Shown: positions 1-64,000 of the stretch, in pieces
How the letters are laid out: each line of letters begins with the position of its first letter
How positions within the stretch are numbered: the first letter of the stretch is position 1
Source of the DNA: Sporichthyaceae bacterium
Lineage (GTDB): Bacteria > Actinomycetota > Actinomycetes > Sporichthyales > Sporichthyaceae
Reading direction: 5' to 3'
Assembly: GCA_036493475.1 (NCBI GenBank)
Contig: DASXPS010000049.1
Coordinates: forward strand, 1 to 64,000
DNA length: 64,000 nt
Translations under genes and position numbers: made by a program
The notes under the pieces: generated by a model
What the model was told of the DNA's origin: nothing
Seen by the model: only the letters and a program-made list of their open reading frames with translations
Database searches by the model: none

Positions 1-2
1 CC

Positions 3-172
3 GCCGGTGAGCGAGCGCAGCGAGTTCACCAATAGGCGCCGGCTGTGCGTGGCCGGTCGGCGCGCCGATGGCAGCGAGGTCTGCCGGTGAGCGAGCGCAG
101 CGAGTTCACCAATAGGCGCCGGCTGTGCGTGGCCGGTCGGCGCGCCGATGGCAGCGAGGTCTGCCGGTGAGC
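3..172. repeat. Exact 80-bp tandem duplication plus partial third copy
   Basis: Bases 3-82 and 83-162 are identical over all 80 positions, and a third copy starts at 163 but diverges after about 10 bases into the protease gene. Each unit carries a GTGA stop/start overlap, so the + strand reads as two 27-codon mini-frames (GTG at 7 and 87) each ending on the GTG of the next unit, the last being the protease start at 167. The unit also holds the dispersed motif GAGCGAGCGCAGCGAG. The copies are identical, so the duplication is recent or an assembly effect. Confidence 0.95.
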
Positions 173-703
173 GCGCGGCGGATGCTGGTGGCCGGCGTCG
201 GCAACATCTTCTTGAGCGATGACGGTTTCGGTTCCGAGGTCGTGCGCCGCATGCAGGGGGTGCCCGTCCCGGCCGACGTGGACGTGCTCGACATCGGCAT
301 CCGGGGCGTGCACCTGGCTTACCAATTGCTCGACGGTTATGACGTCCTGGTCATCGTCGACGCGGCCGCGCGGGGGCAGATACCCGGCGCGGTCACGTTA
401 CTGACGGTGGATCAGGCATTGGTGGCCGACGCCCGTCCGGCAGTCGCCGAGGGGGACAGTGCGCTGGTCGACGCGCACGGCCTCGCGCCCGGCGCGATCC
501 TGTCGATGCTCGCCGGGCTGGGCGGCACGGTCGGGCAGGTCTATGTGGTGGCCTGCGAGCCGGAAAGCGTGGCGGAAGGCATCGGCCTGAGTCCGCAGGT
601 CGAGGCGGCGATCGGGCCGGCTATCGCCCTGGTCGAGCAACTGATGTGGTCCGGCGCAATGCCGGACCCAACCGGTCAACACGTGGAGGAGGTGTCCCGA
701 TGA
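167..703 (+). CDS. [NiFe]-hydrogenase maturation protease (HyaD/HybD/HupD family)
   Basis: Endopeptidase that trims the C-terminal tail of the hydrogenase large subunit after Ni-Fe cofactor insertion (family knowledge). About 178 aa, normal for the family. Visible: N-terminal GVGNIFLSDDGFG (about residues 10-22), then VDA (Asp about 65) and DAHGL (His about 104). Asp19, Asp65 and His104 align with the three nickel-sensing ligands of HybD, where the first is Glu. The GTG at 167 is chosen because it overlaps the TGA of the preceding mini-frame; ATG 182 is the alternative. An earlier in-frame ATG at 125 lies inside the duplicated DNA and is unlikely. The stop overlaps the ATG of the next tiny gene, so this is an operon with hypF and hypC. 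Confidence 0.88.
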   Translation: MSARRMLVAGVGNIFLSDDGFGSEVVRRMQGVPVPADVDVLDIGIRGVHLAYQLLDGYDVLVIVDAAARGQIPGAVTLLTVDQALVADARPAVAEGDSALVDAHGLAPGAILSMLAGLGGTVGQVYVVACEPESVAEGIGLSPQVEAAIGPAIALVEQLMWSGAMPDPTGQHVEEVSR

Positions 704-804
704 TCGTGCGGTTTGTCAAGGCGGTGCTCGTGGCGGGAGCGGCTGCAGCCGTGGTCCAGTCGATTCCGGATGTGAAGCGTTACTTGGAGATTCGGTCCAT
801 GTGA
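700..804 (+). CDS. Tiny 34-aa hydrogenase-operon protein (DUF6893-like)
   Basis: The ATG at 700 overlaps the protease stop (ATGA), so it is translationally coupled, and the upstream GGAGGAGGTG is a strong ribosome binding site. The 34-aa product has a short hydrophobic N-terminus (FVKAVLVAGAAAAVV) and a basic tail ending IPDVKRYLEIRSM. This layout resembles the short DUF6893 proteins of actinobacteria, from memory only. No function is known to me. Its place between the protease and hypF suggests an accessory role in hydrogenase biogenesis, by context. Confidence 0.65.
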   Translation: MIVRFVKAVLVAGAAAAVVQSIPDVKRYLEIRSM

Positions 805-822
805 TCGAGTGAGGAGACCGGT

Positions 823-1017
823 ATGGAGACGTTGGTGGGGTTCGCCGTGGGCTTTGTGGTGGGCACCCGGGAAGGCAGACAGGGGCTAACCAAGATCGTG
901 GAGTCCTGGGCGTACATCCGGGAGTCCAAGGAGTTTCAGGAGATCGTCGGCAACGCTCTGGGCATGATGGTCCCGATGGTGCGGGAGCTCGGCGCAGCCT
1001 CCGGCAGGCATGCCTGA
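823..1017 (+). CDS. Small 64-aa protein of the hydrogenase operon, unknown function
   Basis: A 64-aa frame with ATG at 823 behind GGAGACCGGT, lying 18 bp after the previous tiny gene and overlapping the start of hypF by 8 bp. The N-terminus is Gly/Val-rich and weakly hydrophobic (VGFAVGFVVGTREGR), followed by an amphipathic helical part with ESWAYIRESKEF. I do not recognise the family. Position and overlap argue that it is real and co-translated with hypF; a role in hydrogenase assembly or membrane attachment is only inferred from context. Confidence 0.65.
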   Translation: METLVGFAVGFVVGTREGRQGLTKIVESWAYIRESKEFQEIVGNALGMMVPMVRELGAASGRHA

Positions 1018-3379
1018 CACGTCGCACCACGGGTTGCCGCAACGGCGCGCGGAGACGAGCACGCGTCGGCGGCACGGGTTCACCGTGCGTGGAGTCGTGC
1101 AGGGCGTGGGTTTCCGGCCCTTCGTGTATGCACTGGCGCGCGAACTCGCCCTGTCCGGATCGGTGGCCAACACCCCCGACGGGGTGCTGATCGAGGTCGA
1201 GGGTTCGCCGGCCGCGGTCGACGCCTTCGGCGTGCGGTTGGGCACCCGGGCACCGCCGCTGGCCCGGCTGGACGAGATCGTTCTCACCGTGCTGCCGTGC
1301 CGCGGCGGCACCGATTTCGTCATCACCGAATCGGCCGGCGGCCCTGGTCGCACCTTGGTCTCCCCGGACGTCGCCACCTGCGCCGACTGCCTGGCCGAAC
1401 TGGCCGACCCGAGGGACCGCCGCCACCGGCATGCGTTCATCAGCTGCACCAACTGCGGGCCGCGATTCACCATCGTCGTGGACCTGCCCTACGACCGGCC
1501 CGCCACCACGATGGCCGAGCTGCCGCTGTGCCCGACCTGCCATGCGGAGTACACCGACCCCGCTGATCGACGTTTCCATGCCCAGACGGTTGCCTGTCCC
1601 GAGTGCGGTCCGGTGCTGACGCTGCATCAGCCCGGCGAGCCGGACCGGTCCGGCGAGGCGGCGCTGGCCGGCGCGCGCGCGTTGCTGGCCGGCGGGGCGA
1701 TCGTCGCGGTCAAGGGATTGGGCGGCTACCACCTGGCTTGCGACGCCGCCGACGAGACCGCGGTGGCCGTGCTGCGCAAGCGCAAGGACCGTGGCGACAA
1801 GCCGTTCGCGGTCATGGTCGCGGATCTGGCTGCGGTCCGGCGGGTGGCGGCGATCTCCCCGGCCGAGGCGGAGTTGCTGACCGGCGTGGCCCGACCGGTG
1901 GTGCTGCTCGCCCGATTGACCGGCGCCACCGGCCTGGCCGAGGCCGTCGCACCGGGCAGTCCGGACGTGGGCGTGGTGCTGCCCTATACCCCCGTGCATC
2001 ACCTGCTGTTCGGTCTGCCCGGCGACCCGGCGGCACCCGGCGCCCTGGTGATGACCAGTGGAAACGTAGCGGGTGAGCCGATCGTGGTGGACGACGCCGA
2101 GGCGCGCGAGCGGTTGGCGTCCTTGGCCGACGCGTGGCTGAGCCACGACCGTCCGATCCACGCGCCCTGTGATGACTCGGTGCTGCGCATCGCGGGCGGC
2201 ATGGCGCTGCCGGTGCGCCGCTCCCGCGGGTACGCGCCGCTTCCGGTCGCGCTACCCGTGCCGGTCACGCCGGCGCTGGCGGTGGGCGGAGATCTGAAGA
2301 ACACCTTCTGCTTGGCCGACGGCCGCTATGCGTGGCTGTCCGCGCACGTCGGGGACATGGACGATCTGGCCACCCTGCGGGCTTTCGAGGCAGCCACCAC
2401 CCAGATGCGGGCGGTGACCGGTGTCGCGCCCGAGCTCGTGATCGTCGACCGCCATCCGCGTTACCGCAGCGCCGCCTGGGCGCGGCGCGGTGGGCTCCCG
2501 GTGCGTGCGGTGGGCCATCACCACGCGCACATCGCCTCGGCGATGGCGGAGAACGGCCACGACGGCGCGCAGCGGGTGATCGGCTTCGCCTTCGATGGCA
2601 CCGGGTACGGCGACGACGGCGCCGCCTGGGGTGGCGAGGTGCTGCTCGCCGACTACGACGGCTACACCCGGGCCGCGCACCTGCGCTACGCCTGGCTGCC
2701 CGGTGGTGACGCCGGTGTACGCAACCCGTGTCGGATGGCGCTGTCCCATCTGCACGCCGCGGGTCAGGACTGGGACCGGCGGCTGCCCAGCGTCGCGGCT
2801 TGTTCGCGGGAGGAGCGCTCGGTGTTGGGCCGTCAGGTGGAGACCGGCCTGGCCTGCGTGGCGACCTCCAGCATGGGTCGGCTGTTCGACGCGGTGTCAT
2901 CCCTGGCCGGGGTCTGTCATCGGATCGCCTACGAGGCCGAGGCCGCGATGCGCTTCGAGGGCCTGGCCCGCGCGGGGCTGGACCGGTGTGGACAGCCGTA
3001 TCGGTTCGACTGTCTCGGTACGCGGACCGCGACCCTGCTCGACCCGGGCCCGGTGCTGGCCGGCGTCGCCGCGGACGTGCTGGCCGGGGTCGAGGCCGCG
3101 CTGATCGCGGCCCGCTTCCACCTCGCCGTGGCGGACCTGGTCGAGCGGGTCGCGCTGGACCTGCGCGCGGAAACCGGACTGAACACCGTCGCGCTGTCCG
3201 GCGGGGTGTTCCTCAACGCCCTGCTGACCACGTTGTGCCGGGAAAGCCTGACCGCGGCGGGTTTCCGGGTGTTGTGCCACCGCATTGTTCCGCCGAGCGA
3301 CGCGGGTCTTGCCCTCGGGCAACTCGTGATCGCCGCCCGCAGGACCGATCCAGTCGAGAAGAGTGCGCCATGTGCCTAG
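1010..3379 (+). CDS. hypF: Carbamoyltransferase HypF
   Basis: HypF uses carbamoyl phosphate and ATP to make the thiocarboxamide on HypE that becomes the CN ligands of the [NiFe] site. All domains are present in order over 789 aa: acylphosphatase (VRGVVQGVGFRPF, about 26-38), two zinc-finger halves (CADC about 124, CTNCGP about 145, CPTC about 173, CPECGP about 195), a YrdC-like domain (KGLGGYHLACD about 233; KRKDRGDKPF about 257) and a Kae1-like domain (VGHHHAHIASAM about 501; LSGGVFLNALL about 729). Length is typical. The start overlaps the preceding small gene and the stop overlaps hypC by 10 bp. Confidence 0.97.
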   Translation: MPDTSHHGLPQRRAETSTRRRHGFTVRGVVQGVGFRPFVYALARELALSGSVANTPDGVLIEVEGSPAAVDAFGVRLGTRAPPLARLDEIVLTVLPCRGGTDFVITESAGGPGRTLVSPDVATCADCLAELADPRDRRHRHAFISCTNCGPRFTIVVDLPYDRPATTMAELPLCPTCHAEYTDPADRRFHAQTVACPECGPVLTLHQPGEPDRSGEAALAGARALLAGGAIVAVKGLGGYHLACDAADETAVAVLRKRKDRGDKPFAVMVADLAAVRRVAAISPAEAELLTGVARPVVLLARLTGATGLAEAVAPGSPDVGVVLPYTPVHHLLFGLPGDPAAPGALVMTSGNVAGEPIVVDDAEARERLASLADAWLSHDRPIHAPCDDSVLRIAGGMALPVRRSRGYAPLPVALPVPVTPALAVGGDLKNTFCLADGRYAWLSAHVGDMDDLATLRAFEAATTQMRAVTGVAPELVIVDRHPRYRSAAWARRGGLPVRAVGHHHAHIASAMAENGHDGAQRVIGFAFDGTGYGDDGAAWGGEVLLADYDGYTRAAHLRYAWLPGGDAGVRNPCRMALSHLHAAGQDWDRRLPSVAACSREERSVLGRQVETGLACVATSSMGRLFDAVSSLAGVCHRIAYEAEAAMRFEGLARAGLDRCGQPYRFDCLGTRTATLLDPGPVLAGVAADVLAGVEAALIAARFHLAVADLVERVALDLRAETGLNTVALSGGVFLNALLTTLCRESLTAAGFRVLCHRIVPPSDAGLALGQLVIAARRTDPVEKSAPCA

Positions 3380-3681
3380 CCGTGCCCGGCAAGTTGCTGG
3401 AGATCTGGGAGTCCGACGGCACCCGCATGGCCACCGTGGACTTCGGCGGCGTGCACAAGGAGGTCTGCCTGGAGTTCTTGCCCGACATCGCGGTGGGCGA
3501 CTACACGATCGTGCACGTCGGGTTCGCCCTGCAGCACCTCGACGAGGAGTCCGCGTTGAAGACCATCGCTCTGTTCCAGCAGATGGGGGAGATCGAAGCA
3601 GAGTTCGGTGACCCCCGGGCGCAGGCGGCCGAGGCATCGAGTTGGGCGGAAACCCAAGCACGATGGGAGGCGACGTCATGA
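3370..3681 (+). CDS. hypC: Hydrogenase assembly chaperone HypC
   Basis: HypC is a small chaperone that carries the Fe(CN)2CO unit with HypD and hands it to the hydrogenase large subunit. The N-terminus MCLAVPGKLLEI has the essential Cys2 and the family signature, and DFGGVHKEVCLEFLPD and VHVGFALQHLDEESA are typical. At 103 aa it is slightly longer than the usual 75-95, the excess being an Ala/Glu-rich C-terminal tail. It starts inside the hypF stop region. Its own stop overlaps another ATG, exactly where hypD would begin, yet no hypD follows. Confidence 0.95.
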   Translation: MCLAVPGKLLEIWESDGTRMATVDFGGVHKEVCLEFLPDIAVGDYTIVHVGFALQHLDEESALKTIALFQQMGEIEAEFGDPRAQAAEASSWAETQARWEATS

Positions 3682-3728
3682 GATCCGTGCCGGTGGTGGC
3701 CCGCACACGTTCGGCGCCACGCGAGTAG
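3678..3728 (+). other. 16-codon stub coupled to the hypC stop (no hypD)
   Basis: An ATG at 3678 overlaps the hypC TGA (ATGA) in the way coupled hyp genes do, but the frame closes with TAG after 16 codons (begins MRSVPVVARTRS). The residues do not resemble the HypD N-terminus. A weak hairpin (TGGGG 3741-3745 with CCCCA 3755-3759) follows and may end the operon. This is either a fortuitous start or the remnant of a deleted downstream gene. Confidence 0.35.
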
Positions 3729-3816
3729 GGGACACTCCGTTGGGGGAGCAGCTGCCCCACATCTGCTGAGGCACCGTCACCGGCGCGACGCGGCGAAGGT
3801 GTGCGACCCTTCCGCC

Positions 3817-4839
3817 ATGGTCCTCGCCGGGCTGAGCGCCGCCCTGTTGGTCGTCGCGGTCGCCACGCCCGCGGTTGCGGTCCAGCCGCCCGACAACGGA
3901 CCGATCGTGTTCACCAGCAACCGGGCGGGCGGCAACGACGTCTGGGCCATGGATCCCGACGGCGGCCACCCGCGCCGGCTCACCGACTCCGATGCCGCGG
4001 ATGAACAGGCCGCGGTGTCCCCGGACGGCAGGCACATCGCCTTCGCCAGCAGCCGAACCGGCTACTCCTTGATCTGGCTGATGGATGCCGACGGTAGCCA
4101 TCCGCGGCTGCTCACCGGGGGTACCGGAGCGGAGACCGAACCGACCTGGTCCCCGGACGGGCGGCTGATTGCCTACACCGCGCAGGTCGGCGGGAACGTG
4201 GATATCTGGGTGATCGGCCTCGACGGCCGACACCGCCGCCGGCTGACCACCGACACCGAATACGCCGTGGACTACCGTCCGACGTTCTCCACGGACGGTC
4301 GGCGGGTGGCCTTCACCAGCGTGCGCAACGAGGACGAGGGCGAGAATGCGGACGTCTGGCGGGTGGACCTCGACGGCACCCACCTGACCCGGCTCACCAC
4401 GAAGCCGGCGTTCGACACCGACCCCGCTTACTCCCCGGACGGTCGACACATCGTGTTCACCAGCACCGGCGACGACGGCAACGCGGACATCTGGCAGATG
4501 AACGCCGACGGCGGCGACCTGACCCGATTGACCACCGACCCGGCCTTCGACCACGCACCGGCCTTCTCCCCGGACGGCAGCGCGATCGTGTTCGCCAGTG
4601 ACCGGCGCGGCAACTCCGATGGCATTTGGGTGATGTCGGCGAACGGCGCCCAGCAGTCCTGCCTGACGCTGGACGGGGCTACCGACACCGATCCCAGTTG
4701 GGGGCCGGCCGGCGCGGATCGGCCGCCCGCGCCGTTCGGGCAATTCGGTCCGGCGACGCTGCTCGGTGCGGTGGCGTGTGCGGTCCCCGACACGTCACAC
4801 GTGGGTGGGTCAGAGGCTCTCGTCCGCGGCCAGGCGTAG
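3817..4839 (+). CDS. Secreted TolB-like WD40/PD40 beta-propeller protein
   Basis: ATG 3817 gives a clear signal peptide (MVLAGLSAALLVVAVATPAVA); an in-frame GTG at 3799 would add six residues. The mature part is a run of about six PD40 repeats of the form W-x-x-D-x-DG-x-x-x-R-R-L-T followed by FSPDGR-x-I-x-F-x-S, about one per 42-50 residues, as in the TolB C-terminal propeller. No Tol/Pal partners lie nearby, so a TolB role is not implied; more likely a surface or exported binding protein. About 340 aa. The last 30 bp overlap the convergent small gene downstream. Confidence 0.8.
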   Translation: MVLAGLSAALLVVAVATPAVAVQPPDNGPIVFTSNRAGGNDVWAMDPDGGHPRRLTDSDAADEQAAVSPDGRHIAFASSRTGYSLIWLMDADGSHPRLLTGGTGAETEPTWSPDGRLIAYTAQVGGNVDIWVIGLDGRHRRRLTTDTEYAVDYRPTFSTDGRRVAFTSVRNEDEGENADVWRVDLDGTHLTRLTTKPAFDTDPAYSPDGRHIVFTSTGDDGNADIWQMNADGGDLTRLTTDPAFDHAPAFSPDGSAIVFASDRRGNSDGIWVMSANGAQQSCLTLDGATDTDPSWGPAGADRPPAPFGQFGPATLLGAVACAVPDTSHVGGSEALVRGQA

Positions 4840-5037
4840 TGCCTCGGCCAGGTCGGCCGCGGCCAGCAGCTGCGCCGCCAGCTCGCGCGCCCCGTCGGGG
4901 TCCAACGTGCAGTCCTCGTCGACGGTAATCATCCAGGGCTCTCCGGGCAGATGCTCGGTGCGGGTGACGCCGCAGCCGTGCCAGAGGTAGCTACACGGTG
5001 CGGGGGAGAAGATCAGGCTGTGCGGCAGGGCTTCCAT
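4810..5037 (-). CDS. 75-aa hypothetical protein with DUF6907-like C-terminus
   Basis: Reverse-strand 75-aa frame. The second half (ITVDEDCTLDPDGARELA, then AAQLLAAADLAEALRLAADE) matches the pattern I associate with actinobacterial DUF6907 proteins, small proteins often found near phage-type or regulatory genes. The N-terminus has two Cys and one His (PCSYLWHGCG) that could bind metal. Function unknown. It overlaps the convergent propeller gene by 30 bp. The family match is from memory and the start codon is uncertain. Confidence 0.55.
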   Translation of the reverse strand: MEALPHSLIFSPAPCSYLWHGCGVTRTEHLPGEPWMITVDEDCTLDPDGARELAAQLLAAADLAEALRLAADESL

Positions 5038-5135
5038 ACGGGCTCCAACGTCGGGCGGTCGTTGCCCTGATTGAACGGCGGTCGGACCTGGCCTCCCATC
5101 GCCCGATCGCCCGGATTCGGATCCGCTGAACGGCT

Positions 5136-5153
5136 GTCACCCACACGGGTGAC
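5136..5153. repeat. Perfect inverted repeat GTCACCC-ACAC-GGGTGAC
   Basis: Seven-base perfect arms around a 4-base spacer, immediately followed by AAAGGAG. It lies 100 bp upstream of the reverse-strand 75-aa gene and 580 bp before the PAP2 gene, so it could be an operator or an RNA hairpin. No regulator can be assigned. Confidence 0.5.
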
Positions 5154-5450
5154 AAAGGAGCGGAACGATTTCGGCTCTGTCCTCCCCGCTGAATTCCGGT
5201 AACGGGGTTGCTCACCATGGAGCCGACAATGTTGAGCAGGCCGCAAACCGGAGCCAACAGGAATGGGCAGGATATTCCTCCTTGAGGATTTGATGCAGAT
5301 TCAGGGGCTGTCACGCGCCGAAATTCGTGGGCCCTGGATGGGTTCTGACCTGGGCCGTTTACTCATTTCGGCGGTGAGAAGCATCTCGATCCCGGGTGAC
5401 TTACAGTCAGTGTGGAATGTCATCAAAAGGGCAAATCTTTAGAGCTCCAT

Positions 5451-5479
5451 TTACGTACTGTGATCGCACAGTCACGTAA
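5451..5479. promoter_or_regulatory. Near-perfect 29-bp inverted repeat, candidate operator
   Basis: Arms TTACGT and ACGTAA flank an inner CTGTG-ATCG-CACAG palindrome, with one extra base on the right side. The core TGTG-N4-CACA is CRP/FNR-like but the spacing is shorter than the CRP consensus. It lies in the AT-rich patch about 255 bp upstream of the PAP2 gene. Confidence 0.5.
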
Positions 5480-5732
5480 TGAATTGGAATAGCCCGGTCG
5501 GTCGCTCAGCGTTTTATGCCGCAAATTTCAGACGGTAACGCCCGTCTTGTTGACCTCGAGGTCATCCAACGACCGGGTCATGGCCGGTTCCCGGGCAGGG
5601 TCGGTCGGCGTGCCGAACCCATTCGGGCTAATGGACGGTTCAGGATGGTCGGGATCAATCGGTCATCTCCTGCGCGGGCAGCACTGGCCGGCATACCGTC
5701 GACGGATCCCGCCTCGTGGCCTTCGGAGCGTC

Positions 5733-6293
5733 ATGAACTACCACCTGTTCCGGACCATCAATGACTGGTCGGGCAACGGGTTGTTCGACGAGGCGATGAA
5801 GGCGATCGCCAAGGACGCGATCTGGGCGGTGTTCGCCGCCTTCGCTGTGCTGTGCGTGTTTCGGCTGCGCGAATGGGATCCACGCCCGGTGCTGTTCTCC
5901 CTCGGCGCGCTCGGCCTCACCTACGCCTTCGGCCTCCTCGCCGCCGCGCTGCACCCCGAGCAGCGGCCGTTTCAGACCCACCAGGTGCACCAATTGATCG
6001 CCCATGACCCGGGGCAGTCCTTTCCCAGTGACCACGCCACGGCGTCGTTCGGGGTTGCCCTGACCGCGCTGGTGTTTCTCTCCCGTTCCTGGGGCATGCT
6101 GCTGTCGTTCGTCGCCGTGGTGATCAGCTTCTCCAGGGTCTACGACGGCGTGCACTACCCGGGCGACATGCTGGGGGGTGCGGTGGTCGCGCTGCTCGGG
6201 GTGACCATCGCGGTGGCGGTCGCAGTGGTGTTCGCCCGGCCCGCCAGGCAGGCCGCAGCCCTGCGGCCGCCGGTGGGCGCCGCCCGACGGTGA
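5733..6293 (+). CDS. PAP2-family phosphatase (undecaprenyl-diphosphatase-like)
   Basis: Integral-membrane lipid phosphatase of 186 aa with about five membrane segments. The three PAP2 signature motifs are visible: a short K/R-x-x-RP motif (HPEQRPFQ), PSDH in SFPSDHATASFG, and SR-x5-H-x3-D in SRVYDGVHYPGD. The likely substrate is undecaprenyl diphosphate or another lipid phosphate, by family. ATG 5733 follows GGAG and is the first start giving a normal PAP2 N-terminus (MNYHLFRTINDWSG). It ends 7 bp before corA, so the two are probably co-transcribed. Confidence 0.88.
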   Translation: MNYHLFRTINDWSGNGLFDEAMKAIAKDAIWAVFAAFAVLCVFRLREWDPRPVLFSLGALGLTYAFGLLAAALHPEQRPFQTHQVHQLIAHDPGQSFPSDHATASFGVALTALVFLSRSWGMLLSFVAVVISFSRVYDGVHYPGDMLGGAVVALLGVTIAVAVAVVFARPARQAAALRPPVGAARR

Positions 6294-6300
6294 GGTGACG

Positions 6301-7299
6301 ATGGCCGGAAGCGACTCGAACGGCGCTATCGTCGCCCGAATCGCCTATCACGAAGGCGTGCGGGTGCCGCACGCCACCGGGCCGGGCATCGACGACGGCA
6401 CGGCGTGCGACCTGCTCTGGGTCGCCCTGGAGAACCCCTCACCGCACGACATGGTCGGGGTGACCGCCGAGTTCGGGCTGCCCGACTTCGCCGTCGCCGA
6501 GGCGGTGCGCGCGCACCAGCGGCCCAAGCTGGAGCGGCACGGCGACGTCGCCTCGGTGGTGCTCAAGCCGGTGCACTACGTGGACAGTCACGAGGTCGTC
6601 GAGATCACCGAGATCACCTTGTTCCTCGGGCCCGGCTTCGTGGTCACCGTCCGGCACGGGGAGACCGACGTTTTGGGCCGGGTCATCTCCGAACTCGACG
6701 ATCCGGCGCCCGCTCCGGAAAGCCCGTTCGACGTGCTGGCCAGGGTCGCCCGACTGGTGGTCCAGGGCTATGAGGCGGCGCTGGACGGACTGAACGTCGA
6801 CGTGGACGAAATCGAGGAGGCGGTCTTCGCCCTGGGCGAGGCCGACCACTCCGAACGTATCTACAAGCTCAAGCGCGAGGTCGCCGAGTTCCGCCGGGCG
6901 GTCGCGCCGCTGGTGCGGGTGCTGGAGCGGCTGGCCGACGACATGTGCCCGGATCCCGGGCTGACCGGCCAGTTCCGCAGCGCGCACGACCACCTGTTCC
7001 GGGTGGCCGAGCTGCTGGAGGGCATCGACCGGCTGCTCACCGACGTGCTGCAGGCCAACGTGGCCCGGGTGACCGCGATCCAGTCCGCGATCGCGATCCG
7101 GCAGAACGAGGACATGCGCAAGATCTCTGCCTGGGCGGCGATCGCACTGGTGCCGACCGCGGTCGCCGGTATCTATGGCATGAACTTCGAGCACATGCCC
7201 GAGCTGAGGTGGCGTTTGGGTTACCCGTTGGCCCTCGGGTTCATCGTCATGGTCTGCTCGCTGCTGTACCGCACCTTCCGGCACAACGAGTGGCTCTGA
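6301..7299 (+). CDS. corA: CorA-family magnesium/cobalt transporter
   Basis: About 332 aa with the CorA layout: a long soluble N-terminal domain, a helical stalk, then two C-terminal membrane segments separated by the pore signature YGMNF and the loop MPEL. The GMN motif defines the Mg2+ channel family. ATG 6301 is preferred over the in-frame GTG 6295 because GAGG lies at 6293-6296 in front of it. Co-oriented with the PAP2 gene 7 bp upstream. The stop is 1 bp from the stop of the convergent methyltransferase. Confidence 0.93.
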   Translation: MAGSDSNGAIVARIAYHEGVRVPHATGPGIDDGTACDLLWVALENPSPHDMVGVTAEFGLPDFAVAEAVRAHQRPKLERHGDVASVVLKPVHYVDSHEVVEITEITLFLGPGFVVTVRHGETDVLGRVISELDDPAPAPESPFDVLARVARLVVQGYEAALDGLNVDVDEIEEAVFALGEADHSERIYKLKREVAEFRRAVAPLVRVLERLADDMCPDPGLTGQFRSAHDHLFRVAELLEGIDRLLTDVLQANVARVTAIQSAIAIRQNEDMRKISAWAAIALVPTAVAGIYGMNFEHMPELRWRLGYPLALGFIVMVCSLLYRTFRHNEWL

Positions 7300-7300
7300 C

Positions 7301-7936
7301 TCAGCCGGGCTTGCGCCAGACCAGGGTGTAGCGGAAATACAACCGGCGGCGGAACGTCACGCCGGGCAACGCGGCGGCAGCGATCGCGGCGATCTCCCGG
7401 TAGGAGTGCCGGGGCCGGGCCGGCGGTGCCGGGAACTCCCAATAGCACTTGCGCCGCGGGGTGGTCCGGTCCGCGACCATGCCCGCGGTCAGCCACAGCA
7501 GGTCCCGCGGGAAATCGATGCGGGCCGGCCCGATCACCACCAACGCGCCGCCGGGGCGCAGCAGCCCGGCCATCCGAGTGAGTGCGGGGGCGGCATCCAT
7601 GTGGTGCAACGCACCCACACAGGCCACCAGATCGAAGTGGTCGTCGGGCAACAGGTGGTCCTCGAACAGGCACACCTGGCGGTAGGAGATCGGGTCGCCG
7701 GTCACGGACAAGGCAGCGCCCAGGCTCGGTGCATCCGGGTCGATGCCCACCACCTCGGGTACCCGCGCGCGCAACTGGCGGGTCAGTACCCCGGCCCCGC
7801 AGCCGACGTCCAACGCGGACCGGGCGCCGGGCGGCAACGCGGCCAGCACCTCCGGGTAGTACTGGATGTTGTGGTTCCACAGCGGCTGCTGCGGATCCAC
7901 CAGCGCGGTCCGATCGGTCAGGCCGCCGTGCGCCAT
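7301..7936 (-). CDS. Class I SAM-dependent methyltransferase
   Basis: The 211-aa protein starts at ATG 7936 (MAHGGLTDRT). Motif I is ALDVGCGAGVL (about 41-51), followed by an acidic residue in VVGIDPDAPSL and a motif IV-like region DLVACVGALHHM; LLRPGGALVVIGP is the usual post-motif strand. It belongs to the broad Methyltransf_11/25 group, substrate unknown. A longer upstream reading frame exists, but the first 19 bp overlap the end of a 48-aa gene in another frame, which supports this start and suggests coupled translation. Confidence 0.85.
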   Translation of the reverse strand: MAHGGLTDRTALVDPQQPLWNHNIQYYPEVLAALPPGARSALDVGCGAGVLTRQLRARVPEVVGIDPDAPSLGAALSVTGDPISYRQVCLFEDHLLPDDHFDLVACVGALHHMDAAPALTRMAGLLRPGGALVVIGPARIDFPRDLLWLTAGMVADRTTPRRKCYWEFPAPPARPRHSYREIAAIAAAALPGVTFRRRLYFRYTLVWRKPG

Positions 7937-8064
7937 CGCAACAGCCGAGCAATCAGGCCGGCCCGTGGCAGCGGCGTCGGCTCCTCGTCGTACCCCGGCC
8001 AGGACGGCTCGGTGCGCGTCTCCGGCGGCGGCGGTACCTCGAACAGTTCCTCGGGCATGTGCAT
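7918..8064 (-). CDS. 48-aa protein coupled to the methyltransferase, unknown function
   Basis: Reverse-strand frame of 48 codons starting at ATG 8064 behind a GGGGGG ribosome binding site, with its TGA inside the first codons of the methyltransferase (19-bp overlap). The product starts MHMPEELFEVPPPPETRTEP, is acidic and Pro-rich in the middle, and ends basic and hydrophobic (GLIARLLRWRTAA). I do not recognise it. The good ribosome site, overlap and amino-acid use argue for a real leader gene. Confidence 0.55.
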   Translation of the reverse strand: MHMPEELFEVPPPPETRTEPSWPGYDEEPTPLPRAGLIARLLRWRTAA

Positions 8065-8208
8065 GCGACGACCCCCCAGGGTGTGCTTCGATCCCGACGG
8101 TAGGTCGGTGCGGAACCGCCGGGGTGGACGAACGCGGCCGGGTCACCCAGATGGGCCGGCGTTTCACGACCGTTCGGTGAGAACTGAGCTCGCGTCAGGT
8201 GACGGATG

Positions 8209-9390
8209 TCAGCCGAGCGTGCGGAACACCGTGCCGGTGCGCGGCTTCGGGTAGAAGAACGTGGACTTCGGCGGCATCAGGCCGCGCGCCTGCGCCGTGG
8301 CACGGATCTGGTCCACCGATACCGGGCGCAGCAGGATCGCCGCGTCCGCCCGCCCGGAGCGCACCGCGGAGACCGCGTGCGCCACGCCGTGTTGATAGCT
8401 GATCTCGTGGTCGGGCAGTGCGTCCACCGCCGTGGCCACCCGCACCGAGTCCAGCGGTTCGACCACGCCGGGACCGCTGTCGGTGCGCGGGCGAAGCAGA
8501 CGCATGCCCTCGGCGTCCACCAGGGCCAACGCCCGCTCGGCCACCAGCCGACGCACCACGGCGGCATCGGGATGCGGCTCCCGAGGGCCGATCTCGAACG
8601 CGGCGCTCAACTCGGTCGCTGGGTCGTGGCCGGTGGGTAACCCGGCCAGCAGGCGGTGGATGGGCTGCACGGTTAGTTGGTCGGCGACCAGTTCCACCAC
8701 CAGACACAGCGTGGCGTCCGCGCCGGTCGGCGCGCCGGCTTCGTCGGCGTGGATCAGGCAGGTGGAATAACGGTGGTGGCCGTCGGCGATCACCAACGGC
8801 GTGGCGCCGATCGCTTCGCAGATCGCCTTGACCCCCGCCGGGTCGTCCATCCGCCACAGCTCGTGGGTGACGCCGTCCTCGTCGTCCCAGCGGTCCACCG
8901 CCTCGGCGGCGTCCAGGTCCAGCAGGGCGGTCAGGCCCTCGGTCAGCGACAGCGCCCAGATCGCCGACAGGTTCGCTTTCGTGGCGCGCAGCAGGGAGAG
9001 CCGATCGCTGTGTGCCTTCGGGGTGGTGTGCTCGTGCGGCAGCACGTCGGCGCGGGCCTGCGGGCCGATGCCCAGCGCGCCCAGCACGCCCAGCGTGCAC
9101 CGCACGGTGCCGTCCTCGTCGGTGGCGGTCATTCGGTACGGGTACAGCGCGGGCGGGTCATCGGCCAGCACGCCCTGCACCCGCCAGTGCTCGAAGGTCG
9201 CCGAGGCGGCGGCGTACGGGTCCGGGCCGTCCTCGGCCACCGGCATGTCCACCCGGACCACGTTGTGCTCGTGCTGTGCGCACAGCGCGGCACGCTGCTC
9301 GGCGTCGATCACGTCGTAGGGCGGCGCGGTGACCTCGACCAACGGATCGGTGGTGTAGCGGATTCCGGGGAACGGTGAGAAGACGGGCAT
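8209..9390 (-). CDS. DUF1015 family protein
   Basis: A 393-aa protein of normal DUF1015 length. Typical features are the N-terminal FSPFPGIRYT and APPYDVID, the acidic SFEHW-like segment (TFEHWRVQGVL), HEHTTPKAHSDRLSLLRATKAN, and the invariant IADGHHRYSTCL. The biochemical function of the family is not established to my knowledge; members are cytosolic. It stands alone on the reverse strand with short gaps on both sides. Confidence 0.9.
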   Translation of the reverse strand: MPVFSPFPGIRYTTDPLVEVTAPPYDVIDAEQRAALCAQHEHNVVRVDMPVAEDGPDPYAAASATFEHWRVQGVLADDPPALYPYRMTATDEDGTVRCTLGVLGALGIGPQARADVLPHEHTTPKAHSDRLSLLRATKANLSAIWALSLTEGLTALLDLDAAEAVDRWDDEDGVTHELWRMDDPAGVKAICEAIGATPLVIADGHHRYSTCLIHADEAGAPTGADATLCLVVELVADQLTVQPIHRLLAGLPTGHDPATELSAAFEIGPREPHPDAAVVRRLVAERALALVDAEGMRLLRPRTDSGPGVVEPLDSVRVATAVDALPDHEISYQHGVAHAVSAVRSGRADAAILLRPVSVDQIRATAQARGLMPPKSTFFYPKPRTGTVFRTLG

Positions 9391-9420
9391 GGGCCCGATC
9401 CTTGCACCCGCAGGTTGCCG

Positions 9421-9858
9421 TCAGGCGAAGTGGAAGACCTCAGTGCCGGCAGGTGCGCCGTAACGGTCGATGACCTTGTTCAGCTCGTCCTGCAGGTACA
9501 TCACGCCGACGCCGAAGCAAACCCACCACAGCACGCCGGTGACCGGGTCGCAGGTGGCCGGGATACCGGCGGCGCGCTGTGCCGCCTCGATGCGCCGGCC
9601 GGTGTGGTGGATGGCCACGAACTGCGGCACCGCCAGCGGGGCGCCCAACGACACCGCCGCGGCGCAGACCGCCGGGCGAACGGCGATCCGCTCGTCGAAG
9701 CGGCGCAGCTCGCGGTTCACCTGCCAGACCCAGTAGATCCAGTACAGGCCGAGGGTCGCCAGGCCCAGGGCGCCGACCAGCCACGGGTCACGATGCCGCG
9801 GCAGCACACCGACCGTGAGCACCTCACGGGCCAGCAGCACGTCGGTGTCCTGCGTCAT
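9421..9858 (-). CDS. DUF4234-type small membrane protein
   Basis: A 145-aa protein with about three hydrophobic segments. The first membrane region has the DUF4234 hallmark GLATLGLYWIYWVWQVNREL, followed by a charged loop (RRFDERIAV) and two further hydrophobic stretches (ending VLWWVCFGVGVMYLQDELN). Function unknown. ATG 9858 follows a GGGGGATGG ribosome site. It is 30 bp from the DUF1015 gene on the same strand, so the two may share a transcript. Confidence 0.75.
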   Translation of the reverse strand: MTQDTDVLLAREVLTVGVLPRHRDPWLVGALGLATLGLYWIYWVWQVNRELRRFDERIAVRPAVCAAAVSLGAPLAVPQFVAIHHTGRRIEAAQRAAGIPATCDPVTGVLWWVCFGVGVMYLQDELNKVIDRYGAPAGTEVFHFA

Positions 9859-9945
9859 CCCATCCCCCGGTCAGCACGGGTGCACACCCGTGACAGCACG
9901 GTAGGACGCGGCACCCACCCTCCGCCGGTCATTCACCCAAATCGA

Positions 9946-10599
9946 CTAGTCCAGCGCGAACGTGCGTGCCTGCGCCCCCACCGCCAGGTCCAGATCGTGC
10001 GTGCCGAGCACCGCGGTGCCACCCCGATCGGCGTAACCGCGCAGGATGTCGGCGAGCAGCGGACGGAAGCGGTCGTCCAGGCCGTACTCGGGGTCGTCGA
10101 TGAGCAGTAGTTGCGACGGCCGGCAGAACGCGGCGGCCAACGCCAGTCGCCGGCGCAGTCCTTGGGACAGGGTGTGCGGCTGGTCGTCGCACTTGGCGTC
10201 CAGCTCGAAGGCCTCCATCACCCGCGGTGGGATCGGCCAGGTGTCGTCCTCCACCTGGGAGCCCGCCATCCGAGCCAGCTCGAGCACCTGCAGCACGCCG
10301 GCACCGGGCTCCCATTTCGGTTCCCCGCAGACCAGCACCACCTCGCCGGACTCGATGGCTTCGGCCGGTGGGTAACCCAGCACACGGACGCTGCCGGCGC
10401 TGGGCGCCAGCTCGCCGCCGAGTACCCGCAGCAGCGTGGTCTTGCCGGACCCGATGCCGCCGAGCACGGCCAGGATCTCGCCGGGCGCGACGCTCAGATT
10501 GACCTCGGAGAACACGGGGTAGCCGCCCAGCCGCACCCCGAGCCCAGTCACCTCGACAGCGTTGCTGTGCCCATTGATTCCCTCGCTGCGCTCGCTCAT
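9946..10599 (-). CDS. ABC transporter ATP-binding protein
   Basis: A 217-aa nucleotide-binding domain: Walker [10 protein letters not shown] (about 47-55), ABC signature [14 protein letters not shown] (about 138), Walker [14 protein letters not shown] and H-loop GTHDLD. The Glu normally right after Walker B Asp is displaced (DDPEYG), as in other DDPExGLD-type ATPases. ATG 10599 overlaps the stop of the CoA-transferase gene. The N-terminal MSERSEG is encoded by a copy of the GAGCGCAGCGAG repeat. No permease gene lies nearby, so the transport partner must be encoded elsewhere. Confidence 0.9.
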
Positions 10600-11777
10600 A
10601 TGACTTCCTCCCGGCGCAGTGTCGCGATGCCGTCGGCGTCGTAGCCGAGCGCGGCGAGGATGTCGTCGGTGTGCGCGCCGATGTCCGGCACCGGATCCAT
10701 CCTCGGGGTGACACCGGGCATGGTGATCGGCGGGAGCAGTGCGTTCAGTTCCCCGACGGGGGATTCCACGGTGCGCCAGCGATCCCGCAGCGCCAGCTGC
10801 GGATGCTCGAGCAGACCCTCCACCTCGTTTCGCCGGCCGTTGGCGATGCGCGCCGCGGTGAGCCGACGGGAGACCTCCTCGCCGGGCATCGTGCCGAGCG
10901 CCTCGTCGATGACTGCGTGCAGGGCCGCGCGGTTGGCCACCCGGTCGGTGTTGGTGGCGAAGCGCGGGTCGGTGCCCAATTCTGGGCGGCCGAGCACCTG
11001 TTCGGCGAGTGCCCGCCATTCCCGGTCGTGCTGAATGGCCAGCACGATCTCGCCGTCGGCCACCGGGATCGGCCCGTAGGGTGCGATGCCCGGATGCTCC
11101 GCACCGCGCCGGGCCGGTGGGGTACCGCTGTAGGCCGTCCAGTACATCGGGAAGCCCATCCACTCGGTCAACGCATCGAACAGCGAGATGTCCACCACCC
11201 TCCCCGTACCGGTGCGCCCCCGCTCGACCAACGCGGCCAGGATCCCGGAGAACGCGTACATGCCCGCCGCGATGTCGGCCACCGGGATGCCCGCCTTGGA
11301 CGGCTGTTCCGGGGTACCGGTGATGGACAGCACCCCGGTCTCGGCCTGGATCAACAGGTCGTAGGCCTTGTGGTCCCGATAAGGGCCGGACGTGCCGTAC
11401 CCGGAGATCGAGCAGTACACCAACGTTGGGTGACGTGTCGTCAGTTCCATACTGCCCAGCCCCAGCCGGTCCGCCGCGCCGGGGGCGAAGTTCTGGACGA
11501 ACACGTCGGCCCCGGCGATCAACCGGGCCACGATGTCGCGGCCGCGTTCGTCCTTGAGGTCGACGGTGAGGCTCTCTTTGGATCGGTTCAGCCACACGAA
11601 ATGGCTGGACATGCCCTTGACCGTGCGGTCGTAGACGCGCGCGAAGTCCCCCACCCCCGGTCGTTCGATCTTGATCACCCGGGCGCCCAAATCGGCCAGG
11701 TGTCGGGTGGCCAGCGGGGCGGCCACCGCCTGCTCACAGGCGACGACGGTGATTCCCGACAGCGGCAACGTGCTCAC
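10596..11777 (-). CDS. Family III CoA-transferase (CaiB/BaiF)
   Basis: A 393-aa protein with the CaiB/BaiF layout: LSGITVVACEQAVAAPLATRHLADLGARVIKIE at the N-terminus (shown here in part as VACEQAVAAPLATR and ADLGARVIKIE), SKESLTVDLK, the catalytic region AYDLLIQAETG with the expected Asp, and GIPVADIAAGMYA. These enzymes move CoA between carboxylic acids through a covalent Asp-CoA intermediate; the acid cannot be predicted. GTG 11777 is the start. The stop overlaps the ATPase start (ATGA), an unusual pairing. A palindromic repeat starts 28 bp upstream. Confidence 0.92.
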   Translation of the reverse strand: MSTLPLSGITVVACEQAVAAPLATRHLADLGARVIKIERPGVGDFARVYDRTVKGMSSHFVWLNRSKESLTVDLKDERGRDIVARLIAGADVFVQNFAPGAADRLGLGSMELTTRHPTLVYCSISGYGTSGPYRDHKAYDLLIQAETGVLSITGTPEQPSKAGIPVADIAAGMYAFSGILAALVERGRTGTGRVVDISLFDALTEWMGFPMYWTAYSGTPPARRGAEHPGIAPYGPIPVADGEIVLAIQHDREWRALAEQVLGRPELGTDPRFATNTDRVANRAALHAVIDEALGTMPGEEVSRRLTAARIANGRRNEVEGLLEHPQLALRDRWRTVESPVGELNALLPPITMPGVTPRMDPVPDIGAHTDDILAALGYDADGIATLRREEVI

Positions 11778-11804
11778 CGACCGAGCCTAGTGACCACCAT
11801 CCGA

Positions 11805-11849
11805 GGCGTCCGCTCGACCGTGAGCTATAGCTCACTGTTCGGCGGACGC
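11805..11849. repeat. 45-bp palindromic repeat, left copy flanking the DUF559 gene
   Basis: A compound palindrome: outer arms GCGTCCGC and GCGGACGC, inner perfect 16-bp palindrome GTGAGCTATAGCTCAC (11820-11835). It matches the copy at 12905 in 41 of 45 positions; the two starts are exactly 1100 bp apart with only the DUF559 gene between. The arms are conserved and most changes fall between arms and core. Confidence 0.9.
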
Positions 11850-11940
11850 GTCGGGGATGTCGACAGGTGACGGGAGCGGTTGTCCACAGATCGCGGAACT
11901 GTGTGTTGGCGTGGCGCTGAATTTGTCGAGGATCCCGAGC

Positions 11941-12894
11941 ATGGGGTTATCGGGGGAGAGCGCACAGCGGCGCCAGACTCGTCGTGTGCGGGCGGCGATG
12001 GCAGCTCAATCGAGCGGCGGTGTAATGAGCCGGCGAGCGCTGCCGGCGTTGGGCATCGACCGGTGGGAGATAGCCGCCGAGCTGCGCGCCCGGCGGTGGC
12101 TGCGGTTGGGACACCAGACCGTACGGGTGGCGCCGGGGGATGAGCAGTTGGCGAACTTCTACCGGGCAATCGCCGAGGTCGGCGCGCCGGCTGTGCTGGA
12201 CGGCGTCTCGGCGCTGCTCGCCGGGGGGTTGCAGAACTGGGCGGAAGGAGTGGTGCACGTCGCGGTGCCGAAGTCCGCGACGCCGCAACAGTGCAGCGGT
12301 GTCATCGTCCACGAGACACGTCGCTATGAGGCGTCGTCGGTGATCGCCGGGGAGGTGCCGCGGATGAGGCCGGGCACGGCCGCCGTCCATGGGGCACTGT
12401 GGGCCGTGACGGATCGTCAGGCCGCGACGGTGGTGTTGATGGCGGCTCAGCAGCGGCTGGTCACCCCCACCGAGTTCGCGGACGAGGTCGAGAAGGTCAA
12501 GTGGTCTCGCCGTCGTCGCCTGCTCCGCGATCTCGCCCTGGCCATCGGCGGGGGCATCGAGACCCTCGGCGAGCGTGAGTTCGCGGGGCTGTGCGTCAAA
12601 AGAGGACTGCCCGTCCCCGATCGACAAGTGCGCCGCCGCACCGACTCCGGCACCTGGGTGTACGACAACACATGGGACGCCTACAAGGTCACCGCCGAAA
12701 TCGACGGTTCCCAGCATCGCGATCCGGCCGCCTGGATACCCGACGCACTGAAGCAGAACGCCGCGTCGCTCGGGGGACACGTCGTCCTGCGCATCCCGAA
12801 TCTGGCACTGCGCATCGACCCCGAGCCCTTCCTCGACCAGCTGGAGGCGGCGTTGCGGGCGGGCGGTTGGCCCGGCGGTCGCCGTGCCGCGTAG
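11941..12894 (+). CDS. AbiEi-like winged-helix plus DUF559 (Vsr-like fold) protein
   Basis: From ATG 11941 (GAGGA eight bases upstream) the product is 317 aa. The N-terminal part VMSRRALPALGIDRWEIAAE then LRARRWLRLG is the winged-helix region of AbiEi-type proteins; the middle has GVSALLAGGLQNW and AVHGALWAVTDRQAA; the C-terminal part VTAEIDGSQHRD then QNAASLGGHVVLRIP is the DUF559 nuclease-like fold with a conserved Glu-Ile-Asp. Related actinobacterial proteins are usually called AbiEi antitoxin-like or DUF559. Activity is unproven and no AbiEii-type toxin is adjacent. Starts at 11998 or 12025 are also possible. Flanked by two palindromic repeats. Confidence 0.75.
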   Translation: MGLSGESAQRRQTRRVRAAMAAQSSGGVMSRRALPALGIDRWEIAAELRARRWLRLGHQTVRVAPGDEQLANFYRAIAEVGAPAVLDGVSALLAGGLQNWAEGVVHVAVPKSATPQQCSGVIVHETRRYEASSVIAGEVPRMRPGTAAVHGALWAVTDRQAATVVLMAAQQRLVTPTEFADEVEKVKWSRRRRLLRDLALAIGGGIETLGEREFAGLCVKRGLPVPDRQVRRRTDSGTWVYDNTWDAYKVTAEIDGSQHRDPAAWIPDALKQNAASLGGHVVLRIPNLALRIDPEPFLDQLEAALRAGGWPGGRRAA

Positions 12895-12904
12895 CGCTGC
12901 CCAC

Positions 12905-12949
12905 GGCGTCCGCTCAACAGTGAGCTATACCTCACTCTTCGGCGGACGC
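12905..12949. repeat. 45-bp palindromic repeat, right copy flanking the DUF559 gene
   Basis: Same design as the copy at 11805: GCGTCCGC and GCGGACGC arms around GTGAGCTATACCTCAC (12920-12935), which has one mismatch in the inner palindrome. It begins 10 bp after the DUF559 stop and ends 7 bp before the stop of the convergent SDR gene, so it could also serve as a transcription terminator. Confidence 0.9.
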
Positions 12950-12956
12950 CCCGGGG

Positions 12957-13643
12957 TCATATTCCGCGGCCACCATCGACCGGCAACACGACCCCGGTGA
13001 GGAAGGCGGCCTCGTCGCAGGCGAAATAGACGACGGCCTCGGCTATGTCCTCCTCGGTGGCCACCGGGGCCATCCGCGCGACACAGTTCACCCGGATCTG
13101 GTCGCTCGCCAGCTCCAGAGCGAGGGCCTTGGCCAGGTGGTGGGCGGCGGCCTCGGCGGCGGCGTAGGCGGTGAAGCCGGAGCTCGCGCGCTCGCCCAGG
13201 ATCGAGGCGACGATCACGATCGAGCCGCCACCGCGCTTACGCAACGCGGGGGCTGCCGCGCGCGCACCGAGCCACGGGCCGAGCACGTTGACCGCGAAAG
13301 CCTGCTGGAACTCCTCCTCCGGTAACTCCTCGAACGGCGTCGGGACGTGCGCGACGCCGGCGTTGGCCACCAGCACGTCCAGCCCGCCGTAGGTGCAGAC
13401 GGCGAGGTCGACCGCGGCCCGGTTATCCGCGGCGCTGGTCACGTCGGCCGTGATGGCGATTGCCCGGCCGCCCGCAACCGCGATTTCCGTGGCGACGGAC
13501 TCGGCCTTCGCGCCGTCGGAGTCTGCCACCACCACCGAGGCGCCGAGCGCAGCGAAGCGCAGCGACGTGGCCCGCCCCGGGCCGGACCCACCACCGGTGA
13601 CCATGGCGACCTTGCCCGTCAGCGAGACCACGGTTTGCTCCAC
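12957..13643 (-). CDS. Short-chain dehydrogenase/reductase, apparently catalytically degenerate
   Basis: A 228-aa Rossmann protein: TGGGSGPGR nucleotide loop (about 17-25), DVTSAAD, NAGVAHVP, and a C-terminal TGVVLPVDGGRGI. The catalytic Y-x-x-x-K is altered: TAYAAAEAAAHHLAKAL has Glu in place of the Lys, confirmed in the nucleotides. The segment after RVNCVA, normally a PG-motif plus about 25-30 residues of substrate loop, is shortened to RMAPVATEEDIAEAV, which explains the short length. The frame is intact, so it may bind a nucleotide without normal catalysis, or be a decaying gene. Confidence 0.8.
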   Translation of the reverse strand: MEQTVVSLTGKVAMVTGGGSGPGRATSLRFAALGASVVVADSDGAKAESVATEIAVAGGRAIAITADVTSAADNRAAVDLAVCTYGGLDVLVANAGVAHVPTPFEELPEEEFQQAFAVNVLGPWLGARAAAPALRKRGGGSIVIVASILGERASSGFTAYAAAEAAAHHLAKALALELASDQIRVNCVARMAPVATEEDIAEAVVYFACDEAAFLTGVVLPVDGGRGI

Positions 13644-13651
13644 TTCTCAGC

Positions 13652-14098
13652 TCAGGTCGGGCAATTCAGGTGCTCGCGCAAACCGCGCTCCCCGGCCCGC
13701 ATCATCATCCGGTGATTGATCTCGAACAACGGTCGGGCGAAGGCCAGGCGACGCAGCAGCGGCCGTGCCGCCTCGACCTCCTCGGAGAAGGCGAGCAGGG
13801 TGCCGCTGTCCGGTGCCGGGGTGAGCACCCAACGGGAGAACCCGACCAGGTCGCCGCTGAGTCGAGCCTCCAACACACCCGCGTCGGCGTCGGCGCGGGA
13901 GCGGTGCGCGGTGAAGCGGAGCGAGAACGGCAACCGGGACTGCACCACCACTCGACAGGTGTCGTCATCGATCCGTTCGGCGACCTTCACCTGTCGCCAC
14001 CACTGCGGGTAGAGGTCGAGTCGTTCCAGGGTCGAGTACAGGACATCGAGTGGGGCCGGCACCGCCCAGGTGCAGGCGAACTTGTACACGTGATTCAC
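13652..14098 (-). CDS. SRPBCC (START/polyketide cyclase-like) family protein
   Basis: A 148-aa protein with the SRPBCC pattern: N-terminal YKFACTWAVPAPLDVLYSTL, then LYPQWWRQVKVAERID, a central run of beta strands, and a long C-terminal helix (FEINHRMMMRAGERGLREHL). This fold binds hydrophobic ligands in a deep cavity; the ligand is unknown. It lies 8 bp upstream of the SDR gene on the same strand, so the two probably form an operon. Confidence 0.8.
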   Translation of the reverse strand: MNHVYKFACTWAVPAPLDVLYSTLERLDLYPQWWRQVKVAERIDDDTCRVVVQSRLPFSLRFTAHRSRADADAGVLEARLSGDLVGFSRWVLTPAPDSGTLLAFSEEVEAARPLLRRLAFARPLFEINHRMMMRAGERGLREHLNCPT

Positions 14099-14307
14099 GC
14101 GCCCAGTTTCTCCAACTATGTGCGTAACTGATGGTGCGTGACCGACCTCATTTGGCTCAAGGGGCAGGCGGGATAAGAGTGATCTTGTCGAGTATCGGGG
14201 ATGGAACCGTCACAGATCCCGCTGCGTCTCACTGACAGTTTCCACTCGACAGCATTGCGTGTTGGCGAATGGAACGCAGCCGGACACAACGGTCAGGGGG
14301 ACCCGTC

Positions 14308-14727
14308 GTGCACTGGAACAACCATCTGCAACACCTGCAGCAGTCCTGCGCTACCGCGGGCGGAACGGACACGTCCACCTGGGTGGATGCGACGCTCGAT
14401 GTGGTAGCGGATCTGCTCGTGTTGCAGCAACGCGTGGGCCGGGACCCCGTGGCTCGGCGGGCCGTCGAGGTGGCCGCGCTGCACGTGGGACTGGCCCGCG
14501 AGTACGCGGGTCCGGTGGGGCCGTCTGTGGTGCCCGATGACCTTGCCCTCGAGGTGGCCGAGCGGTCCACCCACGCGCTGCTGGGCGTGCTGCTCAGCCT
14601 GGTGCGCGCGGAGAACAGCACCGCGTCCTACGCCCGTCGCCTGCATCTGCGCGCCGCCTCGCGGGCGATGCGCGGTGAGCCCCTGCTGCCCGCCCAGCGC
14701 GGCCGCGGCGGTGCCCGCACACCGTAA
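14308..14727 (+). CDS. Hypothetical 139-aa alpha-helical protein
   Basis: GTG 14308 follows AGGGGG with good spacing; an ATG at 14269 in the same frame lacks a ribosome site. The protein begins VHWNNHLQHLQQS and is almost entirely helical, with heptad-like Leu/Val runs (ATLDVVADLLVLQQRVG and STHALLGVLLSLVRAEN). No signal peptide, membrane segment or catalytic motif is visible. I do not recognise it. It is followed by a strong hairpin that likely ends its transcript. Confidence 0.65.
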   Translation: MHWNNHLQHLQQSCATAGGTDTSTWVDATLDVVADLLVLQQRVGRDPVARRAVEVAALHVGLAREYAGPVGPSVVPDDLALEVAERSTHALLGVLLSLVRAENSTASYARRLHLRAASRAMRGEPLLPAQRGRGGARTP

Positions 14728-14738
14728 GGCCACCGGTG

Positions 14739-14773
14739 AACCCGGACCTATGCTGACGGCGTAGGCCCGGGTT
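14739..14773 (+). terminator. Long hairpin after the 139-aa gene
   Basis: AACCCGG-A-CCTA pairs with TAGG-C-CCGGGTT around an 11-base loop, followed by TTCG and no long T-run. It sits 12 bp after the stop and 20 bp before the next start, consistent with an actinobacterial terminator with a weak U-tract. Confidence 0.7.
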
Positions 14774-14793
14774 TCGTGTGAGTGGAGGACGAC

Positions 14794-15366
14794 GTGCGTC
14801 GGGTCGTCCTCGCGGTGGCCGCGATGCTGTTGGCCGGCTGCACCGGCTCGCACGGCAAGGCTGCGCCCACGTCCGGCGACACCTTGTTCGTGGCCGGCAG
14901 CGGTGCGGTGACGCTGATCCCGCCGGACAAGCGGGGCACACCTGTCGCGCTGTCCGGTGAGCTGGTCGACGGCGGCAGTTACGACGTGGCCGCCCACCGC
15001 GGCACGGTCTTCCTGCTCAATGTCTGGGGTTCCTGGTGCGCGCCCTGCCGACGCGAGGCACCGGATCTGGCCCGAGCCTGGGCGAGTGAACAATCCAACG
15101 GCGACGTGCAGTTTCTCGGTCTGAACACCCGCGAGGACGCCACCGCGGCCGCGGTCGCCTTCGAGCGCCGTTTCGGCATCACCTATCCGAGCCTGCGCGA
15201 CCCCGACGGCCGCCTGCAGCTGACCTTCCGCACCACGCTGCCACCCAAGGCGATCCCGTCCACCTTGGTACTGGACCGGCAGGGTCGGGTGGCCGCGCGC
15301 ATCGTCGGGGTGGGTTCAGAACTCACCTTCACCGAGTTGATCGACCAGGTCCGCGCCGAGCGCTGA
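14794..15366 (+). CDS. TlpA/ResA-like thiol-disulfide oxidoreductase lipoprotein
   Basis: From GTG 14794 (GGAGG at 14784-14788) the protein is 190 aa with a lipoprotein signal VVLAVAAMLLAGC, giving a lipid-anchored Cys. The thioredoxin fold follows, with WCAPC at about 81-85 and the cis-Pro region AIPSTLVLD. Such proteins reduce disulfides outside the membrane, often in cytochrome c maturation. No ccd or ccs genes are nearby here, so the partner is unknown. Confidence 0.9.
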   Translation: MRRVVLAVAAMLLAGCTGSHGKAAPTSGDTLFVAGSGAVTLIPPDKRGTPVALSGELVDGGSYDVAAHRGTVFLLNVWGSWCAPCRREAPDLARAWASEQSNGDVQFLGLNTREDATAAAVAFERRFGITYPSLRDPDGRLQLTFRTTLPPKAIPSTLVLDRQGRVAARIVGVGSELTFTELIDQVRAER

Positions 15367-15576
15367 CCAAGCACTGGCAAAGCTTCTGGGACCGACTAAT
15401 CGGACTCGGGCAGATGTGGGCGGCGGGGGCCTCTTGTACTCCGTGAGAAATCGCAACGGAGGTGTCCCGGATCGCACCCTTCGAAAGATGTGGAATGCAC
15501 CCGGTCTGTCCGCGACCCTCACGAGGTAATCGCGGCGCGTGACGGGTGCACAGCCGAAAGTAGTTCCCGGGATTGT

Positions 15577-15705
15577 CGGAACCGCGTCCAGCGAACCCGC
15601 AGTCTGATGCCACGAAAGCCGGGACGCCGCAAGGCCAGGCTCGGACCGCACAGCCGGGGGGCTGTCGATCCGCAGCCGGCGTCCTGCCCACACATCATCT
15701 AGGGG
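15577..15705 (+). promoter_or_regulatory. Structured 5' leader of LPxTG gene 1, shared with gene 2
   Basis: The 348-bp gap 15367-15714 has no gene. Its 3' part shares ordered blocks with the leader of the next LPxTG gene: CGGAACC (15577), AGTCTGA (15601, 24 bases on) and GGGACGC (15621). GGACGCCG (15622-15629) pairs perfectly with CGGCGTCC (15677-15684), enclosing an inner hairpin around ACAGCC-GGGG-GGCTGT. The gap ends in AGGGGGATCACTTC before the ATG. The layout suggests a cis-acting RNA. Parts recall the c-di-GMP-I riboswitch but the match is incomplete. Confidence 0.5.
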
Positions 15706-15714
15706 GATCACTTC

Positions 15715-16527
15715 ATGTCCGGTCGTCACGCCCACACCCGTCGTCGTCTCGCTCTCGTCACTGCCGCCACCGTCATCGCCATGCCGCTGGGCGTCGCGAT
15801 GGCCGGCTCCGCTCACGCCGACACTCTCGGCGGCCTCGGCGGCCTGCTCGGTGGCGGCACCTCCAGCCTGCCGGTCGTCGGCGGCGCGCTCGGCAACTCC
15901 GGTCTGCCCGTCGTCGGCGACCTGCTCGGTGGGGTCACCGGTGGCAGCTCCGCCGCCGACCCGACCGCCGCGCTGGCGCCGGTCACCTCGGCCGTCGACT
16001 CCGCCACCGCGGGCACCCCGGCCGCCGGTGTGCTGGACACCGTCACCGGTCTCGCCGGTGGTGGCACCAGCGCCAAGGCCATCTCCTCTGCCGCGACCCC
16101 GGACGCGATCTCCGGTCTGCTGTCCAACCCGACCGGCGGCCTGGGCTCCGTCACCGGCGGTAACCTGCCCGTCGTCGGCAACCTGGGCGGCGGCGCGCTC
16201 GCCCCGGTCACCGGCCTGCTTGCCCCGGTCACCGGCCTGGTCGACTCTCTCGGCCTGGGCGACCTCGTCGGCGGTCTGCTCGGCACCGTCACCGGCCTGG
16301 TGGACGGCGTGACCGGCGGCCTGCTCGGTAACGGCATCGACACCGACGAGCCGAGCTCGCACGGGTCGCACGACAGCCGCGGTGGGGACGACTTCGAGGA
16401 GACCGCGCTGCCGCACACCGGCGCCAACACCGACGCCACCGCGCTGATGCTGTGCGCGGGCCTGGCTGTGGCCGGCACCGGCGTCACCCTGGTCAGCCGT
16501 CGCCGTCGCGGCGCGCTGTCCATCTGA
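15715..16527 (+). CDS. LPxTG-anchored Gly/Val-rich surface protein 1
   Basis: A 270-aa exported protein: twin-Arg-containing signal peptide (RRRLALVTAATVIAMPLGVA, cut near AHA-D), a low-complexity Gly/Leu/Val body with repeats of LPVVG-x-L and APVTGL, an acidic Asp/Ser/His spacer, then the sortase signal LPHTG (about 232-236), a hydrophobic segment and RRRRG. Sortase would link it to the cell wall. Function unknown; the repeats resemble structural, coat-like surface proteins. ATG 15715 follows AGGGGGATCACTTC. The next gene shares its C-terminal signal, leader blocks and ribosome site. Confidence 0.88.
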   Translation: MSGRHAHTRRRLALVTAATVIAMPLGVAMAGSAHADTLGGLGGLLGGGTSSLPVVGGALGNSGLPVVGDLLGGVTGGSSAADPTAALAPVTSAVDSATAGTPAAGVLDTVTGLAGGGTSAKAISSAATPDAISGLLSNPTGGLGSVTGGNLPVVGNLGGGALAPVTGLLAPVTGLVDSLGLGDLVGGLLGTVTGLVDGVTGGLLGNGIDTDEPSSHGSHDSRGGDDFEETALPHTGANTDATALMLCAGLAVAGTGVTLVSRRRRGALSI

Positions 16528-16550
16528 ATCACGATCTGAACAAAGCGACA

Positions 16551-16582
16551 CCGCCTGTCCCCACGGGCCTGGGGACGGGCGG
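16551..16582 (+). terminator. Hairpin terminator after LPxTG gene 1
   Basis: CCGCCTGTCCCC pairs with GGGGACGGGCGG (one T/G position) around an 8-base loop, followed by CGTTGTGT. It starts 24 bp after the stop codon. Confidence 0.75.
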
Positions 16583-16627
16583 CGTTGTGTCCGCGGCCGT
16601 GGTGGGCGCGGTCGTGTGACTCACCAG

Positions 16628-16664
16628 AACCGGGTCGATCGGGTTCCTCCCGATCGGCCCGGTT
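16628..16664 (+). terminator. Second hairpin with T-rich tail
   Basis: AACCGGGTCGATCGGG pairs with CCCGATCGGCCCGGTT (one G-T wobble) around a 5-base loop, followed by TGTGTTT. It is a better intrinsic terminator than the preceding hairpin and separates the two LPxTG genes. Confidence 0.75.
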
Positions 16665-16713
16665 TGTGTTTCCGTAGGGGCTTCACCCGTGTGGAGCAAG
16701 TCGGGCCGATCGC

Positions 16714-16811
16714 CGGAACCAAAACCCCGGGGGTGGGCAGTCTGAGCATCGGGACGCGCGAAAAGGTCTTGGGCTCAGGTGCCGAGACCGCCGAGACCGT
16801 GTGGGCGTCTC
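16714..16811 (+). promoter_or_regulatory. Structured 5' leader of LPxTG gene 2, shared with gene 1
   Basis: Carries the same ordered blocks as the first leader: CGGAACC (16714), AGTCTGA (16739, 25 bases on, versus 24 in the first) and GGGACGC (16751). GGGACGC pairs with GCGTCTC (16805-16811) allowing one G-U, and CTGAGC can pair with GCTCAG inside. The leader ends in GGGGGGATCACC before the start. The rest of the 309-bp gap 16528-16836 holds two terminators. Confidence 0.5.
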
Positions 16812-16836
16812 ACGACTGCTTGGGGGGATCACCGAT

Positions 16837-17643
16837 ATGTCTGTCCGTCACATCACGAACAAGAAGCGGGTCATCGCCGGTACGGCGATTGCGGTTCCGC
16901 TGGGCATCATCGCCGCCGGTGCCGCCTCGGCCTCCGACGCGCCGGCTCCGCTGGGCGGCCTGACCGCCGTCACCAACGCGGTGAACTCCACCGCGACCAA
17001 CACCAATGTGCTGCACGGCATCACCGACCTGGCCGCGGCCAAGCACGCCGCACCGGCCCCGGCGATGGCCGAGGCCCCCGCCGCTCCGGCTCCGGCCGCG
17101 GCGGCTGACCCGGTCAGCGCCGTCTCGGCCGCGGTGGTCAACGCGACCGCGGGCACCCCGCTCGCCGCGCTGCTGCCCCAGTCGGGCACGGTCGGCAAGC
17201 ACCGCTCCGACAGCCAGGCACCGGCCGCGGCCATGGAGCCGGTGAAGAAGGCCAAGCACCGCAAGGCCAAGCACTCGAAGGACCCGCAACCGCTGGACGC
17301 GGTGACCGACAACCTCGGCCGGGTCGCCGACCTCAGCCTGGTCAACTCGACCGTCAACGGGCTCACCGAACAGCTGGGTCTGGGCGACACCGTCGGCGAC
17401 GCGCTGAAGCCGATCACCGGCAACCACGGCCTGCTGCCGGGTCTGCTCGGCATCAAGGAGAAGACCGCGGTCAAGGCGCAGCACGAAGCCCGGCACCGGG
17501 CGCCTGCTTCCTCGCTGGTGGACGACTCCGCGCTGCCGCACACCGGTGGCGACGCCGGCGAGATCGCGATGCTGCTCGGCGCCGGCCTGGCGCTGACCGG
17601 CGCGGGGGCCCGGATGGTCGGCCGGCACCGTCGCAACGGCTGA
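16837..17643 (+). CDS. LPxTG-anchored surface protein 2
   Basis: From ATG 16837 the protein is 268 aa: signal peptide (KKRVIAGTAIAVPLGIIAAG), an Ala/Pro-rich stretch, a basic Lys/His segment (KKAKHRKAKHSKD), a region similar to LPxTG protein 1 (LTEQLGLGDTVGDALKPITG), then LPHTG (about 233), a hydrophobic segment and the basic tail GRHRRNG. The shared body phrase and sorting signal suggest the two genes are old tandem paralogues. The Lys/His-rich block could interact with anionic wall polymers, which is inference. ATG follows GGGGGGATCACCGAT. Confidence 0.86.
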   Translation: MSVRHITNKKRVIAGTAIAVPLGIIAAGAASASDAPAPLGGLTAVTNAVNSTATNTNVLHGITDLAAAKHAAPAPAMAEAPAAPAPAAAADPVSAVSAAVVNATAGTPLAALLPQSGTVGKHRSDSQAPAAAMEPVKKAKHRKAKHSKDPQPLDAVTDNLGRVADLSLVNSTVNGLTEQLGLGDTVGDALKPITGNHGLLPGLLGIKEKTAVKAQHEARHRAPASSLVDDSALPHTGGDAGEIAMLLGAGLALTGAGARMVGRHRRNG

Positions 17644-17672
17644 ACGGCACCTCGCACCACCTGCGCTCGATC

Positions 17673-17706
17673 GGAAGCCCGCCCCGAAATACCGGGGCGG
17701 GCTTCC
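17673..17706 (+). terminator. Strong hairpin terminator after LPxTG gene 2
   Basis: Perfect 13-bp stem GGAAGCCCGCCCC with GGGGCGGGCTTCC around an 8-base loop, 30 bp after the stop codon. Confidence 0.9.
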
Positions 17707-17728
17707 GCGTGTGACGGGTGGGTCGTGA

Positions 17729-17757
17729 ATGACACCGGTGTGGTTCGGGCATACGAT
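17729..17757 (+). promoter_or_regulatory. Candidate housekeeping-type promoter for the DUF3263/LytR_C operon
   Basis: ATGACA (17729-17734) and TACGAT (17752-17757) are separated by exactly 17 bp, close to the sigma-70-type consensus, 34 bp before the chosen start and just after a strong terminator. Confidence 0.6.
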
Positions 17758-17791
17758 GGGGGTCTCGACACCACGCACGAAGGGTCGCCGC

Positions 17792-18133
17792 ATGGAAGCC
17801 ACCACGCTCGCCGCCGTCGCCGGTCAGTTCCAGTCCCCGCCCGCGACCGGTGAACCTGTCCGGGTGGAGCTCGTGGACGGTGCGCTGAGCGAGCGGGATC
17901 GCGCGGTTTTGGACTTCGAACGGCAGTGGTGGCGCTACGCGGGTGCCAAGGAGAACGCGATCTCCGAGCTGTTCGGCATGTCGGCGAATCGCTACTACCA
18001 GATCCTCAACGCGTTGATCGATCTGCCCGAGGCCCTCGCGCACGACCCGATGCTGGTCAAACGGCTGCGCCGGCTGCGCGGTGCTCGCCAGCGGGCGCGG
18101 TCCTCCGCGCGCCGGGCCGGCGCCGAGATCTGA
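17792..18133 (+). CDS. DUF3263 family protein
   Basis: From ATG 17792 (AAGGG upstream) a 113-aa protein. The core LSERDRAVLDFERQWWRYAG, then KENAISELFGMSANRYYQILN, is the DUF3263 signature, a helix-turn-helix-like domain of actinobacteria in which the second block resembles a recognition helix. The C-terminus is strongly basic (LRRLRGARQRARSSARRAG). DNA binding is likely but unproven. It lies 14 bp upstream of the LytR_C gene, a pairing I recall from other actinobacteria. Confidence 0.85.
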   Translation: MEATTLAAVAGQFQSPPATGEPVRVELVDGALSERDRAVLDFERQWWRYAGAKENAISELFGMSANRYYQILNALIDLPEALAHDPMLVKRLRRLRGARQRARSSARRAGAEI

Positions 18134-18147
18134 GGGGGGCTCGGGGG

Positions 18148-18846
18148 ATGAACCGTTTTCTGCGTCGTCGTCGGCTGCCCGGAGTGCATCGCTCCGGGCT
18201 GACCGAGCTGGGTTCCTCGGCGGTGTCCGCGGTGGCGGTGATCGCGTTGGTGGCCGTGCTGCTGCTGATGTTCGGGCAGCGTGCCGACCACCTCGACGCG
18301 GTGGACCGGGTGGCCGCCACCGACGCGCCGTCCGCGCCCGCCCAGCAGCCGCTGCCGGTCGCACCGGCGCCGGGCACCGGGAATGCGGCCGACGCCCTGC
18401 CCGGCCCGATCGCCGGGACCGGCGCCCACGACAAGGTGGCGCCGGACAAGGCGCCGGGCATGCCGGCGGACCAGTCCGTCGCCGACCCGACGGCGCCCGG
18501 TGTGGTGCCCGACGCGGCCGCCCCGCCGGTGGCCGTGCCGTACGACGGCCCGAAGGTGCCGATCGTGCTGTTCAACCAGACCAGCGACCCGGCCAGGCTT
18601 ACCTCTTTGCAGAGTGCCCTGGTGGCCGCCGGGTGGCCGGTGGCCGCGACCGGGGCCTGGAAGGGTGCCGTGCCGGCGACCACCGTGTACTACCCGGCGG
18701 GCATGGAGGCCCAGGCCAGGGCGTTGATGGCGGCCTTCCCCAGCATCGGGCGGATCCGGCCGGTGTTCGGCGGGATCCCGCAGACCAAAAAGCTGACGGT
18801 GATCATCTGCGAGGACCGCACGACGACCGCGGCCGCCCCGGACTGA
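18148..18846 (+). CDS. LytR C-terminal (LytR_C) domain membrane protein
   Basis: A 232-aa protein from ATG 18148 behind TCGGGGG: short basic cytosolic N-terminus (NRFLRRRRLPG), one membrane helix (VSAVAVIALVAVLLLMFG, about 27-44), a Pro/Ala-rich linker, and a C-terminal LytR_C domain starting VPIVLFNQTSDPARLTSLQS and including TTVYYPAGMEAQARALM. LytR_C domains occur alone or after LytR-CpsA-Psr wall-polymer ligases; the outside location fits envelope work. It overlaps the beginning of otsB if a CTG start is used there. Confidence 0.85.
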   Translation: MNRFLRRRRLPGVHRSGLTELGSSAVSAVAVIALVAVLLLMFGQRADHLDAVDRVAATDAPSAPAQQPLPVAPAPGTGNAADALPGPIAGTGAHDKVAPDKAPGMPADQSVADPTAPGVVPDAAAPPVAVPYDGPKVPIVLFNQTSDPARLTSLQSALVAAGWPVAATGAWKGAVPATTVYYPAGMEAQARALMAAFPSIGRIRPVFGGIPQTKKLTVIICEDRTTTAAAPD

Positions 18847-19664
18847 CAGCGTTTGCTTTATTCGGGGCCGGCGAGATCGGGTGGGCGGCGCTGGCCGCCG
18901 ATCCGATCCGGGCGGTGATCGCCCTGGACTATGACGGCACGCTCGCCCCGATCGTCTTCGACCCGGCGCGTGCCGTGCCGGAGCCGGGCGCACGGGACGT
19001 GCTGCGCCGGCTGACCGAGGTGTTCGGCACCGTCGCGGTGATCAGTGGACGGCCAACGGCGAGCCTGATCGCACTGCTGGAGCTGGACGCGGCCGATGCC
19101 CCGCAGCTCACGGTGCTCGGCATGTACGGGCGCCAACCCTGGCGGCGTGACGACCCGGTGCCGCCGCTCCCTCGCGGCGACCCCGCGGCAGGGCCACGCG
19201 GCGAACTGATCGCCCTGCTGGCGGCCGGCGCGGACCGGCTGCGCCTGGAGGACAAGGGCGAGTCGTGGGCGGTGCACGCGCGCGGCCTGCCCGATCCCGA
19301 TGCGGCGCTGGCCCGGATCCGCCCGCGGCTGATCGAGTTGGCCGGCCGGCACGGCCTGCAGTTGCAATCGGGCCGGGCCGTGGTGGAACTGCTCGCGCCC
19401 GGTCCGGACAAGGGCGCCGCGCTGCGCCTGATGGCGGACCAGGTCGGTGCCCGGGCCATCTTGTGGGCCGGTGACGACCTCGCCGACTTAGCCGGCTTCG
19501 ACGTGCTGGACGACCTGCGCGCGCGTGGGGTGCCCGGGCTGGGTGTCGCCGTGGCCAACGGGGAGACTGCCGCGCCGGCCCGGCGGGCCGACGCCACGGT
19601 GTCCGACCCGGCCGCGTTGCTCAACCTGCTCAGCGCGTTGGCCGACGCCGCAAGCGGGCCTTGA
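18843..19664 (+). CDS. otsB: Trehalose-6-phosphate phosphatase OtsB
   Basis: Removes phosphate from trehalose-6-phosphate to release trehalose. HAD-family motif I is ALDYDGTLAPI, motif II VISGRP, and the C-terminal acidic motif WAGDDLADLAGFD; KGAALRLM supplies the Lys. The start is unresolved: homologues carry about 25 residues before the first Asp motif, and here that stretch has no ATG or GTG except GTG 18915 directly before it. I annotate from a CTG (18843) overlapping the LytR_C stop; 18915 is the strict alternative. About 273 aa. Its partner otsA is 2.4 kb downstream, facing it. Confidence 0.88.
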   Translation: MTAFALFGAGEIGWAALAADPIRAVIALDYDGTLAPIVFDPARAVPEPGARDVLRRLTEVFGTVAVISGRPTASLIALLELDAADAPQLTVLGMYGRQPWRRDDPVPPLPRGDPAAGPRGELIALLAAGADRLRLEDKGESWAVHARGLPDPDAALARIRPRLIELAGRHGLQLQSGRAVVELLAPGPDKGAALRLMADQVGARAILWAGDDLADLAGFDVLDDLRARGVPGLGVAVANGETAAPARRADATVSDPAALLNLLSALADAASGP

Positions 19665-19739
19665 TCAGCATGTTGCCATGTCGACGCTGTGGTGCCCGAG
19701 ATGGACGCTGCCCACCGGGCTTGATCAGCATGTTGCCAT
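19660..19739. repeat. 20-bp direct repeat, period 60, at the otsB 3' end
   Basis: The same 20 bases, reading TTGATCAGCATGTTGCCAT plus one leading C, occur at 19660-19679 and 19720-19739. The first copy contains the otsB stop codon (TGA). The 40 bp between copies are not similar. The motif includes TGATCA. It sits just upstream of the oxidoreductase gene and may be an operator pair or a small repeated element. Confidence 0.85.
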
Positions 19740-19791
19740 TCCGAGGGGTGCCGCGCGAACCGCGGTGAACTGTCAGGAGGTACAACGGATT

Positions 19792-22071
19792 GTGCGTTCG
19801 GTCCCGCATACCTGCTCGCTGTGCGAGGCGACGTGTGGGCTGCTGATCAATGTCGACTCCGACGGCACGCTCGGTGAGATCCGCGGAGACCCGGACGACG
19901 TGTTCTCCGCGGGCTATATCTGCCCGAAGGGTGTGGCGGTCAAGGGTTTGCACACCGACCCGGACCGGCTGCGCACGCCGATGGTCCGCGTCGGCGGGAC
20001 GTTGCACGAGGCGTCCTGGGGCGAGGCCTGGGCGGTCTTGGCCTACCGGCTCCCCGCCCTGATCGAAACCCATGGCCCGGACGCCGTCGGGATTTTCACC
20101 GGCAGCGGGGCCGCGCACAACCTGGACGCCCGGCTCTACGCGCCCGCGCTGGCCGCCTCGATCGGCACCCGCAGCGTGTTCTCCGCGTCCTCACTGTGGC
20201 TGCGACCCAAGCAGGTCGCCGCCGGCTTGCTGTACGGCAGCACCGCGGCGATGACCGTGCCGGACGTGGACCGCACCGAGTACCTGATCCTGATCGGCGC
20301 CAACCCCGTTACCTCCAACGGTGGTCTGCTCACCGCCGCCGACCTGCGCTCGCGGTTGCGTGCCTTGCGGCGCCGGGGCGGGCGCCTGGTGGTGGTCGAC
20401 CCCCGGCAGTCCAGCACCGCCGAGGGCGCTGATGAGCACCTGCGCATCCGGCCCGGCACCGACGCGGCGCTGCTGCTCGGCATGATCCACGTCCTGGTCG
20501 ACGAGGGCCTGATCGACCCGGGCGGGTTGGCCGACCGCATTGACGGGGTGGCCGATGTGGCCGCACTGGCCACCGACTTCACGCCGGCTCGGGTGGCGCG
20601 GCGCACCGGCCTGGACGCCGGCGCCATCCGCCGGCTGACCCGTGATCTGGCTACTGCTCGGGCCGCGGCGGTGCACGCCGGGGCGGGCGCGTTGACCACC
20701 GGGCGGGCCACCGTGGTCAGCTGGCTGGTCGAGGTACTCAATGTGCTCACCGGCAACCTGGACCGGCCCGGCGGTGCGATGTTCCCGTGCCCGGCGCATT
20801 GGACCGCGCCGCCGGTCGGTGCCCGCTCGCCGTTCTCCTTGACCGACCAATGGCGCACCCGGGTTCGCGGACTGCCGATCATCGATGTCGAACAACCGGC
20901 CGCCGCATTGGCCGAGGAGATGGACACCGAGGGCGCCGGGCGCATCCGCGCGCTGATCACCATCGGCGGCAACCCGGCCCGCTCGCTGCCGGACTCCGCT
21001 CGGTTGCGTACCGCGCTGGACGAACTGGAGCTAATGGTCAGCGTCGACACCTACCTCAACGAGACCACCGCGTTGGCCGACATCGTGTTGCCGGTGCCCT
21101 CGATCCTGGAACGGGCGCACTACGACCTGGACCGGTACGCGCAGGCCTGCCGCAACATCGCCAACTACTCCCCGCCGGTGCTGCCGTTGCCGCTGGGCAT
21201 GCACCACGAGTGGGAGACGCTGGCCCGCTTGGGCGTAGTCGCCGCCGGTGGGTCCGCGGGTACCGACCTCACTGCGTTCGACGACGAGGCCGCCGCCCGG
21301 CTGGCCAAGCAGGTTGGCATCGAGCTACCCGAAGAGCCGGACGGACTGCGCGGACCGCAACGTCTGCTGGACCTGCTGCTGCGCACGGGTCCCTACGGAC
21401 TCACGCTGGAGGACCTGGAGTTCAACCCCCACGGATTGGACCTCGGTGAGCTGGAACCGCGCCTGAACGAGGTGTTGTGCACCGCGAACCGGCGGTTGAA
21501 CCTCGCTCCGCCGGCGCTGGTCGCCGAGGCCGCCAAGGTGCGCGGCGGCTTGGACGCCGAGGGCGGCGAGGGATTGCTGCTGGTGGGTCGTCGGCACCTG
21601 CGCTCGCAGAACTCCTGGCTGCACAACCTGCCCGCGATGGTGTCCGGGGCCCGGCGGTGCACCGTGCAGGTGCACCCGGAGGACGCGGCGCGATTGCGGT
21701 TGCGGGATGGCGGTATGGCCCGGGTCAGTTCGCGCATCGGCGAGGTGGTGGCGGCGGTGCAGGTCACCGAGGAGGTACTGCCCGGCGTGGTCTCGTTGCC
21801 GCACGGATGGGGGCACGACGAACCGCAGGCCCGACTCCGGGTGGCTGCGTCCCGTCCCGGGGTGAACGTCAACCGGCTCACCGACGCGAGCCAGACCGAC
21901 CCGCTCACCGGCAACGCAGTGTTCAACGGGGTGGCCGTGTGGCTGGCCCCGCACTCCGGGGACGCGCCGGCCACCGAGGGTCCGATACCGGACCGGCGTG
22001 TCGGGGTGGACCGCCGCCGCGCACCGCGTGGTCCGGGCGGAATCGGGCCGGAATCCTTCGGCCCCGCTTAG
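19792..22071 (+). CDS. Molybdopterin oxidoreductase (formate dehydrogenase/nitrate reductase-like)
   Basis: A 759-aa Mo/W-bis-MGD enzyme from GTG 19792 with AGGAGG at 19775-19780. The N-terminal [4Fe-4S] motif is CSLCEATCG with a fourth Cys in YICPKG; GANPVTSNGG, VVVDPRQSSTAEGADEHL and GGNPARSLPDS are typical cofactor-binding stretches, and a C-terminal molydopterin-dinucleotide domain is present (SWLHNLPAMV; LPHGWGHDE). Substrate unknown. No electron-transfer subunit, FdhD or cofactor gene is adjacent, so it may act with a soluble partner. It is wedged between otsB and otsA. Confidence 0.9.
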   Translation: MRSVPHTCSLCEATCGLLINVDSDGTLGEIRGDPDDVFSAGYICPKGVAVKGLHTDPDRLRTPMVRVGGTLHEASWGEAWAVLAYRLPALIETHGPDAVGIFTGSGAAHNLDARLYAPALAASIGTRSVFSASSLWLRPKQVAAGLLYGSTAAMTVPDVDRTEYLILIGANPVTSNGGLLTAADLRSRLRALRRRGGRLVVVDPRQSSTAEGADEHLRIRPGTDAALLLGMIHVLVDEGLIDPGGLADRIDGVADVAALATDFTPARVARRTGLDAGAIRRLTRDLATARAAAVHAGAGALTTGRATVVSWLVEVLNVLTGNLDRPGGAMFPCPAHWTAPPVGARSPFSLTDQWRTRVRGLPIIDVEQPAAALAEEMDTEGAGRIRALITIGGNPARSLPDSARLRTALDELELMVSVDTYLNETTALADIVLPVPSILERAHYDLDRYAQACRNIANYSPPVLPLPLGMHHEWETLARLGVVAAGGSAGTDLTAFDDEAAARLAKQVGIELPEEPDGLRGPQRLLDLLLRTGPYGLTLEDLEFNPHGLDLGELEPRLNEVLCTANRRLNLAPPALVAEAAKVRGGLDAEGGEGLLLVGRRHLRSQNSWLHNLPAMVSGARRCTVQVHPEDAARLRLRDGGMARVSSRIGEVVAAVQVTEEVLPGVVSLPHGWGHDEPQARLRVAASRPGVNVNRLTDASQTDPLTGNAVFNGVAVWLAPHSGDAPATEGPIPDRRVGVDRRRAPRGPGGIGPESFGPA

Positions 22072-22107
22072 AACTGACCCTGTGTTAGTTCACCCCAGCG
22101 GACGACG

Positions 22108-23541
22108 TCAGAAGTCCAACGCAGCAATCTGGTCGGCGAACCAACGCGCCGGTGGGTACTCCCCGGCGAGGGCGGCCAACTGTGTGCGGCGACGCGCCCG
22201 CTCGGCCGGTTCCAGCCGCAGCGCCTGGTCGATGGCCCGTGCGGTGCCGGACACGTCGTAGGGGTTGACGCTGACCGCATACGGGCCCAACGCGTCGCAC
22301 GCGCCGGCTTCCCGGGAGAGCACCAGCGCCACGTCGCGCTCAGAGATCACCGAGGCCTCCTTGGCCACCAGGTTCATCCCGTCCCGCACCGGGTTGACCA
22401 CCAGCACGTCGGCCAGTGCGTAGGCGGCCAACGAACGCGGGAAATCGTCATCCACGGACAGCAGCAAGGGCTCCCAGTGATCGGTGCCGAACTCATCCTC
22501 GATCTCGCGGGCGATGCGCATCACGGCCGCGGTGTACTCGCGGTACTCGGGCAGGTCGTGCCGGCTGGGGTAGGCGATCACCAGATGCACCACCCGGCCC
22601 TGCCACTCCGGGTGGCTGCGCAGCAGTTCCCGGTAAGCGTGCAGGCCGCGGGTGATGTTCTTGGACAGCTCGGTTCGGTCCACCCTCACGATCAGCGCCC
22701 GGTCACCGATCTGCGCGGCCAGCGCGGCACGATGGCGGGCCACGTCCGGGCCCGCGGCGCGCTCCCGCAACGCCGGCGCGTCGGTGCCCAGGGGATACAC
22801 CCCGACTCGGGTGGTACGGCCGCACTGACGCACCGTCATGTTGTCGTGGTCCACTTCCGCGCCCAGCACCAACGAACAACAGTCCAGGAAAGCCCGGGCC
22901 CAACGCGGCGTCAGGAACCCGGCGTGATCGGCGCCCAGGATGCCGAGCAGCACCTCGCTGCCGACCTCGTCGGGCAGCATCCGGTAGTAGTCCGGTGGCG
23001 CCCAAGGGGTGTGCGAGAAGTGCGCGATGCGCAGATCCGGACGCAGCTTGCGCAGCATCGCCGGCACCAGCGTGAGGTGATAGTCCTGCACCAGCACGCG
23101 GGAGTGCCCGGCAGCGTCGTTGGCCAACGCCTCGGCGAAGGTCGCGTTGTAGGTGAGGTAGTCCTGCCAATCGCGGGCGAAGGAGTGGTCGAACTCCGGG
23201 CGGGACGCGACGTCGAACAGCAGGTGGTGCACGAACCACAGCACCGAGTTCGCGATGCCGTTGTAGGCACGGTGAAACACCGCGGCGTCCATCGGCAGCA
23301 TGCGGACCCGGCCCGCCACGTCATGGCCGGCCAGATCCAGCCGTCCACCCGGTGCCGCCGATGCCGCGCTGCGGTCTGCATCGGAGATCGCCGCGCAGAC
23401 CCAGGTGATGTGCTCGGCCACGCCGACCGTGCCCAGGCCGGCCACCAGCCCGCCGGCCCCACGTTTGCACTGCAGGCCGCCGTCCGGACCCACCGAGAAG
23501 CTCACCGGCCCACGGTTGGAGGCGACGAGCACGTCCGGCAT
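22108..23541 (-). CDS. otsA: Trehalose-6-phosphate synthase OtsA (GT20)
   Basis: Joins a nucleotide-sugar glucose to glucose-6-phosphate. The 477-aa protein has the GT20 sequence marks: VASNRGPVSF and RGAGGLVAGL at the N-terminus, WFVHHLLFD, VQDYHLTLVPAMLR, IAHFSHTPWAPPDYYRMLP, RVDRTELSKNITRGL with the catalytic Arg/Lys pair, and NPVRDGMNLVAKE. ATG 23541 gives a normal start. It converges on the oxidoreductase gene, 36 bp apart, so otsA and otsB are on opposite strands and separately transcribed. Confidence 0.95.
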   Translation of the reverse strand: MPDVLVASNRGPVSFSVGPDGGLQCKRGAGGLVAGLGTVGVAEHITWVCAAISDADRSAASAAPGGRLDLAGHDVAGRVRMLPMDAAVFHRAYNGIANSVLWFVHHLLFDVASRPEFDHSFARDWQDYLTYNATFAEALANDAAGHSRVLVQDYHLTLVPAMLRKLRPDLRIAHFSHTPWAPPDYYRMLPDEVGSEVLLGILGADHAGFLTPRWARAFLDCCSLVLGAEVDHDNMTVRQCGRTTRVGVYPLGTDAPALRERAAGPDVARHRAALAAQIGDRALIVRVDRTELSKNITRGLHAYRELLRSHPEWQGRVVHLVIAYPSRHDLPEYREYTAAVMRIAREIEDEFGTDHWEPLLLSVDDDFPRSLAAYALADVLVVNPVRDGMNLVAKEASVISERDVALVLSREAGACDALGPYAVSVNPYDVSGTARAIDQALRLEPAERARRRTQLAALAGEYPPARWFADQIAALDF

Positions 23542-23564
23542 GGACTGAACGCTATCCCTGCGAC

Positions 23565-24641
23565 CTAGGAGGCGATGGCCAGGCCACGGGCGTGCACCGC
23601 GTCGATCACGGCCTGCAGCTTGGCCGGGCTGAAGTGGGTGGCGTGCATGAGGATCACCCCGCCCGCATAGACCGGCGGGGTGAACGAGTTGCCGTATTGC
23701 ACCGCGTCACCCATCTGGCTGGGGGTGTAGCCGGCCCAGTCGCGGCTGTCCACCGACCACCGGCAGGTGGCGTAACCCGCGGCCGCGATGCGGTCCACGA
23801 CGCGGGTGGCCTCCGCGCCCGCGCCGTAGGGCGGGCGCAGCATCTTCGGTGCACCCGTGGTCGGGTGCGGGCCGCCGGAGATCTGCTCGGCGATCTGCGC
23901 GTCGCTCATGGTGTTCATCGGCAGGTGGTCGCGGGTGTGGTCCTCCACGATGCCGCCGCCGTCCTCGATCACCGCGCGGATCGTCGGGGTGAGGTGGTTG
24001 AGGAAGAACCGGCCCTTGGCGTGGTTGCGCGCCAACGTGGCCATCATCTGCTTGGCCACATCCGCCGAGGGCACCACGTCGTCGAAGGTCAGCCAGACAC
24101 CGGGGCCGGAGTTGCCGCAGGTCTCGATGTGTTGCGCGTCGGACACTGACACCGGCCCGGACACCGCGCCCTCGGTGCGGAAGGCCACCGGCGTGGAATG
24201 CAGCGTGACGTCGCTGCCGCGCGCGGTATGCCAATCGGCCCGAGCCGTCATGGTCAGGTGCACCGCGGTGGTCGGGGCGAGCAGGTAACAGGCACGCGAG
24301 GTGGTGTCCAGGTGGGGGTTGTGCCAGGACTCCCCGCAGTCGGTGATCCGACCCGCGGTCGCGCTCGCCGTCATGGCGTCGGCCGGCAGGTTGGGCGGGG
24401 GATTGTGCACGGTCAGCACGATGGGCACCCGGGCACCCGGCGCGTCGTAGACCGGTGCGGTGAGCACCATGCGGGCGCTGCGCCCGGTGCCCGCCGGCGC
24501 CATGTAGGACGCCGTGGTGGGCGCCGGTGTAGCCACGGACGGTGTCTGCGAGGGCGCTGCGACGGCGTGGTCCGGAGTCCCGCCGCAGGCGGCGAGCAAA
24601 AGGGCGGCCGGCGCGAGGGCCAGGTTCCGGCGGGCGCTCAC
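23565..24641 (-). CDS. Polysaccharide deacetylase (NodB/CE4) lipoprotein
   Basis: A 358-aa lipoprotein: signal LALAPAALLLAAC with a lipidated Cys, a Thr/Pro-rich linker, an Ig-like or unknown middle part, then a C-terminal NodB domain. CE4 motifs are LTFDD, the H-x-x-x-H metal site in DHTRDHLPMN, RPPYGAG, and ILMHATH with the catalytic His. It probably removes acetyl groups from peptidoglycan or another surface glycan. Divergent from the next gene with a 210-bp shared upstream region. Confidence 0.88.
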   Translation of the reverse strand: MSARRNLALAPAALLLAACGGTPDHAVAAPSQTPSVATPAPTTASYMAPAGTGRSARMVLTAPVYDAPGARVPIVLTVHNPPPNLPADAMTASATAGRITDCGESWHNPHLDTTSRACYLLAPTTAVHLTMTARADWHTARGSDVTLHSTPVAFRTEGAVSGPVSVSDAQHIETCGNSGPGVWLTFDDVVPSADVAKQMMATLARNHAKGRFFLNHLTPTIRAVIEDGGGIVEDHTRDHLPMNTMSDAQIAEQISGGPHPTTGAPKMLRPPYGAGAEATRVVDRIAAAGYATCRWSVDSRDWAGYTPSQMGDAVQYGNSFTPPVYAGGVILMHATHFSPAKLQAVIDAVHARGLAIAS

Positions 24642-24851
24642 CGGTTCATCCTGGCACGCCGGGTGAAGAACTCACGCGCAAGTGATGACAACGCTGTGTG
24701 ATGGATCGATTTCGGTCTGGCGTCGGACCGATCTGGGCAAAACCGCCCTGTTCGCCCCGTTTTCGTGTTTAGCCTGAGCGGGCCAGGGGCGGGGGATATG
24801 CGGTAGTCCCTCGCACGCACCCGTCCGCCGCGGGTGCAGAAGGGGAGAGCA

Positions 24852-25988
24852 ATGTACACGCGATCCAGGCGCTCGCAGTGGTCCTTGCAGTTGTCGCTGT
24901 GGGCCGACGCGGTTGGCGGCAGCGCCCGCAACCTGCAGCGCCGCCGCGAGATGGGCTGGCGCTACCGGCAGGGCGCGGGTCAGTCCACGGCCGCCCTCTA
25001 TGCCGCCGATCAGGCCGAGCGCCGTCGCACCATGAACCGTCGCAAGACCCAGGCCATCACCGCGGCCATCGTGCTGGGCGTGACCGTGCCCGCGTGGGCC
25101 GTGGTCAACGCCGTGTCCACCCCCTCGGCGCATAACGGCCTGGCGCCGGTTTCCGACGGGACCGCGTTCGGGGCGGCGAATGCCTCGGGCGACCAGTTGA
25201 CCCAGATGCTGTCTTCCGTCGCGCAGAATGCGCCGGCCCTGACCGACGACGGGCCCTCGGACTCCGCCTGGGCGCGCACCATGAGCGCTGCCCACCAGTT
25301 CGACCTGCCGTCAGCCAACGACCCGTCGACCGTTTCGCAGCCTGCCGCGCCGCAACGCGCGGTGGCCCTCGACGAGAACGCGGATTTGCCTGACGCCGAC
25401 TCCCCGGACGCCAGTGCCCCCGCGCCGCAGGACGTCATCACGGCGCCGGACGAGACGGCCACCGTGCCGGACACCATCGCCGCGCCCGGGCAGCACGCCA
25501 CGAAGTCGGAGCGGCACGATCGGTTCAACACCCACCGGCACGGCTCGGCTCCTGCGCAGGAGGGCGTGACGCCGGCCGCCCCCGTCCCCGCGGCCCCGGG
25601 CAGCGAGAAGACCGATCCCAGCGACCCGGCCTCGCCCGGCAGTGGCTGGTCGACCACCCCGCAGAGCCCCGCCAAGTCCACCCCGAGCACCGGTGCAGCC
25701 GTGAGCACCCTGGACAAGCCGACCCCGAGCAAGCCGGTTGCGGCCACCCCGGGCAAGCCCGCCCCCGCCGATCCGGCCGAGCCTGCCCCGTCCGGGCCGC
25801 TCGCCGCCGACCCAGCGGCGCCGGACGCGGCGGGTACCAAAGCCGGCCCCCCGGACGCCACCGGCAGGATCGCCGATCGCGCCTCGAGCGGCGAGACCGG
25901 TGGCGGCGCGACCAGGGGCGAGGGTAGGGCGGCGGACGGCAAGGGCGCGCACGGCAAGGTGGCCAAGGCCGACCCCTCGGCCCCGTAA
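24852..25988 (+). CDS. Pro/Ala-rich single-pass membrane protein, unknown function
   Basis: From ATG 24852 (AGGGGAGAGC upstream), 378 aa. A basic cytosolic N-terminus of about 60 residues (RNLQRRREMGWRYRQ) leads to one membrane helix (TQAITAAIVLGVTVPAWAVV, about 62-81) and a long low-complexity outside part rich in Pro, Ala, Asp and Thr with many TPSKP/APADPAEP-like phrases. No known domain is visible. It may be an envelope spacer protein. A small hairpin with GCACCCG and CGGGTGC arms lies in its 5' leader. Confidence 0.7.
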   Translation: MYTRSRRSQWSLQLSLWADAVGGSARNLQRRREMGWRYRQGAGQSTAALYAADQAERRRTMNRRKTQAITAAIVLGVTVPAWAVVNAVSTPSAHNGLAPVSDGTAFGAANASGDQLTQMLSSVAQNAPALTDDGPSDSAWARTMSAAHQFDLPSANDPSTVSQPAAPQRAVALDENADLPDADSPDASAPAPQDVITAPDETATVPDTIAAPGQHATKSERHDRFNTHRHGSAPAQEGVTPAAPVPAAPGSEKTDPSDPASPGSGWSTTPQSPAKSTPSTGAAVSTLDKPTPSKPVAATPGKPAPADPAEPAPSGPLAADPAAPDAAGTKAGPPDATGRIADRASSGETGGGATRGEGRAADGKGAHGKVAKADPSAP

Positions 25989-26074
25989 GCCGTCCCGCGC
26001 CCAGCAGGCGCCTGCGCGTGGTGCTTTACAATGGGCGCAGCGCGCGAGCGATCGCGTGTCCACAACTGAACGAG

Positions 26075-26215
26075 CTCATCCAGAGGGGCAGAGGGAACGG
26101 CCCGACGAAGCCCCGGCAACCACCCACGCAAACTCACCGGCGCACCACCGGCCGGCGCGAGGGAGTAGGTGCCAACTCCGACCCGAGGGGCAACGCGCCC
26201 GCGGGTAAAGATGAG
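26075..26215 (+). ncRNA. SAM-I riboswitch (S-box) upstream of thrC
   Basis: The conserved core is present: AGAGGGGCAGAGGGAACGG, then GAAGCCCCGGCAACC, then GGTGCCAACTCC and GGTAAAGATGAG. P1 is CTCATC (26075-26080) with GATGAG (26210-26215). The thrC ribosome site GAGGAGGA (26213-26220) overlaps the 3' strand of P1, so SAM binding should hide it: translational control with no separate expression platform visible. This links threonine synthase to methionine/SAM status at the homoserine branch. Confidence 0.93.
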
Positions 26216-26229
26216 GAGGAATTCCCTTC

Positions 26230-27474
26230 ATGACGTCTGTCACCGCCACCCGGCTGCTCGGGTCGGCCATGGGGCTGTCCTGTCGCGAGTGCGGGCAGAG
26301 CTACGGCATCGGGCCGCTCTACGCCTGCGGCGAGTGCTTCGGCCCGCTCGAGGTGGCCTACGAATTCCCCGAGATCAGCCGGGCCACCATCGAAGCCGGC
26401 CCCAACAACATCTGGCGCTACGCCGACCTGCTGCCGGTGCCCACGCATGTCGCGTCCACCCGCAACCTCGAGCCGGGCTGGACCAAGCTGGTCAAGGCCG
26501 AGAACCTGGCCCGCGAGCTGGGCATGCGCAACCTCTGGGTGAAGGACGACTCCGGCAACCCCACCCACTCGTTCAAGGACCGGGTCGTCGCGGTGGCGTT
26601 GGCCGCCGCCCGCGAACTCGGCTTCAGCGTCCTCGCCTGTCCGTCCACCGGCAACCTGGCCAACGCGGTAGCCGCCGCGGCGGCCCGGGCAGGCATCCGC
26701 TCCGTGGTGATGATCCCGGCGGACCTTGAGCAGCAGAAGATCCTCACCACCGCGGTCTACGCGGGCACCCTGCTGGCCGTGGAGGGCAACTACGACGACG
26801 TCAACCGGCTCGCCTCGGAGCTCGCCGGTGAGCAAGAGGACTGGGCATTCGTCAACGTCAACGTTCGGCCGTACTACGCCGAGGGCTCCAAGACGCTGGG
26901 CTACGAGGTGGCCGAGCAGCTGGGCTGGCGCATTCCCGCGCAGACGGTGATCCCGATCGCGTCGGGCTCGCAGCTGACCAAGGTGGACAAGGCCTATACC
27001 GAGTTCACCAAGCTGGGTCTGGTCGATGAGATGCCCTACAAGATCTTCGGCGCGCAGGCCACCGGGTGCTCGCCGGTGTCCGCCGCGTTCAAGGAGGGCC
27101 GCGATTTCGTCGCCCCGGTCCGACCGGACACCATCGCGAAGTCACTGGCCATCGGAAACCCAGCTGACGGCCCGTATGTTCTCGACGTCTGCCGGCGCAC
27201 CGGCGGGGTGGTGGAGGACGTCTCTGACGAAGAAGTAGTTCAGGGCATGCAGCTGTTGGCCCGCACCGAGGGCATCTTCGGGGAGACCGCGGGCGGGGTC
27301 ACCATTGCCACGTTGTGCAAGCTGCTCAAGGCCGGCGTGCTGGATCCGGACGCGGACACCGTGGTGTTCAACACCGGCGACGGCCTCAAGACCCTGGACG
27401 CGATTGCGAGTCACGTCGGCCCCACGGCCACCATCAAGCCCACCTTGCGCTCGTATCGAGAAGCGGGCTTCTGA
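26230..27474 (+). CDS. thrC: Threonine synthase
   Basis: PLP enzyme converting O-phosphohomoserine to threonine. The 414-aa protein starts with a zinc-ribbon-like region (SCRECGQSYG and ACGECFGPLE), then the PLP lysine in NPTHSFKDRVV (Lys116), the phosphate-binding loop STGNLANAVAAAAARAG and VIPIASGSQLTK. Length is typical of the actinobacterial form. ATG 26230 lies 9 bp after GAGGAGGA, and the gene is controlled by the SAM-I riboswitch immediately upstream. Confidence 0.96.
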   Translation: MTSVTATRLLGSAMGLSCRECGQSYGIGPLYACGECFGPLEVAYEFPEISRATIEAGPNNIWRYADLLPVPTHVASTRNLEPGWTKLVKAENLARELGMRNLWVKDDSGNPTHSFKDRVVAVALAAARELGFSVLACPSTGNLANAVAAAAARAGIRSVVMIPADLEQQKILTTAVYAGTLLAVEGNYDDVNRLASELAGEQEDWAFVNVNVRPYYAEGSKTLGYEVAEQLGWRIPAQTVIPIASGSQLTKVDKAYTEFTKLGLVDEMPYKIFGAQATGCSPVSAAFKEGRDFVAPVRPDTIAKSLAIGNPADGPYVLDVCRRTGGVVEDVSDEEVVQGMQLLARTEGIFGETAGGVTIATLCKLLKAGVLDPDADTVVFNTGDGLKTLDAIASHVGPTATIKPTLRSYREAGF

Positions 27475-27640
27475 GTCCCTGAACTGGGCGTGAGATTCGG
27501 GCCGGTGATCTGTTCTCGGCGTGTCTGGGAGCGCTAGGGTCGGCCTCGGTCGGCCTGTTGCGCGCATCACAGCACCCTCGGGCGAGCACGACCCGAGCTC
27601 GCGTGGTGCGGGTTCGAAGCTTTTTGTTCAGGAGAGAACC

Positions 27641-27841
27641 ATGCCTCAGGGCACCGTCAAATGGTTCAACGCGGAGAAGGGCTACGGCTTCATCGCGGTC
27701 GACGGTGGCGCGGACGTGTTCGTGCACTACTCGGCGATCCAGGCGGACGGCTACCGCTCCCTCGACGAGGGTCAGCGCGTGGAGTTCGAAATTACGCAAG
27801 GTCAGAAAGGTCCCCAGGCGGACGCGGTTCGCGCTGTCTGA
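27641..27841 (+). CDS. Cold-shock protein (CspA family)
   Basis: A 66-aa single CSD protein: [20 protein letters not shown] carries RNP1 (KGYGFI) and VFVHYSA carries RNP2. It binds single-stranded RNA/DNA and melts RNA structure. ATG 27641 follows AGGAGAG. The 166-bp leader upstream ends in a T-rich stretch and could be a cold-responsive untranslated region, by family analogy only. A strong terminator follows. Confidence 0.95.
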
Positions 27842-27864
27842 CACCCCACCAGTACAGCCACAGC

Positions 27865-27902
27865 AAAGGCCGGCCCCGTCGTCCCGTGGGGCCGGCCCTT
27901 TG
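27865..27902 (+). terminator. Strong intrinsic terminator after the cold-shock gene
   Basis: AAAGGCCGGCCCC pairs with GGGGCCGGCC-C-TTT around a roughly 9-base loop, 23 bp after the stop codon. Confidence 0.9.
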
Positions 27903-27984
27903 CGTTATCGGGCTCTCGAATGGCGGCAAACGTCTGCCACGGACAATCGCGATCACTAGCCTGGTGCACGTGGGGGGTGACGAC

Positions 27985-28629
27985 ATGCTGCCCGGATCCG
28001 ACGGCGAGCACTGCATGCAGGAGCAGTGGGGCTCGGTCGATCGGGCGCGCAATTTCTACGACCGGCAGGTGCTCGATCACCTGAACCCGGCCATGCAGGA
28101 TTTCGTGGCTCGCCAGCAGATGGTGTTCGTGTCCACCGCCGACGCCCGCGGCGAGTGCGACTGTTCTTTCCGGGCCGGTGAACCCGGCTTCGTCGCCGTG
28201 CTCGACGAACGCACCCTGGTGTACCCGGAGCTGCGCGGCAACGGCGTCTACGCGAGCCTGGGCAATCTCGCCGAGAACCCACACGTCGGGCTGCTGTTCG
28301 TCGATTTCTTCACCGACCTGATCGGGCTGCACATCAACGGTGCGGCCACGGTGATCGACTACGTGGACCTGCTGGCCGACGAGCGGGTCAGCGTTGACCT
28401 GCTGGAGGTCATGAGCCGGCGGCGGGGCCGCCGACCGGAGCGTTGGGTCAGCGTGCACGTGCACGAGGCGTACATCCATTGCTCCAAGCACATCCCGCGG
28501 TTGGCCCGGCTGGACAGGCAGGTTGACTGGGGCACAGATGACATGAAGCGCAAAGGTGGAGATTATTTCGGGGTGGGGGCAACCCTGGCCGCGGGTAGTC
28601 TGCGGTCCACCAGCGTCGAGGCAACCTAG
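27985..28629 (+). CDS. Pyridoxamine 5'-phosphate oxidase (PPOX)-fold protein
   Basis: From ATG 27985 behind GGGGGGTGA, 214 aa. The region FVARQQMVFVSTADARGECDCSFR, seen here as QQMVFVSTADARGECDC, and the following GVYASLGNLAENPHVGLLF, FFTDLIGLHINGAA and VHEAYIHCSKHIPRL fit the FMN-binding split-barrel PPOX family, in the group annotated as pyridoxamine oxidase-like. Such proteins bind FMN, F420 or haem; the substrate cannot be predicted. It is an independent gene between the terminator and the membrane protein. Confidence 0.8.
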   Translation: MLPGSDGEHCMQEQWGSVDRARNFYDRQVLDHLNPAMQDFVARQQMVFVSTADARGECDCSFRAGEPGFVAVLDERTLVYPELRGNGVYASLGNLAENPHVGLLFVDFFTDLIGLHINGAATVIDYVDLLADERVSVDLLEVMSRRRGRRPERWVSVHVHEAYIHCSKHIPRLARLDRQVDWGTDDMKRKGGDYFGVGATLAAGSLRSTSVEAT

Positions 28630-28667
28630 ACCGGGGGCCTCGCCGATGCGACGGGAGTCGGTCGTCG

Positions 28668-30548
28668 GTGTCCCTGCTCAGCCTGCCCGCTCCCGCGGCA
28701 CCTCTGCTCTCCGCGCAGCGCCGGATTCGGCTCGGGGCGTTGCTGCTGGCCGGGATGGCCGGGCTGTGCACGGCGGTGGCGCTATATCTGCGGCTGCGCA
28801 TCTTCAACCAGGGCAGCGCAAACAACGACGAGGGCGTTTATCTGCTGCAGGCCCACGCACTACGCCATGGGCATTTGGTGCTCCCGTTCGACGGCGATGT
28901 CGAGGCGCGACAGCCCTGGCTGTACGCGATCGGACCGCACGGCTACATCGCCAAGTACCTGCCGGTGGTCGCCGGGCTCTACGCAGTCGGGCTGACGCTG
29001 TTCTCCTCGGTCACCCCGGTGCTGCTGGCGCTGGCGGCGGCGGTTCCGGTACTGACCCACCGGCTCGCCCTTGACCTCGGTCTGTCCCGGCACCGGGCGC
29101 TGCTGGCCGGCGCGTTGGTCGGACTGTCCCCGGCGATCCTCACCGAGGGCGGCTTGGTACTGTCCTACCTGCCGTTCCTGGTGACCGGGCTGGGTTGCTG
29201 GATCGTGGTGTTCCGATCGGCCGACCGGCGCGGCGGGTCCGCAGCCGGATGGGCCGCAGCGGCCGTGCTGCTCGCCGCGCTGGCCGCCTGCATGCGCCCG
29301 ATGGACGGCATCGTGCTGCTCGCCCCGTCTTTGCTCTGGCTGCTGTGGCGGTGCGCGGACCGAGTGTGGGCGATCGTCGGGGGCGTGGCCGGTGGCCTGC
29401 CGGTGCTGGTGGGCGTGCTGCTCTACAACCGGCGCGTCACCGGGAGCGCGCTGCGCCTACCGTTCTCCCTGCTCGACCCGCACGACTCGTTCGGGTTCGG
29501 TGAGCACCGCTTCTTCCCCGAGGACAAGCTGCACCACTACGGGCCGTTGCAGGCGCTGGCCGGCACCTCCCGGCACTTCTTCATCGAGCCGGCCCAGTGG
29601 ATGTGGGGCTTCCTGCCGGTGCTGGGTCTGGCCCTGTGGGCGGTGCGTCCGCGCGGGTCCGCGTCGGAACGGCACCGGGTACTGGTCGCCTCGGCCGGGG
29701 CGTTGCTCGTTGCCTACGTCTTCTTCTGGGGTCCGTGGCACGCCTCCTACATCTGGGGGTGGACGCGGACCGTCGGGCCGTTCTACAGCCTGCCGATGTT
29801 CGCCCCTCTGGTGCTCGCGGCGTTGACCGTGCCGATCTCCGTGCGCACGCTGAGCGTGCTGTTGCTGGCGGGCAGCATCCACCCGGCCGTGCACGGCGTC
29901 GACGCGGTGGGTCGAATGCACCGAAACCACCGCGAAACCGCCGAGGTGCTCGCGCTGCTCGACCCGCGGGTGACCACGTTGTTCGACGTCGACGCGCCAT
30001 ACCTCGGGCACCCGGTGAGCGAGCTGGCCGGACCGCACATCTGGCTCTCCTCGCAGGCGCCGGTGTCCCGGCTGCCGGCCGGTCCGTGGCACATGCTGGC
30101 GCTGGCGAGCTATCCCTACCGCCCGGTCGGCCATCTCAACTACCAACTGCGCGAGATGGTGCTGACCCGGGCCGCGCAGCCGCAGCTGACCGTGCGGCGG
30201 GCCGGTAAGCGGTACGTGAGCGAACTGCTGCTGGTCACCCGCGGCGGCGTGGCCTCGGCCTGCGTCCAGGGCCCGACCGGGGCGACGCTGACGCTCACCG
30301 CGACCGGCGTCTCCGGGTGTTCCGGCGCGGCGCTGCCCACCAGGTGGACCGCGCGGCCCTACCGCATCTGTCCCGACCTGAGCTGCTTGTCGATCATGAC
30401 CTTCACCCCGGACAAGCACGGCCACTGGCACCCGGGGGTCTGGCGACAACTGCCCGTCGAGGTGGTCGACGGGCAGCTCCGCCTGCTCACCGATGGCCGG
30501 GCGCTGCACAGCTCCGGCAAGGGCTGGATCTCCGTGGTCGCCCACTGA
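28668..30548 (+). CDS. GT-C-type polytopic membrane glycosyltransferase-like protein
   Basis: A 626-aa protein from GTG 28668 with about 10-12 membrane segments in the first two-thirds and a soluble outside C-terminal part. The first outside loop has [17 protein letters not shown], where the Asp-Glu resembles the catalytic acidic pair of GT-C (GT39/GT83-like) enzymes that use lipid-linked sugars. The C-terminal domain has six Cys that could form disulfides. Substrate unknown. No other sugar gene is adjacent. Confidence 0.7.
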
Positions 30549-30555
30549 CCTCGGC

Positions 30556-30581
30556 TTGCACTCGCCGGGGTCGAGTGCTAA
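30556..30581 (+). promoter_or_regulatory. CIRCE operator 1 (HrcA site)
   Basis: TTGCACTC - 9 bases - GAGTGCTAA, matching CIRCE (TTAGCACTC-N9-GAGTGCTAA) apart from one arm position. A promoter overlaps it: TTGCAC (30556-30561), 17 bp, TAAGAC (30579-30584). HrcA bound here would block groEL transcription until heat stress. Confidence 0.92.
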
Positions 30582-30589
30582 GACTTGGC

Positions 30590-30616
30590 TTAGCACTCTC
30601 ATGTGTGGAGTGATAA
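30590..30616 (+). promoter_or_regulatory. CIRCE operator 2 (HrcA site)
   Basis: TTAGCACTC - 9 bases - GAGTGATAA, one mismatch to consensus. It lies 9 bp after CIRCE 1, giving a double HrcA operator in front of the groEL gene. Confidence 0.9.
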
Positions 30617-30645
30617 ATACAGGTCGGCCGGTGAGGCCGGGGTAA

Positions 30646-32373
<1,728 letters not shown>

Positions 32374-32393
32374 CCCGCCCCCCAGCTGTAAGC

Positions 32394-32423
32394 GAACGGC
32401 CCGAGCGCAAGCTCGGGCCGTTC
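32394..32423. terminator. Perfect hairpin terminator between groEL and cyclophilin
   Basis: GAACGGCCCGAGC with GCTCGGGCCGTTC around GCAA, a perfect 13-bp stem with a GNRA loop. It separates the convergent groEL and cyclophilin genes and could serve both. Confidence 0.9.
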
Positions 32424-32452
32424 GGCGTTCCGGGCGCTTACGGGGGCGCCGC

Positions 32453-32947
32453 TCAGACGGTGCCGCTGGCGTCGACGGTGATCTTGCCCTTGGTGGTGCC
32501 GGAATCGGTGCCCAACGCTTCGATGGCCGTCACCACGTCCATGCCCTCGACGACCTCGCCGAACACCACGTGCTTGCCGTCGAGCCACGAGGTGATGACC
32601 GTGGTGATGAAGAACTGCGAGCCGTTGGTGTTGCGTCCGGCGTTGGCCATGCTCAGCAGGCCGGGGCGGTCGTGCTTGCGGTCGAAGTTCTCATCGGCGA
32701 ACTTCTCGCCGTAGATGCTCTTGCCGCCGGTGCCGTTCTGCCGGGTGAAGTCGCCGCCCTGCAGCATGAAGCCGGGGATGACGCGGTGGAACGGGCTGCC
32801 CTGGTAGCCGAAGCCGTGCTCACCGGTGGCGAGCTCCCGGAAGTTCTTGGCGGTCTTGGGGACGTCGTCGTCGTAGAGCTTGAAGGTGATCCGGCCCAAG
32901 GACTTCCCGTCCACTGATACATCGAAGTAGACGTCTTTCTCGCTCAC
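32453..32947 (-). CDS. Peptidyl-prolyl cis-trans isomerase, cyclophilin type
   Basis: A 164-aa cytosolic cyclophilin from GTG 32947 with AGGAGG at 32952-32957. Family motifs: [35 protein letters not shown] with the catalytic Arg and Phe, [18 protein letters not shown] and [13 protein letters not shown]. It speeds proline isomerisation in protein folding. Convergent with groEL, which fits a folding neighbourhood, though regulation is not shared. Confidence 0.95.
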
Positions 32948-33124
32948 GCGGCCTCCTGTCGCCGATCGGATGGGTTCGCTCCCCACCCTAGGGACCTCGT
33001 CGCATCGGTGCATTTCGGGCGGACTCCGCGTCGGTTTCGGGTGGGGTTCACACGCCGGACATGAGCTGGGATCACGCTCCGGGGGAGCGCGCGGGAACCG
33101 CGCGTCGGGAAGGGCGGGGCAGGC

Positions 33125-34699
33125 ATGGACGAGGTATGCAGCGGCGATCACCTGGCACCTGAACCCGGTCGACCCCCTCGGCGTGCTGTGCTGGGTGCAG
33201 CGCTGGCGGGCGGGCTCGGTCTGGCCTTCGCGGGCAGCCTGGAACCGTTGCTGACCGGCCGCCGGCATGCCGCGTCCCGCCCGGTGGCCTACACCGAACC
33301 GGCATCGGGGAACACGCCCGGCCTGACCGGTGCCCCGGCCGCGGCCGACACCCCGGCGCTGGGCAGCGCCGCGGAAGGCTACGGCGCGCTGCTCATCGAC
33401 CCGGCGGCGCGGCTGTCGCTGCCGGCGGGATTCACCTACTCGGTGATCGCCGAAGCGGGTCGAACGCGACTGGTGGACGGCGGGGAGACGCCCGGCTATC
33501 AGGACGGCTCGGCCAGCTTCCCGGCCTCCGGCGGGCGCACCGTGCTGGTCAACAATCACGAGCAGAGCCCGCCGCCGACGATGCAGATTCCCTACCCAGT
33601 GCCGGCGCTGCCCGGGCTGACCTATGACCCGGTCTGCCCGGGTGGGGTCACCGCGATCGTGCTGGACCCGGACGGGCACCGCGAGCGTGAGTACGTGAGC
33701 CTGGCCGGCACCGACCACAACTGCGCGGGTGGGGTCACCCCGTGGGGGACGTGGCTGTCCTGCGAGGAGACCGAGGCGCGCAAGGGCGAGGACGCTCGCA
33801 CGCAGGACCACGGGTACGTCTTCGAGATCGACCCGACCCGGCCGGAGGCCAACAACGACCCGCAGCCGATCAAGTGCTTGGGCCGGTTCCCGCACGAGGC
33901 CGTGGCCGTCGACCCGCTGCGCGGTCACCTGTACCTGACCGAGGACGCGGAGTGGCCGAACGGGTTGATCTACCGGTGGACCCCGCCGCTGGGGCGGCGC
34001 AAGCTCGGCCGCGGCGTGCTGCGGCGGATGGGCGCGACGGCCGGCACGCTGGAGGCGATGCGCGCGTACGACGGGTTCGGGCTGCCGGTCGCCGACCTCT
34101 CGACGACCACCGAGCCGGGCACGAAGTACCGGGTCGACTGGTTGCCCGTGCCGGACCGGGATGCGCAGCAGGTCTCCACCCGCAAGCAATTCGCGTACCT
34201 GACCTTCGACGGCGCCGGGAATCTGCTGACCGGCGGCGGTGCGGCGATCACCCGCAGCCGCAAGCTCGAGGGCGCCTGGTGGGGCAACGGCGGGGCCTAC
34301 ATCGTGTCCTCGTTCGCCAAGCCCGAGGAGGACCACAGCCCGCAGGCGCATTCCGGCCAGGTGTGGTTCTTCGACCCGGCCGCGCAGACGCTGGAGCTGG
34401 TGCTGCGTTACGCCCCGGACCAGGACAAGGACACCGCGGTGGACGGGCCGGACAACATCACGATCTCGCCCTACGGCGGGCTGATCATCGCCGAGGACGG
34501 CGATGGACAGAATCACCTGCTCGGCGCCACCCCGATGGGCACCACGTATGCCATCGCGCGCACCGAGGCCACCTGGAAGGGCGGCGCGCCGGAGTTCACC
34601 GGCCCGAACTTCAGCCCCGACCGGCGCACCCTGTTCGCCAATGTGCAGGAGCCGGGCACGGTCTTCGCGATTCAGGGACCTTGGCGGACCCACGTCTGA
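33125..34699 (+). CDS. PhoX-like (DUF839) family protein, probable Tat export
   Basis: A 524-aa protein with [21 protein letters not shown] near residues 18-38, a plausible twin-arginine signal. The body has PhoX/DUF839 features: [39 protein letters not shown] (shown in part), [27 protein letters not shown], and [18 protein letters not shown]. PhoX enzymes are calcium/iron phosphatases; many DUF839 members are uncharacterised. ATG 33125 follows GGGGCAGGC, which is a weak ribosome site. Stands alone. Confidence 0.85.
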
Positions 34700-34772
34700 G
34701 GACGCCGCGGAAACATGTGCGGATGTGCACATTTCCCGAACGGGCGGGTTCCGGCCGCTTATCGTGGAGTGC

Positions 34773-35054
34773 ATGGCGATCCTGATTGATCCGTCGCAGT
34801 GGCCCGGTCACGGCCGGATGTGGTCGCACGTAGCCAGCGACGTCGATCTCCAGGAGCTGCACGCATTCGCCCTGCACGCGGGTATCCCGGCTCGGGCCTT
34901 CGACCGGGACCACTACGACGTGCCGGGCGAGTGGTACGAGGACATGGTCGCGGCGGGCGCCCGACCGGTGTCCTCGCGAGAGCTGGTGCAGGCCCTGCTC
35001 CGGGCCGGCTTGCGCCGGCGGCGGGTGCCCGAGCGGGTGCTGCGCGCATCTTGA
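34773..35054 (+). CDS. DUF4031 family protein
   Basis: A 93-aa protein from ATG 34773 with GGAG just upstream. DUF4031 hallmarks: [19 protein letters not shown], then [26 protein letters not shown] and a C-terminal [15 protein letters not shown]. Actinobacterial family of unknown function; the conserved His/Asp/Trp residues suggest an enzymatic or binding site. It lies between the PhoX-like gene and the convergent HD-domain gene. Confidence 0.88.
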
Positions 35055-35061
35055 ACGGACA

Positions 35062-35084
35062 CGGTCTGAGGCTGCGTCAGACCG
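35062..35084. terminator. Hairpin between convergent DUF4031 and HD-domain genes
   Basis: CGGTCTGA pairs perfectly with TCAGACCG around a 7-base loop. The right arm overlaps the stop of the reverse-strand gene, so it probably acts for both strands. Confidence 0.7.
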
Positions 35085-35676
35085 TCAACGTCTCCAGCTC
35101 CGCGCGCAGATTCGCGCGGGCCGCCGGTTCCCAGACGGTGCGGCCCAACGGGGTGCGGAACAGCATCGGTAGGTCCAGCAGCGAGCGCAGTACCGCGGCC
35201 CGACCGGAGCGGAATGCGGCGTCGTCCACGTGCGCGTACTCGACACGCACCGCCCGGGTGTACGCGGCGTAATCCGCGGCCGGGGCCGCGAGGATGGCCA
35301 GGTCGGCGTCACACAACGTTTCCCCGTTGCGATCGCCCGGCGGCGGATTGTGATGTGCCGTCAGGCGTACCAGTCGGGCCACCTCGGCGACCAGCGCGGG
35401 CCCCGGGCCGGCTTCGGTCAGTTCGGCTTCCGCGCGTCGGGCGCTGCGCTCCTCGTCGTCCGGCGCCCCGGAGTACACCGCGTCGTGGTACCAGGCGGCC
35501 AGCCGCACCGCGCGCAGGTCGGTGGGATGGTCGGCCAGTTCGTCGATTCGTCGCAGCACGTGCTGAAGGTGCGTCAGATTGTGGTATCGACGGGCGGGAT
35601 CGCCCCAGTCGGCGACCAGTTGCCGACCCAGCGCAGGGGCGTCGGGCAGCAGCGCCGCCCACGCGTCGACGAGCAT
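35077..35676 (-). CDS. HD-domain metal-dependent hydrolase
   Basis: A 199-aa HD-superfamily protein: RRYHNLTHLQHVL gives the first His, AAWYHDAVYSGAPDDEE the His-Asp pair, LTAHHNPP and LCDADLAILAAP the later metal ligands. This group of predicted phosphohydrolases is of unknown substrate. ATG 35676 directly abuts the stop of the helicase gene (35677), so the two are transcribed and probably translated together. Confidence 0.85.
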   Translation of the reverse strand: MLVDAWAALLPDAPALGRQLVADWGDPARRYHNLTHLQHVLRRIDELADHPTDLRAVRLAAWYHDAVYSGAPDDEERSARRAEAELTEAGPGPALVAEVARLVRLTAHHNPPPGDRNGETLCDADLAILAAPAADYAAYTRAVRVEYAHVDDAAFRSGRAAVLRSLLDLPMLFRTPLGRTVWEPAARANLRAELETLTV

Positions 35677-37335
35677 TCAGTCCTGCTCCGCGTGCGGGTC
35701 GAGCACGTCCTCGGCGTCGATGATCCGGTAGGCGTAGCCCTGTTCGGCCAGGAACCGCTGCCGGTGCGCGGCGAAATCCTGGTCGAGGGTGTCCCGGGCG
35801 ACGATCGCGTAGAACCGCGCGGCCCGGCCGTCGGCCTTCGGGCGCAGTACCCGGCCCAACCGCTGCGCCTCCTCCTGCCGGGAGCCGAAGGTGCCGGAGA
35901 CCTGGATGGCCACTGTCGCGTCGGGCAGGTCGATGGAGAAGTTCGCCACCTTGGACACCACGAGCAGGCTGATCTCGCCGGTGCGGAACGCGTCGTAGAG
36001 CCGTTCCCGTTCGCGGATGGTGGTCTCGCCCTTGATCACCGGGGCGCCGAGTCGCTCGCCCAGCTCGTCGAGCTGCTCCAGGTACTGACCGATGACCAGG
36101 ATCTGCTCCCCGGCGTGCTGCGCGACCAGTGCCTCCACCAGGCGCGCCTTGGTGCGGGTCGTGGAGGCCAGCTTGTAACGCTGCTCGGGTTCCGCGGTGG
36201 CCACGGCCAACCGCTCGTGCTCGGTGAGCGTCACCCGCACCTCGACGCAGTCCGCTGGGGCGATGTAACCCTGCGCCTCGATGTCCTTCCACGGGGCGTC
36301 GTAGCGCTTCGGGCCGATCAGCGAGAACACGTCGCCCTCCCGGCCGTCCTCGCGGATCAACGTCGCGGTCAGCCCCAGCCGGCGGCGGGCCTGCAGGTCC
36401 GCGGTCATCCGGAAGATCGGCGCGGGCAGCAGGTGCACCTCGTCGTAGACGATCAGGCCCCAGTCCCGGGCGTCGAAGACCTCCAGGTGCTGGTACACAC
36501 CTTTTCGGCGGGTGGTCATCACCTGGTATGTCGCGATGGTGACCGGGCGGATCTGCTTGCGTTGCCCGGAGTACTCGCCGATCTCCTCCTCGGTCAGCGA
36601 GGTGCGCTTGAGCAACTCGGTGCGCCACTGGTGCGCGGAGACGGTGTTGGTGACCAGGATCAGCGTGGTCGCCCCGGCGTTGGCCATGGCCGCCGCCCCG
36701 ACCAGCGTCTTGCCCGCGCCGCAGGGCAGCACCACCACGCCGGAGCCGCCGTGCAGGAAGCTCTCCGCGGCTTCCCGCTGGTAGGGCCGCAGCGTCCACC
36801 CCTCCTCGCGCAGGTCGATCGGGTGCGCCTCGCCGTCCACGTAACCGGCCAGGTCCTCCGCGGGCCAGCCCAGCTTGAGCAGCACCTGCTTGAGGTGGCC
36901 GCGTTCGGAGGGGTGCACCACGACCGTGTCCGGGTCCACCCGCGCGCCGATCAGCGGGGTGACCTTCTTGCTGCGCAGGACTTCCTCGAGTACCGGGCGG
37001 TCGGAGCCGACCAGCACCAGGCCGTGCACCGGGTGCTTCTCCAACCGCAGCCGGCCGAAGCGGTCCATGGTGTCCGCGACGTCGACCAGCAGCGCGTGCG
37101 GCACCGCGTAGCGGCTGTACTTCAGTAACGCGTCGACCACCTGCTCGGCGTCGTGCCCGGCCGCGCGGGCGTTCCACAGACCCAGCGGAGTGAGCCGATA
37201 GGTGTGCACATGCTCGGGGGAGCGCTCCAACTCGGCGAAGGGCGCGATGGCGCGCCGGCACTCGGGCGCGCCGGGGTGATCCACCTCGAGCAGCAGGGTT
37301 TTGTCGGACTGGACGATGAGCGGGCCGTCGTTCAC
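35677..37335 (-). CDS. XPB/Ssl2-type DNA repair helicase
   Basis: A 552-aa superfamily 2 helicase from GTG 37335: N-terminal XPB-like domain (VQSDKTLLLEVDHP), Walker A LPCGAGKT, DEVH in IVYDEVHLLPAP, TATLIREDGRE, and the C-terminal half with GQYLEQLDELGERL, SKVANFSIDLP and QRLGRVLRPK. Homologous to archaeal/eukaryotic XPB and mycobacterial XPB, which unwind DNA 3'-5' in repair. A large Helicase_C_3-type gene lies on the same strand 1.2 kb upstream; an epoxide hydrolase gene separates them. Confidence 0.93.
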   Translation of the reverse strand: MNDGPLIVQSDKTLLLEVDHPGAPECRRAIAPFAELERSPEHVHTYRLTPLGLWNARAAGHDAEQVVDALLKYSRYAVPHALLVDVADTMDRFGRLRLEKHPVHGLVLVGSDRPVLEEVLRSKKVTPLIGARVDPDTVVVHPSERGHLKQVLLKLGWPAEDLAGYVDGEAHPIDLREEGWTLRPYQREAAESFLHGGSGVVVLPCGAGKTLVGAAAMANAGATTLILVTNTVSAHQWRTELLKRTSLTEEEIGEYSGQRKQIRPVTIATYQVMTTRRKGVYQHLEVFDARDWGLIVYDEVHLLPAPIFRMTADLQARRRLGLTATLIREDGREGDVFSLIGPKRYDAPWKDIEAQGYIAPADCVEVRVTLTEHERLAVATAEPEQRYKLASTTRTKARLVEALVAQHAGEQILVIGQYLEQLDELGERLGAPVIKGETTIRERERLYDAFRTGEISLLVVSKVANFSIDLPDATVAIQVSGTFGSRQEEAQRLGRVLRPKADGRAARFYAIVARDTLDQDFAAHRQRFLAEQGYAYRIIDAEDVLDPHAEQD

Positions 37336-37367
37336 GGACCAATTCTGACCGATTAGCGTCCGGGAGT

Positions 37368-38486
37368 ATGCCGACGCCGTTCCGGGTGCATATTTCCGAG
37401 GCCGAGATCGAGGACCTGCGGGCCCGGTTGCGGGCCACCCGGTGGCCGGAGCCGGAGACCGTGGAGGACTGGTCGCAGGGCATGCCATTGACCTACGCGC
37501 AGGAGCTGGCGGCGTATTGGGCCGAGGACTACGACATGCGCCGGGTGGAGCGCGAGCTCAACGCCCGCGATCAGTCGATCGTCGAGGTCGACGGCCTGGG
37601 CATCCACGTGCTGCAGGCCCGCTCGCCGCACCCCGGCGCGCTGCCGTTGCTGCTCACCCACGGCTGGCCGGGGTCGGTGATCGAGTTCCTGGACATCCTC
37701 GACCTGCTCACCGAACCGCCGGATCCGGCGGATGCGTTTCATGTGGTCTGTCCGACGCTGCCGGGGTTCGGGTTCTCCGCCAAGCCGACCCGGCACGGCT
37801 GGGGTGTGCAGCGCATCGGGGCCGGGTGGGCCGGGTTGATGGCGCAGCTGGGGTACGGCAGGTACGGCGCGCACGGCGGGGACTGGGGCTCGTTCGTCAC
37901 GGCTGCGGTGGGCGCGGTTGATCCCGAGCACTGCGTGGGCGTGCACATGACGTTGCCCCGGGCGCTGCCCGTCGAGGGCGCGCCAATCACCGAGCGGGAA
38001 CAGGCCGGGCTGGCGGCCACCGCGGAGTTCCGCAACCGCGGCTCCGGCTACTCGGCGATCCAGTCCACCCGGCCGCAGACCGTCGGGTACGGCTTGGTGG
38101 ACTCTCCGACGGCGCTGCTGTGCTGGATCGTGGACAAGTTCTGGGCCTGGACCGATCACGACGGTGACCTGGAGCAGGCGGTCGGCCGGGACCGGTTGCT
38201 GGACAACGTGATGCTCTACTGGCTGCCCGCGGCGGGTGCGTCGTCCGCGCGGATCTACTGGGAGAGCTACCCACGGCATCTGGGCACGTTCCCGGTCGCG
38301 GTGCCGGCCGGCGCATCGGTGTATCCGAAGGAGGTCGCGAAGATCCCGCGGGCCTGGGTGCAGCAGCGCTTCTCCGATCTGCGGTACTGGAACGACGACC
38401 TGCCCAAGGGCGGGCACTTCGCCTCGATGGAGGTGCCGGAGAGCCTGGGTGTCGAGCTCCGCACGTTCTTCGGCCCGCTGCGCTGA
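37368..38486 (+). CDS. Epoxide hydrolase (EHN-type alpha/beta hydrolase)
   Basis: A 372-aa hydrolase with the epoxide-hydrolase N-terminal region (PFRVHISEAEIEDLRARLRA), oxyanion HGWPGSVIEF, nucleophile GGDWGSFVT (Asp in DWG), and the catalytic His in GGHFASMEVPE; lid tyrosines are likely in the IYWESYPRH region. It opens epoxides to diols, with cytosolic or secreted substrates unknown. ATG 37368 is 32 bp after the divergent helicase start, so the promoters overlap. Confidence 0.92.
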   Translation: MPTPFRVHISEAEIEDLRARLRATRWPEPETVEDWSQGMPLTYAQELAAYWAEDYDMRRVERELNARDQSIVEVDGLGIHVLQARSPHPGALPLLLTHGWPGSVIEFLDILDLLTEPPDPADAFHVVCPTLPGFGFSAKPTRHGWGVQRIGAGWAGLMAQLGYGRYGAHGGDWGSFVTAAVGAVDPEHCVGVHMTLPRALPVEGAPITEREQAGLAATAEFRNRGSGYSAIQSTRPQTVGYGLVDSPTALLCWIVDKFWAWTDHDGDLEQAVGRDRLLDNVMLYWLPAAGASSARIYWESYPRHLGTFPVAVPAGASVYPKEVAKIPRAWVQQRFSDLRYWNDDLPKGGHFASMEVPESLGVELRTFFGPLR

Positions 38487-38577
38487 CCCCCGACCCGCCA
38501 ACTTCGGGCCGGGTAGACACGTATCGACGGTGCTTGATGCGTTGCTACACGACCCGAAGATGCGTGTCGGGGCGGGG

Positions 38578-41001
38578 TCAGGCGTCGGCGACGGCGCGGA
38601 TGCGGGAGACCTTGAAGCTGCGCACCTTGTTGTGCCGGTGGTCGAAGGCGCGCAGCACGCCGCCGTCCAGGGTGAGCGGGTCGACGATGCGTTCGGTGGC
38701 GGTGCCGTCGTCGCCGACGTAGCCCAGCCACACGGACTCCCCGGCCGCCGCGGCGGTGCGCAACCGGTCCAGGGTGGTGGCGGTGGCCGCCCGCGGGAAG
38801 CCGATCGCGGCGCCCACGTCGGTGGCCTCCCGCAACGCGGCGGTGGCGCGTTCGGCCGCCGAAGCGCGCTTGCCCGCGGCGGCGGCCCGATCCCCGGCGC
38901 GTAGGGCGCGCACCGCGGCGGTGGCCAGGGTGGGCGGTAGCGAGCGTTCCCCGCTGACCGGGCGGGGCGGCGTGCGTGAGCCGGTGCGCCGGGCGCCGGG
39001 CGAGGTGAGCACCACCGCACCGCTCGCGGATTCCGCGGTGGGCGCGTAGCCCAGTTCGCGCAGCTTGGCCAGCACCACGTCCGGTCCGACGCCGGCCACC
39101 GCGACGGTGGGCGCGAGCCGACGCAATTTCAGCGGCACCGCCCGCTTGGCCGCGATCAACTCGGCGATCACGCTCTCGTCGTCGCACCGGATGTAACCAC
39201 CGGCCGCACCGACGCGGATCTGCCCGTGTCGGCGGGCCACGTCGTCGATCAGGTAACTCAGCGGCTGCGGCACCGGGGTGCGTGAGACGCGGGCCAACAG
39301 GTCGTGCAGGTCCGTCGCACTGCGGCCGGCATCCAGGGCGTGACGGATGGACCCTTCGGAGAACCGGTACACGGTGGCGGCGCCGGTGGACTCCACCTTC
39401 GCGGCCAGCGCCAACTCCATCGCGAGCTCGCGTTGCAGCGGGCCCGGCGCCACGGCAGTGAGGTCGGCCTGGATCAGCACGTGGTCCAGCGGGGTCGGCA
39501 GCAGCTTCTCCAGCTTTTCCGACGCGGCGTCAGATGCCTCACCGGTCAGGCGTCTGGCGTAGGTGGTGAGCGCGCCGCGCCCGGTGATGCCGAGCAGGGC
39601 GGCCTCGGCGACGGTGGCCCGCACGAACAATTCCTGCAGCGTGCCGGTGCGCCGCGGAGCGCGCCAGATCAGCCGGGCCCAGAGCTGTGCGAGGCTCGCG
39701 GTCATGCCCTTGGGCAGCGCGGCGAGTTCGTCGAGTACGCCCGCGCGCAGCGTCGGTGCCCAGGCGCGGTCCAGATCCGCGGACAGTGCGGACAACGGGC
39801 GGTCGCGGTTGGTGCCGTAGTCCGGCCGGGTGCCGATCATCGAGCACACCCGGCTGGTGGTCAGCCACGCGGAGGCCAGCACCGTCCAGCGGGGGGCGGT
39901 GTCCAGCGCCGACCAGCGGTCGTAGGCGGGAGTGGGCACCCAGGACTCGGGGTCCTCGCCGTCGGCGGCGACCAGCCCCGCGACGTAGGCGATCTCCACG
40001 ATCAGTGCGGCGTGCTCGACCGGCACCCCCAGCAGCGTCTCCACCCGCTTGGTGTCCCGCACGCCCAGTCCGCCACCGGAGCGAAGAACTGACGGCGGGT
40101 CAGTGGCCCAGGCCTCCAGCAGGTCCTCCACCAGTCGCACCGTGATCATCGCCTGTCCGGCGCCTGCCCGGTCGGCCTCGGTGACCCCGACCTGCACCGG
40201 GGTGGCCGGCGGTGCGTGCAGTGCGGGTTGCGGGTACAGGGCACCTCCGCGGCGGGCCACCGCGACCTCGGCGGGTAGCACCACGGTGTCCGCGTCGATG
40301 GCGATGAGCAGGCCCCGGGCCAGCAACCACTCCAGTGGGGTGTTGGCATCGGCCGGGCGCACGTCGCGATCGGCACGTTCCACCCGGCCACTGCCACCCG
40401 CATCGACCTTGGCCAGCAGGTCAATGGCGGCCGGCGGGGCGTCGGCGAGCAGGGTGGCGAGGCGGTCGGGGTTGCCGAGCACCTCGAGCAGGCGCTGCAA
40501 CGCGCTGGGCGGGTCCGGGGTGGTGGGCAGGTCGAGGTCGACCAGCAGTTGTTGCAACCGGGCGGCGGGGTAACCCTGCGCGGCCACCGCCAACGGCGGG
40601 CCGGTGCGTCCCGGGCCCGGGCCGACCGCCTCGCGGACTGCACGCACCAGGCGCAGTGAGTCGTCCGGGCCCCAGATGAGGGCCAGGTCGCGCAGCGTTG
40701 CCACTGCGGCGGTCAGTGGCTCCCGGTCGACCGGTACGAGACGACCGATGGCGTCGAGGTCGGTGGGGTCGGGCAGGTGGGCCAGGGCGTCGAGCACCTG
40801 GAGGGTGAAGCGGTTCAGCCGATCCAAAGCCCGATTCACCGACAGCCGGGTGGCCGCGCGGGCGACCAGATCGGTCATGTCGGTGGGCACCGGGGACAGC
40901 AGATCCGGGCGGGATTCGAACAGCGCCTCGAGCGCGGCGTCGCTGCGTTGCCGCAGATCATCCGCGAGCGTGCGTGGCCCGCCGGCGCCGTCCGTGGTCA
41001 T
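38578..41001 (-). CDS. Large helicase-associated (Helicase_C_3-type) protein
   Basis: An 807-aa protein with no Walker motifs. The N-terminal part is a winged-helix-rich region (LADDLRQRSDAALEALFESR and DRLNRFTLQVLDAL), the middle has repeated helical bundles, and the C-terminal region KRASAAERATAALREATDVG plus ESVWLGYVGDDGT and VLRAFDHRHNKVRSFKVSRI is a WYL-like/SH3-like module. Proteins of this type neighbour XPB helicases in actinobacteria, including mycobacteria, and carry the Helicase_C_3 domain. A helicase-partner role in DNA repair is likely but inferred. ATG 41001 is the start. Confidence 0.8.
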   Translation of the reverse strand: MTTDGAGGPRTLADDLRQRSDAALEALFESRPDLLSPVPTDMTDLVARAATRLSVNRALDRLNRFTLQVLDALAHLPDPTDLDAIGRLVPVDREPLTAAVATLRDLALIWGPDDSLRLVRAVREAVGPGPGRTGPPLAVAAQGYPAARLQQLLVDLDLPTTPDPPSALQRLLEVLGNPDRLATLLADAPPAAIDLLAKVDAGGSGRVERADRDVRPADANTPLEWLLARGLLIAIDADTVVLPAEVAVARRGGALYPQPALHAPPATPVQVGVTEADRAGAGQAMITVRLVEDLLEAWATDPPSVLRSGGGLGVRDTKRVETLLGVPVEHAALIVEIAYVAGLVAADGEDPESWVPTPAYDRWSALDTAPRWTVLASAWLTTSRVCSMIGTRPDYGTNRDRPLSALSADLDRAWAPTLRAGVLDELAALPKGMTASLAQLWARLIWRAPRRTGTLQELFVRATVAEAALLGITGRGALTTYARRLTGEASDAASEKLEKLLPTPLDHVLIQADLTAVAPGPLQRELAMELALAAKVESTGAATVYRFSEGSIRHALDAGRSATDLHDLLARVSRTPVPQPLSYLIDDVARRHGQIRVGAAGGYIRCDDESVIAELIAAKRAVPLKLRRLAPTVAVAGVGPDVVLAKLRELGYAPTAESASGAVVLTSPGARRTGSRTPPRPVSGERSLPPTLATAAVRALRAGDRAAAAGKRASAAERATAALREATDVGAAIGFPRAATATTLDRLRTAAAAGESVWLGYVGDDGTATERIVDPLTLDGGVLRAFDHRHNKVRSFKVSRIRAVADA

Positions 41002-41097
41002 CCGGTCAACGCTACGCCGAGCACGGTGGGGAACGAGGTGTGACGCCCACCGCGTGCCGCGCGACTGTTATTAGTGGGATCAGAGATAGTTACTGGG

Positions 41098-41706
41098 ATG
41101 GGTGTGATGCCCGATGGCGGCGTCGGCGGGGTCGAGGGGGCTCCGCCGCCGGTCTGGCACGCCCCGACCCGGGCACCCGCCGCGGTCCCGTCCTCGCCCC
41201 CGGCGCTGGACGGGCTGGCCGCTGTGGTGCGACGCGGTGAGGAGTCCGAGCGGCAGCAGCTCCGACACCGGACCAGCGAACTGCCGAAAGAGTGGTTGCG
41301 GGTCCGCCGCCCGGCCCCGAACTCCGAGCCCGGACCGGATCTGCTCTCCGCGGTGGGCCGGGTGCGCTGGGAGTGCTTCGCGCTGGCGGTGTGTGCGCTC
41401 GGGCCGCAGTTTTTTGGGTTGCTGGCGGTGCTCGTCGGCGGGTTCATGGTCTGCCGCTCCCGGTTCTGGGAGGTCGGCGACAAGGTGCGGGCACTGCTGG
41501 GCATCCCGTTCGCCGGGTTCACCCTGGCCGTGCTGTGGGCCTGGTTGCGGGCCACCGAACTGCAGCAAGCGGACGCGTCCAGGGCGCGGTTGGAAATCGC
41601 CGGGCACAGCCTGGCGCACAGCTGGCACCTGGGGCCGCAGCTGGTCGGGTTGGGTATCGCGGTGCACTTGGGCCATCGGCTGGTCCGCGATGCCCGCTGG
41701 AGCTGA
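41098..41706 (+). CDS. Hypothetical membrane protein, 202 aa
   Basis: ATG 41098 gives a Gly/Pro-rich cytosolic N-terminus (PAPNSEPGPD) and then about three membrane helices: FALAVCALGPQFFGLLAVLVGG, a second around LLGIPFAGFTLAVLWAWL and a third near GPQLVGLGIAVHL. Basic residues lie between helices. I do not recognise a family. ATG 41107 is equally possible. It lies between the reverse-strand helicase-partner gene and the CSD gene. Confidence 0.65.
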   Translation: MGVMPDGGVGGVEGAPPPVWHAPTRAPAAVPSSPPALDGLAAVVRRGEESERQQLRHRTSELPKEWLRVRRPAPNSEPGPDLLSAVGRVRWECFALAVCALGPQFFGLLAVLVGGFMVCRSRFWEVGDKVRALLGIPFAGFTLAVLWAWLRATELQQADASRARLEIAGHSLAHSWHLGPQLVGLGIAVHLGHRLVRDARWS

Positions 41707-41814
41707 ACACGCCGAATCGAGCTGTGCCGGGTAACCTTCGGGCTGGTTGTCCCGCCGCTGTCCCCGGGCCGGCCGGGTGCCTGGCAGGTGGGACGTGACG
41801 GACAGGACGCGAAG

Positions 41815-42198
41815 GTGCCCACCGGCAAGGTCAAGTGGTTCGACACCGAGAAGGGCTTCGGCTTCCTCTCCCGCGACGGCGGCCCGGATGTCTTCGTGCA
41901 CAAGGACGCCCTGCCGGCCGGCGTGGCCACGCTCAAGCCGGGTCTGCGGGTCGAGTACGGCATCGTGCAGGGCCGTCGCGGGGACCAGGCGTTGTCCGTG
42001 CGACTGCTGGACCCGCTGCCCTCGGTGGTCGCGGCTACCCGCAAGTCCCCGGATGAGATGGCCGTACTCGTGGAGGACCTGATCAAGGTCTTGGACCACA
42101 CCGCCAACGCCTACCGCCGCGGGAAGCAACCCTCCGGCCAGGAGGCCTCCCGCACCGCCGCCGTGCTGCGCGCCGTCGCCGCCGACATCGAGGTCTAG
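41815..42198 (+). CDS. Cold-shock-domain protein with C-terminal helical extension
   Basis: From GTG 41815, 127 aa. The CSD half reads TGKVKWFDTEKGFGFLSRDGG (in part) with RNP1 KGFGFL and RNP2 VFVHKDAL, then IVQGRRGDQALSV. Unlike the 66-aa protein at 27.6 kb it has an extra 55-60 residues of predicted helix (PDEMAVLVEDLIKVLDHTAN and EASRTAAVLRAVAAD). This CspB-like two-part form is known in actinobacteria. Function: RNA chaperone-like, with an added dimer or partner domain by inference. Precedes the MFS gene on the opposite strand. Confidence 0.9.
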   Translation: MPTGKVKWFDTEKGFGFLSRDGGPDVFVHKDALPAGVATLKPGLRVEYGIVQGRRGDQALSVRLLDPLPSVVAATRKSPDEMAVLVEDLIKVLDHTANAYRRGKQPSGQEASRTAAVLRAVAADIEV

Positions 42199-42221
42199 CC
42201 CCCACCACCTTGCAACGTGGT

Positions 42222-43745
42222 TCAGCGGGGCCCGGGGTCGTGGTCCGGGCGCTGTGCGGCCAGTGGGGGGAACGGCGTCCCCGGGGTGATCGGAGGCTGG
42301 ATCCAGTCCGGCATCGGGGGCCGTTGCGCAGCGGGGTCCGGCTGCCGGGTGGGGCCGGGGGCAATGCCGCGCGTGCGGTTGCGGCGGTTGTCCCGCGCCC
42401 GGGTGATCAGTTGTAGCGTCACAGCGATCATCACCCCGGCAGCGATGCCGAAGCCGACGTCGCCGCGCAGCGGTAGCGCAGTACCGAAACCGCCGCCCAC
42501 CACCCAGGCCAACTGCAGGCGGGTCTCGCTGCGGGCGAAGGCGGAGCTGCGCACGTCCTCATCCACGTCGCGCTGAATCATCGCGTCCAGGCCGAGCTTG
42601 CCCAGCGTCTGCGCAATGCCGATGACCGCGCCCGCGATCAGCACGGTGGCCAGGCCCCAGGCGAGTGTGGTGCCGAGCAGCACGACGGTCTGCGCAACGA
42701 GCAGCAGCACCTGCATGACCTCGGGGGCCTTCTGTTTCATCAGCGCCCCGACCGCGGTGCCGATCACGCTGCCCACGCCCACCGCGCCGAGCACCAGGCC
42801 GATCGCAGCGGTGTCGGCCAGCCCGCCGATCGGTTCCTTACGCAGTAGGAAGGCGAGGAACAGCGTGAGGAACCCGGACAGGGCGCGGAAGGCCATGTTG
42901 GCCTGCAGGCCCAACTCCACCGCGGGGCCGATGTAGCTCGCCTGGTGCTCGGTGGGCCGGATGCGCGCCACCGCCCCGGTCTCGGACATCGCCGCGGGGC
43001 GTTCGTCGGCCGCGGAGTCCACCCGTTTGGGCAACCGGACGGCCAGCACCGCGCCGACGATAAAGATCACCGTCGCCCCGCGCAGCGTCCACTCCGGGCC
43101 CGCGACGTGGGTGATCGCCGCGCCCAGGCCACCGGCCACCGCCGAGGACAGCAGCCCGGCCATATTCATCCAGGAGTTCGCCCGGACCAGCGGCACGGCC
43201 GGCGGTAACAGGCGTGGGATGCCGGCAGCTCTGGTGACGCCGTAGGCGCGCGAACAGGCCAGCACGCCGAACACCGCCGGATAGAGCCACAACGAGGCAT
43301 CCGCGACGGAGCCGACCATGGACCAGGCCAGGAAGGCGCGGATGCCGAAGGTGACCGCGAGTGCGTAGCGCCGGCCGGAGCGGAACCTGTCCAGCATCGG
43401 GCCGATCAACGGGGCCAGCAGCGCGAACGGGATCATGGTGATGAGCAGGTAGAGCGCCACCCGGCCCCGCGCCTGCCCGAGCGGCACCGAGAAGAACAGC
43501 GTGCCCGCCAGGGCCACCGCCACCGCGGCGTCGCCGGCCGCATTCACCCCGGACAGTTCGGTCAGCTTGGCCAGGCCGCTCTCGCCCGCGCCCTGCGCGT
43601 TGGTGGCGCGCCGGACGGTGCGTCGGGTGGTGGCACCCGCCCTGGAGGCGACGCGCCCGGTCGATCGCAGGGCATCGCGCCAGGCCGCCACCGCCCTGGG
43701 ATCCGGTCCGCCGGGGCGGCGCGGGGGCGGCGGGGTGCTCTCCAC
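42222..43745 (-). CDS. MFS transporter (Rv0876c-like)
   Basis: From GTG 43745, 507 aa: a basic cytosolic N-terminus (RRTVRRATNAQGAGESGLAK), about 12 membrane helices with an MFS loop motif (GPMLDRFRSGRRYAL), and a Pro-rich C-terminal tail. In mycobacteria a similar transporter sits by a csp gene, as it does here. Substrate unknown. The gene ends 23 bp from the convergent CSD gene stop. Confidence 0.82.
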   Translation of the reverse strand: MESTPPPPRRPGGPDPRAVAAWRDALRSTGRVASRAGATTRRTVRRATNAQGAGESGLAKLTELSGVNAAGDAAVAVALAGTLFFSVPLGQARGRVALYLLITMIPFALLAPLIGPMLDRFRSGRRYALAVTFGIRAFLAWSMVGSVADASLWLYPAVFGVLACSRAYGVTRAAGIPRLLPPAVPLVRANSWMNMAGLLSSAVAGGLGAAITHVAGPEWTLRGATVIFIVGAVLAVRLPKRVDSAADERPAAMSETGAVARIRPTEHQASYIGPAVELGLQANMAFRALSGFLTLFLAFLLRKEPIGGLADTAAIGLVLGAVGVGSVIGTAVGALMKQKAPEVMQVLLLVAQTVVLLGTTLAWGLATVLIAGAVIGIAQTLGKLGLDAMIQRDVDEDVRSSAFARSETRLQLAWVVGGGFGTALPLRGDVGFGIAAGVMIAVTLQLITRARDNRRNRTRGIAPGPTRQPDPAAQRPPMPDWIQPPITPGTPFPPLAAQRPDHDPGPR

Positions 43746-43889
43746 GGTTCCTATCCTGCCCCGTGTCCGTGGCGAAGCGACGAGCGCCGCGGGCCGGTTC
43801 GCCGGTGGTTCGTCACGAATTCGGATCGGGGTGGGCCGACCAGCAGGCCGCCGACCGCAGCAGTCGGCCTGATGAGGTTCAATCGGGTC

Positions 43890-44699
43890 ATGGCACTGAG
43901 CACCCGGGACCGACGTCCGACGGCCGACGCGGCATGTGTGGATGCAGTCGACGCCGCGCGCGAGGCAGCGCTGGAGGTCGCGCCGGGTGAGATCGGCGAC
44001 TACCTCGGGTACGACGTCGAGGAGGAACGCACTGTTACCCACCGCTTCGCCTGCACGAACGCGGCGTACCGGGGGTGGAACTGGGCGGTGACGGTGGTGC
44101 GGGCCTCGCGCGCGAAGGTGGTCACCGTGGCCGAGACCGTGCTGCTGCCCAGCGAGGCCGCGGTGTTGGCGCCGACCTGGGTGCCCTGGGAAGACCGGCT
44201 CCAGCCCGGCGACCTGGGCCCCGGCGACATCCGCCCGCCGGCCGAGGACGACGTCCGGCTGATCCCGGGCTGGTCCGCCGACGAGGCACCGGGCTACGAC
44301 CCGGCGATCTCCGAGGCGGTGTGGTGGGTCGCCGCCGAGGCCGGCGTTGGCAAGCACCGCGTGCTCTCCCCGATCGGCCGGGAGGACGCCACCGACCGTT
44401 GGTACAGCGGGGAACGAGGTCCGGACGCGCCGATCGCGGTGGCCGCGCCGGGGCAGTGCAGCACCTGCGGGTTCTCCGTGCCGATGGCCGGCGCACTGGG
44501 GCGGGTGTTCGCCGTGTGTGCGAACGAGCAGGCGCCGGACGACGGCCGGGTGGTGTCGCTGGACCACGGCTGTGGGGCGCACTCCGAGGTGGTCGCGGTG
44601 CCCGCGGCGCTGGCCGAACGGCCGGACCCGGTGCTCGACGAGATCGCCTTCGACACGATCGTGGTCGACCGCGAAGCTGCGCAGCCCGACCCGGCTTAG
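43890..44699 (+). CDS. DUF3027 family protein
   Basis: A 269-aa protein from ATG 43890 (ATG 43872 adds six residues). Features: TADAACVDAVDAAREAALE, FACTNAAYRGWNWAVTVVRA, VLLPSEAAVLAPTWVPWEDRLQPGDL (in part), and a C-terminal CSTCGFSVPMAGALGRVFAVCANEQAP with paired Cys that could bind zinc, then VVSLDHGCGAHSE. DUF3027 is an actinobacterial family of unknown function. It overlaps the stop of the convergent DUF2530 gene by 4 bp. Confidence 0.88.
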   Translation: MALSTRDRRPTADAACVDAVDAAREAALEVAPGEIGDYLGYDVEEERTVTHRFACTNAAYRGWNWAVTVVRASRAKVVTVAETVLLPSEAAVLAPTWVPWEDRLQPGDLGPGDIRPPAEDDVRLIPGWSADEAPGYDPAISEAVWWVAAEAGVGKHRVLSPIGREDATDRWYSGERGPDAPIAVAAPGQCSTCGFSVPMAGALGRVFAVCANEQAPDDGRVVSLDHGCGAHSEVVAVPAALAERPDPVLDEIAFDTIVVDREAAQPDPA

Positions 44700-44971
44700 C
44701 GGTCCGGAAGGCGTTCGCCGTTGCGGGCGACGACCCGTTTGCGGGTCAGGTACCAACCCCAGCAGCCCAGGCCGATGCCGGCGAGCGCGGTCCAGGGGTA
44801 CCAGCCGTTGCCGTGCGCGGAGAGCTTGCTGTGCAGGGCGAGCATCAGGAGAAAGGCAATCGCCCAGCAGATGATCCCGATCAAGATCACCCGCGACTCG
44901 TCGATCTCCATCGGTGGCGGATCGGGGCGCCGCGCGGCTTTGGCGCCTGCGGCGCGGCGGGTCCCGGTCAC
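44696..44971 (-). CDS. DUF2530 family membrane protein
   Basis: A 91-aa protein from GTG 44971: basic N-terminus (TGTRRAAGAKAARRPD), then MEIDESRVILIGIICWAIAF and LLMLAL as a first membrane helix and WYPWTALAGIGLGCWGWYLT as a second, ending KRVVARN. This is the DUF2530 pattern. Function unknown. It is divergent from the MarR gene with an 81-bp gap holding a palindrome. Confidence 0.82.
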   Translation of the reverse strand: MTGTRRAAGAKAARRPDPPPMEIDESRVILIGIICWAIAFLLMLALHSKLSAHGNGWYPWTALAGIGLGCWGWYLTRKRVVARNGERLPDR

Positions 44972-45020
44972 ACCACCAGGGTAGGGCGCCGGCGGGGCGG
45001 AATATTTCCAGAGGTAGTTC

Positions 45021-45031
45021 GTTAGCCTAAC
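45021..45031. promoter_or_regulatory. Candidate MarR operator GTTAG-C-CTAAC
   Basis: A perfect 5-bp-arm palindrome with a single centre base, in an AT-richer stretch 22 bp before the marR-like start and 50 bp before the divergent DUF2530 start. MarR proteins often bind palindromes in their own promoter, so autoregulation and control of both directions are plausible. Confidence 0.5.
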
Positions 45032-45052
45032 TAATGAGTTACTCTGGGGGCC

Positions 45053-45493
45053 ATGAGCATGCTGACCGCCGCCGACCTGGACCTTGCTCACTCCGTCCGG
45101 CTGGCCGTCATGCGGCTGTCCCGGCAACTGCGCAAGCAGCGCACCGACCAATCCCTGACGCACAGTCAGACCTCGGCGTTGGCGGTGTTGGACCGGCTCG
45201 GCCCGTTGACGCCCGGCGCGCTGGCCGAGCAGGAGAGCGTGCAGCCGCCGACGATGACCAAGCTGGTGGCGGGCCTGGAGGCCCGCGGTTTGGTCGTCTG
45301 CGCGCCGCATCCCACCGATGGCCGGCAGAAGCTCGTCGCGGTCAGCCCCGACGCACACGCGATGTTGGAGGCCAACCGCAGCGTCCGCGACCAGTGGCTG
45401 GCGCAGCGCATCGGCGCGCTGACCCCGGACGAGGTGGCCACGCTGCACGCGGCCACCGTGGTGCTGGAGAAGCTGCAGGCGACCGCTCAGTGA
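45053..45493 (+). CDS. MarR-family transcriptional regulator
   Basis: A 146-aa MarR protein: VRLAVMRLSRQLRKQRTD, LTHSQTSALAVLDRL, the recognition helix in QPPTMTKLVAGLEARGLV, and the wing DGRQKLVAVSP. It is co-directional with, and overlaps, the MFS transporter (GTGA), so it most likely controls that exporter in response to a small molecule. ATG 45053 follows CTGGGGG. Confidence 0.92.
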   Translation: MSMLTAADLDLAHSVRLAVMRLSRQLRKQRTDQSLTHSQTSALAVLDRLGPLTPGALAEQESVQPPTMTKLVAGLEARGLVVCAPHPTDGRQKLVAVSPDAHAMLEANRSVRDQWLAQRIGALTPDEVATLHAATVVLEKLQATAQ

Positions 45494-46893
45494 GCCCCAC
45501 ATTCTCCTCGCTGCGCGTCCCGAACTACCGCCGCTACGCGGCCGGGATGCTCGTCTCCAACACCGGCACCTGGATGCAGCGCGTCGCCCAGGACTGGCTG
45601 GTGTTGCAGCTGTCCGGAAACGACGGCACCAAGCTCGGCATCACCACCGCGTTGCAGTTCCTGCCGCTGCTGCTGTTCGGCCTGGTGGGTGGACTGCTCG
45701 CGGACCGCTTCCCCAAGCGTCGGCTGCTGGCCTGCACCAACACCTTTCTGGGCCTGGTCGGCTTGACGCTGGGTGTGCTGGTGCTCGCCGGCGTCGCGCA
45801 GGTCTGGCACGTGTACTTGTTGGCGTTCGCACTCGGCCTGGGCACCGCGGCGGACAACCCGGCCCGGCAGGCGTTCGTGGTCGAGATGGTCGACCGGGAG
45901 AACCTGTCCAACGCGGTCGCGTTGAACTCCGCGTCGTTCAACGCCGCCCGACTGGTCGGCCCCGGCATCGCCGGTGTGGCCATCGAGGTGTTCGGCGGCA
46001 CCGGCTGGGTCTTCATCCTCAACGCGATCACGTTTATCGCCCCGCTGATCGCGTTGTACTCGATGGACCCGCGGCAGCTGCACCGCACCGAACTGGCCAA
46101 GCGGGGGCGGGGCAACATCCGGGAGGGCTTGCGCTACGTGCGCGGTCGACCCGATCTGCTCGCCGTCCTCGGCGTGGTGTTCTTCGCCGGCACTTTCGGC
46201 CTGAACTTCCAGATCACCAACGCGTTGATGGCCACGAAGGCCTTCCACAAGGGTGCCGGGGAGTACGGTCTGCTCGGTTCGGTGCTCGCCATCGGTTCGC
46301 TGGCGGGCACGCTGCTCGCCGCCCGACGCAAGACCGTGCGGCTGCGGCTGGTGCTGGTGGGCGCCGCGGCGTTCGGCATCACCGAGTTCATCGCCGGGCT
46401 GATGCCCAACTACACCTGGTACGCCCTCGCGCTGCCGCCCGCCGGGATGGCCGCGCTGCTCACCATGACCGCGGCCAACGCCACCCTGCAGCTGTCCACC
46501 GTGCCGGAGATGCGCGGGCGGGTGATGTCGCTGTACCTGATGGTGTTCGCCGGTGGCACCCCGCTGGGTGCGCCGGTCATCGGCTGGCTGGCCGACCACT
46601 ACGGCCCGCGCTGGTCACTGCTGTTCGGCGGACTCATCACGGCCACCGCAGCAGTGGTGGCCGCCGCGTTGCTGGCCCGCCGCGCCTCGATGACCGTGCA
46701 GGCGCACCTGCGGCCGTTGCCGCATCTGGAAGTGAGCCGAGCGCAGAGCAAGCGAGCACGCTTTTCGCTCGCTCGCTCTGCCGAGGCGATCGAACAGGTT
46801 GAGCGAAGCGAACACCTGCACCTCGTGCCTGCCGCCACCGACGCCATGGCGCCGGAGGCGGCCATCGGTGCCGGCCGCGGCTTTTCGCCGTGA
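45490..46893 (+). CDS. MFS drug-efflux-type transporter (MFS_3)
   Basis: From GTG 45490 (overlapping the MarR stop) a 467-aa protein with about 12 helices and the MFS_3 features VPNYRRYAAGMLVSNTGTWMQ (in part), GLLADRFPKRRLL, DNPARQAFVVEMVD and LVGPGIAGVAIEVFGGTGW (in part). Efflux of an organic compound is likely, with MarR control. The last 60 residues are an unusual charged tail encoded by a GAGCGAAGCGAA-type repeat (about 46737-46812), absent from the family, suggesting a recent insertion into the gene end. Confidence 0.88.
   Translation: MSPTFSSLRVPNYRRYAAGMLVSNTGTWMQRVAQDWLVLQLSGNDGTKLGITTALQFLPLLLFGLVGGLLADRFPKRRLLACTNTFLGLVGLTLGVLVLAGVAQVWHVYLLAFALGLGTAADNPARQAFVVEMVDRENLSNAVALNSASFNAARLVGPGIAGVAIEVFGGTGWVFILNAITFIAPLIALYSMDPRQLHRTELAKRGRGNIREGLRYVRGRPDLLAVLGVVFFAGTFGLNFQITNALMATKAFHKGAGEYGLLGSVLAIGSLAGTLLAARRKTVRLRLVLVGAAAFGITEFIAGLMPNYTWYALALPPAGMAALLTMTAANATLQLSTVPEMRGRVMSLYLMVFAGGTPLGAPVIGWLADHYGPRWSLLFGGLITATAAVVAAALLARRASMTVQAHLRPLPHLEVSRAQSKRARFSLARSAEAIEQVERSEHLHLVPAATDAMAPEAAIGAGRGFSP
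46737..46812. repeat. GAGCG-rich inverted repeats in the end of the MFS gene
   Basis: CAGAGCAAGCGAGC (46744-46757) pairs with GCTCGCTCGCTCTG (46767-46780) except at one base, loop 9. A smaller palindrome CAGGT...ACCTG follows around GAGCGAAGCG. The DNA is related to the GAGCGCAGCGAG motif at the window start and at the ABC ATPase start. Confidence 0.7.
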
Positions 46894-47453
46894 GGTTGTT
46901 CGTCGCGCTGATGCCGCCGGTCGACGCACTGGACGAACTGGCCGCCGCGTTGGACCCGGTCAAACCCTGCGCTCCACCGGTGCTGCGCTGGACCCCGCGC
47001 GAGCAGTGGCATCTGACGCTGGCCTTCCTCGGTGACGTGCCGGTCGACCTGCTGCCCGCGGTGCACGACGCGTGCGCGGCCGCCATCCACGACCGGTACG
47101 CGGCCCCGCTGCAGGTGGCCGGCGCCGGCCGGTTCGGCGACCGGGTGCTGTGGGCCGGCATCGCCGGTGACTGCCCGCTGCTGGTCGAGCTCGCCGACCG
47201 GTTGGCCGTGGCGCTGTGCGCGGCGGGCATCGACGTCGACGACCACCCCTACCGCCCGCACTTGACGTTGGCCCGCTCGCCGCGGGGCAGCGCGCCGGAC
47301 CTGCGCCCGACGGTGGCCGCACTGGCCGATTTCCTCGGTCGCAGCTGGCAACCCGACGCGCTGCGCCTGATGCACAGCCGACTCGGCGTCGGCCCCGGTG
47401 GGCAGGCGCGGCACGACCAACTGGCGTGCTGGCCGCTGCGGGCCGGGCCGTAG
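46890..47453 (+). CDS. thpR: RNA 2',3'-cyclic phosphodiesterase (2'-5' RNA ligase, ThpR)
   Basis: A 187-aa 2H-phosphoesterase with both H-x-T motifs: WHLTLAFLG and YRPHLTLAR. The ThpR family opens 2',3'-cyclic RNA ends and can act as a 2'-5' RNA ligase in vitro. The GTG at 46890 overlaps the MFS stop (GTGA), putting it in the MarR operon, though no functional link is apparent. Confidence 0.88.
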   Translation: MRLFVALMPPVDALDELAAALDPVKPCAPPVLRWTPREQWHLTLAFLGDVPVDLLPAVHDACAAAIHDRYAAPLQVAGAGRFGDRVLWAGIAGDCPLLVELADRLAVALCAAGIDVDDHPYRPHLTLARSPRGSAPDLRPTVAALADFLGRSWQPDALRLMHSRLGVGPGGQARHDQLACWPLRAGP

Positions 47454-47462
47454 CCTGCGGGC

Positions 47463-47549
47463 ATGGGCAGGCGGAACCGGACGCTGATCACCGCGGTTCT
47501 GGTCGTGCTGGTTCTGGTTGTTGTCGGCGCTGCTGCGCTGGGGCACTGA
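47463..47549 (+). CDS. 28-aa single-helix membrane peptide
   Basis: ATG 47463, stop 47549, one base before the next ATG. The 28 residues are a basic start (GRRNRTL) and a single hydrophobic helix (ITAVLVVLVLVVVGAAAL) ending GH. The frame lies in the only gap between thpR and the PPOX gene and is likely a membrane micropeptide. Function unknown; a chance frame is possible. Confidence 0.45.
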   Translation: MGRRNRTLITAVLVVLVLVVVGAAALGH

Positions 47550-47550
47550 C

Positions 47551-47994
47551 ATGCGCCTGGACGCGGAGGAAGCGCGCCGGCGGTTTCTCACCGCGCCCAG
47601 CGTGCGGCTGGCCACGGTGCGCCCGGACGGCACCCCGCATCTGGTGCCGATCACCTTCGCGGCGTGCGCCCGGGACACCCTGGTCTTCGCCGTCGACCAC
47701 AAACCGAAGTCCACGCAGCGACTGGCACGGTTGGCCAACATCGCCGCGCATCCGGCGGTCTGCCTGTTGGCCGACGAGTGGTCAGCGGACTGGCCGCGGT
47801 TGTGGTGGGCGCGAGCGGATGGCCGCGCGGTCGAAATCGCCGCCGACGACCCGCGTCGGCCCACCGCGCTGGCGGCGCTGAGTGCCCGGTATCCGCAATA
47901 CCGTGAGCAGCCGCCCGCGGGACCGGTGGTGTGGATCGACGTGCACACCTGGACCGGCTGGTCAGGGAGCAACTCCGTCGATCTTCGGGCGTAG
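47551..47994 (+). CDS. PPOX-class F420-dependent oxidoreductase (Rv0121-like)
   Basis: A 147-aa split-barrel protein: LDAEEARRRFLTAPSVRLAT, VRPDGTPHLVPITFA, DHKPKSTQRLARLANIAAHP, VCLLADEWSADWPRLWWARA (in part), with an F420 rather than FMN binding group by family. ATG 47551 is one base after the micropeptide stop. Substrate unknown; such proteins reduce various cofactors and metabolites in actinobacteria. Confidence 0.85.
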   Translation: MRLDAEEARRRFLTAPSVRLATVRPDGTPHLVPITFAACARDTLVFAVDHKPKSTQRLARLANIAAHPAVCLLADEWSADWPRLWWARADGRAVEIAADDPRRPTALAALSARYPQYREQPPAGPVVWIDVHTWTGWSGSNSVDLRA

Positions 47995-48020
47995 GCCGCG
48001 ATCCGGCCTACGATCCCGGC

Positions 48021-49064
48021 ATGGGGAGGCGGACGCGCCGTGCGGCCGGGGGACTGGCCGGTGTCGCGCTGCTGGTGGCCGTCGGAACGAGCCCGGCCGC
48101 CGCGGCCCCGTTGACCGCCCGGCCGCCCTACCAGTTCACCGTCCGGGCCGCGCCGGTGGAGACCTACCTGGAGTACTTCCGGGAGTTGGTGCAGGACGTC
48201 GGGTTCAGCCGGGTGCAGATCACCCACTCCGCCGGCGACGCGACCGGGCACGCCCGCGCGGTGGGCGCGGCCTACTGGTTGCTCACCGACGACGAACCGT
48301 GCCTGCTCGGCTGCGAGCCGCCGTGCCCGGAACCCACCCTGATCAACCCCACGGTGGCCCGCACCGCCAACCCGCGTGAGTGCGCCGACCGGATACCCGG
48401 CGCCGGCGCGCTGGGTTTGCCGACCACGGTGGACTCCTCGGTTCCGGCCGCCGCGCATGCCGAGGCGCGTACCCCGACCGAGGAGACCGCCGGTGCGCTG
48501 TCCCGGATGGCCGGCCCGGGCGGATCCGGGAGCCGGGTGAATGCCCTGGGCAGTTCGTCGGCCGCCGCGTTCGACCGGACCACCGATCGCTTCACCGGCA
48601 ACGCGAACTCGTTCGTCGCCGACGTCGCGCTGCCCGGCGGGGGAGCGGCCACGGTGGCCAGCATGTTGTCGGTGAGCGCCGTGCCGAACGCGGTCCCGGT
48701 GGTCAGCTACCGGCTTTCGCTGACCACCTGGCGCGACGGGACCTCGACCTCCGGGGTCGACGAACAGGGCTTCAGCATCGCCGGCGAGCAGATTCCGCTG
48801 ACCGACCTGGTGGGTCGGGTGAACAGCCAACTGGCCGCAGTGGGTAAGCAGCTGTCGGAGTTCGCCGACCTGGGTATCGCGGTGTTGTCCCCGGCCACCG
48901 CCTACACCGCGGAAGGTCAGCGATTCCGGGTGGCCGCGCCGGTGGTGGTCATCGGCGCGGGGCGCGACCTGGCGTTGCCCACCCCTTTGCGGGGCACCGG
49001 GCTGCGGTTGGGCAGTGCGGTCTTCGAGGGCGCGTTCAGCGCACCGGACCCACCGTTGCGTTGA
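48021..49064 (+). CDS. Secreted hypothetical protein, 347 aa
   Basis: ATG 48021 gives a signal peptide (RRTRRAAGGLAGVALLVAVG, cleavage near AAA-APLT). The mature part has four Cys close together (CLLGCEPPCPEP and a later Cys in RECADRIPG) and otherwise polar, Ser/Gly-rich sequence with beta-type repeats (VSYRLSLTTWRDGTSTSG). No known domain. Probably cell-surface or secreted in the oxidising space given the Cys pairs. Confidence 0.7.
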   Translation: MGRRTRRAAGGLAGVALLVAVGTSPAAAAPLTARPPYQFTVRAAPVETYLEYFRELVQDVGFSRVQITHSAGDATGHARAVGAAYWLLTDDEPCLLGCEPPCPEPTLINPTVARTANPRECADRIPGAGALGLPTTVDSSVPAAAHAEARTPTEETAGALSRMAGPGGSGSRVNALGSSSAAAFDRTTDRFTGNANSFVADVALPGGGAATVASMLSVSAVPNAVPVVSYRLSLTTWRDGTSTSGVDEQGFSIAGEQIPLTDLVGRVNSQLAAVGKQLSEFADLGIAVLSPATAYTAEGQRFRVAAPVVVIGAGRDLALPTPLRGTGLRLGSAVFEGAFSAPDPPLR

Positions 49065-49092
49065 CCCTGGACCGCATAGGCTCGATGACGTC

Positions 49093-51312
49093 ATGGACCT
49101 GCTGGACGGACTCAACCCCCAACAACGCGAGGCCGTCGAGCATCAGGGCGGCCCATTGCTCATCGTGGCCGGCGCCGGCTCGGGCAAGACCCGAGTGCTC
49201 ACCCGGCGCATCGCCTACCTGATCAAGGCCCGCGAGGTGCGGCCGTCGCAGATCCTGGCGATCACCTTCACCAACAAGGCCGCCGGGGAGATGAAGGAAC
49301 GGGTCGCCGCCGCGGTCGGGGCAGGCGCTCCGCACTGGGTGTCCACGTTCCACTCCGCGTGCCTACGCATCCTGCGTCACGACGCCAAGCGGCTGGGCTT
49401 CACCTCCGGGTTCTCCGTCTACGACGACACCGACTCCCAGCGGCTGATGAAGATGGTGCTGCGTGACCTGTCGCTGGACCCCAAGCGATTCACCCCACGC
49501 GGCGTGGCCAACGCGGTGAGCTCGGCGAAGAACGAACTGATCGACCACGAGTCATACGCCGCGCAGGCCGAGGGACCGATCCAGACCACCTATGCCGAGT
49601 GCTACGGCGAGTATCAGCGCCGGTTGCGTGGGGCCAACGCACTGGATTTCGACGACCTGATCATGACCACTGTCAACCTGCTGCAGGCGTTCCCGGACGT
49701 GGCCGAGCACTACCGGCGCCGCTTCCGACACGTGCTGGTCGATGAGTACCAGGACACCAACCACGCGCAGTACGTGCTGGTCCGCGAACTGGTCGGCGTC
49801 GAGGACGCTGAGCTGCCGCCGGGCGAGCTGTGCGTGGTGGGCGACGCGGACCAGTCCATCTACGCGTTCCGCGGCGCGACCATCCGCAACATCGCCGAGT
49901 TCGAGGCGGACTACCCCAACGCGAAGGTGATCCTGCTGGAGCAGAACTACCGCTCCACGCAGACGATCCTGTCCGCGGCCAACGCGGTGATCTCGCGCAA
50001 CCCCGACCGCAAACCCAAGAACCTGTGGACCGATCGCGGCAACGGGAAGCCCATCGTCGGCTGGGTCGCCGGTGACGAGCACGAGGAGGCCACCTTCGTC
50101 GCCAACGAGGTGGACCGGCTCACCGACGACGGCGTCGCGCAGCCCCGGGACGTGGCAATCTTCTACCGCACCAACGCTGCCTCCCGGGTGTTCGAGGAGG
50201 TGTTCATCCGCGTCGGGCTGCCCTATCGGGTGGTCGGTGGGGTGCGCTTCTACGAGCGTCGCGAGGTGCGCGACGCGTTGGCCTACCTGCGGGTGCTGGC
50301 CAACCCCGAGGACGTGGTGTCGCTGCGACGCATCCTCAACGTGCCCAAGCGCGGCATCGGCGACCGCGCCGAGGCATGCGTGGATGCGCTGGCCTCGCGC
50401 GATCGGATCACCTTCTGGGCGGCGCTGCGTCGCTGCGAGGAGGCCTACGGCATCGCCACCCGATCGCTGAGGCAGGTCCGCGGTTTCGTCGACCTGCTCG
50501 ATGGATTGGCCACCCTGGTGGAGGCGAACACCCCGCCGTCCACGATGCTGGAGGCGATCCTGGAGCAGACCGGGTATCTGCGCGAGTTGGAGACCTCCAC
50601 CGACCCGCAGGACGCCGGCCGGGTGGAGAACCTCGCCGAGTTGGTGGCCGTCGCCCGCGAGTACGAGGAGCTGGACGCGGATTCCTCGGTGGCCGGGTTC
50701 CTGGAGCGGGTGGCGCTGGTGGCGGACTCCGATCAGTTGCCTGACGCTACGTCAGATGGCGAGCCTGTCGACGATGGCGGGCAGGTGACGTTGATGACCC
50801 TGCACACCGCGAAGGGCCTGGAGTTCCCGGTGGTGTTCCTCACCGGCTGCGAGGACGGGGTGTTCCCGCACATGCGGGCGTTGGGTGATCCGGTGGAGTT
50901 GGCCGAGGAACGGCGCCTGGCCTACGTCGGCATCACCCGCGCGCAGGACCGGCTCTACCTCACCCGCTCGGAGTTGCGGCGCAACTGGGGTACCCCGCAA
51001 TGGTTCCCCGCGTCCCGGTTCCTGGAGGACATACCGTCGGACCTGGTGGACTGGAAACGCACCTCGCAACGCACGCCGCTGCAGGCGCTGGCCGCCGCGC
51101 CGTCGCCGGCCGCCCGGTCCACCGGCGGACGGCAGCTGGTGGCGAACGTGGTGTCGCTGGCGGTGGGCGACCGGGTCACCCACGACACCTTCGGTCTGGG
51201 CACGGTGGTGGGGACCGCCGGCGCGGCCGAGCGAGCCGAGGCGACGATCGACTTCGGCGACGGCGCGCCGAAACGCCTACTGCTCCGCTATGCCCCGGTG
51301 GAGAAGATCTGA
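49093..51312 (+). CDS. pcrA: UvrD/PcrA-type DNA helicase
   Basis: A 739-aa SF1A helicase: LNPQQREAVEHQGGPLLIVAGAGSGKT (motif I, in part), ITFTNKAAGEMKER (Ia), DEYQDTN (II), VGDADQSIYAFRGA (III), LEQNYRST (IV), LHTAKGLEFPVVFLTGCEDG (V, in part) and VGITRAQDRLYLTRS (VI). The C-terminal ~110 residues carry a Tudor-like domain typical of PcrA (VGDRVTHDTFGLGTVVGT). It unwinds DNA 3'-5' in repair and replication restart. Followed convergently by the M23 gene; in mycobacteria uvrD1 is in the same place. Confidence 0.97.
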   Translation: MDLLDGLNPQQREAVEHQGGPLLIVAGAGSGKTRVLTRRIAYLIKAREVRPSQILAITFTNKAAGEMKERVAAAVGAGAPHWVSTFHSACLRILRHDAKRLGFTSGFSVYDDTDSQRLMKMVLRDLSLDPKRFTPRGVANAVSSAKNELIDHESYAAQAEGPIQTTYAECYGEYQRRLRGANALDFDDLIMTTVNLLQAFPDVAEHYRRRFRHVLVDEYQDTNHAQYVLVRELVGVEDAELPPGELCVVGDADQSIYAFRGATIRNIAEFEADYPNAKVILLEQNYRSTQTILSAANAVISRNPDRKPKNLWTDRGNGKPIVGWVAGDEHEEATFVANEVDRLTDDGVAQPRDVAIFYRTNAASRVFEEVFIRVGLPYRVVGGVRFYERREVRDALAYLRVLANPEDVVSLRRILNVPKRGIGDRAEACVDALASRDRITFWAALRRCEEAYGIATRSLRQVRGFVDLLDGLATLVEANTPPSTMLEAILEQTGYLRELETSTDPQDAGRVENLAELVAVAREYEELDADSSVAGFLERVALVADSDQLPDATSDGEPVDDGGQVTLMTLHTAKGLEFPVVFLTGCEDGVFPHMRALGDPVELAEERRLAYVGITRAQDRLYLTRSELRRNWGTPQWFPASRFLEDIPSDLVDWKRTSQRTPLQALAAAPSPAARSTGGRQLVANVVSLAVGDRVTHDTFGLGTVVGTAGAAERAEATIDFGDGAPKRLLLRYAPVEKI

Positions 51313-51337
51313 CCCTGCGTCGAATTGTGAAGCAGTG

Positions 51338-52804
51338 TCAGGGGTGCATGCCGTGCGCGCGGAGCCAGGGCATCGGGTTCACCGGGTCGCCGCCGTGCGG
51401 GCGCACCTCGAGGTGCAGGTGCGGGCCGGTGGTGTTGCCGGTGGAACCGACCCGGCCGATGACCTCGCCCATATACACGCGACCGCTGCGCACCAGCATC
51501 GCGGACTGGTGGGCGTACCAGATCTCGGTGCCGTCATCGAGGCGTTCCACGGTCTTCCAGCCGTAGGCGCCATCCCAGCCGGCGGAGATGATCGTGCCGT
51601 TGGCCACCGCGTGGATCGGGGTGCCGGTGGGGCAGGCGAAGTCCTGGCCGGTGTGGCCGTGCGACCAGAGGCCGCCGCCCTCGCCGAAGCCGGCCGTCAG
51701 GTGATAGCCGGAGACCGGCAGTCGGTACAGATGTGCCAGCGCGGCCAGTCGGGCGGCGCGCTGCTTGGCCAGCTGCAGCGTCTCGAGCAGCACGTCATGT
51801 TTCTTCTGTGCAGACGCGGCTGCCTTTTCCCGCGCGGCCAGCGCCTTGCGAGCGCGGTCGCGGCTGGCCCGGGCCTGTCCGGCGTCGAGCATGGACGCCG
51901 AGTTGTCCTTCAGGCCGAGCGCGGAGGCGCGGGCCAGGTCGGCACTACCCGCGCCCAACTGCAGGCCGCTGCCGGTGGCGTTGAGGGCGCCCACCGCGGC
52001 CACCGCGACGGCGGCGGCGCCGGCCACCAGGGCAGGCGCGCCGGGGCCGACCGCGGAGCGCGACTTGCGGCGGGCACCGGTGTGCGCCTGGCCGCGATGG
52101 GTGCTCGGGTGCAGCGGGATGACCTTGGCAAGTTCTGCTTCGGGTTCTGGGGTTGCCACGACGACCGGCTCGGGGACGGCCGGTGCCGCGATGACGAGGA
52201 CGGCCGGTACCTCGAGGACAGGGACGATCGGCGCGGGATCGATGACCGGTTCGGCCGCCTTGCGACGGCGGCCGGTCCCCGTGGCGGGCACCGGGGTGCC
52301 GGGGTGAATCAGCGCCCGGGAGATCAGGCGATCCTCGATCTCGGAAATCTGCCGGCGACGTCGACCGGTGCCGGTGGCGACCTGGTCGGTGCTGGGTGCG
52401 GGGGCCGGAGTCCCCGGGGCCGGCTCGACCGACTTGCGCCGGCGGCCGGTGCCACCGGCCCTGGCCGCCTCGGCGGCGGCCGGCGGGGCCAGGACCTGCG
52501 GGACAGGAGTGGGCTGCGGGGTCGGCGGTGCCAGGACCGCAGCGGGCGGCGCGGGCTGCGGGGCCGGTGCGGGCTGCGGGGCCGGTGCGTGAGACGCCGG
52601 GCGGGCCCGTCGTCCGGTGGCCGTGATCACCTGCACGGGAGTAGCTACCGGCGTGTCGCGTGTTAGCCGGCCCGCAGGGGGTAAGGGCGTCGGCAGTGCC
52701 GCGAGGAGGTCGTCGCACTCTCGCTGTGGGCTTGCCAATTCGTCTTCGGCAAGCGCACCGAGATCGCGCGCGTGTCGGCCGGAAGGCACGGAATCGACTC
52801 CCAC
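51338..52804 (-). CDS. M23 (LytM-type) peptidase with Pro-rich N-terminal region
   Basis: A 488-aa protein. The N-terminal half is Pro/Ala-rich with five spaced TGRRR-K-like motifs (TGRRARP, TGRRRKS, TGRRRRQ, TGRRRKA, TGARRKS). A hydrophobic segment (LVAGAAAAVAAVGAL, approximately) and a coiled coil (ASRDRARKALAAREKAAASAQ in part) follow. The C-terminal M23 domain has HTGQDF (about 383) and HLHLEV (about 460), the zinc-binding residues of Gly-Gly or D-Ala endopeptidases. Corresponds to mycobacterial Rv0950c by position. Probably cell-wall acting and membrane-tethered. Confidence 0.88.
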   Translation of the reverse strand: MGVDSVPSGRHARDLGALAEDELASPQRECDDLLAALPTPLPPAGRLTRDTPVATPVQVITATGRRARPASHAPAPQPAPAPQPAPPAAVLAPPTPQPTPVPQVLAPPAAAEAARAGGTGRRRKSVEPAPGTPAPAPSTDQVATGTGRRRRQISEIEDRLISRALIHPGTPVPATGTGRRRKAAEPVIDPAPIVPVLEVPAVLVIAAPAVPEPVVVATPEPEAELAKVIPLHPSTHRGQAHTGARRKSRSAVGPGAPALVAGAAAVAVAAVGALNATGSGLQLGAGSADLARASALGLKDNSASMLDAGQARASRDRARKALAAREKAAASAQKKHDVLLETLQLAKQRAARLAALAHLYRLPVSGYHLTAGFGEGGGLWSHGHTGQDFACPTGTPIHAVANGTIISAGWDGAYGWKTVERLDDGTEIWYAHQSAMLVRSGRVYMGEVIGRVGSTGNTTGPHLHLEVRPHGGDPVNPMPWLRAHGMHP

Positions 52805-53280
52805 ATTAACGGGCGAGAACGACGAGCATCACGACCGTATCGGGCCGCTGGTCATCGCCCCACGGCGGACAGGCAAAGAGCGCTCAAAGTGACGATCGTC
52901 CCGGGAAACTCATCACGCAGAGTGCCGATTTTCTGGTAATCGGTCACGCATCGTTGCGAGTTTGCAATTTCGAACCCAGGGTGAGGGACAAACCCGGACG
53001 AACCGAGACATCCACGTGAGACGTCTCGTCAGGTGATTGTTACGTTGAGTAGTCGGATGACCCCGCCAAAACAGGGGGGCGAACCCGGACGAACCGCCCG
53101 CTTAACGGGCCACTACGATCCGGCTGAGGTCGCGCCGGGGTACCCAGGGGTCGCCAGGCCGCGGCGATTAATAAGTAATCCCTCGCGGGCAGCGGCGCCC
53201 GCCGGCAGCAGATCGGTTGGACCGAAGGGCCCGGCCCGAACAGCGCCCTGCGCGGGTGCACGGACGTGAGGATCTCACTC
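52805..53280. other. 476-bp divergent regulatory region between the M23 gene and sucC
   Basis: No gene. It holds two copies of AACCCGGACGAACCG (52991-53005 and 53082-53096, 91 bp apart), each preceded by a GGG-rich hexamer (GGGACA, GGGGCG) and each followed by a different hairpin: CGAGAC...GTCTCG (about 53004-53029) and GCCCG-CTTAA-CGGGC (53096-53110). A CCGATT...AATCGG hairpin lies nearer the M23 start. Promoters for both directions must lie here. Confidence 0.7.
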
Positions 53281-54453
53281 GTGGATCTCTTCGAGTACCA
53301 GGCACGGGACCTATTCGAGAAGCACGGCGTGCCCGTGCTCGGCGGCCTGGTCGCCGAGACGCCCGCCGAGGCGCGCGCGGCAGCCGAGAAGCTGGGCGGC
53401 AAGGTCGTGGTCAAGGCCCAGGTGAAGGTGGGCGGCCGCGGCAAGGCCGGCGGCGTGAAGCTGGCCGACTCCCCGGACGACGCGGAGGCCAAGGCCTCGG
53501 CGATCCTCGGCATGGACATCAAAGGGCACACGGTGCGTCGGGTGATGCTGGCCCAGACCGCGGACATCGCCACCGAGTACTACGTGTCCTTCCTGCTGGA
53601 CCGGGCCAACCGCACCTTCCTGGCCATGGCCACCACCCAGGGCGGCATGGACGTCGAGCAGGTCGCGGCGGAGACGCCGCACCTGCTGGCCAAGGTCGCC
53701 GTGGACGCCAATGTCGGCTGCGACGCGGCCAAGGCCGCCGAGATCGTCGCCGCGGCCGGTTTCCCGGCCGAGCACGCCGCCGGGGTGGCCGACGTGCTGC
53801 AGAAGCTGTGGACGGTATTCCAGTCCGAGGACGCCACGCTGGTCGAGGTCAACCCGCTGGTGGTCACCGGCGACGGCCGGATCATCGCGCTGGACGGCAA
53901 GGTCAGCCTGGACGCGAACGCCGACTTCCGGCACCCGGACCACGCCGCGCTGGAGGACAAATCCGCGGTGGACCCGCTGGAGCAACGGGCCAAGGAGAAG
54001 GACCTCAACTACGTCAAGCTGGACGGCGTCATCGGCATCATCGGCAACGGCGCGGGCCTGGTCATGTCCACCCTCGACGTGGTCGCCTACGCGGGCGAGG
54101 CGCACGGCGGCGTCAAGCCCGCCAACTTCCTGGACATCGGCGGTGGCGCGTCGGCCGAGGTGATGGCCAACGGGCTGGACATCATCCTGTCCGACCCGGC
54201 GGTGCGCAGCGTGCTCGTGAACGTCTTCGGCGGCATCACCGCCTGCGACGCGGTGGCCAACGGCATTGTGTCCGCGCTCGGTCTGCTGGAGAGCCAGGGC
54301 ACGCCCGTGACCAAGCCGTTGGTTGTCCGGCTGGACGGCAACAACGCCGATGAGGGCCGTCGGATCCTCCACGAGGCGAACCTGTCCGTGGTCGAGATGG
54401 TGGACACGATGGACGGCGCTGCCGCCCGCGTCGCCGAGCTCGCCGCCCGCTGA
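53281..54453 (+). CDS. sucC: Succinyl-CoA synthetase beta subunit
   Basis: A 390-aa ATP-grasp subunit from GTG 53281 (GAGG at 53268-53271); GTG 53266 would add five residues. Marks: [105 protein letters not shown]. Forms a complex with SucD and makes succinate plus ATP (or GTP) from succinyl-CoA in the TCA cycle. Promoter in the divergent region upstream. Confidence 0.97.
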
Positions 54454-54490
54454 CCCCGCCCGCCCACCCAGTAACTAAGGACATCGCGAC

Positions 54491-55378
54491 ATGGCCATTT
54501 TTCTGACCGAGAACTCGCGGATCGTCGTGCAGGGCATGACGGGGTCCGAGGGACGTAAGCACACCCAGCGCATGCTGGCCTCCGGGGCGCAGGTCGTCGG
54601 CGGCGTGACGCCGGGTAAGGGGGGCCAGAAGGTCGAGTTCGAGGGCGCGACGCTGCCGGTGTTCAATTCGGTCGCCGACGCCGTCAGCGAGGGCGCCGCG
54701 AACGTCACCGTCGTCTTCGTGCCTCCGAGGTTCACCAAGGGCGCGGTGATCGAGGCGATCGACGCCGACGTAGCGCTGATCGTCACGATCACCGAGGGTG
54801 TTCCGGTGCATGACACCGCCGCGTTCCACGCCTACAACGTGGCGCGTGCGGGTGTCAGCCGGATCATCGGCCCGAACTGCCCCGGCATCATCAGCCCCGG
54901 GAAATCCAACGCGGGGATCATCCCCGCCGACATCTCCGGCCCCGGCCCGATCGGCCTGGTCTCGAAGTCCGGCACGCTGACCTACCAGATGATGTACGAG
55001 CTGCGCGATTACGGTTTCACCACCGGCGTCGGCATCGGCGGTGACCCGGTCATCGGCACCACGCACATCGACTGCCTGCGGGCGTTCCAGGACGACCCGG
55101 AGACCAAGGCGATCGTGATGATCGGCGAGATCGGTGGCGACGCCGAGGAGCGGGCCGCAGAGTTCATCAAGTCCTACGTGACCAAGCCGGTGGTCGGCTA
55201 CGTGGCCGGCTTCACCGCCCCCGAGGGCAAGACCATGGGCCATGCCGGCGCCATCGTCTCCGGCTCGTCGGGCACCGCCGCGGCCAAGAAGGAAGCGCTC
55301 GAGGCGGTCGGGGTCAAGGTCGGCAAGACGCCGTCGGAGGCCGCGCGGCTGATGGCCGAAATCGTGAACTCGCTCTGA
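54491..55378 (+). CDS. sucD: Succinyl-CoA synthetase alpha subunit
   Basis: A 295-aa subunit with CoA-binding fold: [55 protein letters not shown], and the phospho-His site GHAGAIVSG. Downstream of sucC by 37 bp on the same transcript, with ATG 54491 after TAAGGACA. The active-site His is in [11 protein letters not shown]. Confidence 0.97.
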
Positions 55379-55405
55379 CCCGGCCGGCCGCTGTCTGACG
55401 GCGGG

Positions 55406-56086
55406 TCAGCCGACGGGGTTCTCGGTCCAGATGTACCAGGGGCCCTGCAGGTGCTGCAGGGTCTGCATGTAGGTGTCGGCCGGCGGGACCGGCGTGTTCG
55501 GCGGGATGTAGGCCATGCCATTGCGGCCCAGTGAGCCGACGCCGCGGTCGAACTGGAAATACACGATGCTGTCGGCGGATTGAACAGCGCGGATGCGGTA
55601 GGTGCCCACCCGACCGAGGTCGCCCTGGTGCGCGGCGGCGTCCACCGGGTCGGGTGCGGCGAGCACGGCACGGGCGACGTCGCCGAGGTCATCCTGCGCG
55701 AGGCTGAACCGCGCGCGCAGCGGCGCGTGGGCGCTGAACAGCGCGAGGACCAGGGCGGCCCCGACCGGCGCGACCAGCCACCAGCAGCCGAGGTGCTCGC
55801 GGCGGACCATCGTCGCGGCCAACCGGCCGGTCCAGATCAGCGCACAGCCCGCCAACAACACCAACGGCACGGTCGCGTCGGTCAGCTCGAAGGCCGGCCG
55901 GCTCCAGATCCACGCCAGCCACAGCGTGAACAGCACACAGAAGCCGTGGAAGAACCAGCGCGGCGGATCGACCTCCCAGCGCTGTATCGGTCCGGGGGCG
56001 AGCGCCACGCCGCCGACCGCGTCGTCCCCGGACTGCCGCGGTGGGGCAATGCGCCAAACGCCCGTCACCCCTCGATCAAGACACAT
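55406..56086 (-). CDS. Hypothetical membrane protein, 226 aa
   Basis: A reverse-strand frame from ATG 56086 with about three membrane segments (FHGFCVLFTLWLAWIW; VPLVLLAGCALIWTG; LVAPVGAALVLALFSA) and a soluble C-terminal part that includes YRIRAVQSADSIVYFQFDRG and PWYIWTENPVG. A GTG a few codons in would also do. I do not know a family. It sits between sucD and the PerM-like gene, facing both. Confidence 0.7.
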   Translation of the reverse strand: MCLDRGVTGVWRIAPPRQSGDDAVGGVALAPGPIQRWEVDPPRWFFHGFCVLFTLWLAWIWSRPAFELTDATVPLVLLAGCALIWTGRLAATMVRREHLGCWWLVAPVGAALVLALFSAHAPLRARFSLAQDDLGDVARAVLAAPDPVDAAAHQGDLGRVGTYRIRAVQSADSIVYFQFDRGVGSLGRNGMAYIPPNTPVPPADTYMQTLQHLQGPWYIWTENPVG

Positions 56087-56204
56087 CGGGCGTCAGCAGC
56101 AAACGGTTTTCAGCGAACTCACTGCGAACCTGCACCCGAGGCAAACGTCGGCAAGCCGGGTGTCGGTGCGTGTTTCCGGTGCGCCCGGGCACCAAAGTTG
56201 TCCG

Positions 56205-57608
56205 GTGGTCACGATCCTGGCGCCGGCACCGCAAAGGACGGGTGCGGGGCTTGCGGATCCCGGATCGCGTTGGCCGGCGGCCTTCGGGTTGCTCGCGGCG
56301 TTGATCTCGACGGCGGTCGGACTGGCTGTGCTGGGTGCAATCAGTCTGTTGCTGTGGGCCACCGGCCCGGACTCGGTCGGTAGCCCGAGCGGGCCGTTCC
56401 GCACGGGTTCCTGGTTCTGGTTGTTGGGGCAGCGGACGGAAACGCACCTCCCCGCGGGTCGGCTGCAGTTGGCCCCGTTGGGTCTCACCGCGGTGCTCGC
56501 GGTGGTCGCGGTACGGGCGGCGGGGTGGGCCGCCCGTACCGCGCGGGCCCACGAGACCGGACCCGCGCTGAGCGTGGTGGGCGGTTTCACCGGTGGCTGC
56601 GGTGTGCTGGCGGTGGTCGCGGCGCACGAGACGTCGCCACATGGGCTGAGCGTGGCCGCGATGCCCGCGATGCGTGCGGCGCTGCTGTTCGCCCTGCTGA
56701 CCTCGCTGATTGGGGTCGCCCCGCACACCTGGGAATGGGCACAGTTCGCCGCGCAATGGCGGACCCGGGCCCGGCCGGTGCTGCGCGCGACCGCGACGGC
56801 GAGCCTGGTGCTGTTCGGGGGCGGCGCACTGGTGGTCGCGGTCTGCCTGGCTGTGCACAACGAGGCCATGGCCGAGGTCTTCGACCGCACCGGTGGCGGC
56901 AACAGTGGCTTTCTCGGTCTGACGCTGGTCAATTTGATTTTCCTGCCGAACGCGACCTGCTGGGCGGTGGGCTTCGCGTCCGGTCCCGGCGTTGCGTTGG
57001 CCGCCGACGCACATCTGGATTTCCGGGGCATGGACGCCGGTACGCTGCCCGGCCTGCCGCTGACCGCCGGGCTGCCGCAGCCGGGGTCGTTGGGCTGGCT
57101 CGCCTGGCTGCCGATGCTGGTGCCGCTGGCCGCGGGGTTGGCCGCCGGCTGGGCGATCGCGCCGGACATTCGCCGTCCGGTGCGTGGCACGTTGGTGCCG
57201 ACCGCGTCCGCGGCCGGACTGACCGGGTTGCTGGTCGGGGCGGTGTGCTGGCTGTCGGCCGGTGACGGCGGCGGGCGGCTGACCCAGTTCGGCCCGTCGG
57301 GCTGGCAGGTCGGCGGGTCTGTCGCGGCGGAGTTGTTGCTGATCGGGCTGCCGGTGGCGGCGATCCGATTGGCCGTCACCCGGCACCGTGCGCCGGTCAC
57401 CGTGCCGGCCCCGCGCACCTCCGCGGAACAACTGCCCGCACCGGTCGTTCCGGACGATGAGGCGAACCGCTTCCCGCCGATGGACCTGGAGGACCTGGAG
57501 GACACCCAGGAGATCCCGGTCATCCGGCAGTCCGACGACGCCGCAACCGTCGAGGTGCTCGAGGACCTCGAGGACACCCAGCCCATCCCGGTGGTCCGAG
57601 CCGACTGA
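56205..57608 (+). CDS. DUF6350/PerM-like cell-division membrane protein
   Basis: From GTG 56205, 467 aa with about 9-10 membrane helices and a hydrophilic acidic tail ([13 protein letters not shown] appears twice, 30 residues apart). The position between sucD and purN matches mycobacterial Rv0955 (PerM), a cell-division stability factor; the sequence is the DUF6350 type. The duplicated acidic phrase DLEDTQ-IPV is notable. The start is uncertain: no strong ribosome site. Confidence 0.78.
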
Positions 57609-57673
57609 GCAGCGCTCCGCCTCGCCCGGATATCGTGGGCGTGAAGGCACATGTCGGCGTCGGGGAGCAGGTA

Positions 57674-58309
57674 GTGGTGGACCGCCCGGCCCGTTTGGTG
57701 GTGCTCGTCTCGGGGTCGGGGACCAATCTGCAGGCGTTGCTGGACGCCGCTGCCGACCCGGCCTGGGGTGCGCAGATCGTGGCGGTGGGCGCCGACCGGG
57801 ACGACATCGAGGCGCTGGCGCGGGCGGAGCGCGCCGGCGTGGCGACCTTCGTCGAACGCATCGCCGACCACGCCACCCGGCAGGACTGGGACACCGCGCT
57901 GACCAAGGCGATCGCGGCGCACGAGCCGGACCTGGTGGTCTCCGCCGGGTTCATGCGCATGCTGGGCGCGGCCTTCCTGGCCGCGTTCGGCGGCCGCTGC
58001 GTGAACACCCACCCTGCGCTGCTGCCGTCATTCCCCGGCGCGCACGGAGTGCGGGACACGCTGAGCTACGGCGTGAAGGTCAGCGGGCTGACCGTGCACC
58101 TGGTGGATGCCGGGGTGGACACCGGGCCGATCATTGCCCAGCAGGTGGTCCCGGTGCTGGACGACGACGACGAAACGAGCCTGCACGAACGCATCAAGGT
58201 CGCCGAACGGGCGCTGCTGGTCGAGGTGATCGGCCGGATGGCCCGGGATGGATATCGAGTGGACGGCCGCCAGGTGCGGTTGGGTGTCGACAAGGGAGCA
58301 ACACGGTGA
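57674..58309 (+). CDS. purN: Phosphoribosylglycinamide formyltransferase PurN
   Basis: A 211-aa GAR transformylase from GTG 57674 (GGGGAG upstream): [19 protein letters not shown] (in part), GFMRMLG, and the catalytic [20 protein letters not shown] (in part) plus [10 protein letters not shown] with Asn, His and Asp. It transfers formyl from 10-formyl-THF in purine synthesis. The stop overlaps purH (GTGA). The gene next but one, folD, supplies the folate. Confidence 0.96.
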
Positions 58310-59865
58310 GTGAGTCCGAGGACCGGCGCGCGGTACGCCGGGCGCTGGTCAGCGTCTTCGACAAGACCGGCCTGATCGACCTGGCGCAGGGGTTGCACGC
58401 TGCCGGGGTGGCCATCGTGTCCACCGGGTCCACCGCAGCAAAGATCGCCGCGGCCGGCGTGCCGGTGACGCCGGTGGAGGAGCTCACCGGGTTCCCGGAG
58501 TGCCTGGAGGGTCGGGTGAAGACGCTGCACCCGCGGGTGCACGCCGGGATCCTGGCCGACCTGCGCAAGGAGGAGCACGCCGCGCAGCTCGCCGAGCTCG
58601 GGGTGGAGGCCTTCGAACTGGTCGTGGTCAACCTCTACCCGTTCACCGAGACGGTGGCCTCCGGCGCCGAGCCCGACGAGTGCGTGGAGCAGATCGACAT
58701 CGGCGGGCCGTCCATGGTCCGCGCGGCGGCGAAGAACCACCCGTCGGTGGCCGTGGTGGTCGACCCGGCCCGCTACGGCGAGGCGCTCGACGCGGTCAAC
58801 TCCGGCGGCTTCACCCTGTCCGCCCGGCAACGGCTGGCGGCGGCCGCGTTCCAGCACACCGCCGAGTACGACGTGGCCGTGGCCTCCTGGATGAGCTCGC
58901 AGTTCCCCGACGACCCGGACCAGCCCTGGCCGTCGTGGACGGGGGACACCTGGACCCGGGCCGCCGTGCTGCGCTACGGGGAGAACCCGCACCAGTACGC
59001 GGCGCTGTACAAGGGCCGCCGCCAGGGCCTGGCCGGCGCCGAACAGCTGCACGGCAAGGAGATGTCCTACAACAACTACGTCGACACTGACGCGGCCGTG
59101 CGGGCCGTGTACGACTTCGTGATCCCGTGTGTGGCGATCATCAAGCACACCAACCCGTGTGGCATCGCGGTCGCCTGGGACATCGCCGAGGCGCACCGGC
59201 TGGCCAATGCCTGCGATCCGGTCTCCGCCTTCGGCGGGGTCATCGCCAGCAACCGCGCGATAACCCTGGAGATGGCCGAACAGATCGCCGAGGTGTTCAC
59301 CGAGGTGGTGTGCGCGCCGGAGTTCGAGCCGGATGCGCTGGAGCTGCTGCGCAGCAAGAAGAACCTGCGGCTGCTGCAGCTGCCGTTCCCGCCGCGCGAC
59401 GGCCTGGAGTTCCGCCCGATCTCCGGTGGGGTGCTGGTGCAGACCTGGGACCGCCTCGACGGCGAGGGTGACGGCCCGTCAGAATGGCAGATCGTCATCG
59501 GGAAGCCTTCCGACCAGGACACCATGGCTGACCTGGAGTTCGCCTGGCGGGCCGTCCGCGCGGTGAAGTCCAACGCCATCCTGCTGGCCCACGACGGCGC
59601 CACCGTCGGGATCGGCATGGGCCAGGTGAACCGGGTGGATTCCGCACGCCTTGCGGTGTCCCGGGCCGGGGATCGGGCCGTCGGCTCGGTCGCCGCCTCC
59701 GACGCGTTCTTCCCGTTCCCCGACGGCCTGCAGGTGCTGGTCGACGCCGGGGTCAAAGCCGTCGTCCAGCCGGGTGGATCGGTCCGCGACGAAGAGGTGA
59801 TCGAGGCGGCGAAGAAGGCCGGGATCACCATGTACTTCACCGGGACCCGGCACTTCGCCCACTAG
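58306..59865 (+). CDS. purH: Bifunctional AICAR transformylase/IMP cyclohydrolase PurH
   Basis: A 519-aa bifunctional protein. N-terminal IMP cyclohydrolase: [45 protein letters not shown] and [16 protein letters not shown]-terminal AICAR transformylase: [41 protein letters not shown] (in part) and the tail [13 protein letters not shown] 58306 overlaps the purN stop. The last 28 bp are partly duplicated 1.7 kb downstream. Confidence 0.98.
59835..59862. repeat. 28-bp segment of the purH 3' end, copy 1 of a direct repeat
   Basis: Bases coding for the last residues of PurH (FTGTRHFAH). It matches the copy at 61578 in 25 of 28 positions, all three changes being C to G. Two of the three are synonymous third positions in the same frame, and the third (TTC to TTG) changes Phe to Leu. 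Confidence 0.85.
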
Positions 59866-59869
59866 TCCG

Positions 59870-60868
59870 GTGACCAGTCCGGTGCAGCCGACGCCGTTGC
59901 TCGCGGCGCTGGAGCGACTGCGGTTGGACGGGGCGATCTTCTTCCGGGCCGAGTTCACCGAGAGCTGGGCGCTGCACTCCCCGGTGCGGGACATGACCGG
60001 TGTGATCCGGCCCGGCGCCGATCGGCTGATCCTGTTCCACATCGTGGCCGCCGGTCGGTGCTGGGTGGAAGTCGAGGGCGGCGAGCGACACTGGGCCGGT
60101 CGCGGCGACGTGATCGTGCTGCCCTACGGCGACGACTACGTGATGGGTGGCGTGGGCCCGGCCGAGCGCGTGCCGCTGGTGACCCTGATGGCGCGTCCGC
60201 CGTGGGAGACCATGCCGGTGCTCGTGCACGGCGCGGGTGGCGCGCGCACCGACGTGGTGTGTGGGTACTTGTACTCCGAGGACCCGCTGTTCGACCCGAA
60301 CCTGCGCGCGTTCCCGCCCGCCTTCGTGGTGACGCTGCCCGACGGACCGGCCAAGACCTGGGTGCGGGCCGGCATCGAACTCGCCCTGGCCACCACCGGG
60401 CGCACGCTGCCGTCGGACCCGGTCTCCACGCGGTTGCCGGAGTTGTTGCTGATCGAGGTGCTGCGGGTGCACCTGGCCGATGCCCCGGCCACGGACCACG
60501 GGTGGGTCGCCGCGCTGCGGGACCCGGTGCTGGCCCCCGCGATGGCCGCGCTGCACGCGCACCCGGAGCAGAAGTGGACGGTTGCCGACCTGGCCGCCGC
60601 CGTGACCGTGTCGCGCTCGGTCCTCGACGAACGGTTCCGCACCGTGCTCGGGCGTTCACCGATCAAGTACCTGACGGAGTGGCGGATGCACGTCGCGCAG
60701 GACCTGCTGACCGCCACCGACCTCAGCGTCGCGGCGGTCGGTCGTCGGGTCGGCTACGACTCCGAAGAGGCGTTCAGTCGGGCGTTCAAACGGGCCCGGG
60801 GCAGCGCGCCCGGAGCCTGGCGGCTCCGGGCGCGAGCCGGGGTCAGCTCACCCGCGCCGCCCCGGTGA
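59870..60868 (+). CDS. AraC-family regulator with cupin-type sensor
   Basis: From GTG 59870, 332 aa. The N-terminal half is the Cupin_6 (AraC-binding-like) type: TESWALHSPVRDM, LFHIVAAGRCWVEVEG, GRGDVIVLPYGDDYVMG and GYLYSEDPLFDPNLRAFP. The C-terminal AraC domain has two helix-turn-helices (WTVADLAAAVTVSRSVLDER and DLSVAAVGRRVGYDSEEAFS) and the terminal FKRARGSAPGAWR. It probably controls the adjacent peroxiredoxin-like gene, with which it converges (26-bp overlap). Confidence 0.93.
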   Translation: MTSPVQPTPLLAALERLRLDGAIFFRAEFTESWALHSPVRDMTGVIRPGADRLILFHIVAAGRCWVEVEGGERHWAGRGDVIVLPYGDDYVMGGVGPAERVPLVTLMARPPWETMPVLVHGAGGARTDVVCGYLYSEDPLFDPNLRAFPPAFVVTLPDGPAKTWVRAGIELALATTGRTLPSDPVSTRLPELLLIEVLRVHLADAPATDHGWVAALRDPVLAPAMAALHAHPEQKWTVADLAAAVTVSRSVLDERFRTVLGRSPIKYLTEWRMHVAQDLLTATDLSVAAVGRRVGYDSEEAFSRAFKRARGSAPGAWRLRARAGVSSPAPPR

Positions 60869-61490
60869 GCACCAACGGGTTCGGATAGTCCTCGCAGTGC
60901 TGGTAGGCGTAGGTGAGCCGGACCAGCCCGTTGCGACCGACCACGAACTCCTTCACCGCGCGCCAGGGGTCATCGACGATGGGCTTGCCGGCCGCGCGCC
61001 GGTCCGCCTGGAAGGCCATGCCGACCTCCCGGGCGTGCGCCCAGTACTCGATCGGCGCCTCGGGCAGGATCCGCTCGAGCTGCCACTGGCCGACCCGGTA
61101 AGCCCGGTACGCCTGGTGCTCGGGGTCGCAGAGCACCGGGCAGGGCAGTTCGTACTCGGCGTGGTACGCCGCGGCACGCGCCGGCTCGCCCTGGCTGATG
61201 ATCACCGGGGTGAGCCCGGCGTCGAGGTACTGCGGCAGTTCGGCCCGCAGCCGGGCGGCGCGCTCGAACCCGCACCAGCAGCCGAAGTGGCGCCAGAACA
61301 TCAGCAGGGCCGGGCCGTTGCTCCAGAACTCCACCAACCGGCGCTCCCGTCCGGTGTGGTCGAGCAGCGTCGCGTCCGGTGCCGGGGTGCCCGGCGGGAG
61401 TGGGTTGCCCTCGCTCTCGTGCGGGCCGGCGGTCCACCGCGCCAGCCATTCCGCCTCGGCGGCGGTAATCAGTTCGTGGGTCGGTTCCAT
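60843..61490 (-). CDS. Peroxiredoxin-like (AhpC/TSA-type) protein
   Basis: A 215-aa thioredoxin-fold protein. The motif WRHFGCWCGFERAARL places a C-x-C pair where peroxiredoxins have a resolving/peroxidatic region, matching the 'peroxiredoxin-like' AhpC-TSA_2 type; ISQGEPARAAAYHAEYELPCPVLCDPE (in part) continues the fold. Acts probably in thiol or peroxide handling; not proven. AAGGAG upstream of ATG 61490 on the reverse strand is a good ribosome site. Facing the AraC gene, whose end it overlaps. Confidence 0.85.
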   Translation of the reverse strand: MEPTHELITAAEAEWLARWTAGPHESEGNPLPPGTPAPDATLLDHTGRERRLVEFWSNGPALLMFWRHFGCWCGFERAARLRAELPQYLDAGLTPVIISQGEPARAAAYHAEYELPCPVLCDPEHQAYRAYRVGQWQLERILPEAPIEYWAHAREVGMAFQADRRAAGKPIVDDPWRAVKEFVVGRNGLVRLTYAYQHCEDYPNPLVLTGAARVS

Positions 61491-61577
61491 GGTGCGGTTC
61501 TCCTTGAGTCTCGTCGCTGTCGAGAGTCCATGCTTGTCGCGTAGCCGCGCCCTGACCCTGACTCAGGCACCGGCGTC

Positions 61578-61605
61578 CTTGACCGGGACGCGGCACTTCG
61601 CGCAC
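61578..61605. repeat. 28-bp copy of the purH 3' end, copy 2 of a direct repeat
   Basis: Intergenic copy of the last bases of purH (see 59835). In frame it reads LTGTRHFAH. The copy lies between the peroxiredoxin-like gene start and the next gene, so the AraC/peroxiredoxin pair is bracketed by the two copies, about 1.74 kb apart. Confidence 0.85.
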
Positions 61606-61781
61606 CGACACCCTGCGCACCGATCAGCAAAATTTTTCCTCGCCGATCCGGGCTGAACACCACCGAACCGGGACAAGCGCGTCTCATCCGTTCGGCCGGC
61701 GTGTGAAACAAACCTTGCGGGGCCGCGCAGGCCTGCCTGTACTGCTGCAAACGGGTGATGGTCCGGGTGGCGGGAGGGACT

Positions 61782-63194
61782 GTGCGGCAGACGCGCGCGG
61801 GCAAGGACGGAGTTGTCGACCAGGTCGACACGGATGCCTTGCCGACCTTCGATCTCGTCGCTTCGGACCTCGAGGCGAGCGGGGACAACCCACCGATGTT
61901 CGACTTCGGCCCGGACCCGGAGAGGCCCGCGAACGCTCCGGTGGCCGCGTTGCCGCCGTGGATGCGGGCCACCGCACCGGCTGTCCCGGCGATCGAGGGC
62001 GAGTCAGATTCGGGCCGCCGCGGGCGTGCGCTACCCCGCGCCCGCACCCACCGGCGCCCTCCGGCGACCACGACCGCGGTGTTCGAGGCCCCTGTGCTGG
62101 AGGCCCGGGCGGTCGAACTTCCGGTCGAGACCCCGTCGCAGGCCCCGCAAACCGTCGCCCAGGCGGCTGCGGCCGCGCGCTTCCTGACCGTCGAGGGCGA
62201 CATCGCCGCCGAGGTCGCGCCCGCGGTACCGGCCCCGGCGCAGCCGGCGGTTCCCGCCCCCAGCCGCGTCGCCGCGGCACCGCCTGCGCGTGGCGACAAG
62301 GTCCGTCGGGTCACCACCTGGGCGGGCCTGACCATGGTGCTCGCCGGTGGCGTCGGCGCGCTCTACGTCGGGATGGCCGGCGGTTCGAGCTCCGCGACCC
62401 CGCTGCCCGCCTCGCAGTTGGCCGCTGGGCAGTGGGTGATGGACAACGTCGGTGCGACCGCCTCGCTGCTCGCCCCCACCTCGGTGGCCAAGGCGCTGAC
62501 CAAGGACGGCTTCGACGCCGGCCGGGTCATTCCCTATGCTGACGGCCCGTCAGGTTCCACCGGTTCGGTGACGAACCCGCAGTGGAATTGCTGCAACGTG
62601 CTGTTCGTCAGCTCCCCGGTGGGCGACAGCTCGGTACGCGACGGTCTCCCGGTGGCGCTACGCCCGGCCTACGACCAGTCCCGCGCGCTGGCCTCGTTCA
62701 CCTCCGACGGCCAGACCACCGAGCTGCGTCAGGTGCTCAACGGCACCAGCGCGGAGATCACCGCATCGCTGAACAGTGAGCACACCGTGCTGGTGAACGC
62801 CGGCAAGGAAGTGTTGGCCAGCAAGAAGCTGCACCTGAGTGCGGCGGCCACGCAGGCGGTCAAGGACGGGCAGGTCGACTCCCGGGTGTTGCTGGCGATC
62901 GTCGGCATCGCCGCCCGGCACGACGTCTGGGTGCTGGACTTCCCGATCGGCGACGCGGAGACCGCCGTCGACGGCCTGGCCCGCGAGGTGCGCATCGACA
63001 AGATGGACGGCAAGCCGCTGGCCGCGGGCAGTGCCGCGGTCAGCGACGCGGACGCCTTCCTGAACATGCAGGTGGACCCGTACAAGCCGGCCGGCATGCA
63101 GTTGTCCGATCCGGATGGCAGCGGAACGTCGTTGTTGGTCATCCGCTACGACGCTCCGGGTCCGCTGGGCCTGATCACGCCGCGCAGCCAGTAA
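61782..63194 (+). CDS. Membrane-anchored hypothetical protein with long cytosolic N-terminus
   Basis: From GTG 61782 (GGGAGG immediately upstream; ATG 61758 is the alternative), 470 aa. A disordered, acidic and Pro/Ala-rich N-terminal part of about 175 residues leads to one membrane helix (TTWAGLTMVLAGGVGALYVGM, in part) and an outside domain of about 270 residues with no known family, containing NCCNVLFVSSPVGDSS and IVGIAARHDVWVLDFPIGD. A second Cys pair is visible (NCCN). Function unknown; it precedes folD by 53 bp. Confidence 0.7.
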   Translation: MRQTRAGKDGVVDQVDTDALPTFDLVASDLEASGDNPPMFDFGPDPERPANAPVAALPPWMRATAPAVPAIEGESDSGRRGRALPRARTHRRPPATTTAVFEAPVLEARAVELPVETPSQAPQTVAQAAAAARFLTVEGDIAAEVAPAVPAPAQPAVPAPSRVAAAPPARGDKVRRVTTWAGLTMVLAGGVGALYVGMAGGSSSATPLPASQLAAGQWVMDNVGATASLLAPTSVAKALTKDGFDAGRVIPYADGPSGSTGSVTNPQWNCCNVLFVSSPVGDSSVRDGLPVALRPAYDQSRALASFTSDGQTTELRQVLNGTSAEITASLNSEHTVLVNAGKEVLASKKLHLSAAATQAVKDGQVDSRVLLAIVGIAARHDVWVLDFPIGDAETAVDGLAREVRIDKMDGKPLAAGSAAVSDADAFLNMQVDPYKPAGMQLSDPDGSGTSLLVIRYDAPGPLGLITPRSQ

Positions 63195-63247
63195 GCGGCG
63201 CCGCCTAGACTTCCCCGCGGACGGCACGCGACGCGGGGAGAACCACG

Positions 63248-64000
63248 GTGGGCGCACGGATTCTGGACGGCAAGGCCACCGCGGCCGCGATCCGCGCCGA
63301 ACTGCGGGAGCGGGTCGGCGTGCTGGCGGACCGCGGCGTGCTGCCGGGGCTGGGCACGGTACTCGTCGGCGATGACCCCGGTAGCCACTCCTACGTCGCG
63401 GGCAAGCACCGCGACTGCGCCGAAATCGGCATCGCCAGCTTCCGCCGCGACCTGCCGGCCACCGCCACCCAAGCCGAGGTCGAGCAGGCCGTGGCCGAGC
63501 TCAACGCCGACCCCGCGTGCACCGGGTTCATCGTGCAACTGCCGTTGCCCAAGGGCCTGGACGCCAACCGGGTGCTGGGCCTGGTCGACCCGACCAAGGA
63601 TGCCGACGGTCTGCACCCGACCAACCTCGGCAAGTTGGTGCTCGGTGAGGACGCGCCGCTGCCCTGCACTCCGGTGGGCATCGTCGAGTTGCTCAGCCGT
63701 TACGACATTAAGCTCGGCGGCGCCGAGGTGACGGTGATCGGGCGTGGCATCACCGTCGGGCGCCCCCTCGGGCTGCTGCTGACGCGGCGCTCCGAGAACG
63801 CCACCGTGACGCTCTGCCACACGGGCACCAGGGACCTCGGTGCGCACACCCGTCGGGCCGACATCGTGGTCGCGGCCGCCGGCGTGCGCGGCCTGGTCAC
63901 CGCGGACATGCTCAAGCCCGGTGCGATCGTGTTGGACGTCGGCACCTCCCGCTCCTCCGACGGCAAGCTCGTCGGTGACGTCGACCCCGGCGCGGCCGAG
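63248..64000 (+). CDS. folD: FolD methylenetetrahydrofolate dehydrogenase/cyclohydrolase (3' end off window)
   Basis: The last 753 bases read 251 open codons from GTG 63248 (GGGGAG at 63235-63240) without a stop: partial at the window edge. FolD motifs: [14 protein letters not shown] with Tyr49 and Lys53 of the active site, [51 protein letters not shown], and [16 protein letters not shown] for the dinucleotide site. It makes 10-formyl-THF for PurN and PurH upstream, a sensible neighbourhood. Confidence 0.96.

Follow-up and report, generated by a model that had tools for sequence, protein, structure and literature searches.

Within the 64,000-nucleotide stretch of actinobacterial DNA that was analysed, referred to here as the window, a single open reading frame is bracketed by two copies of one palindrome (Table 1). 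The two 45-nt copies are identical at 41 of 45 positions (counted by eye), and a direct repeat at 11805-11856 and 12905-12956 has a spacing of 1100 and 88% identity over 52 nt. Exactly two matches to the palindrome were found in the window, where none was expected from 100 shuffles. The gene on the left encodes a CoA-transferase III and is divergent, while that on the right encodes an SDR protein and is convergent. The original prediction of near-identical 45-nt palindromes around one DUF559/AbiEi-like gene, with their starts 1,100 bp apart, agrees with both the repeat and the ORF analysis. The spacing it had stressed is exact at this locus and is without significance of its own; elsewhere the distance between the two palindromes varies with the length of the gene. 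Translation probably starts downstream of the annotated ATG at 11857, as residues 1-31 are modelled with a pLDDT below 50 and homologues begin near residue 34.

Table 1. Positions of the palindromes, the gene and its parts in the window, and of the palindromes in the phoH-fumC slot of related genomes.
Feature	Position	Strand	Remark
Left palindrome	11805..11849	.	42-nt core CGTC-N34-GACG at 11807-11848; between the divergent CoA-transferase and DUF559 genes
AbiEi-like + DUF559 protein gene	11857..12894	+	345 aa as ORF; true start is probably a later codon such as ATG 11941
DnaA-box-like TTGTCCACAG	11880..11889	+	Between left palindrome and gene body; recurs in homologues
AbiEi-like winged-helix / antitoxin-type region	11977..12510	+	Residues 41-218; PADLOC, fold match
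DUF559 nuclease region	12571..12855	+	Residues 239-333; E239, D270, E281, H287 and D296 invariant (17 sequences aligned)
Right palindrome	12905..12949	.	42-nt core at 12907-12948; between the convergent DUF559 and SDR genes
phoH-fumC slot palindromes	L102 2666-2747; L244 4888-4958; L100 ~7853-7908; L101 ~12105-12160; L105 ~6293-6348

The encoded protein is an AbiEi-like DNA-binding part fused to a predicted DUF559 nuclease of the Vsr-like, EDxHD type, an assignment supported by both profiles and fold. The Pfam DUF559 profile (PF04480) matches residues 257-333 with E = 6e-4 and 20.0 bits, just under the cut-off of 20.6, and 10 of 17 homologues match it at E up to 0.1; PADLOC assigned AbiEi in 16 of the 17. 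The AlphaFold2 model has a mean pLDDT of 84, and its N-terminal half matches the fold of AbiEi (6y8q_A, probability 1.00) and also that of Rv2827c (1zel_A), whereas the C-terminal domain has a profile match of E = 5e-6 to PDB 3hrl (NGO0050, a DUF559-type protein of Neisseria). The invariant residues appear to be those of an EDxHD/Vsr-like nuclease, the motif being assigned by order and spacing. The same order of conserved acidic and histidine residues is found in such nucleases, as in I-Bth0305I, and in 3hrl, which aligns to the C-terminal domain. Unlike I-Bth0305I and other EDxHD nucleases, the window gene does not lie in an intron or intein, has no known homing site and is flanked by palindromes. 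A comparison of the protein with plasmids gave no match.

The fold of the N-terminal half is shared with AbiEi of type IV toxin-antitoxin systems, as in Streptococcus agalactiae AbiEi and Mycobacterium tuberculosis Rv2827c. The binding sites of AbiEi proteins are inverted repeats of 23 bp, and neither of two such proteins bound the sites of the other (PMC7319586). These antitoxins are a precedent for binding of inverted repeats in a cognate-specific manner, and the window protein differs from them in being fused to a DUF559 nuclease and in having palindromes on both sides as well as dispersed. Neither gene adjoining the window gene encodes an AbiEii nucleotidyltransferase toxin, and the locus is not a member of the AbiE systems.

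Further DUF559 loci were found with a profile built from 17 sequences, and 67 loci from Actinomycetia were sampled; 145 of 297 sampled Actinomycetia genomes contained DUF559 genes (E up to 1e-25). The covariance model of the window palindrome detected hairpins directly adjoining DUF559 paralogues, and when the flanks were read most paralogues had a matching palindrome on each side, the sequence of which differed by lineage. In a flank test the upstream 450 nt were aligned to the downstream 300 nt, with off-target windows of the same loci as controls and comparison by the Wilcoxon test. The median flank-to-flank score was 64, against 26 for the same-locus control and 24 across loci (n=67), and a score of at least 40 was reached at 57 of the 67 DUF559 loci and by 2 of 67 control window pairs (p = 4e-11). 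Hairpin scores were also higher in the DUF559 flanks (p ~1e-6 and 3e-7). Among 313 control ORFs, 15 reached a flank score of 40, about six of which were DUF559 genes themselves. The co-occurrence that the original prediction had proposed to look for is therefore present. It had also reasoned that the link would be coincidental if other DUF559 genes never carried such flanks and the palindromes lay at many gene ends as ordinary terminators; most of the genes sampled do carry them, and the dispersed copies are indeed found mostly at gene ends. No flank match was found at 10 of the 67 loci, which counts against regarding gene and palindromes as a unit. A chance origin of the palindrome pair is ruled out by the shuffles, the 67-locus flank test and the control ORFs, and a curiosity of the window only by the genome-wide copies described below together with the flank matches at other DUF559 loci. 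Two other genes also had strongly matching flanks, with scores of 116 and 138 (L151 2928-3875 and L106 16908-17609).

Where a genome holds several DUF559 genes, each has its own palindrome pair. In G000 the left and right palindromes of two paralogues scored 74 and 80 within a locus and 25 between loci, and in G002 the own-pair scores of 76, 60 and 72 stood against 21-29 off the diagonal. Palindromes of different DUF559 genes matched one another between orthologues only. For proteins less than about 45% identical, palindrome similarity did not exceed background, while above 70% identity 69% of pairs were similar; common ancestry would account for some of this co-divergence between flanks and protein. 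The palindromes share a length rather than a sequence: of 40 YGTC...GACR palindromes in DUF559 flanks 32 were exactly 42 nt and five were 38 nt, with unrelated sequences, whereas the controls held four of scattered lengths. Since 42 bp amounts to four helical turns, this length would fit a symmetric dimer that reads double-stranded DNA. The upstream flanks also contain the DnaA-box-like motif: TTGTCCACA was found with at most one mismatch on the + strand in 37 of 67 DUF559 upstream flanks compared with 1 of 67 controls, and [TC]CCACAG in 43 of 67 compared with 1 of 67. The motif might tie expression or activity to replication, and is a lead only.

The association extends to small DUF559 proteins of other phyla, which are about 115 aa long and have no AbiEi part; in Proteobacteria, Deinococcus and cyanobacteria their genes usually have G+C-rich palindromes beside them. 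The search query for these was a hand-composed consensus, and the matches are real records. G+C-rich palindromes were present on both sides of the small DUF559 gene in Azospirillum lipoferum, Sinorhizobium, Sphingomonas, Neisseria, Deinococcus, Qipengyuania and Picosynechococcus, while matching pairs were not seen in Shinella, Methylobacterium, one Azospirillum, Escherichia coli and Klebsiella. Across 14 small-DUF559 loci of other phyla the median flank similarity was 54, against 20.5 in controls (p = 9e-4). In Sphingomonas, a palindrome-flanked DUF559 gene sits within the suf operon, between sufB and sufC (L157 2471-2881).

Palindromes of the window family are also dispersed without the gene. 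A covariance model made from 14 copies and run on the 4.27-Mb genome (E below about 0.01) gave about 28 sites, 14 of which lie between tandem genes, six between convergent and two between divergent genes, while the remaining six overlap predicted ORFs, mostly near the ORF ends. At one place (G000:C129 3227-3347, L036) two palindromes of the family stand in tandem, 65 nt apart. Related palindromes are present in the other genomes of the order, and in a DNA search of 40 relatives close matches were found only in the genome itself and in one family member. The palindrome of G047 occurs at about 16 sites in that genome. It was found in none of 20 further family members, of which 13 are congeneric and nearly all have DUF559 genes of their own. 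For G123 the count is about 31 sites, and the palindrome is shared throughout its genus. Target-site duplications were not seen by eye around 18 copies in the window's own genome, which counts against a mobile unit.

The positions of these copies bear on what the palindromes are for. They could be operators, the AbiEi-like protein being an autorepressor whose nuclease domain has some other function and the dispersed copies its regulon. AbiEi antitoxins do repress themselves through inverted repeats in their promoters (PMC7319586), the left palindrome is just upstream of the gene, and its 42 nt would suit a double-stranded operator. We consider this reading unlikely, as a matching copy is also found downstream of the gene at most loci, the dispersed copies are so seldom between divergent genes, and the small DUF559 proteins are palindrome-flanked in spite of having no AbiEi part. 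The location of the dispersed copies, mostly at gene ends, suggests that they may also terminate transcription. As a further alternative, the palindromes might be ordinary strong bidirectional terminators or insulators, kept by their hosts and unlinked to the protein. In keeping with this, five of five genomes of the order have a palindrome in the convergent phoH-fumC slot (Table 1), its sequence differing from genome to genome as though the slot had been rewritten again and again. Ordinary terminators would not, on the other hand, be expected to match one another across a gene and differ from the pair around a paralogue of that genome, nor to occupy the 5' flank as the left copy does; matching flanks are moreover rare around control genes, and this explanation is very improbable. 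Alternatively, the palindromes might be moved by a transposase of another kind, for instance a RAYT, with DUF559 genes merely flanked or carried. This would accord with the usual role of HUH enzymes in moving non-autonomous palindromes, and is slightly less probable still given that DUF559 is the bracketed gene at locus after locus and that the palindrome sequence tracks the DUF559 sequence.

In G001, which belongs to the same genus, the window unit is absent; the CoA-transferase and SDR orthologues are separated there by an aldehyde-dehydrogenase-like gene. G000, G002 and G003 carry a DUF559 unit linked to fumC, and G004 has part of one. This unit too is absent in G001, in which fumC and the conserved gene that follows, encoding the '6261' protein (about 610 aa), have been retained with other sequence between them. 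The original prediction had envisaged orthologous loci that lack the whole unit and retain one palindrome. The whole unit is indeed missing from both intervals in G001; a clean site with a single palindrome is found in neither, each holding other genes, and this speaks against the unit. DUF559 was not detectable in G001, which has few window-type palindromes and nevertheless keeps at least a few of another family, so that palindromes can persist without the gene, again a point against the unit. An earlier view that G001 was wholly devoid of palindromes was withdrawn when those of the other family were found.

Comparison of sequences establishes the bracketing, the cognate match of left and right copies, the co-divergence with the protein, the gene-free dispersal, the fixed length and the intact candidate active-site residues. 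With moderate confidence we read the 1.14-kb stretch as a single-gene palindrome-nuclease unit, the protein of which would recognise and nick or cut its cognate palindrome and so let palindromes spread. Recognition would fall to the AbiEi-like part, singly or as a dimer, with the palindrome in a double-stranded or cruciform state, and the DUF559 nuclease would nick or cut there; repair or replication could then copy the palindrome into other intergenic slots. The gene with its two palindromes would be the autonomous form, and hosts may tolerate the dispersed copies or use them as 3'-end hairpins, either as terminators or as mRNA ends. RAYTs are thought to spread REPs in a comparable way.

The observations point to a REP-like repeat system, selfish or domesticated, run by an enzyme unrelated to known REP transposases. 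REP/RAYT REPtrons likewise consist of one gene bracketed by palindromes, their non-autonomous copies are intergenic and mostly at 3' ends, and their palindrome families are lineage-specific. The enzyme there is an HUH Y1 transposase, whereas here it is an AbiEi-like/DUF559 nuclease, and REP palindromes are 20-40 nt long with an unpaired GTAG tag, whereas the window palindrome is about 42 nt long and paired to its ends. No Y1_Tnp was detected by Pfam and PADLOC, which give DUF559 and AbiEi, and the defining feature of a REPtron is therefore missing. The analogy with RAYTs and REPs, or with a self-recognition module, that had been drawn from the window has nonetheless held in the comparative tests, that is, in the flank counts, the cognate pairs, the family-wise dispersal and the missing unit in G001, as far as sequence comparison can carry it. 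CGTC-tagged REPs, which are said to lack a dedicated transposase (Di Nocera 2013, PMC3733652), resemble the window family in their dispersal and in the CGTC that they have at an end of the palindrome. Their CGTC is an unpaired tag on a stem of 8-9 bp (PMC3733652), whereas that of the window pairs with GACG to form the ends of the 42-nt palindrome, and the window palindrome is not a CGTC REP.

More tentatively, DUF559 proteins might constitute a second class of enzymes, present in several phyla, that mobilise palindromes independently of HUH transposases and generate lineage-specific REP-like families, such as the CCCTCTCCC-type of Proteobacteria and the ycjD-type of E. coli, by means of a co-evolving palindrome of fixed length. 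We know of no biological role assigned to DUF559 genes. If the proposal is true, the cognate palindrome gives these proteins a substrate, and an origin can be proposed for several orphan REP-like repeat families. It also bears on what moves palindromes without a RAYT, stated as open in PMC3733652. We do not claim that DUF559 explains the CGTC REPs, since the CCCTCTCCC-type palindromes differ from the CGTC-REP type. A search of the open-access (PMC) literature, in which 14 papers name DUF559, with subscription literature outside its scope, returned no report linking DUF559 to palindromes or repeats, and the link is provisionally considered new.

In E. coli the DUF559 gene is ycjD, which most genomes have between sapF and fabI; 3,363 of 5,426 genomes hold at least 80% of a 1,751-bp query. 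Strains without ycjD carry an efflux-pump locus beside sapF, and simple excision of the gene was therefore rejected. The palindrome downstream of ycjD is present in 1-24 copies per genome; SE15 and APEC O2-211 have 2-3 copies and many other strains 13-22. Over the 5' end of ycjD lies a long A+T-rich palindrome which, by eye, is unlike the downstream one (L166 ~2460-2515). The slot between ypfG and tkt (L266, L267, L268, L270) holds a ycjD-type palindrome in KE48 and WP2-W18-ESBL-10 and a different, REP-like sequence in ST131 and K-12. As the flanks of this slot are 99.8% identical between KE48 and ST131, the palindrome is a within-species polymorphism at one site.
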